A stretch of DNA of 64,000 nt. It comes from Lachnospiraceae bacterium. Lineage in GTDB: Bacteria; Bacillota; Clostridia; Lachnospirales; Lachnospiraceae. The notes under the pieces are model-generated. The model did no database searches, was not told the DNA's origin, and saw only the letters and a program-made list of their open reading frames with translations. Where the stretch lies: assembly GCA_017526745.1 (NCBI GenBank), contig JAFXQX010000024.1:62001-126000 (forward strand). The letters are read 5' to 3'. A program made the position numbers and the translations under genes. Positions 1-64,000 of this stretch are shown here, piece after piece. Numbering within the stretch: the stretch's first letter is position 1; each line of letters starts with the position of its first letter.

Positions 1-229
1 TATCTTCCTTATGAGTCTGACCGGGATCACGGAAATGCACATGCACATCAACAAGTCCGGGACCTGCGATAAGCCCGGTTCCGTCGATAACAGTGTCCTT
101 AGGAATACTTTCGCCGGCACTTGCGGCATGATCTTCTTTTGAGACTATCTTTTTATCCCATATATATATATCCGATATCTCGTCTATGTTGTTTACAGGA
201 TCGATAACACGAATGTTTTCTATTATCAT
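1..229 (-). CDS. pyrC: Dihydroorotase, N-terminal part (runs off left edge)
   Basis: Reading the minus strand from an ATG at 229-227 gives about 76 residues before the window ends. The stretch [19 protein letters not shown] is the amidohydrolase HxH metal-binding signature of dihydroorotase, which cyclises carbamoyl-aspartate to dihydroorotate in the cytoplasm. The preceding beta-strand-rich segment ([11 protein letters not shown]) is the usual N-terminal composite domain. It is divergent from pyrK-pyrD, which catalyse or support the next step, so the roughly 200-bp shared intergenic region may control both arms. The C-terminal part lies outside the window, so activity cannot be judged. The ribosome-binding site is weak, so the start is likely but not certain. 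Confidence 0.88.
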
Positions 230-359
230 AGGTCGCTCTGTTATTGTCTGTTGCCTGTTCCGATGCCTATTATACAACAAAACGATCCGATTATTCATCT
301 TCAAACAAAAAAGCTGAGCCGATTCCGGATCATAATACCTTTATTATTGTATACAATAC

Positions 360-388
360 TTGAAAATACGGCAAAAAAGGGCTATACT
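360..388 (+). promoter_or_regulatory. Predicted sigma-A promoter for pyrK-pyrD
   Basis: TTGAAA at 360-365 and TATACT at 383-388 are separated by exactly 17 bases, close to the vegetative consensus. The box lies about 40 bases upstream of the pyrK start, in the intergenic region shared with divergent pyrC. I saw no convincing PyrR attenuator in the short leader. Confidence 0.6.
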
Positions 389-429
389 TTATGTAAATTG
401 GATACGTATGCCCAGGTGAACAGTTTTAA

Positions 430-1239
430 ATGAAGATCAAAGAAACAGCGACAATTATCTCACAGGAATGCCTGTGCGAAGGTGTATATTCAATGTGGCT
501 TGCCACATCCATCGCAAAAAAAGCGCAGGCGGGGCAGTTTGTATCGGTATATTCGAACAGCGACGCAAGACTTCTGCCAAGACCGATAAGCATATGCGAG
601 ATCGCAGGAGCCGGCGATGGGGCAGATACCAAAATACCCGGCAGGATTCGGCTCGTATACAGAACGGTCGGGGAAGGAACAAGGGAATTCTCCCGTATGA
701 GTGCCGGTGATAAGCTTGAGATACTCGGACCCAACGGAAACGGATTCTTACCGGCATTAAGAGAAGAGATCAGGCCCGGCACGAAGGCTCTCCTTATCGG
801 AGGCGGAATAGGGATACCGCCGATGGTCGGGCTGGCAGCGCAGCTGGGCTGCGATGTTACGATCGTTGCCGGATACAGAACCGGCAAAGAGATGTTCCTC
901 ACCGAAGAACTGGAACGGTATGGAAAACTGTACATTTCCACGGATGACGGAAGTGCCGGAACAAAAGGGTGTGTGATCGATGCGATAGAAGAAGCGGGTT
1001 TAAATGCAGACGTGATATTTTCCTGCGGACCCCGGCCGATGCTTCGCGGCGTAAAGGATTTTTCACTTTCACGCAGCATCCCTTCATATGTTTCGATGGA
1101 GGAGCGGATGGCCTGCGGAGTGGGAGCATGTCTCGGCTGTGTCTGCAGCGCAGAAGATGTGGATGACCACTCAAAGGTTAAGAATAAAAGGGTCTGTGTG
1201 GACGGACCGGTATTTGAGGTATCGGAGGTGGTACTTTGA
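430..1239 (+). CDS. pyrK: Dihydroorotate dehydrogenase electron-transfer subunit
   Basis: This 269-residue protein is the iron-sulfur flavoprotein that passes electrons from dihydroorotate dehydrogenase to NAD+. The N-terminal half has the FAD-binding RPISI motif and a ferredoxin-reductase barrel. The middle has the glycine-rich nucleotide-binding segment LLIGGGIGIPP. The C-terminus carries the [2Fe-2S] ligands as CGVGACLGCVC (about C229, C234, C237) plus a fourth cysteine near 256. Its length is typical. The gene overlaps pyrD by four bases, as expected for the alpha2-beta2 class 1B enzyme. The ATG at 430 follows an AGGTG sequence at moderate spacing. Confidence 0.93.
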   Translation: MKIKETATIISQECLCEGVYSMWLATSIAKKAQAGQFVSVYSNSDARLLPRPISICEIAGAGDGADTKIPGRIRLVYRTVGEGTREFSRMSAGDKLEILGPNGNGFLPALREEIRPGTKALLIGGGIGIPPMVGLAAQLGCDVTIVAGYRTGKEMFLTEELERYGKLYISTDDGSAGTKGCVIDAIEEAGLNADVIFSCGPRPMLRGVKDFSLSRSIPSYVSMEERMACGVGACLGCVCSAEDVDDHSKVKNKRVCVDGPVFEVSEVVL

Positions 1240-2138
1240 ACACATCGGTGGTCATTGCAGGCGTTAAGCTTAAGAATCCCGTCATGACGGCTTCGGGAAC
1301 GTTCGGCTCGGGGATGGAGTATTCGGAATTTGTCGATCTTAACCGGCTCGGAGCGGTGGTCACAAAAGGCGTGAGCCTCACCCCCTGGGAGGGAAACCCC
1401 ACACCGAGGATTGCAGAGGTTTACGGCGGCATGCTAAATGCCATAGGACTGCAGAACCCGGGAATAGATACGTTCATAAAGCGCGACCTTGAATTTCTGA
1501 AAAACTGTGATACAACAGTCATAGTCAATGTATGCGGCAAGACCATGGAAGAATATATCGGTGTCGTGGAAAGACTTGCGGATACCGATGTCGATATGCT
1601 TGAGATAAATGTCAGCTGCCCCAACGTGAAAGAGGGAGCCATAGCCTTCGGGCAGAACCCCGAAGCGCTTGCAAAGATCACGAAGGCACTTAAGGAGAAA
1701 GCGAAGCAGCCGATCATAATGAAGCTGTCCCCCAACGTGACGGATATCGCGCTTATGGCAAAGATATGCGAAGACAACGGTGCTGATGCGGTTTCACTTA
1801 TAAACACGATCACGGGAATGAAGATCGATATCAACAGAAGATCGTTCGTTCTTGCCAACAGGACCGGCGGCATGTCGGGACCCGCAGTCAAGCCGGTCGC
1901 GGTACGGATGGTGTACCAGGCAGCACAGGCGGTTTCGATACCGGTCATCGGAATGGGAGGCATAGTTACGGCAGAAGATGCGCTTGAGTTCATTATGGCA
2001 GGTGCGACCGCAGTTGCGGTAGGATGCGCGAACTTCACCGACCCTTATGCGACCGTAAAGGTCATAGAAGGGATCGAAAAGTATATGACGGACAATAATG
2101 TTGAAGATGTTAAAGAGTTGACAGGATGTGTCAGGTGA
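1236..2138 (+). CDS. pyrD: Dihydroorotate dehydrogenase (NAD-type, class 1B), catalytic subunit
   Basis: A 300-residue FMN barrel enzyme that oxidises dihydroorotate to orotate in pyrimidine synthesis. MTASGTFGSGMEY near the N-terminus, NVSCPN in the middle and GMGGI plus AGATAVAVG near the C-terminus are family signatures for substrate and FMN phosphate binding. The start is a TTG at 1236, chosen because a perfect GGAGGTG lies 1224-1230 and because it overlaps the pyrK stop (TTGA), a typical coupling arrangement. The presence of pyrK makes it the NAD-dependent heteromeric class, with PyrK as electron outlet. Confidence 0.94.
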   Translation: MNTSVVIAGVKLKNPVMTASGTFGSGMEYSEFVDLNRLGAVVTKGVSLTPWEGNPTPRIAEVYGGMLNAIGLQNPGIDTFIKRDLEFLKNCDTTVIVNVCGKTMEEYIGVVERLADTDVDMLEINVSCPNVKEGAIAFGQNPEALAKITKALKEKAKQPIIMKLSPNVTDIALMAKICEDNGADAVSLINTITGMKIDINRRSFVLANRTGGMSGPAVKPVAVRMVYQAAQAVSIPVIGMGGIVTAEDALEFIMAGATAVAVGCANFTDPYATVKVIEGIEKYMTDNNVEDVKELTGCVR

Positions 2139-2171
2139 AAGGGTGATGGATCACCCGGAAGGAGGTAGACT

Positions 2172-2873
2172 ATGATGCAGATAGGCGGGATCGATAATCT
2201 TGTGTTAAAGGATGTAAAGCTGCCTGCACAGAACGATCAGGAAGACAGGAAGATCGTGCAGCAGCAGGAGGATGCCTCAAAGACAGCGCAGGAGGCAGCC
2301 GAGAAAAAGGAAAAAGATGCCGAGAGGACTGAAAAGACAGAGGAGTCTGTATACGGTGATCTTGTAGGAAAATCTTCCGACGGCGATACTACAAGAGTCA
2401 AGAAGGGCGCAATGGAAGCTCTTGAGACCGGTATGGTATTTGCCAAGGATGAAAAAGAGAACAACCTTATGGAGTTCAACCGCGACCAGCTTACGGTCAT
2501 GGTCGACAAGGGCGACATTACCGAGAACAGATACAATCACGAGATCACAAGACGTGACGAGCTTATGGAGAAGGATGATAAGTCCGCATTTGCCAAGTCC
2601 AATGCCGAGATGATCGAGAAGCAGAAAGAAGAAGCAGAGAAGAAGGCCCAGGAAAAGGCAAGAGAGCGTCTTGATGAGATGCAGGGCAAGGGAACCGAGA
2701 AGGAAGAGAATGCCCAGAAGCTTGAAAACGGCATGAACCGTCTTGCAGCAAGCGAGAAGGGCCTCGAGATAGAAGAAGAGGCAGTTGAGAACGCTGCAAA
2801 GAACGGCAGGAGTGAAGTCATAGACCAGATACTCAATCCGGAAGACGGCAACTTCAAGGTGATAATCAGATAA
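2172..2873 (+). CDS. Charged coiled-coil protein of unknown function
   Basis: This 233-residue product is dominated by Glu, Lys, Gln and Ala, with long heptad-like helices around residues 30-60 and 130-200 and no signal peptide or membrane segment. I do not recognise a catalytic motif. It starts at 2172 behind a strong GAAGGAGG. It sits between pyrD and ispE and ends six bases before ispE, so it is probably co-transcribed. It may be a cytoplasmic structural or scaffolding protein, but nothing in the sequence fixes a role. Its strong codon bias and clean ribosome-binding site support it as a real gene. Confidence 0.75.
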   Translation: MMQIGGIDNLVLKDVKLPAQNDQEDRKIVQQQEDASKTAQEAAEKKEKDAERTEKTEESVYGDLVGKSSDGDTTRVKKGAMEALETGMVFAKDEKENNLMEFNRDQLTVMVDKGDITENRYNHEITRRDELMEKDDKSAFAKSNAEMIEKQKEEAEKKAQEKARERLDEMQGKGTEKEENAQKLENGMNRLAASEKGLEIEEEAVENAAKNGRSEVIDQILNPEDGNFKVIIR

Positions 2874-2879
2874 TTTCCC

Positions 2880-3740
2880 ATGAAGATCAATGCGTATGCC
2901 AAGATAAACATCGGGCTTGATGTTCTGTCAAGAAGATCGGACGGATACCATGAAGTGCGTATGGTCATGCAGACCCTGGGGCTGCATGATGAGATCACGG
3001 CCGAAAAATGTGATGAGTCGGGGATATTTATATCATCCGATTCCGGGAAGGTGCCTTTGGGTGAGGACAACCTCATTTACAAAGCGGCCGCTCTTATCAT
3101 GAAAGAGTATTCAGTTTCCCGGGGAGTAAAGATAGGACTTACTAAGAACATCCCGGTAGCAGCGGGTCTTGCGGGAGGCAGTACCGATGCGGCAGCGACA
3201 CTTCGCGCCGTTAATAGTCTGTACGGCCTCGGACTTTCCGATGACAGGCTGTGCGAGCTTGGTGTCCGTATCGGAGCGGATGTTCCGTACTGCTTAACAG
3301 GCGGTACGGTTCTTTGCGAGGGGATAGGCGAGAAGATGACAAAGCTCGATCCCCATCCGTCGTGCACGGTACTTCTGGCCAAGCCGCCGGAAGGAGTATC
3401 GACAGCATACGTTTATAAGCACCTTGAGCTTGATAAAGTCAGCCATCCCGATATAGATGCGATCATAGACGGCATAAAGGCCAATAGCATAAGTGATATC
3501 GCATCGCATACCGGAAATGTTCTTGAGTCCGTGACGATCCCGGAACACCCCGTTATCGGCAGGATCAAGGATATCATGAAAAATAAGGGTGCAAAAGCAT
3601 CGCTTATGAGCGGCAGCGGGCCTACCGTGTTTGGACTCTTTGAGTCGGAGGATGACGCGAAGACAGCCTTTGGAGAACTTAAAAGATCACAGACGGACCT
3701 GGAACTTATCATCACAGATATCTACAACCCGGACAGATAA
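2880..3740 (+). CDS. ispE: 4-diphosphocytidyl-2-C-methyl-D-erythritol kinase
   Basis: A GHMP-family kinase of 286 residues that phosphorylates CDP-methylerythritol in the MEP isoprenoid pathway. Three family motifs are visible: the N-terminal AKINIGLDVLSRRSDGYHE, the ATP-binding glycine/serine loop PVAAGLAGGSTDAAA near residue 95, and the C-terminal MSGSGPTVFGLF. Length is normal. No ideal Shine-Dalgarno precedes the ATG; it starts six bases after the previous gene, suggesting translational coupling. The following GntR regulator begins nine bases after the stop. Confidence 0.95.
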   Translation: MKINAYAKINIGLDVLSRRSDGYHEVRMVMQTLGLHDEITAEKCDESGIFISSDSGKVPLGEDNLIYKAAALIMKEYSVSRGVKIGLTKNIPVAAGLAGGSTDAAATLRAVNSLYGLGLSDDRLCELGVRIGADVPYCLTGGTVLCEGIGEKMTKLDPHPSCTVLLAKPPEGVSTAYVYKHLELDKVSHPDIDAIIDGIKANSISDIASHTGNVLESVTIPEHPVIGRIKDIMKNKGAKASLMSGSGPTVFGLFESEDDAKTAFGELKRSQTDLELIITDIYNPDR

Positions 3741-3749
3741 GGAGACCTC

Positions 3750-4421
3750 ATGGGAGAATTAAAACTTCAGATGAATATGGATGAGTACCTTCCTCTCCGG
3801 GATGTTGTGTTCAATACGCTCAGGCAGGGAATCCTTACCGGAGAACTCGAACCCGGGGAAAGACTCATGGAGATACACCTCGCTGACAGACTCGGTGTTT
3901 CAAGGACACCGATAAGGGAAGCGATAAGGATGCTCGAACTCGAAGGCCTTGTAACGATGATCCCGAGAAAGGGAGCCGAAGTATCAAGGATCAGCAGACA
4001 GGATATCAGGGACGTACTCGAGGTGAGGCTGGCTCTTGATTCGCTTGCGACCAAGCTCGCATGTAAGCGTATCACCGACGACCAGAAGGAAGAATTAAAA
4101 AGAGCTGCCGAAGAATTTGTGGAGGCGACCGTTTCTGGAGACGCAACGGTCATAGCACAGGCCGATGTGAAGTTTCATGACGTGATACTTGCCGCATCGC
4201 ATAACAAGCGGCTCATACAGATGGTCAACAACCTTGCCGAGAGGATATACAGATACAGGCTCGAATATATCAAGGACAGGGCCAATCATGCCAGGCTTAT
4301 AGAAGAACATGCCAAGATCATGAACTGTGTGATAAAAGGTGACGAGGGAAGCGCATGCATAGCTGCCGAGATACATATCGTCAACCAGGAAAACAACATG
4401 CTCAGCCAGATCGAAGAATAA
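3750..4421 (+). CDS. GntR-family regulator with FCD ligand domain
   Basis: The 223-residue protein has an N-terminal winged helix-turn-helix (about 15-75; GVSRTPIREAIRMLELEGLV is the recognition segment) and an all-helical C-terminal FCD-type domain (about 85-215) with the metal/ligand histidines expected of the FadR branch. It probably binds a small carboxylate or sugar-acid effector and represses or activates a nearby or distant operon; the ligand cannot be read from sequence. It follows ispE closely with its own GGAG site. No operator was identified. Confidence 0.88.
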   Translation: MGELKLQMNMDEYLPLRDVVFNTLRQGILTGELEPGERLMEIHLADRLGVSRTPIREAIRMLELEGLVTMIPRKGAEVSRISRQDIRDVLEVRLALDSLATKLACKRITDDQKEELKRAAEEFVEATVSGDATVIAQADVKFHDVILAASHNKRLIQMVNNLAERIYRYRLEYIKDRANHARLIEEHAKIMNCVIKGDEGSACIAAEIHIVNQENNMLSQIEE

Positions 4422-4431
4422 GGATCGTAAA

Positions 4432-4893
4432 ATGGATAAAGATGTATGGGTGTCTGTCGCGGGACTCCAGTTCGGGGCAAATCCCGAAGGGGACAGGATA
4501 GAGATAATGACACCCGGCAGTTATTTCAAGAGAAAGAACAAACACTATCTAACATATGATGAAGTCATCGAGGGAAGCGATGAGGTCACGAAGAACGTGG
4601 TCAGGTTCGACGGAGACATGCTGTCGATCAGCAAGAGCGGGTTCGCAAATGTCGAGATGATATTTGAGAAGAACAAGCGCAATATGACGAACTACGTTAC
4701 CCCGTACGGGTCGCTCCTTGTCGGCATAGATACGGATAATATCGACATCAGGGAAAGTGAGGATGTCATCAATATAGATATAGATTACGCTCTTGATATC
4801 AATTACGAGCATCTTGCCAACTGCAAGATCAAGATGGAGATCAAGAATTCGGTTTCAATAGACGATAATAATCAGGAGAGGAGTATAACGTGA
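4432..4893 (+). CDS. DUF1934 domain protein
   Basis: A 153-residue protein resembling the small beta-barrel DUF1934/YwiB family found in Firmicutes. The order of alternating strands and the segments HYLTYDEV and FGANPEG fit the fold, while YVTPYGSLLVGI is typical of its second half. Function is unknown; the barrel resembles fatty-acid/lipocalin-like folds in known structures. It overlaps galU by four bases, so the two are translationally coupled. No signal peptide, so cytoplasmic. Confidence 0.72.
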   Translation: MDKDVWVSVAGLQFGANPEGDRIEIMTPGSYFKRKNKHYLTYDEVIEGSDEVTKNVVRFDGDMLSISKSGFANVEMIFEKNKRNMTNYVTPYGSLLVGIDTDNIDIRESEDVINIDIDYALDINYEHLANCKIKMEIKNSVSIDDNNQERSIT

Positions 4894-5780
4894 AGGTCAG
4901 AAAGGCTATAATCCCCGCAGCAGGACTCGGCACACGATTTTTGCCCGCGACAAAGGCGCAGGCCAAGGAAATGCTTCCGATCGTGGACAAGCCGACCATA
5001 CAGTATATTATCGAGGAAGCAGTTGCGAGCGGTATAGAAGATATCATCATCGTTACCGGACGTAACAAACGCTCGATAGAAGATCATTTTGACAAGTCCG
5101 TGGAACTTGAGCTCGAACTTGAAAGAAGCGGTAAGGATGAACTCCTCAGGATGGTGCGTGACATCTCGGAGATGGCGAACATCCACACCATCAGGCAGAA
5201 AGAGCCCCGGGGTCTCGGACATGCGATCTATACGGCAAGACATTTTATCGGAAATGAGCCTTTTGCGGTACTTCTCGGAGACGATGTCGTGGTAGCCCAA
5301 AAACCGTGTCTGTCTCAGATGCTTGATGTTTACAATGAATATCAGACATCGGTGCTCGGAGTCCAGAAAGTTCCCCATGAAGTCGTGAACAAATACGGTA
5401 TCGTTGACTGCAAGGAGGTCGATGAAAGGGTGTACAAGGTTCATGATCTTGTAGAAAAGCCCGATATCAAAGACGCCCCCTCGGATATAGCGATCCTCGG
5501 AAGATATATCATCACTCCGGACATATTCGGATATCTTGAAACCCAGGATGCCGGTACGGGCGGAGAGATACAGCTTACTGATTCGCTTCGAAGGCTGTCG
5601 CAGGATCAGGCGATGTACTGCTATGATTTTAAGGGCCATCGCTATGATGTCGGATCAAAGATCGGATTCCTGCAGGCCAACATCGAGTTTGCGCTCCGCA
5701 ATCCCGAAGTCGCCGGTGACATCAGGGATTATCTAATCAGGCTCGTATCGAACATGGATTCCATGATCGCGTACGAATGA
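4890..5780 (+). CDS. galU: UTP-glucose-1-phosphate uridylyltransferase
   Basis: A 296-residue nucleotidyltransferase making UDP-glucose for cell-wall and surface glycans. The N-terminus AIIPAAGLGTRFLPATKA is the nucleotide-binding signature, EMLPIVDKPTIQYI contacts the uridine, and GRYIITPDIF plus EIQLTDSL are family-specific. It starts with GTG at 4890 behind GGAGAGGAG, overlapping the preceding stop. The length is standard for bacterial GalU. The next gene begins 28 bases after its stop. Confidence 0.95.
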   Translation: MKVRKAIIPAAGLGTRFLPATKAQAKEMLPIVDKPTIQYIIEEAVASGIEDIIIVTGRNKRSIEDHFDKSVELELELERSGKDELLRMVRDISEMANIHTIRQKEPRGLGHAIYTARHFIGNEPFAVLLGDDVVVAQKPCLSQMLDVYNEYQTSVLGVQKVPHEVVNKYGIVDCKEVDERVYKVHDLVEKPDIKDAPSDIAILGRYIITPDIFGYLETQDAGTGGEIQLTDSLRRLSQDQAMYCYDFKGHRYDVGSKIGFLQANIEFALRNPEVAGDIRDYLIRLVSNMDSMIAYE

Positions 5781-5808
5781 AGAAATCATTTAAGGAGAGT
5801 TTGTTTTT

Positions 5809-6306
5809 ATGATTCCAGTATTACTGATTACAAAGGCAACGATAGTGCTTCTGATCATCCTTGCCGTAGTTGCGGCGATCGCCGTTCTGCTGTATTTCCT
5901 CGGTAAGAAGGCACAGAAGAGAGAGGCTGAGCAGAAAGAGCAGATCGATGCGATGAAACAGACCGTTTCGATGCTTATCATAGATAAGAAGCGGATGAAG
6001 ATCAAAGAATCGGGTCTGCCCCAGGCGGTCATCGACCAGACACCGAAGCTTATGAGATGGACAAAGCTTCCGATCGTTAAGGCCAAGGTCGGACCTCAGA
6101 TCCACTCGCTTGTATGTGATGACAAGATATTCGATGCGGTTCCCGTCAAGAAGGAAGTAAAGGCTACGGTCAGCGGCATATACATCACGAGCGTCAAAGG
6201 GCTCCGCGGATCTTCAGACCAGAACAAAAATGTTAAGAAAAAGAGCAGGTTCAAACAGTTTGTTGAGAGGATGCAGGAAAAAGCCGGTGCCAAACCGCTC
6301 AAGTAA
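5809..6306 (+). CDS. Small membrane-anchored protein of unknown function
   Basis: The 165-residue product has one strong N-terminal transmembrane helix (about residues 10-32, LLIILAVVAAIAVLLYFLG) followed by a charged helix and a roughly 120-residue soluble part with a basic C-terminus. The segment SMLIIDKKRMKIKESGLP resembles small Firmicute membrane proteins with a YajC-like topology, but I cannot assign a family. The downstream lipoprotein overlaps its 3' end, suggesting shared expression and perhaps a related envelope role. A good AAGGAGAG precedes the ATG. Confidence 0.7.
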   Translation: MIPVLLITKATIVLLIILAVVAAIAVLLYFLGKKAQKREAEQKEQIDAMKQTVSMLIIDKKRMKIKESGLPQAVIDQTPKLMRWTKLPIVKAKVGPQIHSLVCDDKIFDAVPVKKEVKATVSGIYITSVKGLRGSSDQNKNVKKKSRFKQFVERMQEKAGAKPLK

Positions 6307-7084
6307 CCCGTTCGAGCGGTCTGTTGCATCTTCGGTACTTGTTATCATCATGGCGGTCTTTGTATGCGGATGTTCATCTTCGCAGCAGATCGATCCCGAT
6401 GAATATATAAAGCTCGGACAATACAAAGGGCTTCATGTTGACAGGTCATCTTACGAGGTTACCGAGGAAGCCATGCAGGACGAACTGGAAATGCTGGCGA
6501 ACGCGTATGCGGATCCCGACGGAAATGTTCCCGAGATCACCGACGAGTTCATAAGGGAAATCTCTGAGGGAAGCTTTCAGGATCTAGCAGCCTACAAGGC
6601 GGCGCTTGCAGACCAGATGCGTTCGGAATATGATGAGTTCTACGACCTTCAGTATTACGAGGACCTGTGGAATCTTGCGGTGGATAATGCCGAAGTGATA
6701 AAGGATTTTCCGCCCGGGTATCTTCAGGAGAAGACCGAAAGATCGATGATCTCGGCCCTGAAATACGCAAAGAGCCTTAACATGTCATTTGATGATTTTG
6801 TCAGTGAAAAGATGGGGCTGACGGTGGAAGAGTTTAATTCCGAAGCCATTGAGTATGCAAAGGTGGCGGCAAAAGAGAGCATGGTATGTGCCGCAATAGC
6901 AAAAGCCGAGAATATAACCGTCAGTGATGAGGATATCGAAAAAGCCATAAACGAATACGTCAGGCTCGGTGCGTTTGAATCCCGCGAAGCTTTTGAGCAG
7001 GAAGGTCCCGAGAGGATGGAAGAGCTTAAAGAATACATACTGACCTCAAAGGTTCAGGATCTGATCGCAGAATATGCGAAATAG
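6287..7084 (+). CDS. Lipoprotein with trigger-factor C-terminal-like chaperone domain
   Basis: From the GTG at 6287 the product is 265 residues. It begins with a short basic region, a hydrophobic stretch (SSVLVIIMAVFVCGC) and a lipobox-like cysteine, so it is probably exported and lipid-anchored. The rest is helical and acidic and matches the C-terminal arms of trigger factor/SurA-like chaperones (for example LTVEEFNSEAIEYAK and a paired VSDEDIEKAINEY), without the FKBP isomerase domain. An upstream ATG at 6230 is possible but would overlap the previous gene by 77 bases and lengthen the signal oddly. The larger membrane protein at 20,948 has the same C-terminal architecture. Confidence 0.68.
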   Translation: MPNRSSNPFERSVASSVLVIIMAVFVCGCSSSQQIDPDEYIKLGQYKGLHVDRSSYEVTEEAMQDELEMLANAYADPDGNVPEITDEFIREISEGSFQDLAAYKAALADQMRSEYDEFYDLQYYEDLWNLAVDNAEVIKDFPPGYLQEKTERSMISALKYAKSLNMSFDDFVSEKMGLTVEEFNSEAIEYAKVAAKESMVCAAIAKAENITVSDEDIEKAINEYVRLGAFESREAFEQEGPERMEELKEYILTSKVQDLIAEYAK

Positions 7085-7090
7085 TATTAG

Positions 7091-7112
7091 AGGAGGACCG
7101 GCACAGTGCCGG
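7091..7112 (+). promoter_or_regulatory. Distant Shine-Dalgarno followed by a hairpin before asnS
   Basis: AGGAGG at 7091-7096 is the only strong ribosome-binding site, but it lies 27 bases before the asnS ATG. A perfect CCGGCAC/GTGCCGG inverted repeat (7098-7104 and 7106-7112) fills the gap and could fold the site closer to the start. The in-frame TGA at 7118 rules out a longer protein. Confidence 0.35.
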
Positions 7113-7123
7113 GAAGATGAGAG

Positions 7124-8518
7124 ATGGAACAACTGATAACTATTAGGGAGATATTCAGGAACCGGGAAAAATATCTCGACAGCACGGTAAAGATCGGCGG
7201 ATGGGTCAGATCAGTCCGCGACTCCAAGACATTCGGATTTATCGTACTTAACGACGGAACATTTTTTGAACCGATCCAGGTGGTATACTCGGATGCCCTT
7301 TCCAACTTTGCCGATATCAGCAAAACAAATGTCGGCGCGGCGCTTATCGTGACAGGAAAGCTTGTTGCTACACCGGGAGCAAAGCAGCCGTTTGAGATCC
7401 AGGCGGAGGATATAGCTGTTGAAGGCCCTTCCACACCAGATTATCCGCTTCAGAAGAAGCGGCATACGATGGAGTACCTTCGTACGATGACGCATCTGCG
7501 TGCCAGGACCAATACTTTTTCGGCGGTGTTCCGTGTTCGTTCGGTGATAGCGTATGCGATCCACAGGTTTTTCCAGGAACGTGATTTTGTATACGTTCAT
7601 ACTCCGCTCATAACGGGTTCCGACTGTGAGGGAGCAGGGGAGATGTTTCGGGTAACGACTCTCGATCCCTCGGATCCGCCTCGTCTTCCCGACGGAAGCG
7701 TTGATTTTTCAAAGGACTTTTTCGGAAAAGAGACAAATCTTACGGTAAGCGGACAGTTAAACGGTGAAACTTATGCGCAGGCATTCCGTAACATCTACAC
7801 TTTCGGGCCGACGTTTCGGGCAGAGAATTCCAATACGACAAGGCATGCGGCAGAGTTCTGGATGATCGAACCCGAGATAGCATTTGCGGATCTTGAAGAT
7901 GATATGATGCTTGCGGAGAGCATGATCAAGTATATAATCAATTACGTACTCGACAATGCTCCCGAAGAGATGAAGTTCTTCAATGATTTTATCGACAAGG
8001 GTCTTATTGAGAGATTACAGCACGTAGCTTCGTCCGATTTCGGAAGGGTAACGTATACGGATGCGGTATCTATCCTTGAAAAGCATAACGACGAGTTCGA
8101 ATACAAGGTCAGCTGGGGATGCGATCTTCAGACCGAGCATGAGAGATTCCTTACGGAAAAAGAATTCAAGCGCCCGGTGTTTGTAACGGATTATCCGAAG
8201 GAGATCAAGGCATTCTACATGAAGCTCAACGAGGACGGCAAAACGGTTGCCGCAATGGACTGCCTTGTGCCCGGCATAGGAGAGATCATCGGGGGATCCC
8301 AGAGGGAGGATAACTACGACACTCTGCTTGCCAGGATAAATGAGCTGGGGCTTAATAAAGAGGATTATGATTTTTACCTCGATCTTCGTAAGTACGGAAG
8401 TACGAGGCATGCAGGATTCGGACTGGGATTCGAGAGATGCGTGATGTATCTTACGGGAATGGGCAACATAAGGGATGTGCTTCCCTTCCCGAGAACAGTC
8501 GGTAACTGCGATCTGTAA
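7124..8518 (+). CDS. asnS: Asparaginyl-tRNA synthetase
   Basis: A 464-residue class II synthetase that charges tRNA-Asn. The N-terminal OB-fold anticodon-binding domain (about 15-110; [16 protein letters not shown]) is followed by the class II core with motif 2 around [21 protein letters not shown]-type sequence and motif 3 [15 protein letters not shown] near the C-terminus. Length and motif order are those of bacterial AsnS rather than AspS (no GAD insertion). Upstream lies an unusual hairpin between the ribosome-binding site and the start codon. Confidence 0.96.
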
Positions 8519-8550
8519 TAAAAGGGGAAATAATAAAAGGGGATGATAAC

Positions 8551-9924
8551 ATGGGGAGAATTTCGTTTAAGGGGCGGATTCTGACACTTGCGACGGCAGC
8601 TGCTGTCGTGCTTTCGGGCACGGATGCATATGCTGCCACACTTCAGGAGATCAGGAATGAGAAGCAGGCGGCTGAGAGCAAAAAGCAGGAAGCCGAAAGC
8701 TCGCTTCGAAGTATCAACAAGGATATCGAGAATATATCCGAGGAGCAGGAACAGGTGATGGCCGAGCTTGAAGAGCTTGACGCCGAACTTGTGGATCTGC
8801 TTCTGTCGGTTGAGATCCTTGAGTCGGATATCGCCGCAAAAGAGCAGGAGATCGCAACTACAAAGGCCGAACTTGAAAAGGCCAGGCAGCAGGTCAGCTC
8901 ACAGGAGCAGGCAATGGCAAGGCGTATCAAGTTCATGTATGAGCGCGGAAATACAACATATCTTGAGCTGTTCCTCGAATCAAAGAGCATGGCCGAGGCC
9001 GTCAACAAGTCCGACTATTCCGAAAAACTGTACAAATACGACAGGCTGATGCTTGAGCGCTACAGGATGGCAAGACAGGATGTCGAGAACAAGGAGAAAC
9101 AGCTGGAGAACGAGCTGTCGGAACTTGAGGAGATCAAGGAGGATCTGAACGCCCAGAAGGAAGAACTCGATGCGATGATCGCCGAGAAGCAGGAGACCGT
9201 CGAGGACTTTTCCGCACAGCTTGAAAAGGCAAAGAACAAAGCCGGCCAATACAAAGCCCAGATCTCTCAGCAGACCGATAACCTCAAGAAGTTAAACCAG
9301 GCCGAAGCTGAAAAGATCGCCGAGGAGGCCAGGAAGAAAGCAGAAGAAGAGGCCAGGAAAAAGGCCGAGGAAGCTGCCAGGAAGAAAGCAGAAGAAGAGG
9401 CCAGAAAGAAAGCTTCCGAGGAAGGTGCGACCATCACCCTTATGGACGGAACGTCGCGAAAAAGTGAGAGTGATCAGCAAAGCTCAGAGTCGTCTTCATC
9501 TTCCGATTCGGATGATTCGGACAACGACTCTTCCGAGGAAGAAGAAAGACCGCACGGAACAAGCATTACTGCTTCGGGTTCCGGCATTGGAGCCGATATA
9601 GCCAATTACGGACTGTCGTTTGTAGGCTGCCCGTACGTTGCCGGAGGAACTTCACTTACGAACGGGTGCGACTGCTCGGGATTCACACAGGGTGTGTACT
9701 CACACTTCGGGATAAAGATACCGAGGAGTTCGTATGCCCAGTCGGCGGATGGTGAAGAGGTATCATTTGATGATGCCCAGGCCGGAGATATCGTATACTA
9801 CGGCGGCCACGTCGGAATCTATATCGGAAACAACCAGATCGTCCACGCAAGCACGCCCGCAACCGGGATCAAGGTCAGCAGCGTGTTTTACAGATCGATA
9901 ATAACGATCAGGAGATATTACTAG
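8551..9924 (+). CDS. Secreted CwlO-like NlpC/P60 peptidoglycan hydrolase
   Basis: The 457-residue protein has a signal peptide (ILTLATAAAVVLSGTDAYA, cut near residue 29). A long coiled coil follows (about 30-245), then a Lys/Ala/Glu tract of repeated ARKKAEE units (about 250-290), an acidic Ser/Asp/Glu linker (310-335) and a C-terminal NlpC/P60 endopeptidase domain (345-457). Catalytic Cys375 sits in CDCSGF, the histidine is in GGHVGIYIG (about 420) and IVHAST completes the site. This is the CwlO pattern: the coiled coil is regulated by FtsEX-type partners and the domain cuts stem peptides. A paralogous coiled coil starts at 63,297. Confidence 0.9.
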   Translation: MGRISFKGRILTLATAAAVVLSGTDAYAATLQEIRNEKQAAESKKQEAESSLRSINKDIENISEEQEQVMAELEELDAELVDLLLSVEILESDIAAKEQEIATTKAELEKARQQVSSQEQAMARRIKFMYERGNTTYLELFLESKSMAEAVNKSDYSEKLYKYDRLMLERYRMARQDVENKEKQLENELSELEEIKEDLNAQKEELDAMIAEKQETVEDFSAQLEKAKNKAGQYKAQISQQTDNLKKLNQAEAEKIAEEARKKAEEEARKKAEEAARKKAEEEARKKASEEGATITLMDGTSRKSESDQQSSESSSSSDSDDSDNDSSEEEERPHGTSITASGSGIGADIANYGLSFVGCPYVAGGTSLTNGCDCSGFTQGVYSHFGIKIPRSSYAQSADGEEVSFDDAQAGDIVYYGGHVGIYIGNNQIVHASTPATGIKVSSVFYRSIITIRRYY

Positions 9925-9927
9925 AAG

Positions 9928-10641
9928 ATGAAAAAAACAATTATCGTCATGCCCGTCGCCAATGAAGAGGCGACAATGGGAAAAGTGATAGATGAGATAC
10001 TCGCGCTTCCTTACGACAATCTCTTTCTCTATCCGGTCATCGACTCCTATTCCAAAGACAGGACAGAAGAGATAATAAGGAGCTATGAGAGCGGCGGACG
10101 TGTCAAGTGCATATTTCATGAAGGTTCGACAGGCGTGATATCGTGTTATCTTGAAGGATACAAAAGGGCGCTTGCCGACGGTGCCGAGTGCGTGCTTGAG
10201 ATGGACGGCGGCGGCAGCCACCAGCCCGATGAGATCCCTCAGTTTATAGAAAAACTTGAAGAGGGCTATGACTGCGTATGGGGATCAAGGTTTACGGCAG
10301 GAGGCGAGATGAGCCATCAGCCGTTGTACAGAAAGATATTAAGCTCCGGCGGGACCATACTTGCCAATCTTGTCCTCGGAACGCGTCTTAAGGACATGAC
10401 CAGCGGATTTGAAGGGTTTCAGGCACACGTGCTCCTGTCCATGAACCTGGACAGCTTCCTGTCCACCGGACACATGTACCAGACCGAGATGAGATATTAT
10501 TGCAGGGATCTTAACTGTATAGAAGTGCCGATCCATTATATCGGCGGAGACTCGTCGCTGAAGTTCCGGTCAGTGACGGAAGCGCTCGGCATTTTGTTCA
10601 AGCTCAAAAAACATGAATCTCTGATATGGAAAAAAGACTGA
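9928..10641 (+). CDS. Family 2 glycosyltransferase (dolichyl/undecaprenyl-phosphate mannosyl type)
   Basis: A 237-residue GT-A enzyme: the N-terminal VMPVANEEATMGKVIDEIL binds the nucleotide sugar, EMDGGGSHQPDEI carries the acidic metal-binding motif, and GSRF and EVPIHYIGG are typical of DPM1-like transferases. There are no transmembrane helices, so it would act at the membrane face with a partner. It starts four bases after the hydrolase stop, suggesting an operon and a role in wall or surface glycan assembly. The sugar donor and acceptor cannot be assigned. Its stop codon lies inside a 22-base palindrome. Confidence 0.85.
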   Translation: MKKTIIVMPVANEEATMGKVIDEILALPYDNLFLYPVIDSYSKDRTEEIIRSYESGGRVKCIFHEGSTGVISCYLEGYKRALADGAECVLEMDGGGSHQPDEIPQFIEKLEEGYDCVWGSRFTAGGEMSHQPLYRKILSSGGTILANLVLGTRLKDMTSGFEGFQAHVLLSMNLDSFLSTGHMYQTEMRYYCRDLNCIEVPIHYIGGDSSLKFRSVTEALGILFKLKKHESLIWKKD

Positions 10642-10655
10642 CAGCTGTCAGTCTT
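10634..10655. terminator. 22-base palindrome between convergent genes
   Basis: AAGACTGACAG followed directly by its exact reverse complement spans 10,634-10,655 and contains the stop codons of both convergent genes. On the minus strand it is followed by TTTTTTCC, so it should terminate transcription from the AraC side. On the plus strand the following run is only weakly T-rich. Confidence 0.65.
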
Positions 10656-10773
10656 CTTCGTCTTCAACCTCGCCGGCGATCGCGGACAATACGCTTGTTA
10701 CCGCTGATACCACAACGGCAACCACTATCACCAGTCCGACTATCCCGACAAAAATCACCATTTCCGAATCCAT
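10648..10773 (-). CDS. Small single-helix membrane protein
   Basis: From the ATG at 10,773 this encodes 41 residues: a short N-terminus, one transmembrane helix (VIFVGIVGLVIVVAVVVSAV) and an acidic tail ending EDEED. A GGGG lies about six bases before this ATG. A longer reading from 10,881 would overlap the AraC gene and lacks a good site, so the short form is preferred. It lies directly downstream of the AraC gene and may share its transcript. No function is known; it could be a non-coding tail of the araC transcript. Confidence 0.4.
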   Translation of the reverse strand: MDSEMVIFVGIVGLVIVVAVVVSAVTSVLSAIAGEVEDEED

Positions 10774-10858
10774 AATCATTCCCCGATCAGAATTGATATT
10801 GTAACTATTTAGAATACTATCAAGAAACTGCCCTCTTGTCAAAGGCACCTGCCGTATT

Positions 10859-11731
10859 TCAGAATCTTTTTTTGTAGGCATTGTTCAGATTGCGGAACTG
10901 GGTCGGAGTGCAGTTCCTGACGATCTTGAACATGCGCATGAATGCGGAAATGCTGTTAAATCCGCTTCTGATCGCCACTTCCGTCACGTTAATCTCGGGA
11001 TCGAGAAGGAGCTTTTCCGAATAAGCGATCCTTCGGGTGTTGAGATACTTATAGAACGGCATGCCGGCAAATTCCTTGAAGAGGCGGCTGAAATGATATT
11101 TTGAAAATCCTGCCATATCGGCTACTTCTTCAAGAGTCAGATCTTCGGTGCAGTGCTGGTTCAGGTAGTTGCATATGGACATGAACTTCTCGGTATATTC
11201 CTGCTGCTTGACAGGTCTGATGCCGACGAATCTGTCCGGACTTGTAGTGTAATACCTTCCGACAAGGACGAGCATATCAAGGAATTTCTGGACTATGGCC
11301 ACGTTCTTGAGCGGGGCATTTCCGAAATATTCATTGTATATCCCCTTCATCAGCTTGACGCATGTCTCATGTATTCCCGGGAATTCTTCGGGCGTGACCA
11401 GTACAGCGGGCTGCATTATCGCGAATATCGAATCATATTCCTCGAATGACTGAAGCATGGAAAGATCCACCTGGAAGATGATCCTTCTGCCGTGATGTGC
11501 ATACAGATGATGCAGAACTCCGGGACAGATTATGATTATATCGTTAATACGAAGATCAAATGGAATGTCATTGCATTCCATGGAATATCCGCCCTCAAGA
11601 GGCATCACGATCTCGACCGCCGGATGCCAGTGGTTGGGGTATTCCTCATAATCGGTATTGTTGTACAAAAGGAGCGTGGAATCGTATTCAAAGCTTACGG
11701 TCTCCTTGACGCCGTCAAGTATCTTTATCAT
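10859..11731 (-). CDS. AraC-family regulator of the pentose operon
   Basis: From the ATG at 11,731 the protein has 290 residues: an N-terminal cupin sensor (about 20-130; HWHPAVEIVMPLEGGY is the sugar-pocket strand) and a C-terminal double helix-turn-helix (about 185-285; LEEVADMAGFSKYHFSRLFK and the second HTH ending RNCTPTQFR). A TTG at 11,788 could add 19 residues, but only the 11,731 ATG has a GAAGGA site. It is divergent from the sugar ABC operon and is its likely regulator. Two copies of a 21-base element lie in the shared intergenic region. Confidence 0.9.
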   Translation of the reverse strand: MIKILDGVKETVSFEYDSTLLLYNNTDYEEYPNHWHPAVEIVMPLEGGYSMECNDIPFDLRINDIIIICPGVLHHLYAHHGRRIIFQVDLSMLQSFEEYDSIFAIMQPAVLVTPEEFPGIHETCVKLMKGIYNEYFGNAPLKNVAIVQKFLDMLVLVGRYYTTSPDRFVGIRPVKQQEYTEKFMSICNYLNQHCTEDLTLEEVADMAGFSKYHFSRLFKEFAGMPFYKYLNTRRIAYSEKLLLDPEINVTEVAIRSGFNSISAFMRMFKIVRNCTPTQFRNLNNAYKKRF

Positions 11732-11774
11732 ATATTGCTGTCCTTCTGATGCGATTGTTGCAATATTGTCAAAG

Positions 11775-11795
11775 TTTTTTATTATCAATTATTGC
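11775..11795. promoter_or_regulatory. Candidate AraC operator, copy 1
   Basis: This 21-base site contains TTATCAATTATTGC and is matched, in the opposite orientation and with one mismatch, by 11,923-11,943. It lies 44-64 bases upstream of the chosen araC start, where autoregulation would act. Confidence 0.5.
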
Positions 11796-11922
11796 AGAAA
11801 AAATGATACAGAAACGAGGCAAAAAAGTAAAGAATCTGTGGAAAATATGACATAATGCACAAAACAAGCGCGTGAATTAAGTAAATAGTAAACAAAATCC
11901 TTGTTCGAACAGAGGTACAATA

Positions 11923-11943
11923 GCAATAATTGATAATCAAAAA
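11923..11943. promoter_or_regulatory. Candidate AraC operator, copy 2
   Basis: The inverted partner of 11,775-11,795, with core GCAATAATTGATAA and 20 of 21 bases identical. It lies about 100 bases upstream of the solute-binding protein gene. Two inverted sites flanking a divergent promoter region are typical for an AraC-type activator of a sugar operon. Confidence 0.5.
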
Positions 11944-12040
11944 GCAAGAATTGTGTAGTGGGACCTTTCCGGACGGACTAGAGTGTAGGTATCGGGTTTT
12001 GTAACAAAGCCCACAACCATTTTCAAAAGGAGGATAAGTA

Positions 12041-13441
12041 ATGAAAATGAAAAAGTTTTTGGCAGTATGTCTTAGCGCTGCAATGACTCTTAGCATGCTT
12101 ACCGCATGCGGCGGCTCCGCAGCAGCTCCCGCAGCTCCTGCAGCTGACGCAGCAGCAACAGAGGAAGCAGCTCCTGCAGATGATGCGGCAGAAGCAGAGG
12201 CTCCCGCAGAAGAGGCATCAGGCGACGTTCAGGAGATCACCTTCATGATCTGGGATGACCTTGAGGCTTCAGAAGACCTTATCACAAAGGGTTACAAAGA
12301 TTCAGTTGACAGATTTAACAAGGATTTTGAAGGCAAGTATCACTGCACACCTATCACAACAAACCTTGAAGAGTACTATGACAAGCTCAATGCACTTGTT
12401 GCAGCAGGCGATACACCCGACGTATTCATCGCTTCTCCCGGTGCAAACCTTAACGACTATGCTACAACAGGCGTAGCTGCGAAGCTTGATGATTACCTTG
12501 CAGCTGACGGATGGAAGGATACATTTACATCCGACGCTGTATTTGCAGGCGGCACATACGGTGATGACGGCGGCGACGGCCCCGGAATCTATGCTATACC
12601 TCTTAACATCGCAGCAGCTTGCGTATTCTACAACACTGAGATGTTTGCAGATGCAGGCGCAGAAGTACCGAAGACTTTCTCAGAACTTCTTGACGCATGC
12701 CAGAAGCTTCAGGACAAGGGTTACACACCTATCACTATCTCAGCAGGTACAGCATGGTGCCTTTCAATGGTAGCAGGTTACCTTTGCGACAGGAACGGAC
12801 TTAACCTTCAGGACATCAAGGATCACAAGACGGATTGGAAGGACGAGAAGGTTATCCAGGCAGGTAAGCAGATCCAGGAGCTTTCCAAGTATTTCCAGAA
12901 GACAGCAGCAGGTGATGACAATGACGTTGCTACAGCAGCATTCTACAATGGTGATGCAGCTATCCTGATCCAGGGTTCATGGGCAATCGGACAGATCAAC
13001 GGTTCATGTGCAGAAGGATTCGCTGACAAGGTTGGCGTATTCGCATTCCCTGCGGTTGACGGCTCTTCAGCAGACCCGAACAGAGTTATCGCTAAGTCAG
13101 ACAGCCTTTGCATGAGCGCTGATACGGAATCTCCCGAAGCAGCTATCCAGCTCATCAAGTACTTCGTTGACGATACAGCCAGCAAGTATACTGCAGAGGT
13201 CGGCGGTAAGATCCCTGTAACGAACGTTCAGTATGACGAGAAGGTTGCTCCTCCGGAACTTAAGTACGTTATGGATGTATTCAAGAACGCATCTTCTACA
13301 TTCGGATTCTACAACGAGTCTCTTGCTGACACAGAGGCAGGTTCAACATTTGATAACTGCTTCGTAGAGATCTTCAAGGGCCAGGATCCCGCTACGGCGC
13401 TCGATCCCATCCAGCAGTACTACGAGGATAACGTTTGGTAA
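12041..13441 (+). CDS. Sugar ABC transporter solute-binding lipoprotein
   Basis: The 466-residue protein has a lipoprotein signal (MKMKKFLAVCLSAAMTLSML, lipobox LTAC) followed by an Ala/Glu/Pro-rich linker (about 25-65), then a family 1 periplasmic-binding fold (ITFMIWDDLEAS onward; ALVAAGDTPDVFIAS is characteristic). It captures an oligosaccharide or pentose at the cell surface for the two permeases downstream. Strong codon bias and a long leader suggest high expression. GH43, xylulokinase and isomerase genes downstream point to xylose- or arabinose-containing substrates. It begins behind AAAAGGAGG. Confidence 0.93.
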   Translation: MKMKKFLAVCLSAAMTLSMLTACGGSAAAPAAPAADAAATEEAAPADDAAEAEAPAEEASGDVQEITFMIWDDLEASEDLITKGYKDSVDRFNKDFEGKYHCTPITTNLEEYYDKLNALVAAGDTPDVFIASPGANLNDYATTGVAAKLDDYLAADGWKDTFTSDAVFAGGTYGDDGGDGPGIYAIPLNIAAACVFYNTEMFADAGAEVPKTFSELLDACQKLQDKGYTPITISAGTAWCLSMVAGYLCDRNGLNLQDIKDHKTDWKDEKVIQAGKQIQELSKYFQKTAAGDDNDVATAAFYNGDAAILIQGSWAIGQINGSCAEGFADKVGVFAFPAVDGSSADPNRVIAKSDSLCMSADTESPEAAIQLIKYFVDDTASKYTAEVGGKIPVTNVQYDEKVAPPELKYVMDVFKNASSTFGFYNESLADTEAGSTFDNCFVEIFKGQDPATALDPIQQYYEDNVW

Positions 13442-13480
13442 ATTGAGGATCATATTGATCTGAACGTATCATTTACATTC

Positions 13481-13507
13481 GGCCAGCACCCCGCTGGGGC
13501 GCTGGCC
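13481..13507 (+). terminator. Intercistronic hairpin after the binding-protein gene
   Basis: GGCCAGC (13,481-13,487) pairs with GCTGGCC (13,501-13,507), with an inner CCCC/GGGG stem and a GCT loop. No long T run follows, so it probably stabilises the upstream message or attenuates partly. Such hairpins are common where the binding protein must exceed the permeases. Confidence 0.55.
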
Positions 13508-13527
13508 CTTTGTATGGGAGGTTATTT

Positions 13528-14454
13528 ATGGACAAGTTGATGAGGAACAAAAAAGCGATAATCCTGTTTATCGCACCGGCACTAATACTGTTTACGGCTG
13601 TTTTGTTCGTGCCGGTATGCAAGGCCGTTTATTATTCCTTCTGCAATTACAAGCTCCCCGGAAATGCCAAGTTCTTAGGATTTGAAGGCATGAAGTTCCT
13701 CAAGAACTACAAGCAGCTGCTTACCAAAGACCAGACGATGAGGATCGCATTCAGGAACTCCATGTTCTTTATGATCTTCTCGATCGTTACACAGCTGATC
13801 TTCGGCCTTTTCCTTGCGGCTCTTCTTACGAATATCAGAAAAGGGCGAAACCTTTTCAAGAACATATATTATCTGCCCTGCGTGCTTTCATCCGCAGCAC
13901 TCGGTCTATTGTGGATGTTCGTGTTCACTCCGAGGCTCGGTATCAATCAGATGCTCGCATCCCTGGGCAAGTGGGGAGGCGACTGCACTTTGGGTCCGCA
14001 GTGGCTCTTTAATACGGAAGGATATATCATCCTGCCGATCTGGGTCGTCTCATTTGTTGCCTTATGGCAGTATGTGGGCCAGTCCATGATGCTCTACATG
14101 GCACAGATATCCGGCATCAGCTCAGATGTTTATGAAGCTTCGTATATCGACGGATGCAGCAAGAAGCAGTCGTTTTTCTATATCACGCTTCCGCTGATCA
14201 AGCCTATGGTGGCGACCGCAATGTCGCTTAATGCTATAGGATCGCTGAAGTTCTTTGACCTTATCTACAATATGCTGCCGGAAGGATTCCTAAGTCATAA
14301 AGCTGACGTTATAGCAACACATCTGTATACGTCGGCGTTCAAGTTCAGAAAACTGGGTTACGGATCGGCCATCGGCGTCATCCTTCTTATCCTGTGTCTT
14401 ATCATGACGGTCATCATCAACAAGTTTGTGAAGACCGAGAACTACGATATGTAA
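13528..14454 (+). CDS. Sugar ABC transporter permease, MalF/UgpA type
   Basis: From the ATG at 13,528 (behind GGGAGG) the protein is 308 residues with six transmembrane helices and the inner-membrane EAA loop EASYIDGCSKKQSFFYITLP that docks the ATPase. It forms a heterodimer with the next permease in the CUT1 family. An upstream in-frame TTG at 13,510 overlaps the ribosome-binding site and is less likely. No ATPase gene is present in the operon, so a shared MsmX/MsiK-like ATPase elsewhere is expected. Confidence 0.92.
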   Translation: MDKLMRNKKAIILFIAPALILFTAVLFVPVCKAVYYSFCNYKLPGNAKFLGFEGMKFLKNYKQLLTKDQTMRIAFRNSMFFMIFSIVTQLIFGLFLAALLTNIRKGRNLFKNIYYLPCVLSSAALGLLWMFVFTPRLGINQMLASLGKWGGDCTLGPQWLFNTEGYIILPIWVVSFVALWQYVGQSMMLYMAQISGISSDVYEASYIDGCSKKQSFFYITLPLIKPMVATAMSLNAIGSLKFFDLIYNMLPEGFLSHKADVIATHLYTSAFKFRKLGYGSAIGVILLILCLIMTVIINKFVKTENYDM

Positions 14455-14469
14455 GGGGAGGGATGGAAG

Positions 14470-15327
14470 ATGACTGCAGCTATGACGATCAGTAAAGAAA
14501 AAAGACAGGCAAAGACCGTATCAACCCTCATATACATATTTCTGGTACTTCTTGCGATAATCTATATCGTACCTCTTTTGTGGGTACTTATAACTTCGCT
14601 GAAAGACGACAGCACCCTTATGCTGTCACCGTGGGCTATGCCCGCAGCGCTTGAATGGGGCAACTATGAATTTGCATGGACCAAGGGACACCTCGGAACC
14701 GCGATGCTCAATTCTCTCATCGTCTGCTCGATAACGCTTGTGGTATCGATGCTGTTCGGATCGATGGCGGCATTTGCTATCGCAAAGCTCCGCTGGAAAT
14801 TATCCAAACTGGCCATGTACTATTTCCTTATCGGTATGATGATACCGATCCACACGATACTGATCCCTCTGTTCGTTCAGTTCTCCGGATGGAAGATGAG
14901 CAATACCCTCATAGGTATCATCATTCCATATATAACATTCTCGCTGCCGATCACCATTTATATCATGGTCGGGTTCTTCGAAGGTATACCGAACGAACTG
15001 TTTGAGGCGGCATGTATCGACGGATGTTCGGTATATAAAATGTTCGGTACGGTGGCGATCCCTCTTGCCAAGACGGGATTCATGGTAACGGGCCTTATGT
15101 CGTTCGTATCAAACTGGAATGAGCTTCTTCTGGCAATGGTATTTATCTCCGATGAAGCCAAGAAGACACTTCCGGTATCACTTACCAAGTTCGTCGGGCC
15201 TTACCATACCAACTACTGTCAGATGTTTGCGGCGATCATGATCGCGATCATTCCCACGATCATTGCCTATGTCGCATTTGCCAACCAGATAGTCGAAGGT
15301 CTGACAGCAGGTGCTGTTAAGGGATAA
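14470..15327 (+). CDS. Sugar ABC transporter permease, MalG/UgpE type
   Basis: A 285-residue CUT1 permease with six predicted transmembrane segments. The signature loop EAACIDGCSVYKMFGTVAIPLAK couples to the ATPase, and the C-terminal FANQIVEGLTAGAVKG is the standard ending of this family. It begins 15 bases after the first permease with GGGAGGGATGGAAG upstream. It completes the membrane channel for the binding protein at 12,041. Confidence 0.93.
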   Translation: MTAAMTISKEKRQAKTVSTLIYIFLVLLAIIYIVPLLWVLITSLKDDSTLMLSPWAMPAALEWGNYEFAWTKGHLGTAMLNSLIVCSITLVVSMLFGSMAAFAIAKLRWKLSKLAMYYFLIGMMIPIHTILIPLFVQFSGWKMSNTLIGIIIPYITFSLPITIYIMVGFFEGIPNELFEAACIDGCSVYKMFGTVAIPLAKTGFMVTGLMSFVSNWNELLLAMVFISDEAKKTLPVSLTKFVGPYHTNYCQMFAAIMIAIIPTIIAYVAFANQIVEGLTAGAVKG

Positions 15328-15359
15328 GCAGACAAGAGGGAAAAGATTGGAGATAACAA

Positions 15360-16343
15360 ATGAGCGAACCTAGAAAACCTCTCGTAAGGCACATGTTCAC
15401 AGCTGATCCGTCGGCCCATGTGTTTAATGACAAACTGTATATTTACCCTTCGCATGATATTCCTCATGACGGTATGGACAACGACAACGGCGACGAATAC
15501 CAGATGAGGGACTACCATGTACTTTCGATGGACAGCCTTGACGCAGAGTGTAAGGATAACGGGCTTGCACTTTCGGAAGATGATGTTCCCTGGGTCAGTT
15601 CACAGATGTGGGCTCCTGATGCGGCATATGTAAACGGCAAATACCACCTCTTTTTTCCCGCAAGGGATAAGGACGGTATCTTCCGGCTGGGCGTCGCATC
15701 GTCTGATTCTCCTACGGGACCGTTTGTCCCGGAAAAAGACTACATCAAGGGAAGCTACAGCATCGATCCGGCAGTCCTTACGGATGATGACGGGAAAGTT
15801 TATGTGTATTACGGCGGACTGTGGGGAGGACAGCTTGAAAAATGGCGCACGGGCAGTTTCGATCCTGATGCACCGTTCTCACCGGAGCCCGACCCGGAGG
15901 CAGATGCTCTCGGACCGATGTGTGCGGTTATGAGCGATGATATGAAAAGCTTTGCGGGCGATCCTGTCATGCTCAGCATAGTTGATGAGAACGGAGTGCC
16001 CCTCAAGGCAAAGGATGAGGACAGACGATACTTCGAAGGGCCGTGGGTGCATAAATACAAGGGAAAATATTACCTTTCCTATTCCACCGGAACAACCCAT
16101 TATATCGTCTATGCAACATCGGACTCTCCGATGGGACCGTTCACGTTCCGCGGACGGATAATGGAGCCGGTGATCGGATGGACAACACATCATTCGATAG
16201 TGGAATATCACGGAAAATGGTACATCTTCTATCATGACTGCGAGATGTCGGACGGTATCAATCACAGAAGAAGTGTAAAATATACCGAATTGAAGTATAA
16301 TGATGACGGTACAATCATAACGATCGACCCGTACAAACAGTAA
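15360..16343 (+). CDS. Intracellular family 43 glycoside hydrolase (beta-xylosidase/arabinofuranosidase)
   Basis: The 327-residue protein is a five-bladed propeller GH43. Asp16 in TADPSAHVF is the likely catalytic base, Asp in SIDPAVLTDDDGK tunes the acid, and Glu in RYFEGPWVHKYKGKYYLSYS is the likely acid. There is no signal peptide, so it hydrolyses imported xylo- or arabino-oligosaccharides in the cytoplasm, matching the transporter upstream. Exact linkage specificity cannot be read from sequence. A small hairpin with a T run overlaps its stop codon. Confidence 0.9.
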   Translation: MSEPRKPLVRHMFTADPSAHVFNDKLYIYPSHDIPHDGMDNDNGDEYQMRDYHVLSMDSLDAECKDNGLALSEDDVPWVSSQMWAPDAAYVNGKYHLFFPARDKDGIFRLGVASSDSPTGPFVPEKDYIKGSYSIDPAVLTDDDGKVYVYYGGLWGGQLEKWRTGSFDPDAPFSPEPDPEADALGPMCAVMSDDMKSFAGDPVMLSIVDENGVPLKAKDEDRRYFEGPWVHKYKGKYYLSYSTGTTHYIVYATSDSPMGPFTFRGRIMEPVIGWTTHHSIVEYHGKWYIFYHDCEMSDGINHRRSVKYTELKYNDDGTIITIDPYKQ

Positions 16344-16354
16344 ACGGGTTTTTT
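16327..16354 (+). terminator. Weak internal terminator between GH43 and xylB
   Basis: ACCCGT (16,327-16,332) and ACGGGT (16,344-16,349) flank an 11-base loop containing the GH43 stop and are followed by TTTTT. The stem is only six pairs, so partial read-through into xylB is likely. Confidence 0.45.
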
Positions 16355-16379
16355 GGAAAGGCTGAAACAGGAGGGTAAA

Positions 16380-17837
16380 ATGCTTTACATAGGTGTAGAT
16401 CTCGGAACGAGCGCCGTCAAGCTTCTTCTGATGAATGAAGAAGGCGGAATCGAAAAAATCGTATCAAAAGAGTATCCGCTGGAGTTTCCGTATCCGGGCT
16501 GGTCGCAGCAAAAACCCGAAGACTGGTGGGAGCAGACTCTTGCCGGCCTTAAGGAACTGACGGCTCACGCGGACAAGAACCAGATCGCAGGTATCAGTTT
16601 CGGCGGACAGATGCATGGTCTCGTCGTTCTTGATGCCGATGATAATGTCATCCGTCCCGCAATACTGTGGAATGACGGACGTACATCCAAACAGACGGAA
16701 TATCTCAATGACGTTATCGGCAAGGACAAGCTCTCACAGTATACCGCAAACATCGCGTTTGCCGGATTTACGGCTCCCAAGATACTGTGGATGAAGGAGA
16801 AGGAGCCGGATCTGTTTGCAAAGATCGATAAGATCATGCTCCCGAAGGATTATATAGCATACAAGCTTTCAGGCGTACACTGCACAGATGTTTCCGATGC
16901 ATCCGGAATGCTTCTGTTTGATGTCAAGAACAAGTGCTGGTCCAAGGAGATGATGGAGATATGTTCCGTCAGGGAAGAGCAGCTTGCGAAGATATTCGAA
17001 AGCTACGAAGTTGTCGGAACGATCAGGGAAGACGTAGCCAAGGAACTCGGATTTCCGAAGGATGTCAAGATCATTGCCGGTGCGGGCGATAATGCCGCCG
17101 CTGCGGTAGGTACCGGAACGGTCGGAAACGGCAGATGTAACATCTCGCTCGGAACCAGCGGAACGATATTCATATCCAGCAAGGAGTTCTGTGTTGACGA
17201 GAATAATGCGCTTCACGCGTTTGCACATGCCGACGGAAACTTCCATCTGATGGGCTGCATGCTTTCCGCTGCAAGCTGCAACAAGTGGTGGATGGAAGAC
17301 ATCATCGGCACGTCGGATTATGCAGCCGAGCAGAAGCCGATCACGAAGCTTGGAGAAAACAATGTATTTTTCCTTCCTTATCTGATGGGAGAGCGGAGCC
17401 CTCACAACAATCCCGATGCAAGGGCTATGTTCATCGGAATGAGCATGGATACAACAAGAGCCGACATGACTCAGGCGGTCCTTGAGGGCGTTGCTTTCGG
17501 AATAAGGGATTCGTTTGAAGTCGCAAGGTCGCTCGGTATCGATATCAGAAAGACCAAGATATGCGGAGGCGGGGCAAAGAGCCCTCTCTGGAAGAAGATC
17601 ATCGCAAACGTGCTCGGAATAAGCGTCCAGGTGATAGAGTCAGAGGAAGGTCCCGGATACGGCGGAGCCATGCTCGCAGCCGTAGGATGCGGTCAGTTTG
17701 CATCGGTACAAGAGGCGGCCGAGAAGCTTGTCAAGGTCGTTGATACCATCGAACCCGAGAAGCTTCTGACGGATGCATATGAAGAGAAATACCAGCAGTT
17801 TAAGAAACTGTATCCTACTGTTAAATGTCTGTTTTGA
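16380..17837 (+). CDS. xylB: Xylulokinase (FGGY family)
   Basis: From the ATG at 16,380, directly behind AGGAGGGTAAA, the protein is 485 residues. The N-terminal YIGVDLGTSAVKLLLMN is the phosphate-binding loop of the actin-like fold, SFGGQMHGLVVLD is the xylulokinase substrate motif, and NISLGTSGTIF is the second nucleotide loop. It phosphorylates D-xylulose (or a related ketose) for the pentose phosphate pathway. Its neighbours are transport, GH43 and isomerase genes. An upstream in-frame TTG lacks support. Confidence 0.92.
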   Translation: MLYIGVDLGTSAVKLLLMNEEGGIEKIVSKEYPLEFPYPGWSQQKPEDWWEQTLAGLKELTAHADKNQIAGISFGGQMHGLVVLDADDNVIRPAILWNDGRTSKQTEYLNDVIGKDKLSQYTANIAFAGFTAPKILWMKEKEPDLFAKIDKIMLPKDYIAYKLSGVHCTDVSDASGMLLFDVKNKCWSKEMMEICSVREEQLAKIFESYEVVGTIREDVAKELGFPKDVKIIAGAGDNAAAAVGTGTVGNGRCNISLGTSGTIFISSKEFCVDENNALHAFAHADGNFHLMGCMLSAASCNKWWMEDIIGTSDYAAEQKPITKLGENNVFFLPYLMGERSPHNNPDARAMFIGMSMDTTRADMTQAVLEGVAFGIRDSFEVARSLGIDIRKTKICGGGAKSPLWKKIIANVLGISVQVIESEEGPGYGGAMLAAVGCGQFASVQEAAEKLVKVVDTIEPEKLLTDAYEEKYQQFKKLYPTVKCLF

Positions 17838-17867
17838 TCCGGCAAGGATAGAAAAGGAGAAGAGATT

Positions 17868-18503
17868 ATGGAGATCAAAAAGGTTACTGATCCGGAATTT
17901 GCATCTTATGGCAAGGTTCTTGAAGGTTATGATTTTAGCAGCCTCGTAGAGGCGCTCGACAAGAAGACCCCGCTTCCCGAGGGAGTTGAATATGTTGCAA
18001 GCTGTGCGGATCTTGAATATACGGACACATTCGGCGTGCTGCAGAATAATGTGTACGGCGGAATGCCCATACAGATAGGATACTGTAACGGGCATAACAC
18101 CAAGCTCAACTGCCTTGAGTATCACCGCGACAGCGAGATAAACCTCGGCTGTACTGATTTTATCCTTCTTCTCGGAAGAGAGGATGAGATCGTAAACGGC
18201 AAGTTTGATACTTCCAAGACGAAAGCATTTCTCGTAAAGGCAGGTCAGGCTGTTGAAGTATACGGAACGACTCTGCACTATGCACCCTGCTCCGCAAAGG
18301 CAGGTGACGGCTTCAAAGTTGTTGTTGTCCTTCCCAAGGGAACAAACGGCCCGGTTCCGGCTCTTACGGCAAAGAGCACGGAAGATAAGTGGATGACTGC
18401 CTGCAACAAATGGCTCCTTGCACATGCCGAGTCTTCCGAAGCAGGGGATGGCGCGTATGTAGGCCTTACGGGTGTTAACATTGATATCGCCGGAGATATC
18501 TGA
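17868..18503 (+). CDS. DUF4867 family protein (cupin-like)
   Basis: A 211-residue cytoplasmic protein that looks like the DUF4867 family: a beta-sandwich with LEYHRDSEINLGCTDFILLLG in the middle and a conserved GTTLHYAPC histidine segment, giving cupin-like metal-site candidates (His and Glu residues). In Firmicute sugar operons this family often sits with pentose kinases and isomerases, so a role as a sugar epimerase, mutarotase or isomerase is inferred, not shown. A clear AAAAGGAGAAGAG precedes the ATG. Confidence 0.75.
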   Translation: MEIKKVTDPEFASYGKVLEGYDFSSLVEALDKKTPLPEGVEYVASCADLEYTDTFGVLQNNVYGGMPIQIGYCNGHNTKLNCLEYHRDSEINLGCTDFILLLGREDEIVNGKFDTSKTKAFLVKAGQAVEVYGTTLHYAPCSAKAGDGFKVVVVLPKGTNGPVPALTAKSTEDKWMTACNKWLLAHAESSEAGDGAYVGLTGVNIDIAGDI

Positions 18504-18630
18504 ACAAAATAAGTAGAAATCTTAACCTAATAAAGAGAATTTTCGATTGTTTTTTGGACATGCAGGCAATACAATGGTTGTTAGCAGCCTCAGAAGGTAT
18601 GTTCAGAAACTATTACTAGGAGGATTACAG

Positions 18631-20118
18631 ATGAATAACACACCTAAAATGAAGATCGGTATCGTGGGCGTTTCCCGTGACTGTTTCCCCGCCGAACTTA
18701 CAATCAGAAGAAGAAAGGCTCTCGCAGATGCTTATGCCAAGAAGTATGATGCAGCTGATATTTACGAGTGCCCCGTAACGATCATTGAGAGCGAGATACA
18801 TATGCAGCAGGCTCTCGAGGATGTCAAGAAGGCCGGATGTAATGCACTTTGCATCTACCTCGGAAACTTCGGTCCCGAGATCTCAGAGACAATGCTGGCT
18901 CAGCAGTATGACGGCCCCGTTATGTTCTGTGCTGCAGCTGAAGAAGATTACGATTCCGTAACAACCTCCGGACGTGGAGATGCTTACTGCGGAATGCTCA
19001 ATGCAAGCTACAATCTTGCGCTTCGTAATGTCAGGGCTTATATTCCCGAGTATCCCGTAGGTGATGCCGAGGACTGTGCGGACATGATCCACACATTCAT
19101 TCCCGTTGCAAGAGCCGTATATGCGCTCAAGAACCTCAAGATATTCACGTTCGGTCCCAGACCTCAGAACTTCTTCGCATGTAACGCTCCTATCAAGCAG
19201 CTTTACAATATCGGCGTAGAGATCGAGGAGAACTCCGAACTTGATCTTTTCGAATCATTCAATAAGCATGCGGGAGATTCCCGTATAGCTGATGTTGCCA
19301 AGGATATGGCAGCAGAGCTTGGCGACGGCAACAAGAAGCCCGAGGTTCTCGAGAAGCTTGCTCAGTACGAGATCACTCTTCTTGACTGGATCGAAGAGCA
19401 CAAGGGTTCCAAGACATACTTCGCGATCGCAGGAAAGTGCTGGCCTGCATTCCAGACACAGTTCGGATTCGTTCCCTGCTTCGTCAATTCAAGACTTACA
19501 GGCCGCGGCATCCCCGTATCCTGTGAAGTTGATATCTACGGTGCACTTTCCGAGTTCATCGGAACATGCGTAAGCGATGATATCGTAACACTTCTTGATA
19601 TCAACAATTCGGTTCCGAAGTGCATGTACAAGGATTCGATCGAAGGCAAGTTCGATTACAAGCTTACGGATACATTCATGGGATTCCATTGCGGAAATAC
19701 ATGCTCCAAGAAGCTCACAAAGGGCGAGATGAAGTATCAGGCCATCATGGCACGTGCTCTTCCCATCGAGGTTACGAACGGAACTCTCGAAGGCGACATC
19801 GTACCCGGCGATATCACATTCTATCGTCTGCAGTCAACATCCGATAATATTCTCCGCGCTTATGTTGCTGAAGGTGAAGTACTTCCCGTTGCAACAAGGT
19901 CGTTCGGAGGCATCGGTGTATTCGCTATCCCCGAGATGGGAAGGTTCTACCGTTACGCTCTTATCGACGGCAATTATCCTCATCACGGTGCGGTTGCGTT
20001 TGGTCATCACGGCAAGGCACTCTTTGATGTGTTCAAGTACATCGGTGTTGCAGCTGATGAGATCGAGTTCAACAGACCTGCAGGAAACCTCTACAAGACA
20101 GAGAATCCTTACAAGTGA
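18631..20118 (+). CDS. L-fucose/L-arabinose isomerase-like protein
   Basis: The ATG at 18,631 follows AGGAGG, giving 495 residues; the open frame extends upstream only through sequence without a good start. The Rossmann-like N-terminus (KIGIVGVSRDCF), the CIYLGNFGPE segment and the C-terminal beta domain fit the FucI/AraA superfamily, which interconverts aldoses and ketoses with a Mn2+ site. With xylulokinase and DUF4867 it probably makes the ketose that XylB phosphorylates. Classical XylA is absent from the window. A strong terminator follows. Confidence 0.8.
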   Translation: MNNTPKMKIGIVGVSRDCFPAELTIRRRKALADAYAKKYDAADIYECPVTIIESEIHMQQALEDVKKAGCNALCIYLGNFGPEISETMLAQQYDGPVMFCAAAEEDYDSVTTSGRGDAYCGMLNASYNLALRNVRAYIPEYPVGDAEDCADMIHTFIPVARAVYALKNLKIFTFGPRPQNFFACNAPIKQLYNIGVEIEENSELDLFESFNKHAGDSRIADVAKDMAAELGDGNKKPEVLEKLAQYEITLLDWIEEHKGSKTYFAIAGKCWPAFQTQFGFVPCFVNSRLTGRGIPVSCEVDIYGALSEFIGTCVSDDIVTLLDINNSVPKCMYKDSIEGKFDYKLTDTFMGFHCGNTCSKKLTKGEMKYQAIMARALPIEVTNGTLEGDIVPGDITFYRLQSTSDNILRAYVAEGEVLPVATRSFGGIGVFAIPEMGRFYRYALIDGNYPHHGAVAFGHHGKALFDVFKYIGVAADEIEFNRPAGNLYKTENPYK

Positions 20119-20131
20119 TCGATCATTACCG

Positions 20132-20163
20132 GGAGGCAGTCTTTTACGGACTGCCTCCTTTTT
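20132..20163 (+). terminator. Rho-independent terminator of the pentose operon
   Basis: A ten-pair perfect stem (GGAGGCAGTC/GACTGCCTCC) with a seven-base loop is followed by TTTTT. It closes the transcript running from the binding protein to the isomerase. Confidence 0.85.
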
Positions 20164-20176
20164 GATGGTCTTTACT

Positions 20177-20206
20177 TTGACACACCTGCGGGGCATGCGG
20201 TATAAT
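20177..20206 (+). promoter_or_regulatory. Predicted sigma-A promoter for plsY
   Basis: Consensus TTGACA (20,177-20,182) and TATAAT (20,201-20,206) are 18 bases apart. The expected transcription start, about 20,213, falls one base before the first plsY ATG. Confidence 0.65.
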
Positions 20207-20213
20207 TTCAGCT

Positions 20214-20909
20214 ATGGATACCAGGATTATGATAAACACTATACTTGGAAGTCTGATAATCGGATATTTCTTCGGGTGCTTTAATCTGTCTTACATGATC
20301 TCGAAGTTTAAAGGATTCGACATAAGGCATGTCGGCTCCGGAAATGCCGGAGCATCAAATGTTGTGATAGTTATAGGCAAGAAGATCGGACTGTTTGTGG
20401 CACTGGTCGATATCTTAAAAGCGTTCTTCGCATTCAGGCTTGCGGAGGGATTTTTCCCGGAGGCATATGCGGGAGCTGTCAGCTGGGCAGGAGTTCTTGC
20501 GGGAGTCGGAGCCGTGATCGGCCACATCCTTCCGTTTTATATGGGCTTCAAAGGAGGAAAGGGGCTGGCATGCTTCGGCGGAACGGTGCTCGGCATTGAT
20601 TTCAGGCTCTTCTTCATCCTGTTCATCATAGCTTTGCTGATAGCGATCATTACGGATTATATCTGCTTTGCTCCCATCACGATGGCATTCGTTGTGCCGG
20701 CAACAGTGTGGTACGTTTATGAAACGTGGATCCCGTCGGCGATAATATCGATCGCTTCCGCAGCGATCCTGATAAAGCACAGGGAGAACATCATGCGCAT
20801 CAGATCCGGAGAAGAACTTCGTTTTCATTTTCTGTGGAGACGCAAGGATGAATCCGAAAGATTCGGAATAAGAGATGACGGAAAAGAGATCTTTAACAGA
20901 AAGGTCTGA
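20214..20909 (+). CDS. plsY: Glycerol-3-phosphate acyltransferase PlsY
   Basis: A polytopic membrane enzyme that transfers an acyl group from acyl phosphate to glycerol-3-phosphate, the first step of phospholipid synthesis. Three family motifs are present: GSGNAGASN (first cytoplasmic loop), GFKGGKGLA and the C-terminal KHRENIMRIRSGEE. Length 231 is slightly long because of a charged C-terminal tail. The promoter's -10 box ends only seven bases before this ATG. The message may be leaderless, or translation may begin at the in-frame ATG 20,229 (MINTILGSLIIG), which looks more like a normal PlsY N-terminus. Confidence 0.9.
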   Translation: MDTRIMINTILGSLIIGYFFGCFNLSYMISKFKGFDIRHVGSGNAGASNVVIVIGKKIGLFVALVDILKAFFAFRLAEGFFPEAYAGAVSWAGVLAGVGAVIGHILPFYMGFKGGKGLACFGGTVLGIDFRLFFILFIIALLIAIITDYICFAPITMAFVVPATVWYVYETWIPSAIISIASAAILIKHRENIMRIRSGEELRFHFLWRRKDESERFGIRDDGKEIFNRKV

Positions 20910-20947
20910 GACATACCAGAATATAATATGAAACGAGGTTACGTATA

Positions 20948-22144
20948 ATGGAAGGAAACACTGAAAACACAGTCAGCAGGAGCAAACAGAAAAGAGAGGA
21001 CAGAGCAAAGAATCAGGCGAAGAAGAAAAGGGAAGGCCTGATATTAAAGATAGTCGGTATCGTGATCGCGGTCGCGGTCATCGGTCTTGCGGTATTCGGC
21101 ATAGTAAGGTTCATCATCAATGAGGCAAATACGATCACTCCGAACGGTGATTATTCGGCCCAGTATGATGATAACGGATATATCAAAGGTGTCAGGGCGC
21201 TTGATTATGTGACTCTTTGCGATTACAAGAATATCGAAGTTCCCGAAAGCGAAGTCACATATACCGACGAGGAGTTTCAAAACGTCATAAAGCAGAATCT
21301 TGAGGCCCACCAGATCCTTTCGGAAGAAGGCGTTATAAAGGACGGCGACAAAGTAAAAATCGATTACGTGGGAACGATAGACGGAGTCGAGTTTGAGGGC
21401 GGCAATTCCGGCGGGAACGGATATGATCTTACGATCGGAAGCGGTTCGTTCATAGAAGGGTTTGAGAGCCAGCTGATCGGACACAAACCGGGTGAAGACG
21501 TAACCGTAGACGTAAAGTTCCCGGATGATTACCATGATGCGAATGTTGCAGGTAAGCCCGCACAGTTTGCCGTTACGATACACGGTATCTATGTCGATCC
21601 GGCATATGATGATGATTTTGTATGTGCCTACTATCCCGAGATGGGTTCAACGGTTGCCGAGTATGAGCAGTCCCTTAAGGATGAGTACCGCGAAGGACAG
21701 CTTCATGATTATGTCGATAATTATATCAAGGACAATTCAACCGTTATCAAGTTCCCGAACAAATACTTCAAGCAGCTTGAAGCTACCACAAAATATGCGG
21801 ATGTTCAGTCCTATGAATATATGAAGCAGATGTACAGCCAGTACGGTATGGAAGCCGGAAGCTTTGATGATTTTGTAGGAAAGACCGGAAAAGAGTATGA
21901 TGCCGACATCATCGACAGATCACAGAAATTCGCAAAGGCTGATCTTGTATATCAGGCTGTACTCGAGTCGGAGGGCATTGCTCTTACGGCGGAGGAGTCG
22001 GAAGCCATCGTACGCGAGATGTATGACGATGATGAGCAGACCTTCAACAATTTCATCGATCAATACGGAAAAGGTTATACGATGAAACAGGCCGTCCAGA
22101 GGAAAGCAGTCGATATCGCGCTTGAGGGTGCGACGGTCAAGTAA
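20948..22144 (+). CDS. Membrane-anchored FKBP-type isomerase with trigger-factor C-terminal domain
   Basis: The 398-residue protein has a very basic N-terminus and one transmembrane helix (about 35-60, IVGIVIAVAVIGLAVFGIV). An extracytoplasmic FKBP domain follows (about 130-220; GDKVKIDYVGTIDGVEFEGG and IGSGSFIEGFESQLIG), then a helical trigger-factor-like domain to the end. Unlike trigger factor it lacks the ribosome-binding domain and is anchored outside the membrane, so it probably folds secreted proteins, similar in role to PrsA. Its C-terminal half resembles the lipoprotein at 6,287. Confidence 0.85.
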   Translation: MEGNTENTVSRSKQKREDRAKNQAKKKREGLILKIVGIVIAVAVIGLAVFGIVRFIINEANTITPNGDYSAQYDDNGYIKGVRALDYVTLCDYKNIEVPESEVTYTDEEFQNVIKQNLEAHQILSEEGVIKDGDKVKIDYVGTIDGVEFEGGNSGGNGYDLTIGSGSFIEGFESQLIGHKPGEDVTVDVKFPDDYHDANVAGKPAQFAVTIHGIYVDPAYDDDFVCAYYPEMGSTVAEYEQSLKDEYREGQLHDYVDNYIKDNSTVIKFPNKYFKQLEATTKYADVQSYEYMKQMYSQYGMEAGSFDDFVGKTGKEYDADIIDRSQKFAKADLVYQAVLESEGIALTAEESEAIVREMYDDDEQTFNNFIDQYGKGYTMKQAVQRKAVDIALEGATVK

Positions 22145-22177
22145 AGATTATTGTTTATAATACATATGAATTGAGGT

Positions 22178-22207
22178 AAAATAGTACAGAATGATCTGTA
22201 CTATTTT
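22178..22207. terminator. Bidirectional terminator
   Basis: A perfect 13-pair stem (AAAATAGTACAGA and its complement) with an ATGA loop gives A and T runs on opposite flanks. Confidence 0.75.
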
Positions 22208-22220
22208 GCTGTTATAAGAC

Positions 22221-22256
22221 GGATCATAAAACAGATCATAAAACAGATCATAAAAC
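22221..22256 (+). repeat. Three tandem 12-base repeats in the leader of the DUF4910 gene
   Basis: Three consecutive units, (G/A)GATCATAAAAC, run up to the ribosome-binding GGAG at 22,257. Only the first base of the first unit differs. Slippage here could change spacing between promoter and start. Confidence 0.8.
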
Positions 22257-22267
22257 GGAGACAGGAA

Positions 22268-24358
22268 ATGCCGGAATATATAAAACTTCGCGATCTGGCA
22301 TCGCATCTTCAACTGAACAGAGGAGACAGGGTATATGTCACAAGCGATGTGAAGGGCCTTCTGTATGAGGCGATGCATCACGATGACGAGACCGACCTTA
22401 ACATACTTATCGATGGGATAAAAGATATCATAGGAGAAGAAGGATCGCTTGTTTTTCCGACGTTTAACTGGAGCTTCTGCGGCGGTACTCCTTTTGATAT
22501 CAGGAAGACTGCGGCCAAGACCGGGTCACTGTGCAAGGTTGCAATGGAACGCAGTGATTTTCGAAGAACAAAGCATCCCATTTATTCGTTTGCCGCATGG
22601 GGAAAAGATACGGATGATCTGTGTGCGATGGAGAACAAGAGCTCCTTCGGGGCTGATTCACCGTTTGCATATATGGTTGAACACGGATACAGAAACCTTT
22701 TTATCGACAAGGACCTTGAGCACTCCTTTGTGTTCGTTCATTTTGCCGAGCAGTCGGTAGGAAACCTTCACAAGTCATACAGATATCTAAAAGACTTTAC
22801 CGGTGAGTATACCGATGAGAACGGGGTGACGACAGTCCGTACATATGATATGAACGTAAGGGCTCTAGACCGTGATGTTACGAACGTCATCTATGCTTTT
22901 GAGGATGAGTTTATCGAAAAAGGCATCATGAAACGTTTCTTTATAAACGGCCTTGAGTTTAAGATCATAGAGCTCAAGGATTCCCATCCGATCCTTCAGG
23001 AGGATGTGCGCCATAACAGGAGCCGCAGGATCTGCAGCTACATCGGGCAGGAAGATCCGTACCTGGAAGACGGAAAGGAGATGTTCGATCTGGCACGGGA
23101 GATGTTTCCCATATGCAGGAGCATCATGGGAGACGGTGTCAGGAAGACGTTTGATATCCTGCGCCGCAGGATGCCGGACATGAAACTGTTCGAAGTTCCC
23201 ACGGGAACAAGAGTATTCGACTGGACGGTTCCGAATGAATGGAATATAAGGGAAGCATACATAGAAAACGAGAACGGTGAGCGTATCATTGATATGAAGG
23301 TCAATAACCTTCACGTCATGGGGTATTCCGTTCCGGTCGACGAGTGGATGGATCTTGCCGCTCTTAAGGAACACATATATACATTAAAGGGCCAGCCTGA
23401 TCTGATCCCGTACTGTACTTCCTATTACAAGGAGAGATGGGGATTCTGCATGAGTCAGAACATGCTCGACTTGCTTCCCGAAGGAAAGTACCACGCCTAT
23501 ATCGATTCGACGCTTGAGCCGGGATCCCTTACATACGGGGAACTGCTGATCCCCGGCAAGTCTTCGGAGGAGATATTCTTCAGTTCGTATATATGCCATC
23601 CTTCTATGGCAAACAATGAGTGCTCCGGCCCCGTCGTCATGACAAAACTTGCCGAATACATCATGGGAATGAAGGACAGAAGATATTCCTACAGACTGGT
23701 GCTTCTTCCCGAAACGATAGGTGCGATCACATACATCTCCACACACCTTGAAGAGATGAAAAAGAATATCATAGCCGGTTTCAATATCACATGTGTAGGC
23801 GATGACAGGGCATATTCCATCGTTCATTCAAAATATGCGGACACTCTTGCCGACAAGGTGCTGATGAACGTTCTTGCCGACCAGGATCCTGATTTTTGCG
23901 AGTATTCGTATCTGGAGAGGGGAAGTGACGAGAGGCAGTATCAGGCGCCGGGAGTCGACATTCCTCTTGTGTGCTTCTGCAGGTCCAAATACCATGTGTA
24001 TCCCGAGTATCATACGAGCGGCGATAATCTTGACATCATATCCCCGGACGGACTTGCGGGAAGTTATGAGGTATTGATAAAATGTGTGAAAGCGCTTGAG
24101 AACAACAGGAAGTACAGGATCAAATGCCTGTGCGAGCCTCAGCTCGGCCGAAGAGGACTCATGCCGACCACAAGTAACAAGGAAAGCTACAAGGATACCC
24201 TGATACTCAAAGATATATGCGCTTATGCGGACGGGACGAACGATATATTCGAACTGTCAGATCATATAGGCCACAGCGTTAACGACATGCTCCCATCCAT
24301 AGAGAAGATGGTGGAGGCGGGGATTCTTGAGGATGTTGAAAGGCAGGACCCGTCGTAG
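22268..24358 (+). CDS. Fusion of AAC(3)-like acetyltransferase fold and DUF4910 aminopeptidase-like domain
   Basis: The 696-residue protein has two parts. Residues about 5-265 resemble the Antibiotic_NAT/AAC(3) fold (GSLVFPTFNWSF, RRTKHPIYSFAAWG, SSFGADSPFAYM and HFAEQSVG are typical). Residues about 280-640 are DUF4910, an M28-like metallopeptidase fold with candidate metal ligands in SSYICHPSMANNECSG and in VYPEYHTSGDNLD. A short winged-helix ends the chain. AAC(3)-like proteins can acetylate sugars rather than drugs, and DUF4910 proteins are often in glycan or secondary-metabolite clusters. The adjacent carrier protein and MaoC hydratase suggest it acts on carrier-bound or glycan substrates; this is inference. 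Confidence 0.75.
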   Translation: MPEYIKLRDLASHLQLNRGDRVYVTSDVKGLLYEAMHHDDETDLNILIDGIKDIIGEEGSLVFPTFNWSFCGGTPFDIRKTAAKTGSLCKVAMERSDFRRTKHPIYSFAAWGKDTDDLCAMENKSSFGADSPFAYMVEHGYRNLFIDKDLEHSFVFVHFAEQSVGNLHKSYRYLKDFTGEYTDENGVTTVRTYDMNVRALDRDVTNVIYAFEDEFIEKGIMKRFFINGLEFKIIELKDSHPILQEDVRHNRSRRICSYIGQEDPYLEDGKEMFDLAREMFPICRSIMGDGVRKTFDILRRRMPDMKLFEVPTGTRVFDWTVPNEWNIREAYIENENGERIIDMKVNNLHVMGYSVPVDEWMDLAALKEHIYTLKGQPDLIPYCTSYYKERWGFCMSQNMLDLLPEGKYHAYIDSTLEPGSLTYGELLIPGKSSEEIFFSSYICHPSMANNECSGPVVMTKLAEYIMGMKDRRYSYRLVLLPETIGAITYISTHLEEMKKNIIAGFNITCVGDDRAYSIVHSKYADTLADKVLMNVLADQDPDFCEYSYLERGSDERQYQAPGVDIPLVCFCRSKYHVYPEYHTSGDNLDIISPDGLAGSYEVLIKCVKALENNRKYRIKCLCEPQLGRRGLMPTTSNKESYKDTLILKDICAYADGTNDIFELSDHIGHSVNDMLPSIEKMVEAGILEDVERQDPS

Positions 24359-24376
24359 ACGGAAGAAAGGATAAAC

Positions 24377-24619
24377 ATGACACACGAGGAAGTACTGAAT
24401 ATAGTCCGGGGGATATTCCGTGACGTATTTGACGACGATGATCTTATCGTGGAGGATTCCACCAATTCGTCTGACATCGAGGACTGGGATTCACTCGAGC
24501 ACATTGCACTTGTAGTATCGATGGAAAAAGAATTCGATCTGAAGTTTGACTTAAAAGAAGTCAATAAACTGGAAAACGTCGGCCAGATGGTAGACCTTAT
24601 CATCTCAAAGCTTGCATGA
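24377..24619 (+). CDS. Acyl/peptidyl carrier protein
   Basis: An 80-residue acidic four-helix carrier protein. Ser39 in WDSLEH is the likely 4'-phosphopantetheine attachment site, and the following helix (VVSMEKEFDLKF) is typical of stand-alone carriers rather than the fatty-acid ACP. It is encoded 18 bases after the DUF4910 fusion and ten before the MaoC-like hydratase, so the three probably act on one tethered intermediate. No synthase or adenylation domain is seen nearby. Confidence 0.87.
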   Translation: MTHEEVLNIVRGIFRDVFDDDDLIVEDSTNSSDIEDWDSLEHIALVVSMEKEFDLKFDLKEVNKLENVGQMVDLIISKLA

Positions 24620-24628
24620 GAAAATGCC

Positions 24629-25042
24629 ATGAATGATCTTTCGTATGAAGAAATAGAGGTAGGACATAAGGAAAGCTTTACCGTCACGGTTACCGAAGAG
24701 ATGATGGATAAGTTCCTTGCGATAACCGGAGATGTTAATCCTCTCCATAACGATGAGGACTATGCAAGATCAGAGGGCCATCCCGGGCGGGTTGTTTACG
24801 GCATGCTGTCGGCATCACTGTTGTCAACTCTTGCCGGAGTGTATCTTCCCGGAAAGAGGAGCCTCATACATGAAGTAAAGATCAAATTCGCAAAGCCGGT
24901 TTACATCGGGGATACGCTGACTGTTGAAGGGACAGTGGAGGAAAAGCATGATGTGTATTCGCTTCTTATGCTCAAGGCAACTATCCGCAATCAGTCAGGC
25001 GACAAGGTGTGCAGGGCAAAAATGCAGGTCGGTGTATCATGA
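24629..25042 (+). CDS. MaoC-like hot-dog (R)-hydratase/dehydratase
   Basis: The 137-residue protein is a single hot-dog domain. ITGDVNPLHNDEDYAR contains the catalytic Asp and His of the (R)-specific enoyl-CoA hydratase family, followed by GRVVYGML. It would hydrate or dehydrate an acyl thioester, here perhaps on the carrier protein encoded just upstream. It may equally belong to a housekeeping acyl pathway. Confidence 0.85.
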   Translation: MNDLSYEEIEVGHKESFTVTVTEEMMDKFLAITGDVNPLHNDEDYARSEGHPGRVVYGMLSASLLSTLAGVYLPGKRSLIHEVKIKFAKPVYIGDTLTVEGTVEEKHDVYSLLMLKATIRNQSGDKVCRAKMQVGVS

Positions 25043-25077
25043 TCTGTTGGGCGGCAGCAGAAGAAAAGGAGGGACAT

Positions 25078-25800
25078 ATGACACCACAGGAAACCTTACA
25101 GGAATGGATCAGCGGATCCGACAATATTGTCTTCTTCGGAGGTGCGGGCGTTTCCACCGAGAGCGGCATCCCGGATTTTCGAAGTGTTGACGGACTGTAC
25201 AACCAGAAATATGATTATCCTCCGGAGACGATACTTTCGCATACGTTCTACAGGAGCAAGCCCGAGGAATTCTACAGGTTCTATCGCGACAAGATGCTGT
25301 GCACGAGCGCCAAGCCCAACAAGGCGCATCTGAAACTGGCCGAACTTGAGAAGGCCGGAAAGCTTAAAGCGGTCGTTACCCAGAACATAGACGGCCTTCA
25401 CCAGGCGGCCGGAAGCAAAGAGGTGCTCGAACTTCACGGAAGCGTGCTTCGAAACTACTGTGAGTCCTGCGGAAAATCATTTGATGTCGATTACATCATA
25501 AACAGTGAGGGTGTTCCGAAGTGTGACAAGTGCGGCGGGCCGATCAAGCCCGATGTCGTTCTGTATGAAGAAGGCCTTGATAATACCGTTATGAGCAAGT
25601 CGGTAAACTATATAGCAAATGCGGATATCCTGATAATCGGAGGTACGTCTCTTGCCGTATATCCCGCTGCCGGACTCATTGATTATTACAGGGGAAACAA
25701 GCTTGTTTTGATCAATAAGTCAAAAACACCGATGGACTCGCGGGCAGATCTTGTGATAAATGACAGTATCGGGGAGGTTTTGGGTGCGATCTCGGTGTGA
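25078..25800 (+). CDS. cobB: NAD-dependent protein deacylase, sirtuin (CobB/SIR2)
   Basis: The ATG at 25,078, behind AAAGGAGGGACAT, gives 240 residues. GAGVSTESGIPDFRS binds NAD, TQNIDGLHQAAG and ELHGS hold the catalytic histidine, and two CxxC pairs (CESC, CDKC) bind structural zinc. It removes acyl groups from lysines using NAD+. An upstream ATG at 25,009 would overlap the MaoC gene and has no site. It ends the operon before rpsF. Confidence 0.93.
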   Translation: MTPQETLQEWISGSDNIVFFGGAGVSTESGIPDFRSVDGLYNQKYDYPPETILSHTFYRSKPEEFYRFYRDKMLCTSAKPNKAHLKLAELEKAGKLKAVVTQNIDGLHQAAGSKEVLELHGSVLRNYCESCGKSFDVDYIINSEGVPKCDKCGGPIKPDVVLYEEGLDNTVMSKSVNYIANADILIIGGTSLAVYPAAGLIDYYRGNKLVLINKSKTPMDSRADLVINDSIGEVLGAISV

Positions 25801-25819
25801 TTTTTGTAACCCAAACCCC

Positions 25820-25848
25820 TTGAAAATGCGAATAGTATATGGTATCAT
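25820..25848 (+). promoter_or_regulatory. Predicted promoter for rpsF-ssb-rpsR
   Basis: TTGAAA (25,820-25,825) and TATCAT (25,843-25,848) are 17 bases apart, followed by an approximately 110-base leader before rpsF. Confidence 0.5.
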
Positions 25849-25867
25849 ACCATCTCGTGATACAATT

Positions 25868-25945
25868 TTTCCTTGCTTCCGGCACGGAATTTCGTAAGAC
25901 CGGGGGCCAAAGAGCAGTCCGGCGTATCATTAGACTGCTACAGAC
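25868..25945 (+). promoter_or_regulatory. Candidate S6:S18 autoregulatory leader
   Basis: The leader contains AGCAGTC (25,913-25,919) pairing with GACTGCT (25,933-25,939). A CCG sits at the inner edge of that stem (25,919-25,921), preceded by a CCGG/CCGG-flanked hairpin. A paired stem with an exposed CCG is the known recognition element of the S6:S18 complex in rpsF leaders, where it mimics the rRNA site. The assignment is by position and motif only. Confidence 0.4.
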
Positions 25946-25963
25946 CAAAAGGAGGTACCAGGC

Positions 25964-26251
25964 ATGAGCAATTATGAATTATGCGTTGTTCTTAATGCTA
26001 AGATCGAAGACGATGAGAGAGCAGCTGTGATCGAGAAGATCAAGAAGTACATCGATCGCTTCGGCGGTGCTGTAACAAACGTGGATGAGTGGGGCAAGAA
26101 GAGACTTGCCTACGAAGTAGCCAAGATGAGAGAAGGCTTCTACTACTTCATCCGGTTTGACGCAGAGCCGTCCACACCGCTCGAGATCGAAAATCGTGTC
26201 CGCATTATGGATAACGTTCTTCGTTATCTCTGCGTTAAGTCAGAAGCGTAA
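25964..26251 (+). CDS. rpsF: 30S ribosomal protein S6
   Basis: A 95-residue ferredoxin-like fold protein of the small-subunit platform. MSNYELCVVLNAKIEDDER, GGAVTNVDEWGKKRLAYEVAK-type sequence and the C-terminal VRIMDNVLRYLCVK are family signatures. It heads the conserved rpsF-ssb-rpsR operon, with AAAGGAGGTACC upstream. Confidence 0.98.
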   Translation: MSNYELCVVLNAKIEDDERAAVIEKIKKYIDRFGGAVTNVDEWGKKRLAYEVAKMREGFYYFIRFDAEPSTPLEIENRVRIMDNVLRYLCVKSEA

Positions 26252-26267
26252 TAGAAAGAGAGAATAC

Positions 26268-26729
26268 ATGAATAAAGTTATATTAGTCGGAAGACTGACC
26301 CGTGATCCCGAAGTCAGATATTCTTCAGGTGACAGTGCGATGGCGATAGCAAGATATTCACTTGCCGTTGACAGAAGAGGCAGAAGGGATAATGCCGGCG
26401 GCGACCAGCCCACTGCCGATTTCATCAATATCGTAGCATTCGGACGTGACGGAGAGTTCGCCGAGAAGTACCTCAGAAAGGGAATGAGGATACTTGTGGA
26501 GGGACGTATCCAGACGGGCAGTTATACCAATAAGGAAGGTCAGAAGGTTTACACGACGGATATCGTTGTGGAACGTCATGAGTTCGTCGAGAGCAAGAAC
26601 TCATCGTCTGCAGGAGGCGGAGATTCGTTTATTCCCGCATCATCAGGATCCGGACAGGACCAGGCGGATGCAGGAGACGGCTTCATGAACATCCCTGACG
26701 GGATAGACGAAGAACTTCCTTTCAATTGA
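26268..26729 (+). CDS. ssb: Single-stranded DNA-binding protein
   Basis: The 153-residue protein has an OB fold ([48 protein letters not shown]). A flexible Gly/Ser/Gln linker follows, then the acidic tip DEELPF that recruits replication and repair partners. The start at 26,268 gives the classical N-terminus; a longer open frame overlapping rpsF is not used. It lies between rpsF and rpsR as in most Firmicutes. Confidence 0.97.
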
Positions 26730-26751
26730 TCTTATCAGGAGGAAAAGTATT

Positions 26752-27027
26752 ATGGCTTTTGGTAAACCACAAGGCGATGGTGATAGAACAGATGCTCCCG
26801 TAAGAAGGAGAAATACGATCCACAGACGTAAGAAGGTCTGCGTTTTCTGCGGAAAGGAAAAAGCTCTGGATTACAAGGATGTTGCTACTCTCAAGAAGTA
26901 TGTTTCCGAAAGAGGCAAGATCCTTCCGAGAAGGATCACGGGAAACTGTGCAAAGCATCAAAGAGCACTTACCGTTGCGGTTAAGCGTGCCCGCCACGTA
27001 GCATTAATGCCGTATACGGCAGACTAG
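26752..27027 (+). CDS. rpsR: 30S ribosomal protein S18
   Basis: A 91-residue basic protein with a [14 protein letters not shown] segment and the C-terminal [13 protein letters not shown]. It pairs with S6 on the ribosome. Its last 28 bases form the left attachment site of a 19-kb integrated element; the reading frame remains intact. The right end of the element carries a second copy that still reads IALMPYTAD. Confidence 0.97.
26999..27026 (+). repeat. attL, left attachment repeat
   Basis: Core TAGCATTAATGCC then TATAC and GCAGA match attR; three of 28 bases differ, all at positions that keep the S18 reading. It is part of rpsR. Confidence 0.8.
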
Positions 27028-27067
27028 AACCTAGTGAAATAGGGGTTCGGCACAGTTGTTAGGGTTG

Positions 27068-27099
27068 TTTTGACACAACTTTGACACAACCTTGACTCA
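27068..27099 (+). repeat. Integrase arm-type sites, left end
   Basis: TTTTGACACAAC (27,068-27,079) and TTTGACACAAC (27,080-27,090) are in tandem, followed by CTTGACTCA. The same TTTTGACACAAC-TTGACTCA order recurs at the right end. Confidence 0.65.
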
Positions 27100-27107
27100 A
27101 AAAAATG

Positions 27108-27142
27108 AAGGTCAATCATCAAAAATGGTGATTGACCTTTTT
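27108..27142 (+). terminator. Terminator now serving rpsR, carried by the element
   Basis: AAGGTCAATCA (27,108-27,118) pairs perfectly with TGATTGACCTT (27,129-27,139), followed by a T run. It lies inside the left end of the element, about 80 bases after the rpsR stop. Confidence 0.8.
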
Positions 27143-27205
27143 AATACCCAGCGTTACCATGCCTCCACTGGATAGACCAGAAGAAAATGACGGGAGGTAT
27201 TGGAA

Positions 27206-28129
27206 ATGGTATCATATGATGATTTTAAAGAGTGTATGAGACAAAGGGCAGAGGAAGATACGGGAGGACGTGCAGTTGTAAAATCTGTAAGAAAAATCAA
27301 TGGGGTTATACTTGATGGATTGAGTATTATGACGTCAGACAGTAATATCTCTCCCACGATTTATCTAAACAGTTATTTCGATGATTTCAAAAATCTTCAG
27401 GAATCAGATGACGATGCGCTGGATATTATATGGAGTAGCATTAAGGAATGCTATTACCGGCATTTACCTAAAACAAGGTTTAATGCTGATGATTTCACAA
27501 ATTGGGAGTATGTAAAGGATAGACTTGAGATTAGGCTTATTAATACTGACAGGAATAGGGAGTTGCTTGAAGATACAGTCAGTATTCCGTTTATAGACCT
27601 TTCAATTATATTTGCTGTGAATATGTGCATTATTGATGGTGCAAACGGCTATGTTACAGTCAAAGACTGCCATGCGGATATATGGGGTGTCAGTGCGGAA
27701 GATATATATGATGCAGCTATGGCAAATACAAGAAACGACTGGGAGATAATACCGATGTGCGAGCTTCTCAGCAGGTTACGTGGTATAAGAGACTTTGATG
27801 AAACGATGTTGCCAGTAAATATGTATGTTATAAGTAATCAGGGACGGTCATATGGGGCTTCAGCTATCCTGAATGTTGATGTGTTGGAGGAGATTGCATC
27901 AATAACTAGAGATAGAACAGCGTATATCATACCATCATCGGTACATGAAACAATACTGGTTATCAGTGATAATAATGAGATTGACATGGAATATATGAAT
28001 AATATGGTCAAGGAAGTTAATTCAAGCATTCTTAACAAAATGGATATACTTAGTGACCATGTATATGTGTATAATAAAGAAAGCCATAGATTGGCTTTCG
28101 AAGGCATTTATGAGGCGATAACGGCATAG
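27206..28129 (+). CDS. DUF5688 family protein
   Basis: The ATG at 27,206 has GGGAGG at a good distance, giving 307 residues. The sequence fits the DUF5688 family, seen mainly in Lachnospiraceae: an N-terminal segment with a KINGVILDGLSI motif, a YLNSYFDDF segment, and a C-terminal part beginning MYVISNQGRSYGASAILN. Function is unknown; there is no signal peptide or membrane helix. It sits 68 bases before a radical SAM gene. DUF5688 genes are often duplicated in these genomes and may be paired with regulators or toxins, but that is inference. Confidence 0.8.
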   Translation: MVSYDDFKECMRQRAEEDTGGRAVVKSVRKINGVILDGLSIMTSDSNISPTIYLNSYFDDFKNLQESDDDALDIIWSSIKECYYRHLPKTRFNADDFTNWEYVKDRLEIRLINTDRNRELLEDTVSIPFIDLSIIFAVNMCIIDGANGYVTVKDCHADIWGVSAEDIYDAAMANTRNDWEIIPMCELLSRLRGIRDFDETMLPVNMYVISNQGRSYGASAILNVDVLEEIASITRDRTAYIIPSSVHETILVISDNNEIDMEYMNNMVKEVNSSILNKMDILSDHVYVYNKESHRLAFEGIYEAITA

Positions 28130-28196
28130 TTGTCGCATAAAGGCCTATAAGGGCGTATATGGAGCTATAAGAGCCATACAGGGCGTATTAATTGTT

Positions 28197-29480
28197 ATGA
28201 GTGAATTGTATAAATACAGTCAATTCAATATAGTAGCCAGAGAAGATAAGGATAAGGTCTTGTTATACAACACAAGAAGCCTTAATTATATGTATCTGGA
28301 TAAGTGTGATTTTGATGACATAAACGGTAAATCCTGTATAGATTTGGGGGATGTGCCTGTATGGATGGCAGACAAGGGATTTATTGTGCCGGTTTCAACA
28401 GATGAGATACAGAAGATCAAGGATGAAGTGCAGGAACATTTAGAAGAGGCGGATTTCATGTTTGTCAGTATTTTCTTAACGCTGGCATGCAATTATTCCT
28501 GTGTTTATTGCTTTGAGAAAGAACAGCTGTGTCAAACGGACCATATGACAGAAGAAATAGCAGAAGCACTAGTTGATTTTATAAGGATGCGTTGCGAAGA
28601 ACAGAAGTTCACAAAGAAGGTCAAGCTTAAGCTGTTTGGTGGAGAGCCTTTGCTTAACATGCCGATTATAAGATTTATTTCCAATAGACTTCGCAGCAAT
28701 AATATTGATTTTTCAGCAAAACTGTATACAAATGGGAGACTGCTTGACAGAGAAACGGCACTTACATTGAGAGAACTGGGCGTAACTGATGAAGTGGTTA
28801 TACCCTTGGACGGATTGAGCAAGGTGTATTCAAAACTCAAGAACTGCAGAGAGGAAGACTTTTATGCAACTGTTCAGAACATTAAGGATGTTGAGGAAAT
28901 TCTAAAGTTGGAATTACACATAAATGTGTCCGAGGCCAGCAAAGAAGATGTGGAACCATTGATTAATCTGTTAAGGGATAAGTATAAAATCAAATCATCC
29001 ATTAAAACAGTAAATGTGGCTCCTCAAAACACGGATACAGTCACGGATTATAACAGTATTTCGTTTGATGAATTCCAGAAGGCGTCAGATATTCTGATGA
29101 CAAAAGTCCGGCTTACCAGTATAAGGAGAACATATGGATGTGAGGCTAGACACCCGGAATACTATGTGGTCGGTACCAAGGGAGAACTTTATGTTTGTGA
29201 ACACCTGATAGGTCAGGAAAAGTACATTGTCGGCAATATCAGGAATCAGTCAGGTAGAATTAACAGGACAGGCACCATATGGGATAACAATAGGGTGATT
29301 GATGAGTGTGAGGATTGTCCATTGATACCAATTTGTTTAGGTCAGTGTTCGAGCCAGAGATATATTGATAATATAGACTGTGAAAGAGATAAGCGCATAG
29401 AATCAACAAAGAAGCGGCTTATAAGATTGATTGAAAACAGGGCAAGAGTTGAGGAGGATGCTGATAGGGGTATCTGCTAA
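28197..29480 (+). CDS. Radical SAM/SPASM-type maturase
   Basis: The 427-residue protein has the radical SAM motif Cys98-x3-Cys102-x2-Cys105 (ACNYSCVYC). This is followed by the KLFGGEPLLN glycine motif and, at the C-terminus, a SPASM-like cluster-binding set (cysteines near 371, 374, 380, 384 and 395). The first 90 residues may be a peptide-recognition domain. Such enzymes modify ribosomal peptides or act as sulfatase maturases; no clear substrate was found beside it. No good ribosome-binding site precedes the ATG at 28,197. An efficient terminator follows. Confidence 0.88.
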   Translation: MSELYKYSQFNIVAREDKDKVLLYNTRSLNYMYLDKCDFDDINGKSCIDLGDVPVWMADKGFIVPVSTDEIQKIKDEVQEHLEEADFMFVSIFLTLACNYSCVYCFEKEQLCQTDHMTEEIAEALVDFIRMRCEEQKFTKKVKLKLFGGEPLLNMPIIRFISNRLRSNNIDFSAKLYTNGRLLDRETALTLRELGVTDEVVIPLDGLSKVYSKLKNCREEDFYATVQNIKDVEEILKLELHINVSEASKEDVEPLINLLRDKYKIKSSIKTVNVAPQNTDTVTDYNSISFDEFQKASDILMTKVRLTSIRRTYGCEARHPEYYVVGTKGELYVCEHLIGQEKYIVGNIRNQSGRINRTGTIWDNNRVIDECEDCPLIPICLGQCSSQRYIDNIDCERDKRIESTKKRLIRLIENRARVEEDADRGIC

Positions 29481-29535
29481 TTGTAAGTGCACTGCCAAGA
29501 ATACTGCATATAAAGGATAGAAAGATGTCTATTAA

Positions 29536-29565
29536 GGGAGCAAAGGTATGCTCCCTCATCTTTTT
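29536..29565 (+). terminator. Terminator after the radical SAM gene
   Basis: GGGAGCA/TGCTCCC stem (29,536-29,542 and 29,549-29,555) with a six-base loop, followed by TCATCTTTTT. Confidence 0.7.
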
Positions 29566-29581
29566 GTAAGGGGTATGGAGT

Positions 29582-30247
29582 ATGCTGAAGAGTATGCAGG
29601 AATTACTGGAATATGGGTTTGAATGTATCAATGAACATTATTTCAATAGCCAATTGCCACCTATAGTTATAACAATAATGTCAAGTCCTCGAAGTAATGG
29701 ACATTTTACAGTAGGAAAGGAATGGAGATTATCGAAAGACCGCTTAAATGAGATAAATATCAGCGCTGAACATCTGGATAGACCTGTGGAAAATATAATG
29801 GCCACGTTATGTCATGAGTGCGTTCATTATTATTGTCAGCTCAATGGTATAAAAGATGTCAGCAGTAATGGCAGATATCATAACGGAAAGTTCAAAGAGG
29901 AAGGGGAGAAGAGAGGGCTTATCCTGACATATGATAAATATATTGGCTGGAGTATAACGCAGCCTTCTGAAGAGTTTATAGAGTTTATACATCAGTGTGG
30001 GATAGAGAAACCCATGGATATCAACAGAGACGGCGCACTGATAGACTTTACGACCCTGATAGGTTTGATGGGTGGTGTAGGTGGAGTGAATGGTTTGCCT
30101 GGGCAGGGACAAATGCCAACCGGCAGGAAGAAGACCAGTACACGTAAATACATATGCCCGAACTGCGGGAATACGTTTAGAGCCACCAAGGATATTAATG
30201 TGCTGTGTATGGATTGTGATATTCAGTTCGAAAAAGTGGAGAGATGA
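29582..30247 (+). CDS. SprT-like zinc metalloprotease
   Basis: A 221-residue protein with HECVH at 78-82, the HExxH zincin motif, in the context of SprT-like domains (MATLCHECVHYYCQ). The C-terminus adds a zinc ribbon with Cys192, 195, 209 and 212. Eukaryotic SPRTN cuts DNA-protein crosslinks and bacterial SprT homologues are linked to stress; here a role in element maintenance or DNA repair is plausible but unproven. The frame is complete, with GTAAGGGGTATGGAGT before the ATG. It lies between two 15-base repeats (29,484 and 31,149). Confidence 0.82.
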   Translation: MLKSMQELLEYGFECINEHYFNSQLPPIVITIMSSPRSNGHFTVGKEWRLSKDRLNEINISAEHLDRPVENIMATLCHECVHYYCQLNGIKDVSSNGRYHNGKFKEEGEKRGLILTYDKYIGWSITQPSEEFIEFIHQCGIEKPMDINRDGALIDFTTLIGLMGGVGGVNGLPGQGQMPTGRKKTSTRKYICPNCGNTFRATKDINVLCMDCDIQFEKVER

Positions 30248-30251
30248 CGTA

Positions 30252-30286
30252 GCTGTTTCATTAAGACATCGTATGAATGAAACAGC
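30252..30286. repeat. 11-base inverted repeat without T run
   Basis: GCTGTTTCATT (30,252-30,262) and AATGAAACAGC (30,276-30,286) are exact complements around a 13-base loop. No T run follows, so it is more like an operator or RNA hairpin than a terminator. Confidence 0.5.
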
Positions 30287-30326
30287 AAAGACTTAGGAAA
30301 AACAGAATACGCATTATGATGAGAAT

Positions 30327-30361
30327 GGAGTTGTCCGGGAATTTGGGGCGACTCCTTTTTT
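30327..30361 (+). terminator. Terminator downstream of the SprT-like gene
   Basis: GGAGTTGTCC (30,327-30,336) pairs with GGGCGACTCC (30,346-30,355), allowing G-U pairs, and is followed by TTTTTT. Confidence 0.7.
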
Positions 30362-30542
30362 ACATTGATGAGACGTGTGTCTAAAAGGTGATGACTATTT
30401 ATTTATACATCTTTTGTATTTATAGATGTAATTGATTCTTGGTTAAGAGATATAAAAAACCAAATGTCAATTGCACAGTAACATAAATATACTGTATTTC
30501 AGCTATGGATGAAATGCAGTAGTAGCCTGTGAAAGGAGAAAA

Positions 30543-31097
30543 ATGAGTATAGTCATTTACATTAATAATCCGCCACCGAAGAAGGTGCTGGATAAAAGAG
30601 CTTCCACATCTATCTTGTGCAGTGTAGACTTGCTAAGAAGTTGTGAGGAATTAACTTGTGTAGCGTTTAACAGGGACAATGAGATATTTCATGTGCAGGG
30701 GGCAAATATATGCATCATGCACGTTGAAGAAGAGTTTTGTATTTTGGTGGATAAAGTCATTCATGGAGTTGATATTCCTAAGTTTCTGGCGCAGTATCAT
30801 TATGCTGTATATCAGACAACTCGAGATTGGGTTAAGAATTCAAGCTCGAGTAGCTATATTGGTTATGATATAAAGTATAAGCTGTATCATGGTCGATGGA
30901 ATCATGAATATCACCTTGATCATTGGGCTGAGACCTTTAATGAATTAGATAAATCAAAAAGGTTTATACCGGCATCGTTAAATCAAAACGGGTATTCCCA
31001 TCAGCGTAGTTACACGATTAACAACATCAATGATTTGAATTGGATTTGCAATCGAATCAGAGAGATTGATAAACTTCCAGGGGGGACCTTTATATAA
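30543..31097 (+). CDS. Hypothetical protein of the element
   Basis: A 184-residue cytoplasmic protein with aromatic-rich segments (YHLDHWAETFNELDKSK) and no recognised domain. It starts behind GAAAGGAGAAAA and has its own upstream spacer with a weak hairpin. Between it and the next gene lies a possible DUF4357 fragment. The coding sequence is AT-rich like the rest of the island. I do not recognise the family. Confidence 0.65.
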   Translation: MSIVIYINNPPPKKVLDKRASTSILCSVDLLRSCEELTCVAFNRDNEIFHVQGANICIMHVEEEFCILVDKVIHGVDIPKFLAQYHYAVYQTTRDWVKNSSSSSYIGYDIKYKLYHGRWNHEYHLDHWAETFNELDKSKRFIPASLNQNGYSHQRSYTINNINDLNWICNRIREIDKLPGGTFI

Positions 31098-31260
31098 GCG
31101 ATTGAAGGGTGATGTAGCCATAGATGCAACACCCTTATTTTATGATTATAAGTGCACTGCCAATAACAGGGTGACGGCTGGTAGGATGGAGAGAGCGGGG
31201 TTTTGTATTTTCGCAGGCAGTTCAAAATGCTCAAAAAGTATAATAGGTGATTTCATTTAA
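31066..31260 (+). pseudogene. Possible truncated DUF4357 domain
   Basis: The 64-residue frame ends with AGRMERAGFCIFAGSS, which resembles the end of DUF4357 domains (Gly-Arg...Gly-Phe-x-Val-x-x-Gly-Ser). That domain often ends nucleases and restriction-related proteins. It has no convincing start, and its 5' part overlaps the previous gene, so I read it as a remnant. It contains the right-hand copy of a 15-base repeat (31,149-31,163). Confidence 0.3.
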
Positions 31261-31446
31261 ACATGTTGAAGAAACTGTATAGATGTTTAACACATCAATT
31301 CATAATGTACACATATTTAAAAAATGAGAGTGTTTAGATAGGGTATAGCCCAGATAGCTGTATAATTGCGAACTCGTTATTATACATTCTATCTTGACAC
31401 CAATTGTAATCAGCGTTCCAATCAGGATACAGAAAGAGAGGTTGTT

Positions 31447-32028
31447 ATGCGTGTGGCATATATAAGAGTTTCAACGGTAGAACAGAACGAAGCACGTCAG
31501 ATTGAGGCAATGAAGGAACTCGGTATAGAAAAATATTATACAGAAAAAGTATCCGGCAAGAATATGCGTGACAGGGAGCAGCTTAAAATGATGCTGGACT
31601 TCGTCAGAGAAGGAGATGAGGTCTATGTGGCAGACTTTTCGAGACTCAGCAGGTCGGTTCAAGATTTGTTGAATATTGTAGACGGGCTTAATAAGAAGGG
31701 AGTAAGACTTGTCAGCCTGAAGGAAAACCTCGATACGAGCACGGCTACAGGAAAACTGATGCTGACTATGATAGGAGCCATCGCAGAATTCGAAAGATTC
31801 AACCTCCTTGAACGGCAACGTGAAGGGATTGCAATAGCCAAAAGCCAAAAAAAATATTCTGGAAGAGCCCCGTTGTCATTGGATAACTGGGACGAAGTTT
31901 ATAAAGAGTGGCAAGCGAAAAGAATATCAGCTGTAGCAGCTTGCAAACTGCTGGGAGTGAGTAGGGGAACGTTTTATAACAGAGTGCACAGGGTGGAGAG
32001 TAAAGGGAATGGAAACAGTGAACAATAA
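31447..32028 (+). CDS. Serine recombinase, resolvase/invertase family
   Basis: From the ATG at 31,447, behind AGAGAGG, the protein is 193 residues. The N-terminal catalytic domain (about 1-140) has Ser9 in YIRVSTVEQNEARQ, ADFSRLSRSVQDLL and AIAEFERFNLLERQREG. The C-terminal helix-turn-helix SAVAACKLLGVSRGTFYNRV binds DNA. The small size is that of a resolvase or invertase, not a large integrase, so it may invert or resolve sequences rather than integrate. It overlaps the zinc-ribbon nuclease gene by 20 bases. Confidence 0.92.
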   Translation: MRVAYIRVSTVEQNEARQIEAMKELGIEKYYTEKVSGKNMRDREQLKMMLDFVREGDEVYVADFSRLSRSVQDLLNIVDGLNKKGVRLVSLKENLDTSTATGKLMLTMIGAIAEFERFNLLERQREGIAIAKSQKKYSGRAPLSLDNWDEVYKEWQAKRISAVAACKLLGVSRGTFYNRVHRVESKGNGNSEQ

Positions 32029-33247
32029 TATCATTGATGAATTTGCCTTCCTTTTGGAAGATGAGGAAAACTATGAGATAAAAGACAGTTCTGTGGATTT
32101 ATATAGCTGGTGCATTAAAAATGGGGAGTATGGAAAACAGATATTGTCAGAGTGGTCTGACAGGAATCTGGGAAACTTTGGAGAAAAGCTAAACCCACGT
32201 GATGTATACGATAAAGATACAAGAAAGTACTGGTGGAAGTGCTCGGTATGCGGAAATGAGTTTAACAGCCAATTATATAAGCGACTATATAATCATAGGG
32301 GATGCCCTTACTGTGCACCTGCTAAGTGGGGAAGGAGTCATTCATTAAGGGCAGCAGAGTCAGGGAAATCAATAAGGGATTATTGTAGTGAAGTATCTTA
32401 CGGTAATGTCTTATTAAAGGAATGGGACAACGTCAGAAATGCAGAAGCAGGGCATACATTGGATAACACAACTTACGCAAGCAATCAGATGACATATTGG
32501 ATATGCTCTAATTGTGGGAAAGAATATGAGAAGATGGCATATAACAGGGTGAGGCTCAATCAGGGATGCCCTGACTGTGGTAGAGCAGGGACATCATTGC
32601 CTGAACAGTTCATATATTGGTCTTTTAAGCAGATTGATGACCAAACCAGGCATAGACATAAAATAAATGGTGTGGAGTATGATATTTATGTTCCTAGGCT
32701 GAATCTGCTTATAGAGTATAATGGGTACTACTGGCATAAGGATAAAGAATGGAAAGACCTTGTTAAAAAGGATAACGGCATACGCAACGGTTATAGGTTT
32801 ATGTTGATACAAGGGTCAACGACAGCGCAGGAAGATATATATTCATCAGATTGCATTATACTGCGTGAGACGCTGGCAGATTATGAAAAGAAGCTGGAGA
32901 AGGTGATTGATTATATAATTGGTATATATGGAGAACAGGCATATAAAATTGATTATAAGCTGTCTATGGATGAAGCGGTTCGACATCGGTATATACCCAT
33001 AGAAAACAGTGTTGCAGATGAGCGTCCAGAGCTTAAGAAGGAATTTGATGAAGAAAAGAATGGGATGTATAGCCTAGAGGCACTTACCTGTGGAAGCAAT
33101 AAAAGAATTATATGGAAATGTACCAGCTGTGGAAATAATTGGACAGCGAAGCTGGCAGAGCGCGCATTGTTCAAGAGAGGGTGTCCACACTGTGGCTTCA
33201 ATATTTTTGATAATAAAATACATAGCCGGGCAATCAAACATAATTAA
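32009..33247 (+). CDS. Zinc-ribbon protein with Vsr-like/PD-(D/E)XK nuclease core
   Basis: The 412-residue protein alternates treble-clef/zinc-ribbon repeats (WWKCSVCGNEF...GCPYC, WICSNCGKEY...GCPDC, IWKCTSCGNNW...GCPHC; DUF723-like) with a central nuclease-like domain. In that domain Asp225 in YDIYVPRLNLLIEYNG and Glu236, followed by WHKDKEWKDLVKKDN, match the Vsr/homing-endonuclease type of active site. Such proteins bind DNA and may cut it, either as a selfish endonuclease or as an accessory to the serine recombinase whose gene it overlaps. It could also be a defence nuclease. The start at 32,009 is coupled to the recombinase stop. Confidence 0.8.
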   Translation: METVNNNIIDEFAFLLEDEENYEIKDSSVDLYSWCIKNGEYGKQILSEWSDRNLGNFGEKLNPRDVYDKDTRKYWWKCSVCGNEFNSQLYKRLYNHRGCPYCAPAKWGRSHSLRAAESGKSIRDYCSEVSYGNVLLKEWDNVRNAEAGHTLDNTTYASNQMTYWICSNCGKEYEKMAYNRVRLNQGCPDCGRAGTSLPEQFIYWSFKQIDDQTRHRHKINGVEYDIYVPRLNLLIEYNGYYWHKDKEWKDLVKKDNGIRNGYRFMLIQGSTTAQEDIYSSDCIILRETLADYEKKLEKVIDYIIGIYGEQAYKIDYKLSMDEAVRHRYIPIENSVADERPELKKEFDEEKNGMYSLEALTCGSNKRIIWKCTSCGNNWTAKLAERALFKRGCPHCGFNIFDNKIHSRAIKHN

Positions 33248-33344
33248 ATTGGCTATTGGCATTCGACGCCAAAACGAACGGGGGTTCACTGTTATTTCAA
33301 CATCATGCATGATATAATAAATTAGGCTGTGGAGGTGAGATTAT

Positions 33345-34046
33345 ATGAAAAACAAGGAAATCGTAACACTATTGGGTTTATCTGCTGCATTATCAATGAC
33401 TGCATGCACTGGCAGTGTAGCAAACGTTGCCCCTGTAGATTCAGTAGCTGAAGTTGCAGAGACTGAGGAAGAACCCACACCTACTGAAGAACCTACACCT
33501 ACTGAAGAACCTACACCTACTCCCACAGCAACACCTACCCCCACAATTACTCCGGAAGCAGAGATTGCCGAGGAAGATGAAATAGAAGTACCTACAGCAG
33601 ATTACACTATAGAACCAATTGAAGACACAACTTATTATGCTGTTCAACAGTGTAATGTACGTTCTGGTCCATCAACAGATTATGACGTAGTTAGACAGTT
33701 AGCACCAAATGAAGAAATAACAGTCAATGGTATAGTTAAGGCAGAAAATGGTAAGGCATGGGCTGTTATAAAGACATCTGATGGTAGTGTTCAGATGGTC
33801 AGTGGTAGTTTAATATCAACAGAGAAGATAGCAGCTAAGAAACCCAGCGGCGGCAGCAACTCAGACAACAAGAAGCCAAGCGGTGGTAACACAGGTACAG
33901 TAACACCAGCACCAGCACCAAGTGATTGTGTAGCAGATTGTGGAAATGACTGTAATGAGTATGGTGATTGCGACATATCAGGAATACCTGACCTTGGTGT
34001 TGGAAGTGATTGTGATGCTAACTCATGGTGTCCAGCAGCCGAATAA
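33345..34046 (+). CDS. Lipoprotein with SH3b domain
   Basis: The 233-residue protein has a lipoprotein signal with Cys21 (SMTACTGS). A Thr/Glu/Pro-rich linker follows, containing three exact 18-base DNA repeats (33,471-33,524, encoding EPTPTE units). A bacterial SH3 domain spans about 92-155 (CNVRSGPSTDYDVVRQL), then a Ser/Gly/Lys linker and a short Cys/Asp-rich tail. It should be displayed on the cell surface and bind wall peptides. An extended -10 (TGATATAAT) lies just upstream, and a strong terminator follows, so it is probably monocistronic. Confidence 0.85.
   Translation: MKNKEIVTLLGLSAALSMTACTGSVANVAPVDSVAEVAETEEEPTPTEEPTPTEEPTPTPTATPTPTITPEAEIAEEDEIEVPTADYTIEPIEDTTYYAVQQCNVRSGPSTDYDVVRQLAPNEEITVNGIVKAENGKAWAVIKTSDGSVQMVSGSLISTEKIAAKKPSGGSNSDNKKPSGGNTGTVTPAPAPSDCVADCGNDCNEYGDCDISGIPDLGVGSDCDANSWCPAAE
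33471..33524 (+). repeat. Three 18-base tandem repeats inside the lipoprotein linker
   Basis: Three copies of GAACC(C/T)ACACCTACTGAA; only one base differs among the copies. They encode EPTPTE and could expand or contract by slippage, changing the surface stalk. Confidence 0.8.
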
Positions 34047-34064
34047 TACTTAATCAAACACATT

Positions 34065-34098
34065 ACAGCCTACTACACTACAGTAGTAGGCTGTTTTT
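34065..34098 (+). terminator. Terminator after the SH3b lipoprotein
   Basis: A perfect 12-pair stem (ACAGCCTACTAC and its complement) with loop ACTACA, followed by TTTT. Confidence 0.85.
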
Positions 34099-34198
34099 AT
34101 AATTGACATAGTTAATGTGATGTAGTATAATTATTAGTTTCAAAAATATTGTATTTTTAGTGGATTTATGATATAATGTAAATGGGGGATATGTAGAA

Positions 34199-34375
34199 AT
34201 GAATGACTTTGATGATATATACAAGTATCTTGTAGATACAGCTAACTTAATATCTCAGAGCAGATTTGGTAATAAAATGATACTCAAGGGTGGTTCTGTA
34301 CTCATATCAAAAATGATTGAGAACAGTAGACTCAATAGGATTAGCACAAACATTTCTACAACCAATATATTATAG
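34199..34375 (+). pseudogene. Truncated AbiEii-like nucleotidyltransferase fragment
   Basis: This 58-codon frame contains NKMILKGGSVLISKMIE followed by NSRLNRIST, resembling the substrate-binding start of AbiEii/AbiGii toxins (usually LKGGTxL...RxTxDID). The acidic catalytic residues that should follow are missing (NIS instead of DID) and the frame stops at once. It has a promoter-like TTGTAT-17-TATAAT upstream but no strong ribosome-binding site. It is probably the remains of a type IV toxin gene, next to an AbiEi-like gene. Confidence 0.45.
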
Positions 34376-34420
34376 CAAAAATATGAGTTCAGACATGATA
34401 TGGAGTAAGGAGCAGTCATC

Positions 34421-34882
34421 ATGGATTTTCTTAGGAATGGGCAATTAAATACAGGTATCCATGCATTACAGGATTGTGATTTCAATGGACTTATAGGCGT
34501 TGAAACAGCTTCAGGACACTGGGGACTATCAACATTTTCACCAGATTTCACAATAGTACTGTTTAGTGATGATACATTATCCAATGATGGATATGAGGTA
34601 AATTGTGGAATAAACACACTCTTTGTTCCTCATGTAAACACAGAGAACGTAGTACACCTGTCAGAACACCTAATGGTAACAGACCCAGAACAGACAGTTG
34701 TAGATATGGTCAGATACAATAGGCATGAATTTCACCTATATGAAACATTGATAAATGCAATAGATAATGAACAAGTCAATATAGACAGACTAAATGAATT
34801 AGCAAAGCAATATGGTGTTTATGAAAAGATGTACAAGCAATTAGAGGATGCCTTGATAGCAGAACAAGAAGATGCAGAATAA
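34421..34882 (+). CDS. AbiEi-like antitoxin domain protein
   Basis: The 153-residue product resembles the AbiEi antitoxin family. FNGLIGVETASGHWGLS matches the segment after the N-terminal HTH (threonine-rich, then GLS), and VTDPEQTVVDMVRYNRHEF matches the central conserved block. The usual N-terminal HTH is short or missing. It lies just after an AbiEii-like fragment, the reverse of the normal order, so the pair looks rearranged and the toxin inactive. It may survive as an orphan antitoxin. Confidence 0.5.
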   Translation: MDFLRNGQLNTGIHALQDCDFNGLIGVETASGHWGLSTFSPDFTIVLFSDDTLSNDGYEVNCGINTLFVPHVNTENVVHLSEHLMVTDPEQTVVDMVRYNRHEFHLYETLINAIDNEQVNIDRLNELAKQYGVYEKMYKQLEDALIAEQEDAE

Positions 34883-34940
34883 ATAACCAAACACATGTAT
34901 TGCTAATGTATCTATTACAAAGAAAGAGAGGTTGTATAAT

Positions 34941-35201
34941 ATGAGTAATACACTACAAAAGTTCAGTTTAAATGATATTAAAGTTGGTATGACAATTCAT
35001 GATAAAGAACAACTATCAAATATATTAGACACATGGATTATTCTTTATAAAAAGCCTGAACAAATAGAATGGACAATAGGTTTCATAGGAAAAGACATTG
35101 ATGAGCAGACAGATAAGTCATATAGAAACTGTGGAAATGATATATGTCCTGTATTTAATGATAGCATAGATATAGAGGGTGACATATATTATGAAGAATA
35201 A
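34941..35201 (+). CDS. Small hypothetical protein
   Basis: From the ATG at 34,941, behind AAGAGAGG, it encodes 86 residues with an acidic C-terminus and no signal. The sequence FSLNDIKVGMTIHDKEQLSNIL is reminiscent of small regulatory or immunity proteins but gives no family. It overlaps the retropepsin-like gene by 11 bases, so the two are co-translated, perhaps as partner proteins. Confidence 0.6.
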   Translation: MSNTLQKFSLNDIKVGMTIHDKEQLSNILDTWIILYKKPEQIEWTIGFIGKDIDEQTDKSYRNCGNDICPVFNDSIDIEGDIYYEE

Positions 35202-35799
35202 TTATATATTTGTTGAGTTAAATAACCATAATGAACTCAGGACTATTGCAGACATGTCAATTTTAGACATTAGTAGAGATACATTTAAAGATATAAATGT
35301 AAAGATTGATACAGGTTGTCCTTATACTTCAATACCAGTAAGAAAACTAGGCATAGATACTACAGAGTGCTATAGACTTAAGCAGATAGACTGTCTAGAC
35401 AAAACAATAGAAAAACAGATATCTTTTGGAGTTAATGACTTGACCTCAAAAAGAATTAGTGATAAGTCAGATTTTTTAGCACACAACTATATGGGATTAA
35501 CATCAATTAGTTTTAAACACACTATTGACAGTATGACAATAGCAGGTGTTGACATAGGCAAGAATATTGTAAGACTTAGCTATGATAGAACCGGAAATAT
35601 TCTTATAGGTATGGATATTATAGGAAAAATGGATAATCATATAGGTATGAGCAAGAAAATAGGTAGAGTGATATTTTTGGCATGTCCAATAGACAAAATA
35701 AATCAAGATTACCTACTAGCACTTGAAGAACACTTTGGTTTAGGAACAATGATATCAGCAGCAATAGTAAACGACAGTGTTAGAAATAACAGAGTATAG
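35191..35799 (+). CDS. Retropepsin-like aspartic protease domain protein
   Basis: The 202-residue protein has Asp40-Thr-Gly in NVKIDTGCPYTSIP. Later it has NILIGMDIIGKMDNHIGM, the second signature (hydrophobic-hydrophobic-Gly) of single-domain clan AA proteases that dimerise. There is no signal peptide. A substrate is unknown; the small partner upstream and the secreted proteins nearby could be targets. It starts behind GAGGGTGAC at good spacing. An AT-rich spacer with three terminator-like hairpins follows. Confidence 0.65.
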   Translation: MKNNYIFVELNNHNELRTIADMSILDISRDTFKDINVKIDTGCPYTSIPVRKLGIDTTECYRLKQIDCLDKTIEKQISFGVNDLTSKRISDKSDFLAHNYMGLTSISFKHTIDSMTIAGVDIGKNIVRLSYDRTGNILIGMDIIGKMDNHIGMSKKIGRVIFLACPIDKINQDYLLALEEHFGLGTMISAAIVNDSVRNNRV

Positions 35800-35808
35800 A
35801 TTAGATGA

Positions 35809-35839
35809 GCAATCACAGATAAAGTGGTTGCCTTTTTTT
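35809..35839 (+). terminator. Terminator after the retropepsin-like gene
   Basis: GCAATCAC/GTGGTTGC stem (one G-U pair) with a seven-base loop and a TTTTTTT run. Confidence 0.75.
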
Positions 35840-36264
35840 ATTACACCTATTAGTATAGGTAAAAATCATAGCACATCATGAGTTAAGGATAAATTAGCAG
35901 AGTAAAAAGGTCACACATGCAACCTTTTAGTATAAATAATCAGTATTAAATTCTATTGAGTATGTCGCGTGCAGCAAACAGTACACAGTAGATAAATACT
36001 GAACCAAGTATAATAGCCTGTCCAACACTGGGCAGGCTATTTTAGGATAAAGCACATGACTGAATTATATAAATGCCTATAATAAAATACATAGTTCAAA
36101 TAATTTAATTCAACTGCTACATAAATAATAAAGCACCAATAATACAGCATACTCAATATACCAAGGATACATCATCAAAAAATGATGTATCCTTTTTTGT
36201 ATCCCAGTATTCAAAAAATATATATTTTGATTTTAAACATAGCTTTTTAAAGGAGATGAAGACT
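35840..36264 (+). other. AT-rich spacer with two further hairpins
   Basis: No coding frame is convincing here. A nine-pair hairpin (AGCCTGTCC/GGGCAGGCT at 36,015-36,038) and a 13-pair hairpin with T run (36,163-36,198; AAGGATACATCAT) lie in it. The last closes whatever transcript enters the region before the secreted-protein gene. Confidence 0.6.
36163..36198 (+). terminator. Strong terminator
   Basis: AAGGATACATCAT (36,163-36,175) and its exact complement (36,182-36,194) flank CAAAAA and run into TTTTTT. Confidence 0.85.
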
Positions 36265-37077
36265 ATGCACAAAATAAAAAAGAAGTTAACTATTAAAAGT
36301 GTATTGCTAGCTTTTGGTATTGCCTTTATATCAACCTTTTGTTTAGTGTCAGCAGTTGATAATATAAAGGCATATGCTGATGAATCAATAGGTATAGGTA
36401 TTCAACACCCTGGTGATTTGAAAAAGCATCAAAATGAAGGTTATCCGTCATCAAGTAAAACTGGATGGCTTATATATCTTTATAAGTATAAAGAGGGAAC
36501 TACACCTTATGCACCAATACTTGTACCTACTGGAAACTTAAGTGGTAATGCACAGCTTAGTACAGTATTCGGTGTAGGCTGTGGTGGTAAAAAGAGCAAC
36601 AGTTTTAACATAGAAAGACCATTTACACCAAATCATACACCAAATGGTACTAAAGTTAAAAATAATATAGTACAGGAAGACTGCTCTTACTATTGGGCAA
36701 GAATTGTTGAAAATTGTTGGGGAAAATCAGTACTAGACAAAGTAAAAGAAGAACCCGACAAATATTATTTAGTTCTTGAAGTAGTAACATGTCATGCTAT
36801 AAATCCTGGACCTGGGCAGAGTGGTTCACAAACAATAGCAACAGTTCACAACTGGGCACAAATAAATGCAGCAGCAGGCAAGCCACCTCGTGGTGATGGC
36901 AAAACAGGATGGTGTGATAACGCAGTTGCACCAGATAGTGCATTTCTTGATAAGCAGTGGGAAGGACTTCCAGCTCCACCAACAGAACATGCAACTAGCA
37001 AGTACAGTGATGGTGGTAGACTAGAGTCAACTAAAGTTGGTGCTAAAAATTTAGGATATGGTATGGTAGCTGTTTAG
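36265..37077 (+). CDS. Secreted protein of unknown function
   Basis: The ATG at 36,265 has AAGGAG at ideal distance, giving 270 residues. The basic N-terminus plus LLAFGIAFISTFCLVSAV and a predicted cut after AYA (residue 39) make a Sec signal peptide; there is no membrane anchor. The mature part is rich in Gly, Pro and Asn (GTTPYAPILVPTGNLSG, CHAINPGPGQSGSQ) and has several cysteines that could form disulfides. I do not recognise a domain. It is monocistronic between two terminators. A bacteriocin-like or adhesin-like role is possible but is only speculation. Confidence 0.72.
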   Translation: MHKIKKKLTIKSVLLAFGIAFISTFCLVSAVDNIKAYADESIGIGIQHPGDLKKHQNEGYPSSSKTGWLIYLYKYKEGTTPYAPILVPTGNLSGNAQLSTVFGVGCGGKKSNSFNIERPFTPNHTPNGTKVKNNIVQEDCSYYWARIVENCWGKSVLDKVKEEPDKYYLVLEVVTCHAINPGPGQSGSQTIATVHNWAQINAAAGKPPRGDGKTGWCDNAVAPDSAFLDKQWEGLPAPPTEHATSKYSDGGRLESTKVGAKNLGYGMVAV

Positions 37078-37086
37078 TGATTGTGT

Positions 37087-37112
37087 ATAAAGCCTTAGGG
37101 CTTTATTTTTTT
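37087..37112 (+). terminator. Terminator after the secreted-protein gene
   Basis: ATAAAGCC/GGCTTTAT stem with TTAG loop, then TTTTTT. Confidence 0.85.
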
Positions 37113-37128
37113 GCGATTTTATAATGGG

Positions 37129-37336
37129 GCGTGTGAAAACGGAGAGTGTTTGTAAGGTTCAAAACGGATCGTTGATAGTTTATAAGGTGTTGAGATTTCA
37201 ATTCTGAAACGTATAAATGAAACAGGGATTGACGTAGGAGATTTTCTGTTATTGGAGCAGAGAATAAGGACATCATGGATGTTTCAGGTAAAGCACTTGT
37301 AATTGAAAAGATAAATACATATGGAACGTACTGTCT
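37129..37336 (+). pseudogene. Possible decayed small gene
   Basis: Three consecutive frames give protein-like pieces: RVKTESVCKVQNGSLIVYKV, then RINETGIDVGDFLLLE, then DVSGKALVIEKINTYG. They read like one polypeptide interrupted by two frameshifts. No start with a ribosome-binding site is seen. I read it as a decayed gene of the island. Confidence 0.28.
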
Positions 37337-37375
37337 GTGATATAAAAATAAAAAAATGAAAGGTGGTGGATGTTT

Positions 37376-37819
37376 ATGATATCCGGCAGGAGCATTGCAG
37401 AATATGTTAGACAACTTAAGGAACAGTATAATATCACAGGCAAGATTAACAGTACAGCTTTTGCAGAAGTGGTTGGAGTCTCACAGGACGAACTGTGTTA
37501 CATAATGATGCAGTTGTTTATTCTGTATAGTAAAGAGGCTTCACGCATCAGGGATAAGTATTATGTCTGTTTAAGGGATAAGGAATACCTGGAGAAAAGT
37601 CTTGATGAAATGTGTAAGTCGAAGACAGAAAAGCAAAGGCTTTTGGTAAAATCCGGATTGCCAATAGCCAAAAAATCAGCACGTATATCAGAAATTCGTT
37701 TATTAATGAAACTAGGCAGTACTGATGAAGAAATAATGAGAGACTGCGGTGTTAGCAGGACTACGCTATGGAGATATAAGAAAGAAATGAAAGAGAGGGA
37801 ACAGAATGGCAAGATATGA
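37376..37819 (+). CDS. Helix-turn-helix protein of the element
   Basis: From the ATG at 37,376 (AGGTGG nine bases upstream; a second ATG lies at 37,370) the protein is 147 residues. The N-terminus is helical with IAEYVRQLKEQYNITGKINSTAFAEVV-like spacing, and the C-terminal EIRLLMKLGSTDEEIMRDCG with VSRTTLWRYKKEM is a resolvase-style HTH. It is probably a DNA-binding regulator of the element. It overlaps the following small gene by 14 bases. Confidence 0.65.
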   Translation: MISGRSIAEYVRQLKEQYNITGKINSTAFAEVVGVSQDELCYIMMQLFILYSKEASRIRDKYYVCLRDKEYLEKSLDEMCKSKTEKQRLLVKSGLPIAKKSARISEIRLLMKLGSTDEEIMRDCGVSRTTLWRYKKEMKEREQNGKI

Positions 37820-37997
37820 ATTGGTTACGGCTTCGAGCAGAGGGAAGAGAACAGTGATGTATGCAGCAAACTCCAGTGCGGCATGTCGGAGATTTGCAGA
37901 AAATGGAGTAAAGGATTGGATGAAGAGCTTGGGGATAAAGGAAATGCGTTTGTTTATATTGTTTGACGGTAAACCAATAGAGGAAATTGAATTATAA
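37806..37997 (+). CDS. Small hypothetical protein
   Basis: A 63-residue basic protein (MARYELVTASSRGKRTVMYA) coupled to the HTH gene by overlap, with GAGAGGGA just upstream. The sequence gives no recognisable family. It may form a complex with its partner. Confidence 0.5.
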   Translation: MARYELVTASSRGKRTVMYAANSSAACRRFAENGVKDWMKSLGIKEMRLFILFDGKPIEEIEL

Positions 37998-38018
37998 AGA
38001 GGGATTCGTTTGAGAAAA

Positions 38019-38171
38019 ATGCAAGCGACATTTCAAAGGGTTTTAGTTTTTGAGATAAAGGACCTGATTGGAATGTCGTTTTGTGTTATCAGTAATAACG
38101 TTATGAAAAAAACATATTACGTAATCGGTGAAACAAGTCATGATGAAAGAAAAATATATGAAAAAAAATGA
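38019..38171 (+). CDS. Possible 50-residue ORF
   Basis: An ATG at 38,019 opens a 50-codon frame (MQATFQRVLVFEIKDLIGMS at its start) with only a weak TTTGAGAAAA upstream. Codon use is neutral. It fills part of a 420-base stretch otherwise without a gene; the remainder to 38,418 holds short palindromes (ATTACGTAAT, CAACTAGTTG) and nothing else I can support. Confidence 0.22.
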   Translation: MQATFQRVLVFEIKDLIGMSFCVISNNVMKKTYYVIGETSHDERKIYEKK

Positions 38172-38418
38172 AACTGAAGTCATGTAAAAAACATGGCTAC
38201 ATAAGGGTTAGAAAGATGTTCAACTAGTTGGTAGAAAACTATGGCATTAATGGATACATTGATATATTTCCTGCATTATTTGTGATAAGGAAATGTTTGT
38301 GGATGATTTGTTATCGGAAAATCTGTAAAATCAGCATCAAAATGCCAATAGCCAATTCGTGAAGCAGTAGATTTTGCATGAAGAATATGGTAATATCATA
38401 ATAGTTGGAGGAATGATT

Positions 38419-38625
38419 ATGAGTACAGCCAAGGCACTGGTTATGGATAAATTGAATATGATACCTGATGACATTCAGGATGAGGTTGAAGTGCTGGAGG
38501 GTTTGTATAAGCAGCTCAAACTGGAAAGAAGCAAAAGGTCTGTTAATGCTTATGGGACACTGTCAACAGATGAGGTCAGAAAGCATGTCAATGAGCGGCG
38601 TAAGGTTGGTATGACTGCAGTATGA
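38419..38625 (+). CDS. Antitoxin partner of the ParE/RelE-type toxin
   Basis: From the ATG at 38,419 (GGAGG eight bases upstream) it encodes 68 residues. It is helical, with an N-terminal segment (DKLNMIPDDIQDEVEVLEGLY) and a charged C-terminus, like Phd/DUF2281-type antitoxins. It overlaps the toxin gene by four bases. Its function is inferred from the pairing rather than from a strong motif. Confidence 0.6.
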   Translation: MSTAKALVMDKLNMIPDDIQDEVEVLEGLYKQLKLERSKRSVNAYGTLSTDEVRKHVNERRKVGMTAV

Positions 38626-38912
38626 GAGTTAGCTGGACGCCAGAGGCGTTGAATGACCTTGATGAGATAGAATTGTTCATAGCGGAAGACAATCCAGAGA
38701 GAGCCATATCCTTTGTAGATGAATTGATAGACTTTGGCGAAGGGCTAGGTAACTTCCCGGAGAAGGGCACACAGGCCAAGTGGACAACGGATACGACTAT
38801 CAAGGAATTCTATTATAAAGGGTACACGTTTATATATGAGTTGTTCACTGATGAAGTCAGGATACATGAAGTACATAGTTTTTATAAAATGATGAGACAT
38901 TTCAATAGATAA
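38622..38912 (+). CDS. ParE/RelE-superfamily toxin
   Basis: The 96-residue protein starts with SWTPEALNDLDEIELFIAED, the hallmark of ParE-like toxins, and has the RelE/ParE fold ending in RIHEVHSFYKMMRHF. Toxins of this type poison gyrase or cut mRNA. With the upstream partner it would stabilise the integrated element after loss. It is followed by a good terminator. Confidence 0.82.
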   Translation: MRVSWTPEALNDLDEIELFIAEDNPERAISFVDELIDFGEGLGNFPEKGTQAKWTTDTTIKEFYYKGYTFIYELFTDEVRIHEVHSFYKMMRHFNR

Positions 38913-38917
38913 CATAT

Positions 38918-38945
38918 AATGAGCATCCAAGAGGATGCTCATTTT
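38918..38945 (+). terminator. Terminator after the toxin gene
   Basis: AATGAGCATCC (38,918-38,928) and its exact complement (38,933-38,943) flank AAGA, followed by T residues. Confidence 0.75.
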
Positions 38946-39097
38946 CATATCTACAAACTCCCTAAACACCAAGATTAATCCCCTTGCATTACGTCAATAG
39001 AACCCCAGCAATCGCAGCGTTACTATGTTTTTGCAGTTAAGGAACGGTTCATGGTTCCAGTAAAAAATGATGGCGCATGGCGCAGGAGGAAAATGAT

Positions 39098-39706
39098 ATG
39101 TGTAAGATGTTAGTGGTTATCAGAAGAGAGTGTTTGGGCAATAGGGAAACCGGATGGTCGCTTTGGACTGGGAAGGATGTCATGGAAACAACGGCAAAGA
39201 CCATCAAGGACATGATTAAGTCTGGAACGTTTGTAGCAGGGCTTAGGATTGGAAAGGATGGCGAACTAGAGCTTGATAATGAAGGGTTCTATACAACCAA
39301 CCTGATTGAACACAGAGCGGCTGGAAACTATAAGCCGATGATTACGGGAGATATGATGGCAAACGTGATGTATACAGTAATAGGTATTCATCAGGAAGAT
39401 GGAATCGACCTATGTGATTGCATCAGTAGCAAGTTTGAACAGGTCAGTCTCACGGCAGATGATGTTAAATCATATATCAAACTTGGATTGATATGCAGTG
39501 GGGCAAAGATTGAAGGTGAGAATGTCATTGTTGCTGATGTGAATCCGACATCAACGGACTCTGTAAGCAATGAAGAGGATACTGTTGATTCCGTTAATGC
39601 AGAAGAACCGGTTGAGATTGATAAGGCAGATGATGGGGCAGAGGCTTTACCAGAGAAGGAGAACACATCCAAAAAATCTGGGGGCAGAGGAAGAAAGAGG
39701 TCATGA
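39098..39706 (+). CDS. Hypothetical protein of the element
   Basis: The ATG at 39,098 follows CAGGAGG at nine bases, giving 202 residues. The N-terminal 140 residues look globular (WSLWTGKDVMETTAKTIKD, MITGDMMANVMYTVIGI). The C-terminus is an acidic Glu/Asp/Ser stretch ending in a basic GGRGRKRS tail, a pattern of DNA- or RNA-associated proteins. No family recognised. Confidence 0.62.
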   Translation: MCKMLVVIRRECLGNRETGWSLWTGKDVMETTAKTIKDMIKSGTFVAGLRIGKDGELELDNEGFYTTNLIEHRAAGNYKPMITGDMMANVMYTVIGIHQEDGIDLCDCISSKFEQVSLTADDVKSYIKLGLICSGAKIEGENVIVADVNPTSTDSVSNEEDTVDSVNAEEPVEIDKADDGAEALPEKENTSKKSGGRGRKRS

Positions 39707-39763
39707 GTTTATGGAGCAGGGCTGTGAGACAATCATAGCCCTGCATCAGATTGGAGGTATGTT

Positions 39764-39898
39764 ATGAGTAATTATGTTGATATTGTTACAATCACATTGG
39801 TTCTGTTTGATATCTGCTGCGTTATGTATATAAAGAAGTCATTCTGGAAGATTATCAGAAGACTTATAAATAAAGCAATAAAAGTCATTAATGACTAA
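39764..39898 (+). CDS. 44-residue membrane peptide
   Basis: An excellent TTGGAGGTATGTT precedes the ATG. The peptide has one hydrophobic helix (VDIVTITLVLFDICCVMYI) and a basic amphipathic tail (KKSFWKIIRRLINKAIKVIND). This pattern fits small phage or plasmid membrane peptides, type I toxins or holin-like peptides. No antisense RNA was identified. Confidence 0.55.
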   Translation: MSNYVDIVTITLVLFDICCVMYIKKSFWKIIRRLINKAIKVIND

Positions 39899-39910
39899 AG
39901 AGGTCGTTTC

Positions 39911-39924
39911 AGCAGTGCACTGCT
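39911..39924. repeat. 14-base perfect palindrome
   Basis: AGCAGTG immediately followed by CACTGCT, just after the membrane-peptide gene. Its central GTGCAC recurs inside the 15-base repeats at 29,484 and 31,149. Confidence 0.5.
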
Positions 39925-39942
39925 AAGATTATTGAATAATAT

Positions 39943-39985
39943 GAATCCCGTTAAGAACTGGTTAGAACTTGATGGGATTCTTTTT
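39943..39985 (+). terminator. Terminator
   Basis: GAATCCCGTTAAG (39,943-39,955) pairs with CTTGATGGGATTC (39,968-39,980), mostly Watson-Crick, and runs into TTTTT. Confidence 0.7.
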
Positions 39986-40057
39986 GCATTTATGAGAAGT
40001 ACACAAAATACTACATGTATTTGAAATGAATTGATTTCATTCGAAGTGAGGAAAGTT

Positions 40058-40276
40058 ATGTTGAAGATGTATAAGTGGGTTGCTCAGCCAATTAAGAAAG
40101 GGCAAAAGAAACAAACGTGGTGGCTTATAAACAAGGACACAGGACTGGTAGTGCTGGAGATACGCTTTTCACCTTATTCAAAGACGAAGCACGATTACTG
40201 GCTGAGAAAGAAGATACAGAAGGCGTTTGAGCTTTATGACACTATGGTTTTTGCGGATGTACTCAGGGTTTACTGA
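40058..40276 (+). CDS. Small basic hypothetical protein
   Basis: From the ATG at 40,058 (GAGGAAAG upstream) it is 72 residues, basic and aromatic (QKKQTWWLINKDTGLVVLEI), with no signal. It is the first of three tightly packed small genes (next start after 13 bases). Function unknown. Confidence 0.5.
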   Translation: MLKMYKWVAQPIKKGQKKQTWWLINKDTGLVVLEIRFSPYSKTKHDYWLRKKIQKAFELYDTMVFADVLRVY

Positions 40277-40289
40277 ACAGGGGAAGACA

Positions 40290-40493
40290 ATGATAAGTAT
40301 AGAACAGGATTTTATGATGGTTAACTTAAGTAAGGAACACAGGGGATTATTAAAAACTTGTGGGGAGAGAGAAATAGTCGTAGATATAAAAGTTATTACC
40401 GGAGCAAATGAATCTGATAATGCATGGCTAATGGAGCAAATGCTTGCATTATACAAAGCATATCATGCAAGAGTTGTGGGAGGTGCATCATGA
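40290..40493 (+). CDS. Small hypothetical protein
   Basis: A 67-residue protein from the ATG at 40,290, behind AGGGGAAG. It has no recognised family and overlaps the next gene by four bases. The three neighbours look like one transcript ending at the 40,708 terminator. Confidence 0.5.
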   Translation: MISIEQDFMMVNLSKEHRGLLKTCGEREIVVDIKVITGANESDNAWLMEQMLALYKAYHARVVGGAS

Positions 40494-40675
40494 AATACAA
40501 GCTGGTTTCAAAATTCTGTGATAACTGGGCAGACATTGTTTTGGTTACAGTGTCAGGGGAGATGAGAACTATAGCAAGGATTGAGTTTCCAGCGGATGCA
40601 CAACAGCTTGATAACAATAATTGCGTGGAAGAAATCATGAAAGCACTATATAAAAGACTAAGGAAAAGCATATAG
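40490..40675 (+). CDS. Small hypothetical protein
   Basis: A 61-residue protein starting at 40,490 behind GGGAGGTGC, coupled to the previous gene. Its start MKYKLVSKFCDNWADIVLVT gives no family match. It closes a three-gene cassette. Confidence 0.5.
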   Translation: MKYKLVSKFCDNWADIVLVTVSGEMRTIARIEFPADAQQLDNNNCVEEIMKALYKRLRKSI

Positions 40676-40707
40676 CAGACGGGCATCCATTTATTCTCCT
40701 TTTCATA

Positions 40708-40750
40708 GCAGGTCAGATGATGTTAGTATCATTGTCTGGCCTGCATTTTT
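40708..40750 (+). terminator. Terminator of the small-gene cassette
   Basis: GCAGGTCAGA (40,708-40,717) and TCTGGCCTGC (40,735-40,744) with an inner TGAT/ATCA pairing, followed by ATTTTT. Confidence 0.75.
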
Positions 40751-41361
40751 ATTATCATGTGAGGATTAACCATAGTACAGAATTGTCTGAGAAAGCTGTA
40801 TTTGAAAAAGAAATGATTTTGTCTGGGTTTAGGTGATTCGAGACAAAGGGGGGATATATTTTTTTTGAGAAAAAAGAAGAAAAATGAGTTGAAAACGTGT
40901 TGAGAAGAATAAAATGAGGACATAGGAAAAATATGATAGATTATACCTAAGACAGACTGGTTGTTAAAATCGATTGCACTGTCGGGATTTCAATAATATC
41001 GAATATGAAGTGAATACCTGTGGTTGCAGATATAGGTATTGGTAATGAGATTTTGAAAAAGATGTAATGGTGTAAGAGTAACAGTTAATGCATCATACAC
41101 GAAGAACGTGGACGGTTCTGAATATGCCACATGGGGATATATTCTTATAGCAATGGACAAACGGGAATCATATAGTACAATAAAACTTACAAGGATTTCG
41201 GTTATGAATACCTGAAATTGTAATATAGGTCTATGATTACTTGGGGTACAATGAGATTTCAATAGGAACTCATGAATTTGAAACGCAAGTGGTCCACGGT
41301 AATTTGTTAAGATACTATATGGATACCATAATAACCAATAGCCAACAGGAGAGATATAAAA
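40751..41361 (+). other. 610-base gap with no convincing gene
   Basis: Very AT-rich; holds the A/T tract near 40,850-40,890 and one possible coding remnant (41,057-41,215). No terminator-grade hairpin or clear promoter was found. Confidence 0.4.
41057..41215 (+). pseudogene. Possible coding remnant
   Basis: One frame is open for about 52 codons without an ATG and reads VRVTVNASYTKNVDGSEYA followed by TWGYILIAM, more protein-like than the other five frames. The DGS and WGYIL spacing recalls RNase H-type folds, but this is weak. It may be the remains of a gene or chance. Confidence 0.2.
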
Positions 41362-41937
41362 ATGTCAGAAATCAAATATGATAGCAGCATAATAAAAGCA
41401 GCGAACCTTATTATACTTAGGAAAGTGCGCGATAAGATGGGAATAGACCGCGCAACTTTTGAAAGAGAGATGGGTATAAAAAAGTCCAGCGTTGACAGTA
41501 TAATTGCAAGAGAAAAAAAGGAAGCAGGGAAAGGCTGGAAGTATAAAGAAGTAGCCAGAAAAATGAAGATGGATGAACGTGTATTCGCTGGGGAGCGTCT
41601 GTTACATGTAGGTACAAAGATTTCAGATGAGGCAATTGCAAACTATGATGAAATAGTGCATCAGTTGGTTGGCAACGAGGCATCCGATATGAAAGAAAGC
41701 ATTGATATGGTCAGGAAACTCATTTCGGAAAGTGAATATCCGTTGTGGGAGGTTGTCCTGTCTGATATGGATAACAGGGAAAAGGATCCTAAGGCAGAAG
41801 GGTTTATTCCTTTGGGAGATAGCATTGGTCAACAGAGTAAAATGAGTATACTTGATGATGTTGCCAGACAGGTTGACGAGGAGAGTTTTAATGATGACCA
41901 GCTTTGGAAATTTTGGAACTATTTTAAAAAACTCTAA
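41362..41937 (+). CDS. Hypothetical protein with N-terminal HTH-like region
   Basis: The 191-residue protein has GIDRATFEREMGIKKSSVDS and a following basic helix that together look like a DNA-binding HTH (about 25-75). An acidic helical C-terminal half ends in LWKFWNYFKKL. It begins behind CAGGAGAG. It may regulate the downstream DNA-processing genes, but no family is recognised. Confidence 0.6.
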   Translation: MSEIKYDSSIIKAANLIILRKVRDKMGIDRATFEREMGIKKSSVDSIIAREKKEAGKGWKYKEVARKMKMDERVFAGERLLHVGTKISDEAIANYDEIVHQLVGNEASDMKESIDMVRKLISESEYPLWEVVLSDMDNREKDPKAEGFIPLGDSIGQQSKMSILDDVARQVDEESFNDDQLWKFWNYFKKL

Positions 41938-41943
41938 TATCTT

Positions 41944-42062
41944 TTGGGCGTTTACAGAATCATTAACATCTAATTTAATATAATGGGAATTATGAAAATA
42001 GAGGCTTTTTCCAAGGGTCAGTCAAGGCAGACTGGCTCTTTTTTATATGCCGAAACGCCCAA
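41944..42062 (+). ncRNA. Candidate structured RNA or leader
   Basis: An outer ten-base inverted repeat (TTGGGCGTTT at 41,944-41,953, AAACGCCCAA at 42,053-42,062) encloses a second hairpin. That hairpin pairs GGGTCAGTC at 42,015-42,023 with GACTGGCTC at 42,030-42,038 and runs into TTTTTT. Nested complementary segments of this size suggest a folded RNA or attenuator upstream of the 42,219 gene. Confidence 0.35.
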
Positions 42063-42123
42063 GACAGAGGAAAAATCATATGTTAAAACCTTATCATCCG
42101 AAGTAGCTACGGAGGAACTTTGA
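41983..42123 (+). CDS. Possible 46-residue ORF overlapping the structured region
   Basis: MGIMKIEAFSKGQSRQTGSF begins a 46-codon frame, with internal ATG 41,992. Neither start has a good ribosome-binding site. It reads through the predicted terminator hairpin, so either the hairpin is coding by accident or the ORF is not real. Confidence 0.2.
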   Translation: MGIMKIEAFSKGQSRQTGSFLYAETPKTEEKSYVKTLSSEVATEEL

Positions 42124-42218
42124 CAAAGTGGTAAATATGGCTCATCTGTCATAGACGCCAACATATATTGGTCAAATAGGAAGAAGATGGATACAGAATT
42201 AAGTGGAGGAAATTTAAT

Positions 42219-43610
42219 ATGGTGGCAAGCAAATATGAAGAGGTTCGTCCAGTTACAGTAAGAGTATCTCTGGGAGAAGATGGAGCGATGCAGCTATCGG
42301 GTGACAAGATAACTGCCATGGATAAAAGATACTCAGTAGGAGACAGAATATATCTTAAGAAATCTAAGGAAGGACTTATATTCCAGTCATACCGAGGGAA
42401 CATGTCCCAGGAATGGGATAATATCACCCCCAAGTGGTATAAATACAGTGTTTTGCTGGCAAAGGGTAAATTACCTGAAGAGCTGGAACAGCTATTAAAG
42501 GAAGATGACAACATAGAAACCACAGCTCCAGCAGTAGCACCTACTGATGCGCTTTCAACAGTGTTCTCCGAGGTTAGCGTTAATAGTGATACGACAGTTA
42601 AAGAAGAGATTATACCTACTGTTAACACCAACATGTCAGCTATACCAGATGGACAGGGATTAAAGGAGTTAAAGAAAAAAGCAAAGAAGGGTTCAAATCC
42701 TCAAAAGGCGAAGGAATCCGCTAAAAAACTGGCTGATAAGATACAGGGAGATAAACCTGGCGTGGTTGTTACTGATGACACTGACACTCAAAAGCTTAAA
42801 AGATATCAGGAGGAACCAATATATAGAAGCGCTCGGAATCCTGATGGTAGCTTTACAATTGCCAAAAGCCAGATACATCGTCACAAATATGAAATTAGAG
42901 TATGCGGAGAGCTTAATTCAACTACATTCACAACCAGTGTAAAGGTTTTTCTTGTTGACTGTTATAACGGGAAGGAAAACATTGGTGCATGCAAATCAAT
43001 ACCCACAAGGTCAATAAGGCAAGGTGGTACAAACCTGATTAATCTGATAATGGATTTCGGCAACATTTTTACTATGGCAGAAGCTAATTATGCTAACGGA
43101 AGACTGTTTGTTCTTATAATGAGCGGACAAATGACTATGCAAGACCTTGATAACTATTATAGTTTCAGTCAGACAGTCGATTGGTTCAGGGAATATATAA
43201 CCAAGGGGTTAACCGAAAGAGCTAAGAGCATTGATAATAAAGGATTATGGCATCCGGAAATATACCTTGAGGAAATATCCCACGGACCAAGAAGCGAACT
43301 ACGCGGAAAGCATATTGTCTGTGGTATCTGGCAAAGTGACTTCAAAAAGCTGTATAAATCATTAGTGGATGAAGGGAAAGTTATTATTAAAGAGGCTGAA
43401 TTTCTTAAGCAAGGCAAACAACAGCATATACTGCTTCCAGATGCAGGAAGGGGAGGCGGACAGCATACGCCAGGAGAACCTACCTGTTTGAGATACGGAC
43501 GGAGTAGTACTGAGCGCATACAACGATTCTGCTTTGATAGACGTTCCCTACAAGTGATGTGGAACAAGGAAACAGTATTTAGGTTATTGGGTGGTGGAAC
43601 ATATTGTTAA
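42219..43610 (+). CDS. Large hypothetical protein; 3' end probably frameshifted
   Basis: A 463-residue frame from an ATG with GTGGAGG upstream. The N-terminal 100 residues and a middle block (KVFLVDCYNGKENIGACKSI, NGRLFVLIMSGQMTMQDLD) are protein-like, but no family is recognised. The last about 55 residues (from DAGRGGG) are oddly Arg/Cys-rich. In the +1 frame from 43,441 the sequence instead reads EADSIRQENLPV, a TGA at 43,489, then DTDGVVLSAYNDSALIDVPY, ending at 43,557. So the annotated tail is probably out of frame and the native C-terminus lost. Confidence 0.62.
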   Translation: MVASKYEEVRPVTVRVSLGEDGAMQLSGDKITAMDKRYSVGDRIYLKKSKEGLIFQSYRGNMSQEWDNITPKWYKYSVLLAKGKLPEELEQLLKEDDNIETTAPAVAPTDALSTVFSEVSVNSDTTVKEEIIPTVNTNMSAIPDGQGLKELKKKAKKGSNPQKAKESAKKLADKIQGDKPGVVVTDDTDTQKLKRYQEEPIYRSARNPDGSFTIAKSQIHRHKYEIRVCGELNSTTFTTSVKVFLVDCYNGKENIGACKSIPTRSIRQGGTNLINLIMDFGNIFTMAEANYANGRLFVLIMSGQMTMQDLDNYYSFSQTVDWFREYITKGLTERAKSIDNKGLWHPEIYLEEISHGPRSELRGKHIVCGIWQSDFKKLYKSLVDEGKVIIKEAEFLKQGKQQHILLPDAGRGGGQHTPGEPTCLRYGRSSTERIQRFCFDRRSLQVMWNKETVFRLLGGGTYC

Positions 43611-43624
43611 GGAGGCGAGTTCTT

Positions 43625-44584
43625 ATGTTTAAGTATTATGGGAACAAAGGGAGATTCAGAGCAGAAATAAGGGCGGTTATGCCATTGCGGTTTACAAGTT
43701 ATCTGGAGCTGTGCGGTGGCTTGGCTTCGGTGGCGAGGACGGTTATACCTTCGGGAATAAAGAGAACGGTTGTGGAAAAGGACCCAGGCATGGTTGCTTT
43801 ACTCACTGTTACAAGAGATAGACCAGAAGAGTTTGCGGATGCAATGAGTAAGATTCCATATTGTAGGGAATCCTACGAGCTGGCTGAAGAAATAAGAAAT
43901 CAAGGTTACGTGGCATGTGATGATTTGATGATGGCAGTTTCAAAGAAGATTCTGACTGAAATGTCATACAATGCAGGATGCGGCTCATACCGCGATATAG
44001 ATAAGCATGAAGAGGATGAAAATGAAAGAGAGCGCCTAAAATACTATCTTCGTGCTCAAAAGTACAGGGAACGCTACTATAGGCAGATTGTTCCCGACAT
44101 TTTCAAGATGTCAGAAGAACTGCAGGACATAGACATTGTCCACGATGATTTTATGAATTATCTTGTAAAACTGGATGATGAGGCGAGATTTGTGCTTATT
44201 GACCCACCCTACCGCCCAGCTGTAAGACAGGCAAAACACGGGTACGATGTGGATATGACCGATACAGATCATATCAGGTTTATGCAGGAACTCTTGCGAA
44301 TACATAGTGATGGAAAGTTAAGGGCAAAGGTTATGATATTCGGATATGTTGAGGAAAACCTGACAGAAGACCCTTACTGCAGATATCTATTACCTATAGG
44401 GTTTAGGCTTATCTTTCTCAAAGATATATACCTACCGAGAATAGTCAGAGAGGGCATGGACAGAAAAAAAACAAGGAAGTACGAATGCATCTTTATCAAC
44501 TACGATGAATGCATGGAACAGGATTATGTCACTGAAGACAGAGTGTTCAACTACGAAAAAGTGTTTGGAAATGGAGGAAAATGA
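43625..44584 (+). CDS. DNA adenine methylase, D12 class
   Basis: From the ATG at 43,625 (AAGGAGGCG upstream) it is 319 residues. YYGNKGRFRAEI near the start and YLELCGGLASV fit the SAM-binding part of D12-type N6-adenine methyltransferases. DPPY at 193-196 (FVLIDPPYRP) is catalytic motif IV. It has no restriction partner nearby, so it could be an orphan that protects element DNA or marks replication. The recognition site is unknown. Confidence 0.88.
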   Translation: MFKYYGNKGRFRAEIRAVMPLRFTSYLELCGGLASVARTVIPSGIKRTVVEKDPGMVALLTVTRDRPEEFADAMSKIPYCRESYELAEEIRNQGYVACDDLMMAVSKKILTEMSYNAGCGSYRDIDKHEEDENERERLKYYLRAQKYRERYYRQIVPDIFKMSEELQDIDIVHDDFMNYLVKLDDEARFVLIDPPYRPAVRQAKHGYDVDMTDTDHIRFMQELLRIHSDGKLRAKVMIFGYVEENLTEDPYCRYLLPIGFRLIFLKDIYLPRIVREGMDRKKTRKYECIFINYDECMEQDYVTEDRVFNYEKVFGNGGK

Positions 44585-44586
44585 TT

Positions 44587-44769
44587 ATGGAACAGGTTAA
44601 GTTAGAAAAGGTTCTTATAGATAAGAAGGAACTCATGCAGATTACTGGTTACGGACGTAGAAGAGCCGAGAAATTCGCTGAATTAGCCCATGCAAAAGTT
44701 TACATCGGAAACTCGGTACGTTATTCGGTAGAAAAACTTCGTGATTTTGCCAGAAGAGAAGCGCTTTAG
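44587..44769 (+). CDS. Excisionase-like DNA-binding protein
   Basis: A 60-residue protein from the ATG at 44,587 (a second ATG lies at 44,581), overlapping or abutting the methylase stop. KKELMQITGYGRRRAEKFAELA is a winged-HTH/excisionase segment. Its small size, basic charge and position directly before the integrase fit an Xis or recombination directionality factor. Confidence 0.68.
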   Translation: MEQVKLEKVLIDKKELMQITGYGRRRAEKFAELAHAKVYIGNSVRYSVEKLRDFARREAL

Positions 44770-44840
44770 GTGATTGTTGACAGGGCGACTGAGGGGCGTT
44801 ACCATAGCCGCCCAATAATATGATAGGGAGGTATAACAAT

Positions 44841-46154
44841 ATGTCAAGGACAGCAAAAAGGAAAAGTCGAGACGGTCGCGTACTACCTGACGGCGTATCT
44901 GAAAGAGCCGATGGCCGGTTCATATATAGATACCAACTTTACGGGAAGCCCCACTATATCTATGATAGAGACCTTAATGGTTTAAAAGCCAAGATATCAC
45001 AGCTGCAAGTGGACATGACGCTGGGTAAGAACATGGATATTTCAAAACTCAGCCTGGACGAATGGTACCCACAGTACCTGGAAACTTTTAAAAAGAATAA
45101 GGTTAAAGATTGTTCATATCTGAACATGCAACAATACTATCATTGGTATATAGAGGATACAACCGTGGGAGTAACACCCATATGCAATCTGAAACGAGCG
45201 CAGCTTGTGGCGCATTTTCAGAAGCTTGCAGATGATAAGGGTCTGGCACATGGAACATTAAGGTCATTGGCATCTATGCTTTATAACAGTCTTCAACAGG
45301 TTGTATATGAAAAGGGAACATTGGTGAATCCGGCGACAGAGATTATGAAGGATGTTAAGGCAAGACCTGTTGACACAAGAGAAGCCCTTTCAGAAAAGCA
45401 GGTGGCAGTATTATTTGAATTTTTGCAACAGGAGGGATATCAAAAGGTCTATCTGCCGATTATAGGAATACTTATAGGAACAGGCCTAAGATATGGCGAA
45501 TGTGTTGGACTCACCTGGTCTGACATTGATTTTGAGAGGGGAATTCTTCATATTAATAAGACGCTCAATTACAGACAGAGGGTTAAGGGAGGACCACATG
45601 AGTATTTCTGTACGCAAGGCAAAACCAAGAATGCTACTCGTGACATCTATATAAATAAGGAACTCTTAGGTCTTATGGAGATACAACGTAAGTATCACAG
45701 GGATATGAGAATAAGGAATGACTTCAAAACGGATATCTATAATGATAAGGGTGAGATTGTTGGTACTGCTAAAGGATTCATATTCACTTCAAAGCTGGGG
45801 AAGCCTTTCACCCATGAAGGATTTCAAAGGATACTTAGGAATATGATAAAGAAGATAAATGTCTGGCAGGCAAAGGAGGTGGATGAGCCGATACAGATTG
45901 ATGAAGATATCACACCCCATTATTTCAGACACACATTTTGTACAAGAGTGGTTGAGGACATGATGAAATCCGAGAACAAGGACTATGAGCGTTTGAAGAT
46001 TCTGATGGGTCACAGTTCAATAAAGACATCTATTGATATATACACAACTATCAGCGAGGACTTGGCTAAGAAGAACTGGTCTAAGGCACCAACGCTTTTT
46101 ACACTTCAGAAAACAAAGGCTGACACAAAAGAGGGTAAAAAGAGATGTAAATAA
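44841..46154 (+). CDS. int: Tyrosine integrase
   Basis: From the ATG at 44,841 (GGGAGG upstream) the protein is 437 residues. The N-terminus has an AP2-like arm-binding region (RDGRVLPDGVSERADGRFIY) followed by a SAM-like core-binding domain (about 70-170). The catalytic domain has Arg in GTGLRYGECVGL, His-x2-Arg in HYFRHTF, GHSS, and the nucleophile Tyr in SIDIYTTI. It is adjacent to attR in rpsR, as expected for the recombinase that inserted this element. Confidence 0.95.
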   Translation: MSRTAKRKSRDGRVLPDGVSERADGRFIYRYQLYGKPHYIYDRDLNGLKAKISQLQVDMTLGKNMDISKLSLDEWYPQYLETFKKNKVKDCSYLNMQQYYHWYIEDTTVGVTPICNLKRAQLVAHFQKLADDKGLAHGTLRSLASMLYNSLQQVVYEKGTLVNPATEIMKDVKARPVDTREALSEKQVAVLFEFLQQEGYQKVYLPIIGILIGTGLRYGECVGLTWSDIDFERGILHINKTLNYRQRVKGGPHEYFCTQGKTKNATRDIYINKELLGLMEIQRKYHRDMRIRNDFKTDIYNDKGEIVGTAKGFIFTSKLGKPFTHEGFQRILRNMIKKINVWQAKEVDEPIQIDEDITPHYFRHTFCTRVVEDMMKSENKDYERLKILMGHSSIKTSIDIYTTISEDLAKKNWSKAPTLFTLQKTKADTKEGKKRCK

Positions 46155-46171
46155 CAGGTGCTACATAGGTG

Positions 46172-46250
46172 TTTTGACACAACATTGACTCATAATATTG
46201 TTGCAAAGGGTACCGGCATGGTGTATTATGATTAAGCGCTGCGACACAAC
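46172..46250 (+). repeat. Integrase arm-type sites, right end
   Basis: TTTTGACACAACATTGACTCA-type sequence lies at 46,172-46,192, with a further GACACAAC at 46,243-46,250. They match the left-end repeats at 27,068-27,099. Confidence 0.6.
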
Positions 46251-46302
46251 GTATATGTAAAACAGGTGGATGGAGCATATATGGTATCCAAGTCTTTGCA
46301 TA

Positions 46303-46330
46303 TAGCATTAATGCCTTATACAGCAGATTA
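46303..46330 (+). repeat. attR, right attachment repeat and rpsR remnant
   Basis: This 28-base copy matches the rpsR 3' end at 25 positions and, read from the ATG at 46,281, encodes a peptide ending IALMPYTAD. The preserved amino-acid sequence with silent changes is expected for the displaced original chromosomal end or the incoming one. Confidence 0.75.
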
Positions 46331-46357
46331 ATGTCGTAAGAAACGAATAAAACACAT

Positions 46358-46390
46358 GACCGTCGGTTTTCGGACCGGCGGTCTTTTATT
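46358..46390 (+). terminator. Original rpsF-ssb-rpsR operon terminator, displaced
   Basis: GACCGTCGG (46,358-46,366) pairs with CCGGCGGTC (46,375-46,383; one G-U), followed by TTTTATTT. It lies 28 bases after attR, where the terminator of an uninterrupted rpsR would be. Confidence 0.7.
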
Positions 46391-46418
46391 TGACATTTGA
46401 TATATGAAAAGATAAACT
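46390..46418 (+). promoter_or_regulatory. Predicted sigma-A promoter for the acyl-CoA ligase gene
   Basis: TTGACA (46,390-46,395) and TAAACT (46,413-46,418) are 17 bases apart, 60 bases before the start codon. Confidence 0.6.
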
Positions 46419-46477
46419 ATTCTTTGTATGCATAATCGCTTTAAAGCGCTAAAGAATAATCAATTGGAGGTTACAAA

Positions 46478-48112
46478 ATGCCGATCACAAAGCTTTTGGA
46501 GAACAATGCCGACAAGTATCCGAACGATGTCGCTCTTATCGAGATAAATCCCAAGATCAAGGAAAACAGAAGAGTCACATGGAAAGAATACGAACTCATC
46601 GAGAGTACGAAAAAAGAGTCCTACCGCCGGGAGATCACGTGGAGCGTATTTGACGAGAAGGCAAACCGCTTCGCAAATTATCTTATCGGAAGAGGGATCA
46701 AAAAAGGCGAGAAGGTCGGAATCATCATGATGAATTGCCTCGAGTGGCTGCCGATATATTTCGGCGTGTTAAAGACTGGGGCACTGGCCGTGCCGTTTAA
46801 CTTCAGGTATTCTTCGGACGAGATAATGTACTGTGCAAAGCTGTCGCAGATAGATGTTCTGGTGTTCGGACCCGAATTCATCGGCCGTATCGAAGAGATA
46901 TGCGATGAGCTTTCCAAAAAAAGACTGCTTATATATGTCGGAGACAACTGTCCGACGTTTGCGGATGATTACAAGGAAGCGGTTGCGAACTGTTCCAGCA
47001 TAAGACCCGATATTGCGATAGAGGATGATGATGAAGCCGCCATCTATTTTTCGTCCGGTACGACGGGATTTCCGAAGGCGATACTGCATAAACACCGTTC
47101 GCTGATGCATTCCGCAGTCTGCGAACAGAATCACCACGGACAGCAGAGGGATGACGTATTCCTTCTGATCCCGCCGCTGTATCACACGGGAGCAAAGATG
47201 CACTGGTTCGGAAGCCTGCTTTCGGCATCGAAGGCCGTCCTGTTACAGGGAACCGCACCGGATCTCATACTCGATGCGGTATCAAAAGAAAAGTGTACGA
47301 TAGTCTGGCTGCTCGTTCCGTGGGCGCAGGATATTCTTGAAGCGATCGAAAGCGGGAAGGTAAACCTTTCGGATTACAAACTTGATCAGTGGAGACTTAT
47401 GCATATCGGTGCACAGCCTGTTCCGAGGAGCCTGATCAAAAAATGGAAAGAGATCTTCCCGAACCACCAGTATGACACGAACTACGGTCTTTCCGAATCG
47501 ATCGGACCCGGCTGTGTGCATCTTGGTGTTGAGAATATTGACAAGGTCGGCTACATAGGAAAGGCCGGCTACGGATGGGAGACGAAGATCGTCGGCGAGG
47601 ACAAACAGCCCGTTGCCCAGGGACAGGTCAGCGAACTTGCGGTCAAAGGTCCCGGAGTTATGGAGTGTTACTATCATGATCCCAAGTCAACAAAAGAAGT
47701 GCTCATCGACGGGTGGCTTTATACAGGGGATATGGCGACAACGGATGAGGATGGGTTCATAATGCTCGTAGACCGTAAGAAAGATGTCATCATAAGCGGA
47801 GGCGAAAATATCTATCCGGTTCAGATAGAAGACTTCATCAGGACAAATGAGGCGGTTCATGATGTGGCTGTCATCGGTGTTCCGGATCACAGACTCGGAG
47901 AGGTCAGCCTTGCGATAATCGAGCTAAAAAAGGACTATGTTCTTACCGAGGAAGAAATGAGTGAATTCTGCATGGCGCTTCCCAGATATAAGAGGCCCCG
48001 TAAGATCGTTTTCGCGGATATCCCGCGTAACCCTACCGGCAAGATCGAGAAGCCGAAGCTTCGTGAGATATACGGAGGCAAGGGACTCGTCGAGGCTCAG
48101 AATCTAGGATGA
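46478..48112 (+). CDS. AMP-forming acyl-CoA ligase
   Basis: The 544-residue protein is an ANL-superfamily adenylating enzyme. FSSGTTGFPKA is the ATP-binding P-loop motif, YGLSES the A5 motif, GWLYTGDMATTDEDGF the A7-A8 region and PTGKIEKPKLRE the A10 lysine. An unusual extra block (about residues 20-55) resembles a two-part start of long/medium-chain fatty acid ligases. It would activate a carboxylate as acyl-AMP then acyl-CoA. It lies alone, so the substrate is unknown. Confidence 0.9.
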   Translation: MPITKLLENNADKYPNDVALIEINPKIKENRRVTWKEYELIESTKKESYRREITWSVFDEKANRFANYLIGRGIKKGEKVGIIMMNCLEWLPIYFGVLKTGALAVPFNFRYSSDEIMYCAKLSQIDVLVFGPEFIGRIEEICDELSKKRLLIYVGDNCPTFADDYKEAVANCSSIRPDIAIEDDDEAAIYFSSGTTGFPKAILHKHRSLMHSAVCEQNHHGQQRDDVFLLIPPLYHTGAKMHWFGSLLSASKAVLLQGTAPDLILDAVSKEKCTIVWLLVPWAQDILEAIESGKVNLSDYKLDQWRLMHIGAQPVPRSLIKKWKEIFPNHQYDTNYGLSESIGPGCVHLGVENIDKVGYIGKAGYGWETKIVGEDKQPVAQGQVSELAVKGPGVMECYYHDPKSTKEVLIDGWLYTGDMATTDEDGFIMLVDRKKDVIISGGENIYPVQIEDFIRTNEAVHDVAVIGVPDHRLGEVSLAIIELKKDYVLTEEEMSEFCMALPRYKRPRKIVFADIPRNPTGKIEKPKLREIYGGKGLVEAQNLG

Positions 48113-48146
48113 TGATGTTTGTACACGCAGAGGGATGGTAAATAAT

Positions 48147-49931
48147 ATGGGATATAACGGTTCAAAACAGGCAAGACGCAGACGAAAGCGCAGAAAGAAA
48201 ATACTTGAAGCAGTACTGCCGGTCGCGGTAGCTGTCGTACTTATTGCGATCATAGCTCTGCTGTCGTTTAAGTTTACGGACTGGTTCGATGATTTTTCGT
48301 ATTCAAGCAAAAAGGCGGATCTTTACGAATACTTCGGGATCTCAAAGGAGGATTCGGACAAGGCCGTAGTTGTGGAAGACGGCGAGATCACTGACGGGCG
48401 GATCACGGTAAAGGACGGAAGGCTGTACCTTCCGTATGAAGACGTGATAAGCAGGTACAACAAAAATTTCTACTGGGAAGCCGCTGATGAAAAGCTCCTT
48501 TACACAACCGGAGACGGAGTATATTCCGCAGTTCCGGGCGACAACTACTATTCGCTTGAAGGAAGCGGTATCCAGGCCGGATATCCGGTATGCTACAAAG
48601 ACGGCGAGATACTGATGGTCTGTCTTGACTACGTGAAGGTTTTCACCAATTTCGAATACAGACTGTTTGGCGGAAATGATGAGCCGTATCGTGCCGAGAT
48701 CAAGACCGACTGGGGAACGCAGGTCGTTGCGGACGTGACAAAAGATAAGGTCTGCATCCGTTTGCACGACGATAAGGAAAGCGATGTTTTAAAAGAGCTC
48801 AGAAAGGGCAGCACCGTTATTATAGACGATTCTCAAGGCGAGAAGTGGGTGAAAGTTTCTTCCGATGATCTTATCACGGGCTACATAGAGACAAAGCATC
48901 TCGGGGATAAGTATGATCGCGCCGAAACACCGGTGAACAACGTTGCCCCCATTACCGTAACTCCGGTTGCCGACTACTCCAAACCCCTTGTTCTTGCATG
49001 GCATAATGTTACGGGTGACAGCTCGACATCGTCGCTTAAGGATAACGAAAAATATCTTTCATATATCAATACGATCTCACCGACATGGTTCTCCCTTCTT
49101 GATGATGAGGGTACGATAGAGTCCCTGGCGTCTTCCTCATATGTGGAAACGTGTCATGCAAAAGGCGTTAAAGTATGGGGTCTTGTGAGTAACCTCACAC
49201 ATCCCGAGGTCAGCACCTCGGCAGTTCTGTCGGATCCGGCAAAGCGTGCATATGTTACGGAGCAGCTTCTTGCATATGCGGCTCAGTTCGATCTTGACGG
49301 GATCAACATCGATTTTGAATCCGTATCAGGTGAGGACGGCCCTGCCTTTATCCAGTTCGTGAGGGAATTTACGCTTAAGGCTCATGAGAAGGGTCTTGTC
49401 GTTTCGGTTGACAACTACGTTCCCAAGGAATACACGATGCATTATGATCGCGAGGAACAGGGTGTGTTTGCCGACTATGTCATCATCATGGGATATGATG
49501 AGCATACGAGCGGCTCGGAGGAAGCCGGTTCGGTGGCATCCCTTGATTTTGTTCTTGAGGGAATAGAAAAAACGCTCGAAGATGTTCCGAAGGAAAAGGT
49601 CATAAACGCCCTTCCTTTCTATGTGAGATACTGGACGGTAGACGAGAACGGGCAGATCCTTGACATGCAGACGCTTCCCATGGCAAAAGGCGAGGAAACC
49701 GTGGCGGCAGCCGGAGCGGTACCTGTATGGGACGATGCGACTGCGCAGAATTATGCCGAGTGGAAAGCGGAAGGCGCGACCAATAAGATATGGCTTGAAG
49801 ACGCCAAGTCTCTTCAGGCAAAGCTCGAGGTCATGAAGGCTCATGATATAGGAGGCGTTGCTGCATGGCAGCTTGCGTTTGCGACCGAGGAAGCATTTTC
49901 CGTTGTGGACGGATATTATCCGCCGCAATGA
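48147..49931 (+). CDS. Membrane-anchored family 18 glycoside hydrolase with SH3-like domain
   Basis: From the ATG at 48,147 (AGAGGG 12 bases upstream) the protein is 594 residues, with a very basic start and one transmembrane helix (VLPVAVAVVLIAIIALLSF). An N-terminal copper-amine-oxidase-like/SH3 region follows (about 60-265; DDKESDVLKELRKGSTVII is the SH3 edge), then a GH18 barrel (280-594). DLDGINIDFES carries the catalytic DxxDxE and MGYDE and AWQL complete the barrel. It probably cuts N-acetylglucosamine-containing wall or spore glycans (YaaH/SleL-like). Confidence 0.88.
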   Translation: MGYNGSKQARRRRKRRKKILEAVLPVAVAVVLIAIIALLSFKFTDWFDDFSYSSKKADLYEYFGISKEDSDKAVVVEDGEITDGRITVKDGRLYLPYEDVISRYNKNFYWEAADEKLLYTTGDGVYSAVPGDNYYSLEGSGIQAGYPVCYKDGEILMVCLDYVKVFTNFEYRLFGGNDEPYRAEIKTDWGTQVVADVTKDKVCIRLHDDKESDVLKELRKGSTVIIDDSQGEKWVKVSSDDLITGYIETKHLGDKYDRAETPVNNVAPITVTPVADYSKPLVLAWHNVTGDSSTSSLKDNEKYLSYINTISPTWFSLLDDEGTIESLASSSYVETCHAKGVKVWGLVSNLTHPEVSTSAVLSDPAKRAYVTEQLLAYAAQFDLDGINIDFESVSGEDGPAFIQFVREFTLKAHEKGLVVSVDNYVPKEYTMHYDREEQGVFADYVIIMGYDEHTSGSEEAGSVASLDFVLEGIEKTLEDVPKEKVINALPFYVRYWTVDENGQILDMQTLPMAKGEETVAAAGAVPVWDDATAQNYAEWKAEGATNKIWLEDAKSLQAKLEVMKAHDIGGVAAWQLAFATEEAFSVVDGYYPPQ

Positions 49932-49957
49932 TCATCAGGATATAAACAGCTGCGAAC

Positions 49958-50019
49958 AAAGGTCCCTCCGTTTTCACATCACGGTATCGGAAAACTCATT
50001 TTGATCGGAAGGACCTTTT
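49958..50019 (+). terminator. Terminator-like hairpin after GH18
   Basis: AAAGGTCC (49,958-49,965) pairs with GGACCTTT (50,011-50,018), enclosing CCG/CGG pairings and followed by TTTTG. Confidence 0.55.
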
Positions 50020-50084
50020 GTGCAGCCGCAAAAGGTACCTGCATTTATTGACAAGTACTGTGATACAATTTAAGACCGCGCTTC

Positions 50085-50427
50085 GCGTGTGGGGGATATA
50101 CTTTTGCTTTTGGTTGAAAATGTAACCTTTTGAATCTTAAAACGAACAACCTTTTTACATTATGAAAATCAGGGGAGCTATCGAAAGATCAATAATTTCG
50201 TCGATTTGTCCGGGGAATCCCCGAATAGATACTCCTGATATGAGTAAACTCCTGTGTTCACAGGAAATTCACTGGAAATAATAAGACATATATCTTAAAA
50301 TATAGATAAGAGATATGAATATCCTCTACCCTCCTTTCGCCACTGATTGCGAAGGAGCGATCTCAATTTCGGATTATAGCAGAGACGAAAGACCTAATCA
50401 ACCACTACATATTGTGGTGAGGGATTT
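50085..50427 (+). ncRNA. Candidate structured RNA upstream of mecA
   Basis: The 579-base gap before mecA holds several stems: ATCAGG/CCTGAT (50,168 and 50,234), CGGGG-AAT-CCCCG (50,211-50,223), CCTGTG/CACAGG (50,251-50,264) and a CTCC-TTCGC/GCGAAGGAG hairpin (near 50,331-50,357). It ends with ACCAC/GTGGT plus GAGGGA and a seven-T run. The dense pairing and terminal T run suggest a non-coding RNA or long leader with terminator. I could not match it to 6S, tmRNA, RNase P or SRP RNA, so the class is unknown. Confidence 0.35.
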
Positions 50428-50510
50428 TTTTCAAAAAGACTATTTGACTTTTGATTATTGCCGATATATAACATATAGATAATCTTGAACAGCAGACGGG
50501 AGGTGAACAC

Positions 50511-51257
50511 ATGAAACTGGAACGTGTTAATGACCATCAGATACGATGCACCCTGACCAAATCCGATCTTGCGGACAGGCAGCTGAAGCTGTCAGAGCTT
50601 GCTTACGGAACAGAAAAGGCCAAGACGCTGTTCCGTGACATGATGCAGCAGGCCTCTTATGAGCTTGGATTTGAAGCAAACGACATACCTCTTATGATCG
50701 AAGCCATACCGCTTTCCTCGGAGTCGATAATCCTTATCATCACAAAGGTTGAGGATCCCGACGAACTTGATACGAGGTTTGCAAATTTTGCGCCCAATAT
50801 CAGGGATGAGGAAGATGACGTGATCTCCGAACTGTTCAGATCGGTCTCGGAAGAAATGCCGGAAGTACTCGATCTGTTCAAGAAGCTTTCACAGGAAGTC
50901 ACCAAGAATCCCGAGCTTTTGGAAGAGGCAAAAGAAAAGCTTATAGAACAGGCAAATGCACAGGGAGAACTCTCAAGGGCATTCGCATTTGATACTCTTG
51001 CCGAGGTCATAAAGGCCGCCCAAGTTGTGTCGAAGTTCTACAGAGGCAAGAATTCCCTGTATCATGATGAAACGGATGACTGCTATATTCTTGCTCTTTC
51101 AAAGGGAGAGCACACGACCGAAGAGTTCAACAGGGTATGCAACGTGCTTTCGGAATACGGGTCGATGGAAAGATCCACTCCGGCAACGGAAGCGTTCTTC
51201 GAGGAGCACAACAACTGCATAGTTGCGGATAATGCGATCGAGACACTCCTGTCATGA
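50511..51257 (+). CDS. mecA: MecA adaptor for ClpC protease
   Basis: The 248-residue protein begins MKLERVNDHQIRCTLTKSDL, the substrate-binding N-terminal domain of MecA. It has an acidic linker (about 95-160) and a C-terminal ClpC-binding beta domain (about 165-248; FDTLAEVIKAAQVVSKFY). MecA delivers substrates such as ComK or regulators to ClpC. Length is typical. An unusual long upstream region may contain a structured RNA. Confidence 0.88.
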   Translation: MKLERVNDHQIRCTLTKSDLADRQLKLSELAYGTEKAKTLFRDMMQQASYELGFEANDIPLMIEAIPLSSESIILIITKVEDPDELDTRFANFAPNIRDEEDDVISELFRSVSEEMPEVLDLFKKLSQEVTKNPELLEEAKEKLIEQANAQGELSRAFAFDTLAEVIKAAQVVSKFYRGKNSLYHDETDDCYILALSKGEHTTEEFNRVCNVLSEYGSMERSTPATEAFFEEHNNCIVADNAIETLLS

Positions 51258-51277
51258 CCGCTGTCATATGATGGTAA

Positions 51278-51315
51278 TCAAAAAGAGTTACGGGTCATCC
51301 CGTAACTCTTTTTGA
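51278..51315. terminator. Strong bidirectional terminator
   Basis: A perfect 17-pair stem (TCAAAAAGAGTTACGGG at 51,278-51,294 and its complement at 51,299-51,315) with a TCAT loop. It has an A run on one side and a T run on the other, and separates mecA from the convergent DUF1858 gene. Confidence 0.9.
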
Positions 51316-51334
51316 TATAGATGCCGTATGTTCT

Positions 51335-51526
51335 TTATCCAAGGGCAGCGATCTTTCCCATAAGATCATCGATGTTCATGCCGTGAACCATGGCAGCCTG
51401 TTCGAGGGATTCACCCTGGGATGCGGGGCATCCGAGACAATGCATTCCCATCTCCATAAGGATCGGTGCTACTTCGGGTTTATTGACGAGGATCTCGCCG
51501 ATAGTCATATCTTTTGTTATCTCCAT
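51335..51526 (-). CDS. DUF1858 hybrid-cluster-associated redox domain protein
   Basis: A 63-residue minus-strand protein with [34 protein letters not shown], of which the CLGC pair is the redox motif. Such DUF1858 domains occur alone or in larger redox proteins and are thought to bind a disulfide or a cluster. It is convergent to mecA and divergent from the pyruvate formate-lyase operon, sharing the intergenic region. Expression may respond to redox state, but no regulator is shown. Confidence 0.82.
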
Positions 51527-51633
51527 TATATCTTCCTCCGCTGTTTGCTTTGTGTATTGTTACCTGAAACGCTGTTAGGTTAGCACCCTTTAAGGCACAA
51601 GTCAAGCAGGCAAAAAGCACCCGTGATCTGTAT

Positions 51634-51663
51634 GTTGTGGTCGCGGATGACTTATGCCACAAC
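51634..51663. repeat. Inverted repeat between DUF1858 and pfl genes
   Basis: GTTGTGG (51,634-51,640) and CCACAAC (51,657-51,663) form a seven-base inverted repeat 70 bases before the -35 box of pflB. It could be an operator of a redox or sugar regulator. It does not match the usual Rex consensus. Confidence 0.35.
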
Positions 51664-51732
51664 GTGTTGTCACGTAGTCATTTTGCCTAGAAAAATCAAC
51701 GATTTGTACGGAAAAAAATACAGATATCAGCC

Positions 51733-51762
51733 TTGACGTGTATACAATCCTCAAACTATAAT
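51733..51762 (+). promoter_or_regulatory. Predicted promoter of the pyruvate formate-lyase operon
   Basis: TTGACG (51,733-51,738) and TATAAT (51,757-51,762) are 18 bases apart, 75 bases before pflB. Confidence 0.6.
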
Positions 51763-51838
51763 AACAATTACCAAAAGAAGAAGTCCGCTTGGCGGATTTA
51801 TAAATCAATCTAACAAAATCAAAACAGGAGGCGTTGCA

Positions 51839-53878
51839 ATGAGATCAGAATGGAATGGTTTCGTAGGCGGTAAGTGGGAAAACGAAGTTAACGTACGTGA
51901 CTTCATCCAGAAGAACTATACTCCTTATGACGGAGATGATTCTTTCCTTGCAGGACCTACACAGAACACAAAAGACTTGTGGAAGATGGTACTTGACCTT
52001 CAGAAGCAGGAAAGAGAGAACGGTGGTGTTCTCGATATGGATACAAAGGTTATATCCACTATCACATCACACGGCCCCGGCTACCTTGACAAGAGCAAGG
52101 AGAAAATCGTAGGTTTCCAGACGGATAAGCCTTTCAAGCGTTCACTTCAGCCTTACGGCGGTATCCGTATGGCAGAGAAGGCCTGTTCGGACAACGGTTA
52201 CGAAGTTGATCCCGAGATCAGCGAATTCTTCTCAACACATCGTAAGACTCACAATGCCGGATGTTTTGACGCATACAATCAGGAGATGAGGGCTTGCCGT
52301 ACATCTCATATAATCACAGGTCTTCCGGATGCATACGGAAGAGGACGTATCATCGGTGACTACAGAAGAGTTGCTCTTTACGGTATCGATTACCTTATAG
52401 AGGACAAGCAGGCTCAGAAGGATTCAACGGGACGTGTCATGACAGATGATGTTATCCGTCTTCGTGAAGAGCTTTCAGAGCAGATGATAGCTTTAAAGCT
52501 CATGAAGGAAATGGCTGCTTCATACGGTTGCGACATCAGCAAGCCCGCAACAAACGTTCAGGAAGCTATCCAGGCTACATACTTCGGATACCTTTGCGCG
52601 GTTAAGGAGCAGAACGGTGCAGCAATGTCTCTCGGACGTACATCAACATTCATCGACTGCTACGCAGAGCGTGACCTCAAGAACGGAACATTTACAGAGG
52701 AGCAGATCCAGGAGTTCATTGACCACTTTATCATGAAGCTTCGTTGCGTTAAGTTCGCACGTACTCCCGAGTACAACCAGATATTCGCCGGCGATCCCGT
52801 ATGGGTTACCGAGTCTATCGGCGGTATCGGCGTTGACGGACGTCATATGGTTACAAAGTCTTCATTCAGATATCTTCATACACTTGAGAACCTCGGTGCA
52901 GCTCCCGAGCCCAACCTTACGGTTCTGTGGTCAACAAGACTTCCCCAGAACTTCAAGAAGTTCTGTGCGAAGACATCGATCAACACATCCTCGATCCAGT
53001 ACGAGAATGATGATCTTATGAGACCTGTTCACGGTGATGATTACGGTATCGCTTGCTGTGTATCTTCGATGGTAATCGGTAAGGAAATGCAGTTCTTCGG
53101 AGCTCGTGCAAACCTTGCAAAGTGCCTTCTGTACGCTCTCAACGGTGGTATCGATGAGAAGACCAAGAAGCAGGTTGGACCGAAGTATCGTCCTTACGAC
53201 GGAGATGTTCTTGACTACGATAAGGTTATGGAACTCTTCCTTGACATGGTTGAGTGGCAGGCTGACGTATATGTCAACACACTTAACATCATTCACTACA
53301 TGCATGACAAGTACTGCTATGAGAGAGCAGAGATGGCTCTTCATGACAAAGACGTTAAGAGATATTTCGCAACAGGTATCGCAGGTCTGTCGATCGTTGC
53401 CGATTCCTTCTCAGCTATGAAGTACGCTAAGGTTGAGTGTATCAGGGATGAGGACGGTATCATCACAGACTTCAAGATCACCGGCGACTTCCCGAAATAC
53501 GGTAACGATGATGACAGAGTTGATGCTATCGCTACGGAAGTAGTTCATAAGTTCATGACAGCTATCAGACGTCATCATACATACAGGAACGGTATTCCTA
53601 CAACTTCGATCCTTACCATCACTTCAAACGTTACATACGGTAAGGCAACAGGTAACACACCTGACGGACGTAGGGCAGGACAGCCGTTCGCACCCGGTGC
53701 TAACCCGATGCACGGCCGTGATACTCACGGTGCTATCGCATCGCTTTCATCTGTAGCCAAGCTTCCGTTCAAGGATGCTCAGGATGGTATCTCAAATACC
53801 TTCACGATCATCCCAGGCGCTCTGGGCAAGGAAGATCAGGTATTTGCAGGTGATATAGAGCTGGATCTTAATAAATAA
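51839..53878 (+). CDS. pflB: Pyruvate formate-lyase catalytic part lacking the glycyl-radical domain
   Basis: The 679-residue protein matches PflB from the start ([20 protein letters not shown]) to the end of the ten-stranded barrel. The adjacent catalytic cysteines, Cys406-Cys407 in IACCVSSM, are present, as are [12 protein letters not shown] and [17 protein letters not shown]. It ends [20 protein letters not shown], exactly at the linker before the glycyl-radical domain of usual 750-residue enzymes. The stop is followed by new ribosome-binding sites, so it is a genuine shorter gene, not a simple frameshift. Codon use is strongly biased, implying high expression. It needs a partner supplying the glycyl radical (see 54,224). 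Confidence 0.93.
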
Positions 53879-53906
53879 AGTTGAGACATAGCAGGAGGTG
53901 ACATTT

Positions 53907-54101
53907 ATGGATCAGATCGATGATCTTGTAGCTTATCTTGACGGTTCCGTCGAGGCCGGAGTCGGACATCTGAATGTAGATGTCGATGAGGCGCAGAAAG
54001 AGATGAGAAGTACGGAAACAATGGGCTGTACCGACTGCTCAAGGACACCGCTGGCATGCAGCGTGCCCACGCTTCATCAGGGCCTGGATGACTACAGATA
54101 G
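53907..54101 (+). CDS. Cys-containing paralogue of the glycyl-domain N-terminus
   Basis: The ATG at 53,907 has AGGAGGTGAC nine bases upstream and encodes 64 residues. Residues 3-30 (IDDLVAYLDGSVEAGVGHLN) align with residues 8-30 of the glycyl-radical protein downstream. The second half is different: CTDC and a third cysteine (Cys41, 44, 51) replace the RVSGYA radical loop. So it cannot carry the radical. It may occupy the same docking groove on PflB as a placeholder, bind a metal, or regulate the split enzyme; this is inference. It lies between the two parts of the enzyme in the same transcript. Confidence 0.72.
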   Translation: MDQIDDLVAYLDGSVEAGVGHLNVDVDEAQKEMRSTETMGCTDCSRTPLACSVPTLHQGLDDYR

Positions 54102-54102
54102 G

Positions 54103-54187
54103 AGGGGCCCATCGAAGATGGGAAGAACCTGTCTGTATGTGGAGCCCCTATCGCCGAAGGCGATTCTTATGGGCGACACACCTACAG
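54103..54187 (+). ncRNA. Structured intercistronic RNA element
   Basis: AGGGGC (54,103-54,108) pairs with GCCCCT (54,144-54,149). Inside or beside this are CCCATC-GAA-GATGGG (54,108-54,122) and ATCGCC-GAA-GGCGAT (54,150-54,164). CTGTA-TGTG (54,133-54,141) is complementary to CACA-TACAG at 54,177-54,187, a possible pseudoknot. GCCC can alternatively pair with GGGC at 54,171-54,174, giving two competing folds. It precedes the glycyl-domain gene and may set its expression or processing. Confidence 0.5.
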
Positions 54188-54223
54188 TATAGTTAAGAAT
54201 AAAATTATAAGGAGGGAAAAATT

Positions 54224-54466
54224 ATGGCAGCAAATAAGGCACAGGTTGATAACCTTGTTAATCTTCTGGACGGATATGCAACAAAAGGTGGACATCACCT
54301 TAACGTAAACGTTCTTAACAGAGAAACTCTTCTTGATGCTCAGAAGCATCCGGAGAACTATCCCCAGCTTACTATCCGTGTAAGCGGATATGCAGTAAAC
54401 TTCATCAAGCTTACACCGGAACAGCAGGCGGATGTTATCTCAAGAACATTCCACGAGGCTATCTGA
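54224..54466 (+). CDS. Stand-alone glycyl-radical domain of pyruvate formate-lyase
   Basis: The 80-residue protein is the missing C-terminus of Pfl[37 protein letters not shown] (radical site Gly55 in RVSGY) and [17 protein letters not shown]. An AAGGAGGG site precedes its ATG, so it is made as a separate polypeptide. It resembles the GrcA/YfiD spare-part protein that repairs oxygen-cleaved PflB, but here the main enzyme has no domain of its own, so it should be an obligate subunit. The activase gene follows. A hairpin lies 16 bases after the stop. Confidence 0.92.
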
Positions 54467-54481
54467 TCAGGTGATCTTTTG

Positions 54482-54510
54482 CGAGCCCGAAACTGATTGT
54501 TTCGGGCTCG
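54482..54510 (+). terminator. Hairpin between the glycyl-domain gene and pflA
   Basis: CGAGCCCGAAAC (54,482-54,493) and its complement (54,499-54,510) form a 12-pair stem. Only a weak T run follows, so it may partly terminate and lower pflA expression relative to the enzyme parts. Confidence 0.65.
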
Positions 54511-54534
54511 TATGTCATTTTACGGAGGAGACAA

Positions 54535-55302
54535 ATGACGAAAGGCCGTATACATTCTCTTGAAAGCTTCGGCACCGTTGACGGACCGGGTACAAGATAT
54601 GTCGTGTTCGTACAGGGGTGTCCCATGAGATGCCTTTACTGTCATAACCCTGATACATGGGCGATGACGGGCGGCGAGGAGATGGACCCCGAATATATAT
54701 TTGAGCAGTATCAGCATAATGAGGCGTTCTACAAAAACGGCGGAGGGATAACCGTTACCGGAGGTGAGCCGCTCATGCAGGTTGATTTTCTGATCGACCT
54801 GTTTTCGATATGCAAGGAACACGGGGTTCATACGTGCATAGATTCATCGGGCATAGCATACCGTCCGGAGAATAAACCTTTTATCGAAAAACTTGACCGT
54901 CTCATGGAACTGACCGATCTAGTGATGCTCGATATCAAGCATATCGATCCGCAGATGCACAAAAAGATCACAGGCCAGCCAAATGACGGTATCCTGGCCT
55001 TTGCACAGTATCTGTCCGAAAAGGGAGTGGATACGTGGATAAGGCACGTTATCGTGCCCGGACTTACGGATGACGATAAGTACCTGTACGATCTCGGTTA
55101 TTTTATCGGGGGACTGTCATCGCTTAAGGCGCTTGATGCACTCCCTTATCATACGATGGGAAAACCCAAATATGAAAAGCTCGGGATGGAGTATCCTCTC
55201 GGCGACACGCCTCCTATGGACAAGAAGGATCTTGTCGCCAAGAAACAGAAGATACTCGACGGTATAAAGGCAAGAAGAGCGGATGACGGCAAAAAGTCTT
55301 AA
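54535..55302 (+). CDS. pflA: Pyruvate formate-lyase activating enzyme
   Basis: A 255-residue radical SAM enzyme with the motif QGCPMRCLYCHNPDTW (three cysteines) and GGITVTGGEPLMQ. It generates the glycyl radical on Gly55 of the separate domain. Length and order are normal (PflA lacks the two ferredoxin-like clusters of other activases). It is the last gene of the split pfl operon and overlaps maf by 20 bases. GGAGGAGAC precedes the ATG. Confidence 0.95.
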   Translation: MTKGRIHSLESFGTVDGPGTRYVVFVQGCPMRCLYCHNPDTWAMTGGEEMDPEYIFEQYQHNEAFYKNGGGITVTGGEPLMQVDFLIDLFSICKEHGVHTCIDSSGIAYRPENKPFIEKLDRLMELTDLVMLDIKHIDPQMHKKITGQPNDGILAFAQYLSEKGVDTWIRHVIVPGLTDDDKYLYDLGYFIGGLSSLKALDALPYHTMGKPKYEKLGMEYPLGDTPPMDKKDLVAKKQKILDGIKARRADDGKKS

Positions 55303-55924
55303 CGAACAATTCAGGATAGTGCTCGCTTCCGCCTCCCCCAGACGTTCGGAGATATTGAATCTTGCCGGACTGTCATTTGATGTGTGGCCTTCCGACAAGG
55401 AAGAGACGACAACAAAGACCGATCCGGGACAGATCTGCTGTGAACTTGCCCGCACGAAGGCACTTGACGTCGCATCATCCATTAAGACTTACGGCAAAAA
55501 TCATCCCGATATAACGACAGAATCGGATACCATAGTCATCGGAGCGGATACTATCGTCGCAAAGGGTGACCGGATATTCGGAAAACCAAAGGATGAGGAT
55601 GATGCCGCTAGGATGCTGAGGGAACTTTCCGGTGTAACACACAGTGTGTATACCGGAGTCTGCCTTGTTTTCATGAGTTCGGACGGAAGAGTCGGAGAGC
55701 ATACTTTTTTCGAAGAGACGAAGGTGACTTTCTATCCGGTTGACGAAGATGAGATAGCGGAATACATCGGAAGGGAAGATGTTCTGGACAAAGCGGGCGC
55801 ATACGGCATACAGGCGGGTGCTGCGTCGTTCGTAAAAGGCATAGACGGTGATTTTTTCAACGTTGTGGGACTGCCTCTTTCCAGAATGATGCACGAGATC
55901 TCAAAACTTCTTTCAGACGGATGA
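55283..55924 (+). CDS. maf: Maf-like nucleotide pyrophosphatase
   Basis: The 213-residue protein begins IVLASASPRRSEIL, the Maf signature, and has GADTIVAKGDRIFGKP in the middle and DKAGAYGIQAGAASFVKGI near the end. It hydrolyses non-canonical nucleoside triphosphates and is also tied to septation. It starts inside the end of pflA, so translation is coupled though the functions differ. Confidence 0.93.
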   Translation: MTAKSLNEQFRIVLASASPRRSEILNLAGLSFDVWPSDKEETTTKTDPGQICCELARTKALDVASSIKTYGKNHPDITTESDTIVIGADTIVAKGDRIFGKPKDEDDAARMLRELSGVTHSVYTGVCLVFMSSDGRVGEHTFFEETKVTFYPVDEDEIAEYIGREDVLDKAGAYGIQAGAASFVKGIDGDFFNVVGLPLSRMMHEISKLLSDG

Positions 55925-55999
55925 TATTGAGTTTTTAACTACGATGATGTACAATACCATATGGTGGATAGATCTTAGATTCAAAAGGAGGTAATTATC

Positions 56000-56170
56000 A
56001 TGGCATTTGTGATCAAAGACGGATGCATCTCATGCGGAGCCTGTGCAGGACAGTGCCCTGTAGGCGCTATTGCCGAAGGCGACGGCAAGTACGAGATCGA
56101 TGAGAATACATGTGTTAGCTGTGGAGCATGCGCAGCACAGTGCCCTGTTTCAGCCATTGAAGAAGCCTGA
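56000..56170 (+). CDS. fdx: 2[4Fe-4S] ferredoxin
   Basis: A 56-residue protein from the ATG at 56,000 (AAAGGAGG upstream). Two CxxCxxCxxxCP sets (CISCGACAGQCP and CVSCGACAAQCP) bind two [4Fe-4S] clusters, the classical clostridial ferredoxin used by pyruvate:ferredoxin oxidoreductase and hydrogenase. It was found by reading the frame directly, as it is very short. A good terminator follows. Confidence 0.95.
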   Translation: MAFVIKDGCISCGACAGQCPVGAIAEGDGKYEIDENTCVSCGACAAQCPVSAIEEA

Positions 56171-56185
56171 CGGGAACAATTACAA

Positions 56186-56221
56186 GAAAATGCCGGCTTT
56201 GCGGTCGGCATTTTCTTTTTT
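56186..56221 (+). terminator. Terminator after the ferredoxin gene
   Basis: GAAAATGCCG (56,186-56,195) pairs with CGGCATTTTC (56,206-56,215) and runs into TTTTTT. Confidence 0.85.
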
Positions 56222-56285
56222 TGCCATTTAGGGTATAATATCCTCTAATGGGCATAGCCATCAGAACAATAGATTTGAGGACAAC

Positions 56286-58337
56286 ATGAGCAGTAACAAA
56301 ATCAGGTTTAAAGGACAGATCCGTACGTATATCATGTGGCCCGTATGGATGACGATCTTTGTGGCGGTCTTTGCGATAGCGATGTATTTTGTCGATATCC
56401 GTGCCGGCATCGCAGCAACGGTCTTTGCTGTCATCTATTCGGGAGTCGCCTACTTCCTGTATTTTCATGACAGGGGCAGAGTGATAAAGGATCTGATCTC
56501 CTTTGCCACGCAGTACGGTACGATACAGAAACAGCTCCTTAGAGACCTGGAGATACCATATGCTCTTCTTGACGAGTCCGGCAAGATAATCTGGAAGAAT
56601 GCCGCCTTTGAACAGGTCATGGATCTTCCGGGCAAAACGGGCAAGAATATCACTTCCCTCATTCCCGAGATCACAAAAGAAAAGCTCCCGAAGATGGAGC
56701 ATGAGACGGAAAGCGTCGTTTCGGTAAACGGACGTGATTTTCGCGCGAGCATGAACAAGGTGTCGCTGGAGGCACTGATGGAAGCGCCCGATGCGGTTGA
56801 GACGGTCGATTACGACAGCTATCTGATCGCACTTTATATGTTTGATGTTACCGAAGTCAATTCGCTGGCCAGACAGATAGAAGAAGAAAAAATGGTCTGC
56901 GGCCTGATCTACATGGACAATTATGACGAGGCCCTTGAGAGTGTTGACGAAGCAAGACGGTCGCTTGTTGTCGCACTGATCGACAGACAGATCAACAAAT
57001 TCTTCTCCAAGGTCGATGCCATAGTCAAGAAACTTGAAAAGGACAAGTTCCTTGTCGTGATGAAAAAGAAGGAACTCGATAACATATCCTCAAACCGCTT
57101 TACGATACTTGAGGAAGTCAAGAATGCCAATATCGGAAACGAGCTTTCGTTTACGCTCTCGATAGGCTTCGGAGCCGGAAGCGGATCCTTTGTTCAGAAT
57201 TACGAATATGCCCGTACGGCGATAGACCTTGCCCTCGGCCGCGGCGGAGATCAGGCTATCATCAAGACGGATGACGAGATCAGTTACTTCGGAGGAAAGC
57301 GTGAGGTTACCGCCAAGAACACGAGAGTTAAGGCGAGGGTCAAGGCACATGCACTCCGTGAGATCATAGAGAACAGCGACCACATAGTTATCATGGGCCA
57401 CAAGATACTCGATGTCGATGCGTTCGGATCATCGATCGGAATATACCGCGTCGCCAAGACATTCAACAAGAAGGTCAACATAGTCGTTGATGAGGAGACG
57501 ACGTCGATACGTCCGATGCTTGAGATGATGAAGCATGACGGAGCTCATGACGAGAGCATCTTTGTCAGCAAGGAAGAGGCTGTAGAGATCGCATCACAGA
57601 ATGAGTGCACGCTCGTTGTCGTAGATGTGAACAGACCGAGCTTTACAGGATGCCCTCCCCTGCTCGAGATGTGTCAGCCGATAGTCGTGCTCGATCATCA
57701 CAGACAGGGTGCCGAGAAGATCGAGAATGCCACACTTTCCTATATAGAGCCATATGCGTCAAGTGCATCCGAGATGGTCTCGGAAGTACTCCAGTACATA
57801 AGCGATCATGTAAAGCTTCTGTCGGATGAGGCAGACTGTCTGTATGCCGGGATGATGATCGATACGAACAACTTCATGACCAAGACCGGAGTCAGGACAT
57901 TCGAGGCTGCCGCATACTTAAGAAGAAACGGAGCCGATGTAACGCGTGTCCGCAAGATGTTCAGGGATGATGTGGGAGCCTACAAGGCAAGAGCGGAGAT
58001 AGTGGCCAACGCAGAGATATTTGACAGGGCGTTCGCACTTGCCATCACTCCCGATACGGTTGTCGACAGTCCGACGATAATCGGTGCCGAGGCGGCCAAT
58101 GAACTTTTGAACATAAACGGCATCAGGGCATCGTTCGTACTTACGATGTACCAGGATGAGGTGTATATAAGCGCACGCTCCATAGACGATGTAAACGTGC
58201 AGGTGATCATGGAGAAGCTCGGAGGCGGCGGGCATATGAACGTTGCGGGAGCACAGCTTGCAGACACCACGCTTGATGATGCAAAGGCAGCTCTTATCAA
58301 AGTAGTTCGTGAAATGAAGGAAAAGGGAGAACTGTGA
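56286..58337 (+). CDS. gdpP: Cyclic-di-AMP phosphodiesterase GdpP
   Basis: The 683-residue protein has two N-terminal transmembrane helices (about 14-55), a PAS-like domain (about 70-160; [18 protein letters not shown]) and a degenerate GGDEF (about 190-320). The DHH-DHHA1 phosphoesterase follows from 345: [18 protein letters not shown] and [12 protein letters not shown] hold the metal-binding histidines, and [12 protein letters not shown] is the substrate loop. It hydrolyses c-di-AMP, controlling wall and osmotic state. It overlaps rplI, as in the conserved gdpP-rplI-dnaB cluster. Confidence 0.95.
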
Positions 58338-58786
58338 TGAAGGTTATCTTACTGCAGGACGTCAAGTCCGTTGGAAAAAAAGGCGATATCGTCGAAGTGT
58401 CCGACGGCTATGCCAAGAATTTCATATTTAAGAAAAAGCTCGGCACACCCGCCGATCCCAAAAACTTAAACGACCTGAAGCTCAAAAAGGCCAACGACGA
58501 AAAGGTTGCGGCCGAGAATCTTGAAGCGGCAAAGGAACTGGCCGAAAAGATCGCCGAAAAGACCGTGGTCGTAAGCCTCAAAGCCGGAGAGGGCGGCAAG
58601 CCTTTCGGCAGCGTATCGAGCAAGGAGATCGCACAGGAAGCCAAGGACCAGTTCGGCCTTGACATAGACAAGAAGAAGATAGTTCTTGCCGAGCCCATCA
58701 GGGCTTTCGGAACACATGAGGTTGCGGTAAAGCTTCATCCGAGCGTTACCGCTGCATTAAAGGTGAAAGTTGAGGAGTGCAGGTAA
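58337..58786 (+). CDS. rplI: 50S ribosomal protein L9
   Basis: A 149-residue two-domain protein: [29 protein letters not shown] is the N-terminal rRNA-binding domain, then a long connecting helix and a C-terminal domain ending [18 protein letters not shown]. The ATG at 58,337 is preferred over the GTG at 58,334 because it restores the family N-terminus. It couples gdpP to dnaB. Confidence 0.97.
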
Positions 58787-60120
58787 TGGACGAAGCCGTT
58801 ATCAAAAAAATGCCTCCCCATCATAAAGAATCCGAACGCGGCGTTGTAGGTGCCATGCTTCTTGACAAAGATGCAGCCATAATCGCAACGGGCCAGCTGA
58901 CATCCGATGATTTTTACCTGAAGGAATGCGCTTATGTATTCGATGCGGTCAAGTCGGTTGTCGACGAAGGAGCCGAGGTCGATCCTACGACCGTCTCAAA
59001 CAGGCTCATGGAGATGAACGCACCGGCAGAGATCGCATCGGGAGAATACCTTCGAAATCTTTGTATGTGGGCATCCACATCCGCAGTCATCGAACAGCAC
59101 ATCAATATCGTCAGGAACAAATCACTGCTTCGCAAGATGATCAGGCTCTGCCAGGATCTCGAGAATAAATGCTACTCCGATACGGGAAGCGAGGAAGAGA
59201 TCCTCGAGGAAGCCGAGAGGAAAGTATTCGAGATAACCAATACGCGTGTGAGCGGCGAATATGTTCCGATCAGACAGATCGTAAAGGAGACCGTAGAGAA
59301 GATCGGCATCGCGGCCAAGACCGAGGGACCCGTGACAGGTGTAGCGACCGGATTTACCGATCTTGATTACAAGACTGCCGGACTTCAGCCTTCGGATCTG
59401 ATACTGATAGCGGCACGTCCTTCAATGGGCAAGACCGCATTTGTTCTTAATATAGCCCAGCATATATGCTTCAGGGACAAAAAACCCGCAGTAATCTTTT
59501 CACTGGAAATGTCAAGAGACCAGCTGATGAACCGTCTGCTCTCTCTGGAATCCCATGTTGATTCCAAATCGATCAGAAACGGAAACGTGTCAGGCAAGGA
59601 TTGGGAAGGCATCATCGAGGGCGCGAGCATAATCGGTGAATCCCGTCTTATAATCGATGATTCGCCCGGCATCACGATAGGCGAGCTTCGTTCCAAGTGC
59701 CGTAAGTACAAGGCAGAGTACAAGGACCTTGCTGTTATCATGATAGACTACCTGCAGCTGATGAACGGTCCCGGAAAGACCGATTCGAGGCAGCAGGAGA
59801 TATCCGATATCTCGCGTTCGCTAAAATCACTGGCCAGGGAACTGAACGTTCCGGTCGTCGCTCTGTCCCAGCTGTCACGAGCCGTGGAAAAGCGTGAGGA
59901 CCATCGCCCGATGCTTTCAGACCTTCGTGAATCGGGTGCGATCGAGCAGGATGCGGACGTCGTCATGTTCCTGTACAGGGATGAATACTATAATAAAGAT
60001 ACGGACAAGAAAAACATTGCCGAGGTGATAATCGCCAAGCAGAGAAACGGCCCCATCGGTACGACCGAACTTGTATGGATACCTGATCTGACCAAGTTTG
60101 CCAATCTGGCAAAGAACTGA
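58786..60120 (+). CDS. dnaB: Replicative DNA helicase DnaB
   Basis: The 444-residue protein begins [18 protein letters not shown] and has the N-terminal DnaG-interacting domain (about 15-120). The RecA-like motor has Walker A GKTAF in AARPSMGKTAFVLNIA, Walker B-type VIMIDYLQLM, and the DnaB-type SRAVEKREDHRPMLSDLRES. It unwinds DNA at the fork. The start overlaps the rplI stop codon. Confidence 0.96.
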   Translation: MDEAVIKKMPPHHKESERGVVGAMLLDKDAAIIATGQLTSDDFYLKECAYVFDAVKSVVDEGAEVDPTTVSNRLMEMNAPAEIASGEYLRNLCMWASTSAVIEQHINIVRNKSLLRKMIRLCQDLENKCYSDTGSEEEILEEAERKVFEITNTRVSGEYVPIRQIVKETVEKIGIAAKTEGPVTGVATGFTDLDYKTAGLQPSDLILIAARPSMGKTAFVLNIAQHICFRDKKPAVIFSLEMSRDQLMNRLLSLESHVDSKSIRNGNVSGKDWEGIIEGASIIGESRLIIDDSPGITIGELRSKCRKYKAEYKDLAVIMIDYLQLMNGPGKTDSRQQEISDISRSLKSLARELNVPVVALSQLSRAVEKREDHRPMLSDLRESGAIEQDADVVMFLYRDEYYNKDTDKKNIAEVIIAKQRNGPIGTTELVWIPDLTKFANLAKN

Positions 60121-60133
60121 CGAGGAGACCTTA

Positions 60134-60631
60134 ATGGACAAGCCGAAACTGTATCGTAAGCGCATCATTCCCGAAGAGATCATATATCTCGACAAAGACG
60201 AGATATTGTTTTCCGATGAGGGCCATATCGTTACGAGGTGGAACACGATAAGACCAAAGAAGATACTGCACCATGGCTGTTCATGCTATTTTCTCGATGA
60301 AGGTTTTAAGGTGAGCAAGTTCTACCGTGAGGACGGAACGCTCATCTGCTGGTATTGCGACATCATCAGTTTCTCATACGATCCCAAAGAGAACTCATAT
60401 GTGTTCACGGATCTTCTTGCGGACGTTCTGATATATCCCGACAAAAGAGTCGAGGTGGTGGATGTCGGAGAGATCGCCGATGCACTGACCGACGGGACTC
60501 TTTCGGTCGAGGAGATGATACCGGCGCTTCGAAGTCTTGATAAGCTTCTCGGCATGATCTACTCGGGAGAGTTTGCCGCGATCCAGGATATGATAAATAA
60601 TATCGAGAAAGAAAACGCACCTTCGAAATGA
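60134..60631 (+). CDS. DUF402 domain protein
   Basis: A 165-residue protein from the ATG at 60,134 (GAGGAGACC upstream). The first 120 residues look like the DUF402/FomD-like nucleoside-diphosphate-phosphatase fold (WYCDIISFSYDPKENSYVFTD, DLLADVLIYPDKRVEVVD). The C-terminal helix is acidic. Family members hydrolyse nucleotide or carbonic-phosphate anhydrides. It overlaps tsaC by four bases. Confidence 0.78.
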   Translation: MDKPKLYRKRIIPEEIIYLDKDEILFSDEGHIVTRWNTIRPKKILHHGCSCYFLDEGFKVSKFYREDGTLICWYCDIISFSYDPKENSYVFTDLLADVLIYPDKRVEVVDVGEIADALTDGTLSVEEMIPALRSLDKLLGMIYSGEFAAIQDMINNIEKENAPSK

Positions 60632-61674
60632 ACACGATATATGAAAAAGTCGATCCGCTTTATCCGGACATGAAAGTGATCGAAAAGGCGGGAGAGATAA
60701 TAAAGTCCGGTGGGCTTGTCGCATTTCCGACAGAAACTGTTTACGGACTGGGAGGCAATGCGCTTGATGAGAGCGCCAGTGCAAAGATATATGAGGCAAA
60801 GGGAAGACCTTCCGATAATCCGCTCATCGTCCACATTGCAGGATTTGAAGATATATATAAGATAGCGGAAGATGTTCCCGAAGAAGCGAAAGTTCTTGCC
60901 AAGATGTTCTGGCCGGGTCCGCTTACGATGATATTAAAAAAAAGCCCGTCGGTCCCCAAAAGGACGACCGGAGGACTTGATACCGTAGCAGTAAGATTTC
61001 CGTCGCATCCCGTGGCACAGAAGTTCATAGCCGCAGCCGGAGGATACATAGCGGCACCTTCCGCGAACATATCGGGAAGACCGTCTCCGACAAACGGATC
61101 TCACGTCCTGTCGGACATGAACGGACGGATAGATATGATAATCGATGCGGGGCCCTGCGATATAGGCCTTGAATCTACGATCATCGATCTTACGGTAAGA
61201 CCGTGCATGATGCTCCGCCCCGGGTATGTGAATGAGAAGATGCTGAGGGATGCTCTTGGCGACATTGCAAAGGATGAGGCCGTGTTCGGAAACTCATCCG
61301 CCGCTCCCAAAGCACCCGGAATGAAATACAGGCATTATGCACCGAAGGGTGAACTTACGATCGTATCGGGGAATAACGATGCTGTAGTTTCGTATATAAC
61401 AGGAAGGATAACAGATAACCCCGAAGGGTTAAGGACCGGAGTCCTATCAAGCAGCGGCAATATCGGCAGATACCCTTCGGCGGATCTTGTTGTTGACATA
61501 GGAGATGCCGATAACGAAGATCTCATCGCAAAAAGACTGTATGACACACTCAGGAAGTGTGATGAGATGAACATAGACAGGATCTATTCGGAAGAGTTTG
61601 ATACCCCGTCACTCGGACTTGCGATAATGAACAGGCTGATAAAAGCGGCGGGCCATAATATAATAAACGTTTAG
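60628..61674 (+). CDS. sua5: L-threonylcarbamoyladenylate synthase (Sua5/YrdC)
   Basis: The 348-residue protein has the YrdC core (GGLVAFPTETVYGLGGNAL, GRPSDNPLIVHI, VAVRFPSHPVAQ, SANISGRPSPTNG). A C-terminal Sua5 extension (about 220-348; PGMKYRHYAPKGELTIVSG is the start of that domain) distinguishes it from short TsaC. It makes threonylcarbamoyl-AMP for tRNA t6A. Confidence 0.95.
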   Translation: MNTIYEKVDPLYPDMKVIEKAGEIIKSGGLVAFPTETVYGLGGNALDESASAKIYEAKGRPSDNPLIVHIAGFEDIYKIAEDVPEEAKVLAKMFWPGPLTMILKKSPSVPKRTTGGLDTVAVRFPSHPVAQKFIAAAGGYIAAPSANISGRPSPTNGSHVLSDMNGRIDMIIDAGPCDIGLESTIIDLTVRPCMMLRPGYVNEKMLRDALGDIAKDEAVFGNSSAAPKAPGMKYRHYAPKGELTIVSGNNDAVVSYITGRITDNPEGLRTGVLSSSGNIGRYPSADLVVDIGDADNEDLIAKRLYDTLRKCDEMNIDRIYSEEFDTPSLGLAIMNRLIKAAGHNIINV

Positions 61675-61684
61675 GAGAAATGAA

Positions 61685-62116
61685 ATGAAAGTAGCCATCG
61701 GCGCCGATCACGGCGCATTCGACCGGAAAGCGGAAGTGATCGAACATCTTAAGGCATGCGGTCATGAGGTAAAGGATTTCGGAACGTATACCCCTGACAG
61801 CTGCGACTATCCCGATATCGGAAGGAGTGTTGCCAAAGCGGTAGTTTCCGGCGAGTTTGACAGAGGGATCGTGATGTGCACGACGGGTATAGGCATATCG
61901 ATCGTCGCAAACAAGATCAGGGGAGTCAGATGCGCTCTGTGCTCGGACGTTACGAGCGCAAGACTCACGCGCATGCATAACGACGCAAACATTCTCTCAA
62001 TGGGGGCGGGCATCATAGGACCGAACCTCACGATGGATATAGTGGACACGTTCATGAACACGCCATTTTCCAACGAGGAAAAACATGTGCGCAGAATATC
62101 TCAGATAGAAGAGTAA
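61685..62116 (+). CDS. rpiB: Ribose-5-phosphate isomerase B
   Basis: The 143-residue protein has IGADHGAFDRKAEVIEHLK (substrate-binding His) and MCTTGIGISIVANKIRGVR (catalytic Cys). It interconverts ribose-5- and ribulose-5-phosphate, which fits the pentose catabolism encoded at 12-20 kb. Only ten bases separate it from sua5. Confidence 0.95.
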   Translation: MKVAIGADHGAFDRKAEVIEHLKACGHEVKDFGTYTPDSCDYPDIGRSVAKAVVSGEFDRGIVMCTTGIGISIVANKIRGVRCALCSDVTSARLTRMHNDANILSMGAGIIGPNLTMDIVDTFMNTPFSNEEKHVRRISQIEE

Positions 62117-62140
62117 GCTTAGAATAACGGAGGGTTAGAA

Positions 62141-62788
62141 ATGAAACAGTATCCTGGAATCGACAACATCTTTGTAATGGATCATCCGCTCATTCAGCAC
62201 AAGATCGGCTATATCCGGAGGACAGAGACCGGAACAAAGGATTTTCGCCAGACCATAGGAGAGATAGCCATGCTGATCTGTTATGAGGCGACACGGAATC
62301 TGGAACTGTCCGATGTTAATATCGAAACACCGATCTGCCCTACGACAGCCAAGGAACTTAAAGGTAAAAAGATGGCGATAGTACCGATACTTCGCGCGGG
62401 ACTCGGAATGGTGGACGGTATGCTCTCACTCATCCCCGCAGCCAAGGTCGGACATATCGGGCTGTACCGTGATCCCAAAACACTCAAGCCTGTCGAGTAC
62501 TACTGCAAGCTCCCGGAAGACTGTGCAAACAGAGAAGTGTTCGTGGTAGACCCCATGCTCGCAACAGGCGGTTCATCGAGCGCAGCGATCACAATGCTCA
62601 AGGAAAAAGGATGCAAGAACATTCATTTCATGTGCATAATAGCCGCTCCCGAGGGAGTTGATGTCATGCACAGGCAGCACCCCGACGTGGATGTATATAT
62701 AGGTGCGCTTGACGAAAGACTCAATGATCACGGATATATCGTTCCCGGTCTCGGAGATGCGGGCGACAGGATCTTCGGTACAAAGTGA
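62141..62788 (+). CDS. upp: Uracil phosphoribosyltransferase
   Basis: The 215-residue protein salvages uracil with [18 protein letters not shown] is the PRPP-binding loop, [13 protein letters not shown] and [16 protein letters not shown] are Upp-specific. It overlaps the dCMP deaminase gene by one base and belongs to a pyrimidine salvage pair. GGAGGGTTAGAA precedes the ATG. Confidence 0.95.
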
Positions 62789-63273
62789 TGAGTGATAAAA
62801 GACTTGATTATATTTCATGGGACGAGTATTTCATGGCGGTCGCAAAGCTTGCCGGGATGAGATCGAAGGACCCGAACACACAGGTCGGAGCATGTATAGT
62901 AAGTTCCGACAATAAGATCCTTTCAATGGGATACAACGGATTCCCGAAAGGCTGTTCTGATGATGAGTTCCCGTGGGCAAGGGAAGGAGATACGCTTGAC
63001 ACCAAGTATGTCTACACCGTTCACAGTGAACTGAACGCCATACTGAATTACCGCGGCGGCAGTCTTGAAGGAGCCAAACTGTACGTTTCGCTCTTTCCGT
63101 GCAATGAATGCGCCAAGGCGATCATACAGAGCGGGATCAAAACAGTGATATATGACTGTGACAAGTATTCCTCGACCGATCCCGTCATAGCGTCCAAGAA
63201 GATGTTTGATGCGGCACATGTCAGTTATTACAGATATGAGCCGACCGGAAGGCAGATAGAGATCACCGTATAG
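62788..63273 (+). CDS. dCMP deaminase
   Basis: The 161-residue protein has the zinc-binding deaminase motifs HSELNAIL (His-x-Glu) and PCNECAKAIIQSG (PCxxC), with the N-terminal WDEYFMAVAKLAGMRSKDPNTQ typical of ComEB/dCMP deaminases. It makes dUMP for dTMP synthesis. The ATG at 62,788 is preferred over the GTG at 62,785. It follows upp. Confidence 0.93.
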   Translation: MSDKRLDYISWDEYFMAVAKLAGMRSKDPNTQVGACIVSSDNKILSMGYNGFPKGCSDDEFPWAREGDTLDTKYVYTVHSELNAILNYRGGSLEGAKLYVSLFPCNECAKAIIQSGIKTVIYDCDKYSSTDPVIASKKMFDAAHVSYYRYEPTGRQIEITV

Positions 63274-63296
63274 AATCGCATAACGATCTATTCCGT

Positions 63297-64000
63297 ATGA
63301 AGAAAAGCGCGATATATAACATAACTGCATACTGTCTGTGCAGCGCACTGATCATATCATTTGCCGCCAATGATGCACTGACGGCAAAAGCTTCGGTTGA
63401 GACAACGTCCCAGAAGATAAAAGATGCGGAAGAGCTGAAGAAGACCACGGAAGAGATGAAGGAGGCAACCGAGCAGAAGAAGGAAGGCCTCAAAGATCAG
63501 AAGCAGGAACTTGAGTCGTATCTTTCGGAACTTAACGAAAACCTGACAAAGATCACGGAAAACATAGGTGAGATCGAGACAAAGATCGCCGACAAGCAGA
63601 CGGAGATCGAAGCGGCACAGACCGATCTTGATGCTGCACTTGCCGAGGAGCAGGAACAGTACGATCTCATGAAGAAAAGGATCAAGTTCATGTATGAGCG
63701 CGGCGATAAATCGCTCATGATGACTTTTTTCTCTTCGAGAAGTTATGCCGATTTTCTGAATAAGGCCGAGTACACCACACGCATCGAAGATTACGACCGG
63801 AAGATGTATGACAACCTGATCCAGATCCGCAGTGATATAGAAGCAAAAGAAGAAAAACTGCGGGGCGAACAGGAGCAGCTCCAGAGCCTTAAAAAGCAGG
63901 CCGAGACGGAGGAGCGGAAAGTATCAAATCTGGTCACTTCCACGAACGGGTCGATCGCACAGACTGACGGACAGATATCCGCGGCGGAGCTTGAAACGGC
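63297..64000 (+). CDS. CwlO-like secreted coiled-coil protein, N-terminal part (runs off right edge)
   Basis: The first 234 residues are present. A signal peptide (ITAYCLCSALIISFAANDALTAKA) is followed by a long coiled coil rich in Glu, Lys and Gln. The segment RIKFMYERGDKSLMMTFFSS matches RIKFMYERGNTTYLELFLES of the hydrolase at 8,551, so the two are paralogues with the CwlO/EnvC coiled coil. The catalytic end lies beyond the window: NlpC/P60 or M23 cannot be decided. The ribosome-binding site is weak. Confidence 0.85.
   Translation, partial: MKKSAIYNITAYCLCSALIISFAANDALTAKASVETTSQKIKDAEELKKTTEEMKEATEQKKEGLKDQKQELESYLSELNENLTKITENIGEIETKIADKQTEIEAAQTDLDAALAEEQEQYDLMKKRIKFMYERGDKSLMMTFFSSRSYADFLNKAEYTTRIEDYDRKMYDNLIQIRSDIEAKEEKLRGEQEQLQSLKKQAETEERKVSNLVTSTNGSIAQTDGQISAAELET

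Follow-up and report, generated by a model that had tools for sequence, protein, structure and literature searches.

A split pyruvate formate-lyase and the small cysteine module that accompanies it in Lachnospiraceae

The pfl locus of the window

The window, a 64,000-nucleotide stretch of DNA from a Lachnospiraceae bacterium, carries a pyruvate formate-lyase (PFL) locus in which the enzyme is divided between two polypeptides. The gene pflB (51839..53878, forward strand) starts with ATG at 51839, stops with TAA at 53876-53878, and encodes a split PFL catalytic subunit of 679 aa that breaks off at the linker leading to the glycyl-radical domain but retains the catalytic pair Cys406-Cys407 in the motif GIACCVSSM. 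The protein scored 1106.6 bits against TIGR01255, above the curated cut-off of 994.2, with the match covering profile positions 2-665 of 744 and the radical domain lying outside this polypeptide; the Gly_radical profile (PF01228) matched over its positions 1-51 only. In the alignment with E. coli PFL, PflB residues 3-669 correspond to 9-681, which places the break near E. coli residue 681, some 53 residues ahead of Gly734. The radical domain is encoded by grcA3 (54224..54466, forward strand), a separate glycyl-radical subunit of 80 aa with Gly55 in RVSGYA, which has its ATG at 54224, its stop at 54466, and AAGGAGG upstream. This small protein scored 162.2 bits against NF038360 (GrcA3), above the cut-off of 158, and 101.7 bits against TIGR04365 (YfiD/GrcA), below the cut-off of 170. 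Since GrcA3 residues 7-79 align to E. coli PFL 681-758, the two polypeptides together amount to one PFL. Further downstream, pflA (54535..55302, forward strand) encodes the radical SAM activase (TIGR02493, 291.6 bits, cut-off 231.75). An earlier note on this DNA had described, with the right coordinates, the PflB that ends at the linker, its cysteine pair and stop, and the separate 80-residue RVSGY gene with its own ribosome-binding site. It had also seen no intact enzyme, while allowing that a full-length pflB might lie elsewhere in the genome; none was found, as the genome (2.6 Mb, 99.86% complete) holds no second match to the PFL-like profile (PF02901) or to PF01228.

The earlier note treated the locus as a two-part system and missed a third element within 53,879-54,223, which bears a cysteine motif and is of a kind that accompanies nearly all split PFLs. 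In the window this element is gene X (53907..54101, forward strand; 64 aa), which has its ATG at 53907, its stop at 54099-54101, and its own AGGAGG. The N-terminal half of X resembles the docking segment of GrcA3 (profile comparison, E 2.1e-6, probability 89%, 29 columns), and the C-terminal half, residues 38-63, reads TMGCTDCSRTPLACSVPTLHQGLDDY, a sequence that is invariant in 19 genus loci and brings the Cys count of the genus X to three. A separate GrcA3 is present in 21 genus loci, of which these 19 make up the alignment A1; the other two are without X, one having no pflB in the stretch (L016) and one lying at a contig start (L028). The dN/dS ratio of X relative to the window was 0.01-0.08 for six genus relatives and 0 for a seventh (dS 0.05), and among eight genus sequences all 326 of 326 pairwise base differences in codons 37-63 fell at third positions. 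On this substitution pattern X is a real gene under strong purifying selection, and the codon-position test rules out a random ORF.

The X of the window gave no Pfam match at E 0.1 and came over no NCBIfam cut-off; its score against NF038360 was 20.9 bits, compared with the cut-off of 158, over profile positions 4-29. In the family scan of the X alignment A3, for which cut-offs were known for the first member only, 16 of 22 members matched NF038360 (best E 2.7e-5), and the other matches were single ones at E 0.01 or weaker. The R-V-S-G-Y loop is absent from both A1 and A3, and a profile of X returned no significant chain from the PDB. A viral or plasmid origin of X was rejected (23 pattern matches included zero relatives, and a further search gave no match). 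The reading as a RiPP-like peptide was set aside by reasoning, since the presumed core is invariant, not variable, and the N-terminal half is GrcA3-like.

Among the non-coding features, a candidate sigma-70-like promoter, TTGACG-18-TATAAT, lies upstream of pflB (51733..51762, forward strand) and agrees with the consensus at 11 of 12 positions; the region contains 3 sites of this kind against 5.5 expected by chance, which leaves this one a candidate only. The intergenic segment between X and grcA3 (54102..54223, forward strand) has the character of a structured RNA, with a fold energy z-score of -3.5 for 54099-54223, and this fold perhaps sets the ratio of X to GrcA3. A known RNA element was rejected, as 51300-55400 gave no Rfam match up to E 1. 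A terminator-like hairpin of 14 pairs follows grcA3 (54480..54512, forward strand). Directly upstream of pflB, and divergent from it, the minus strand at 51335-51526 encodes a DUF1858 protein (PF08984, 90.5 bits) with a CLGCP motif, which is possibly a thiol or redox partner.

Distribution of the split enzyme and of the cysteine module

The earlier note had proposed looking through Lachnospiraceae for PflB proteins that end at this linker. Searching 250 sampled family genomes with NF038360, and counting as a separate GrcA3 an open frame of up to 160 aa, we found a separate glycyl-radical domain in 96; G218 and G240, with cut and frame-broken intact PFL, stand outside this number. An intact PFL beside the split one was found with TIGR01255 in three of these 96 genomes (G121, G155 and G168), at a threshold of E 1e-150, which could overlook an intact gene divided between contigs. 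The proposal that the small protein is an obligate subunit is thus strengthened by the 93 split genomes in which no intact PFL was found and by the conservation of both catalytic parts: R-x-SGYA is kept in 111 of 111 split loci, and the catalytic Cys-Cys in all 107 that cover that site. Nor is the split special to the window genome, since a class-wide sample contained at least 19 of 341 genomes with a separate GrcA3, distributed over nine family codes, eight of them beyond the family itself; separate copies come first in the ranking by score, and 19 is therefore probably the complete number. Four of the 19 (G000, G058, G216 and G233) were already in the family sample; the other 15 were fetched, and one of these (G536) also holds an intact PFL. 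The frequency in the family, the 93 genomes without a detected intact enzyme and the spread through the class together indicate that the split is a stable, widespread form. One split pflB, in L251 (G486), has an extra in-frame TAA inside the coding region.

Gene X was detected in 64 of the 250 family genomes at E 1.3e-8 or better and in 78 at E 1e-3; those of the weaker matches that were inspected proved to be GrcA3 itself or members of a small-protein family ending in YHHGRCDVGSP. X is present in 63 of the 96 split genomes versus 1 of the 154 others (G042, 67% complete). In a collection of named genomes with one genome per species, 512 places matched X. Among the best 80 of these, ranked by likeness to the window X and with a few sharing one genome, a split pflB was present in 80 and grcA3 in 79, the remaining place ending at a contig edge. 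The titles of these 80 were Lachnospiraceae or genera within it, except for one 'uncultured bacterium'; most are MAGs, and Kineothrix alysoides KNHs209, Lachnospiraceae bacterium YSD2013 and strain 526-35 are among them.

The 111 split loci that were fetched (96 from the family and 15 from the class; L098, L108 and L127, without PFL, are not counted) fall largely into two mutually exclusive forms. In 67 loci X adjoins pflB, and 66 of these have grcA3 on the other side of X; PflB in the 67 has a tail with a median length of 16 aa, and zero Cys in all 67 cases. In 39 loci without X the tail has a median length of 35 aa and contains 2-4 Cys (two in 28 of the 39), so that a Cys tail is found in 39 of the 44 split loci that lack an adjacent X. 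The five loci with neither form are L246, L253, L255, L258 and L269, and the genome of L269 has an X elsewhere (L108); the remaining four show that the cysteine module is not a strict requirement. Counted by sample, the 96 family genomes comprise 62 with adjacent X, 1 with X elsewhere, 32 with a tail and 1 with neither, and the 15 class genomes comprise 5, 7 and 3 with X, tail and neither, respectively.

A profile comparison of X with 12 of the 39 tails, which were picked for their clear motif, gave E 2.7e-10 and a probability of 97%, and by this measure the clear-motif tails are homologous to X. A strict Cys motif, framed after the data had been seen, occurs in 62 of 67 X proteins and 21 of 39 tails and is absent from all 722 control C-termini; the looser motif [AS]C..P occurs in 65 X proteins and 34 tails. 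Forms such as DCACCEPN, found among the 18 tails that fail the strict motif, may be unrelated. Many diverged X proteins lack the first Cys and keep two only, so the chemistry may differ between lineages. With 106 of the 111 loci having one of two exclusive forms, and with the motif moving between gene and tail, the pattern is best read as one function performed in trans or in cis.

The history of these states was followed on a tree of the PflB core, built without the tail columns, in which two X loci (L045 and L052) cover about 12% of columns and the intact PFLs are the best-scoring 30 loci, which do not form a fair sample. The best tree requires at least 13 changes of the X and tail states, and with starred branches alone the X label must still change 6 times; an independent-pairs test on the starred branches gave p 0.125, the pairs being too few for significance. 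The split PFLs, except for L255, were grouped with 97% support, and six intact PFLs lie inside that clade. In one of these, L082 (G132), the Cys-rich linker VTCGCEEVTCAV stands between the core and the radical domain, and this protein is perhaps a re-fused Cys-tailed form. Holding the split rows other than L255 together against the 30 intact PFLs was not rejected (AU p 0.122), and for this reason the tree suggests, but does not show, a return from the split to the intact form.

Possible roles of the cysteine module

Like E. coli PFL and the TIGR01255 family, the enzyme of the window has the same catalytic core, the Cys-Cys pair and an adjacent PflA; it differs in that the last ~80 residues, with the radical glycine, form a separate protein, and in the addition of the cysteine module. 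The spare parts YfiD/GrcA and T4 Y06I (TIGR04365, and GrcA2, NF008341) have the same glycyl-radical domain as GrcA3. Residues 67-126 of GrcA (PDB 6owr) align to GrcA3 20-79, and while YfiD aligns from GrcA3 residue 20 only, GrcA3 retains the helix that precedes the tenth strand and is without the 60-residue disordered N-terminus of YfiD. According to PMC8683613, YfiD is taken to provide the tenth strand of the barrel together with the radical loop, and with E. coli PFL cut at 695 it gives a fully active complex once activated. YfiD is described there as repairing intact PFL after oxygen cleavage, whereas no intact PFL was found in the genome of the window.

With its catalytic residues kept and no other PFL found, the pair of PflB and GrcA3 would be the working enzyme. 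PflB would carry the barrel and the catalytic Cys pair, and GrcA3, which PflA would activate, would contribute the glycyl-radical loop along with the docking helix and the tenth strand of the barrel, and might be swapped after oxygen cleavage. For the cysteine module we give about even chances to a role as a thiol plug or gate that serves, in cis or in trans, the open radical-domain site of an obligately split PFL. The split would leave this site on PflB open, and the small module would attend it. Acting in trans, X would dock where GrcA3 docks, as its likeness to the docking helix and strand of GrcA3 suggests, with the Cys motif replacing the radical loop; in other lineages the like motif, fused as a C-terminal tail, would enter this site from the end of PflB itself. 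We infer that the module would compete with GrcA3, using its thiols to hold an empty or damaged site and, depending on the redox state, either yielding to GrcA3 or quenching the radical. More tentatively, X may be a decoy of the radical subunit, in which the same docking arm presents a Cys motif in place of the glycyl loop; radical and resting cartridges would then be interchangeable, the resting one having been repeatedly fused and freed.

A thiol plug or off-switch is our first choice, and its main rival is a recruiter of GrcA3 or PflA. As such an assembly factor, X or the tail would substitute for the YfiD-recognition element at residues 696-733 of E. coli PFL and bring in GrcA3 (or PflA) with no plugging. 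Although we think it unlikely, this explanation agrees with the position of X between pflB and grcA3, and it draws on PMC8683613, in which truncating E. coli PFL at 695 leaves its binding to YfiD immeasurably weak and its activation 32-fold lower; a naturally cut PflB would accordingly need some substitute for the element. However, GrcA3 keeps the helix that YfiD lacks, which may suffice, and it is this same segment of GrcA3 that X resembles, which points to competition, not recruitment.

It is less probable still that the Cys motif binds a metal, either Zn or an Fe-S cluster, and that X is a small regulatory subunit comparable to those of other glycyl radical enzymes. Benzylsuccinate synthase and 4-hydroxyphenylacetate decarboxylase have small Cys-bearing accessory subunits, and in both the radical glycine stays in the large subunit. 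X resembles these subunits by description, as a small Cys-bearing partner, the comparison having been made through the PDB profile search only. Several conserved cysteines, three in the genus X and up to four in the tails, would suit metal binding, but many diverged X proteins and most tails have two, which are few for a cluster held by one chain, and the PDB search returned no significant chain.

That GrcA3 is merely a spare part, with the enzyme working via another route or another PFL, seems very improbable to us. The NCBI name of NF038360, 'autonomous glycyl radical cofactor GrcA3', implies as much, and three split genomes do hold an intact PFL, but the neighbourhood of the gene shows an obligate subunit, and no other PFL was matched in the window's own genome or found in the other 93 split ones. 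The possibility raised by the earlier note that the stop is an assembly error, or more generally that a frameshift or a stop has made a pseudogene of a normal pflB, has nothing behind it except the stop itself and is ruled out, as the same break recurs in genus relatives and throughout the 96 split family genomes, followed in dozens of genomes by genes with their own starts and AGGAGG-like sites.

PFL is central to fermentation and a standard example of an oxygen-labile protein radical. In a large family of gut and rumen bacteria an emergency spare part appears to have become the normal subunit, and the split PFL offers a natural system for testing the contacts that seat the radical domain; in E. 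coli the comparable cut leaves a PFL that pairs badly with YfiD. The cysteine module is a testable candidate for guarding or switching off the radical site, and X, conserved and encoded next to a gene of central metabolism, comes over no Pfam or NCBIfam cut-off. The radical subunit had already been named GrcA3 by NCBI, and we regard X together with its fused form as the new part. By title or abstract, neither a split PFL nor X turned up among the papers listed in a search whose coverage excluded most subscription papers and all preprints, and the accessible parts of PMC7478625, PMC9403272, PMC12288474 and PMC4149025 do not describe a split PFL.

Related structures, additional grcA3 copies and other small proteins

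The closest solved relatives of PflB are PDB 38la and 38lb (formate acetyltransferase), neither of which is among the 34 PDB sequences matched by GrcA3 at E 0.001. The first ends at LGKED, much like the natural L255, and the second extends to ...FGECDMC and 42 more residues, with a tail beginning ECDMC, as a Cys-tailed split PflB might. In length and sequence both look like natural split PFLs, and since these structures exist the split itself may be known to others.

A second separate GrcA3 is listed in 15 of the 96 split family genomes. G121 would be a sixteenth with two GrcA3 matches, but one of them sits within its intact PFL and was not counted. All 15 second loci were fetched, as stretches of 3.7-6.7 kb; 14 are without any PFL gene, and one (L270), at a contig end, adjoins an activase gene. 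Such copies fit an exchange of radical subunits, and exchangeability is plausible from their arrangement. Neighbouring genes were listed for five orphan grcA3 loci, and in two of these (L273:3938-4591 and L277:3556-4215, both on the minus strand) a Crp/Fnr-type regulator is encoded close upstream of grcA3, and the spare copy may there be under redox or stress control.

The gene order is pflB-grcA3-X, not pflB-X-grcA3, in L177 / L029 and in L242, and in L108 (G038) and L098 (G042) the stretch that was fetched contains an X gene but no pfl gene. A second small protein, of ~65-70 aa, has an X/GrcA3-like N-terminal half but ends in another conserved sequence, YHHGRCDVGSP(W/F)xKG, and the stretches fetched around it contain no PFL. 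It is encoded at L127:3260-3454 (forward strand), by the L282 ORF 3387-3602 (forward strand) and by the L283 ORF 3196-3399 (reversed strand); the L127 protein, the one member scanned, gave no match at E 0.01 in either Pfam or NCBIfam. In a phage collection, 1539 of 50,697 records match GrcA3 at E 1e-8, mostly from enterobacterial phages and at 60-80% identity, and these are presumably T4-type spare parts.
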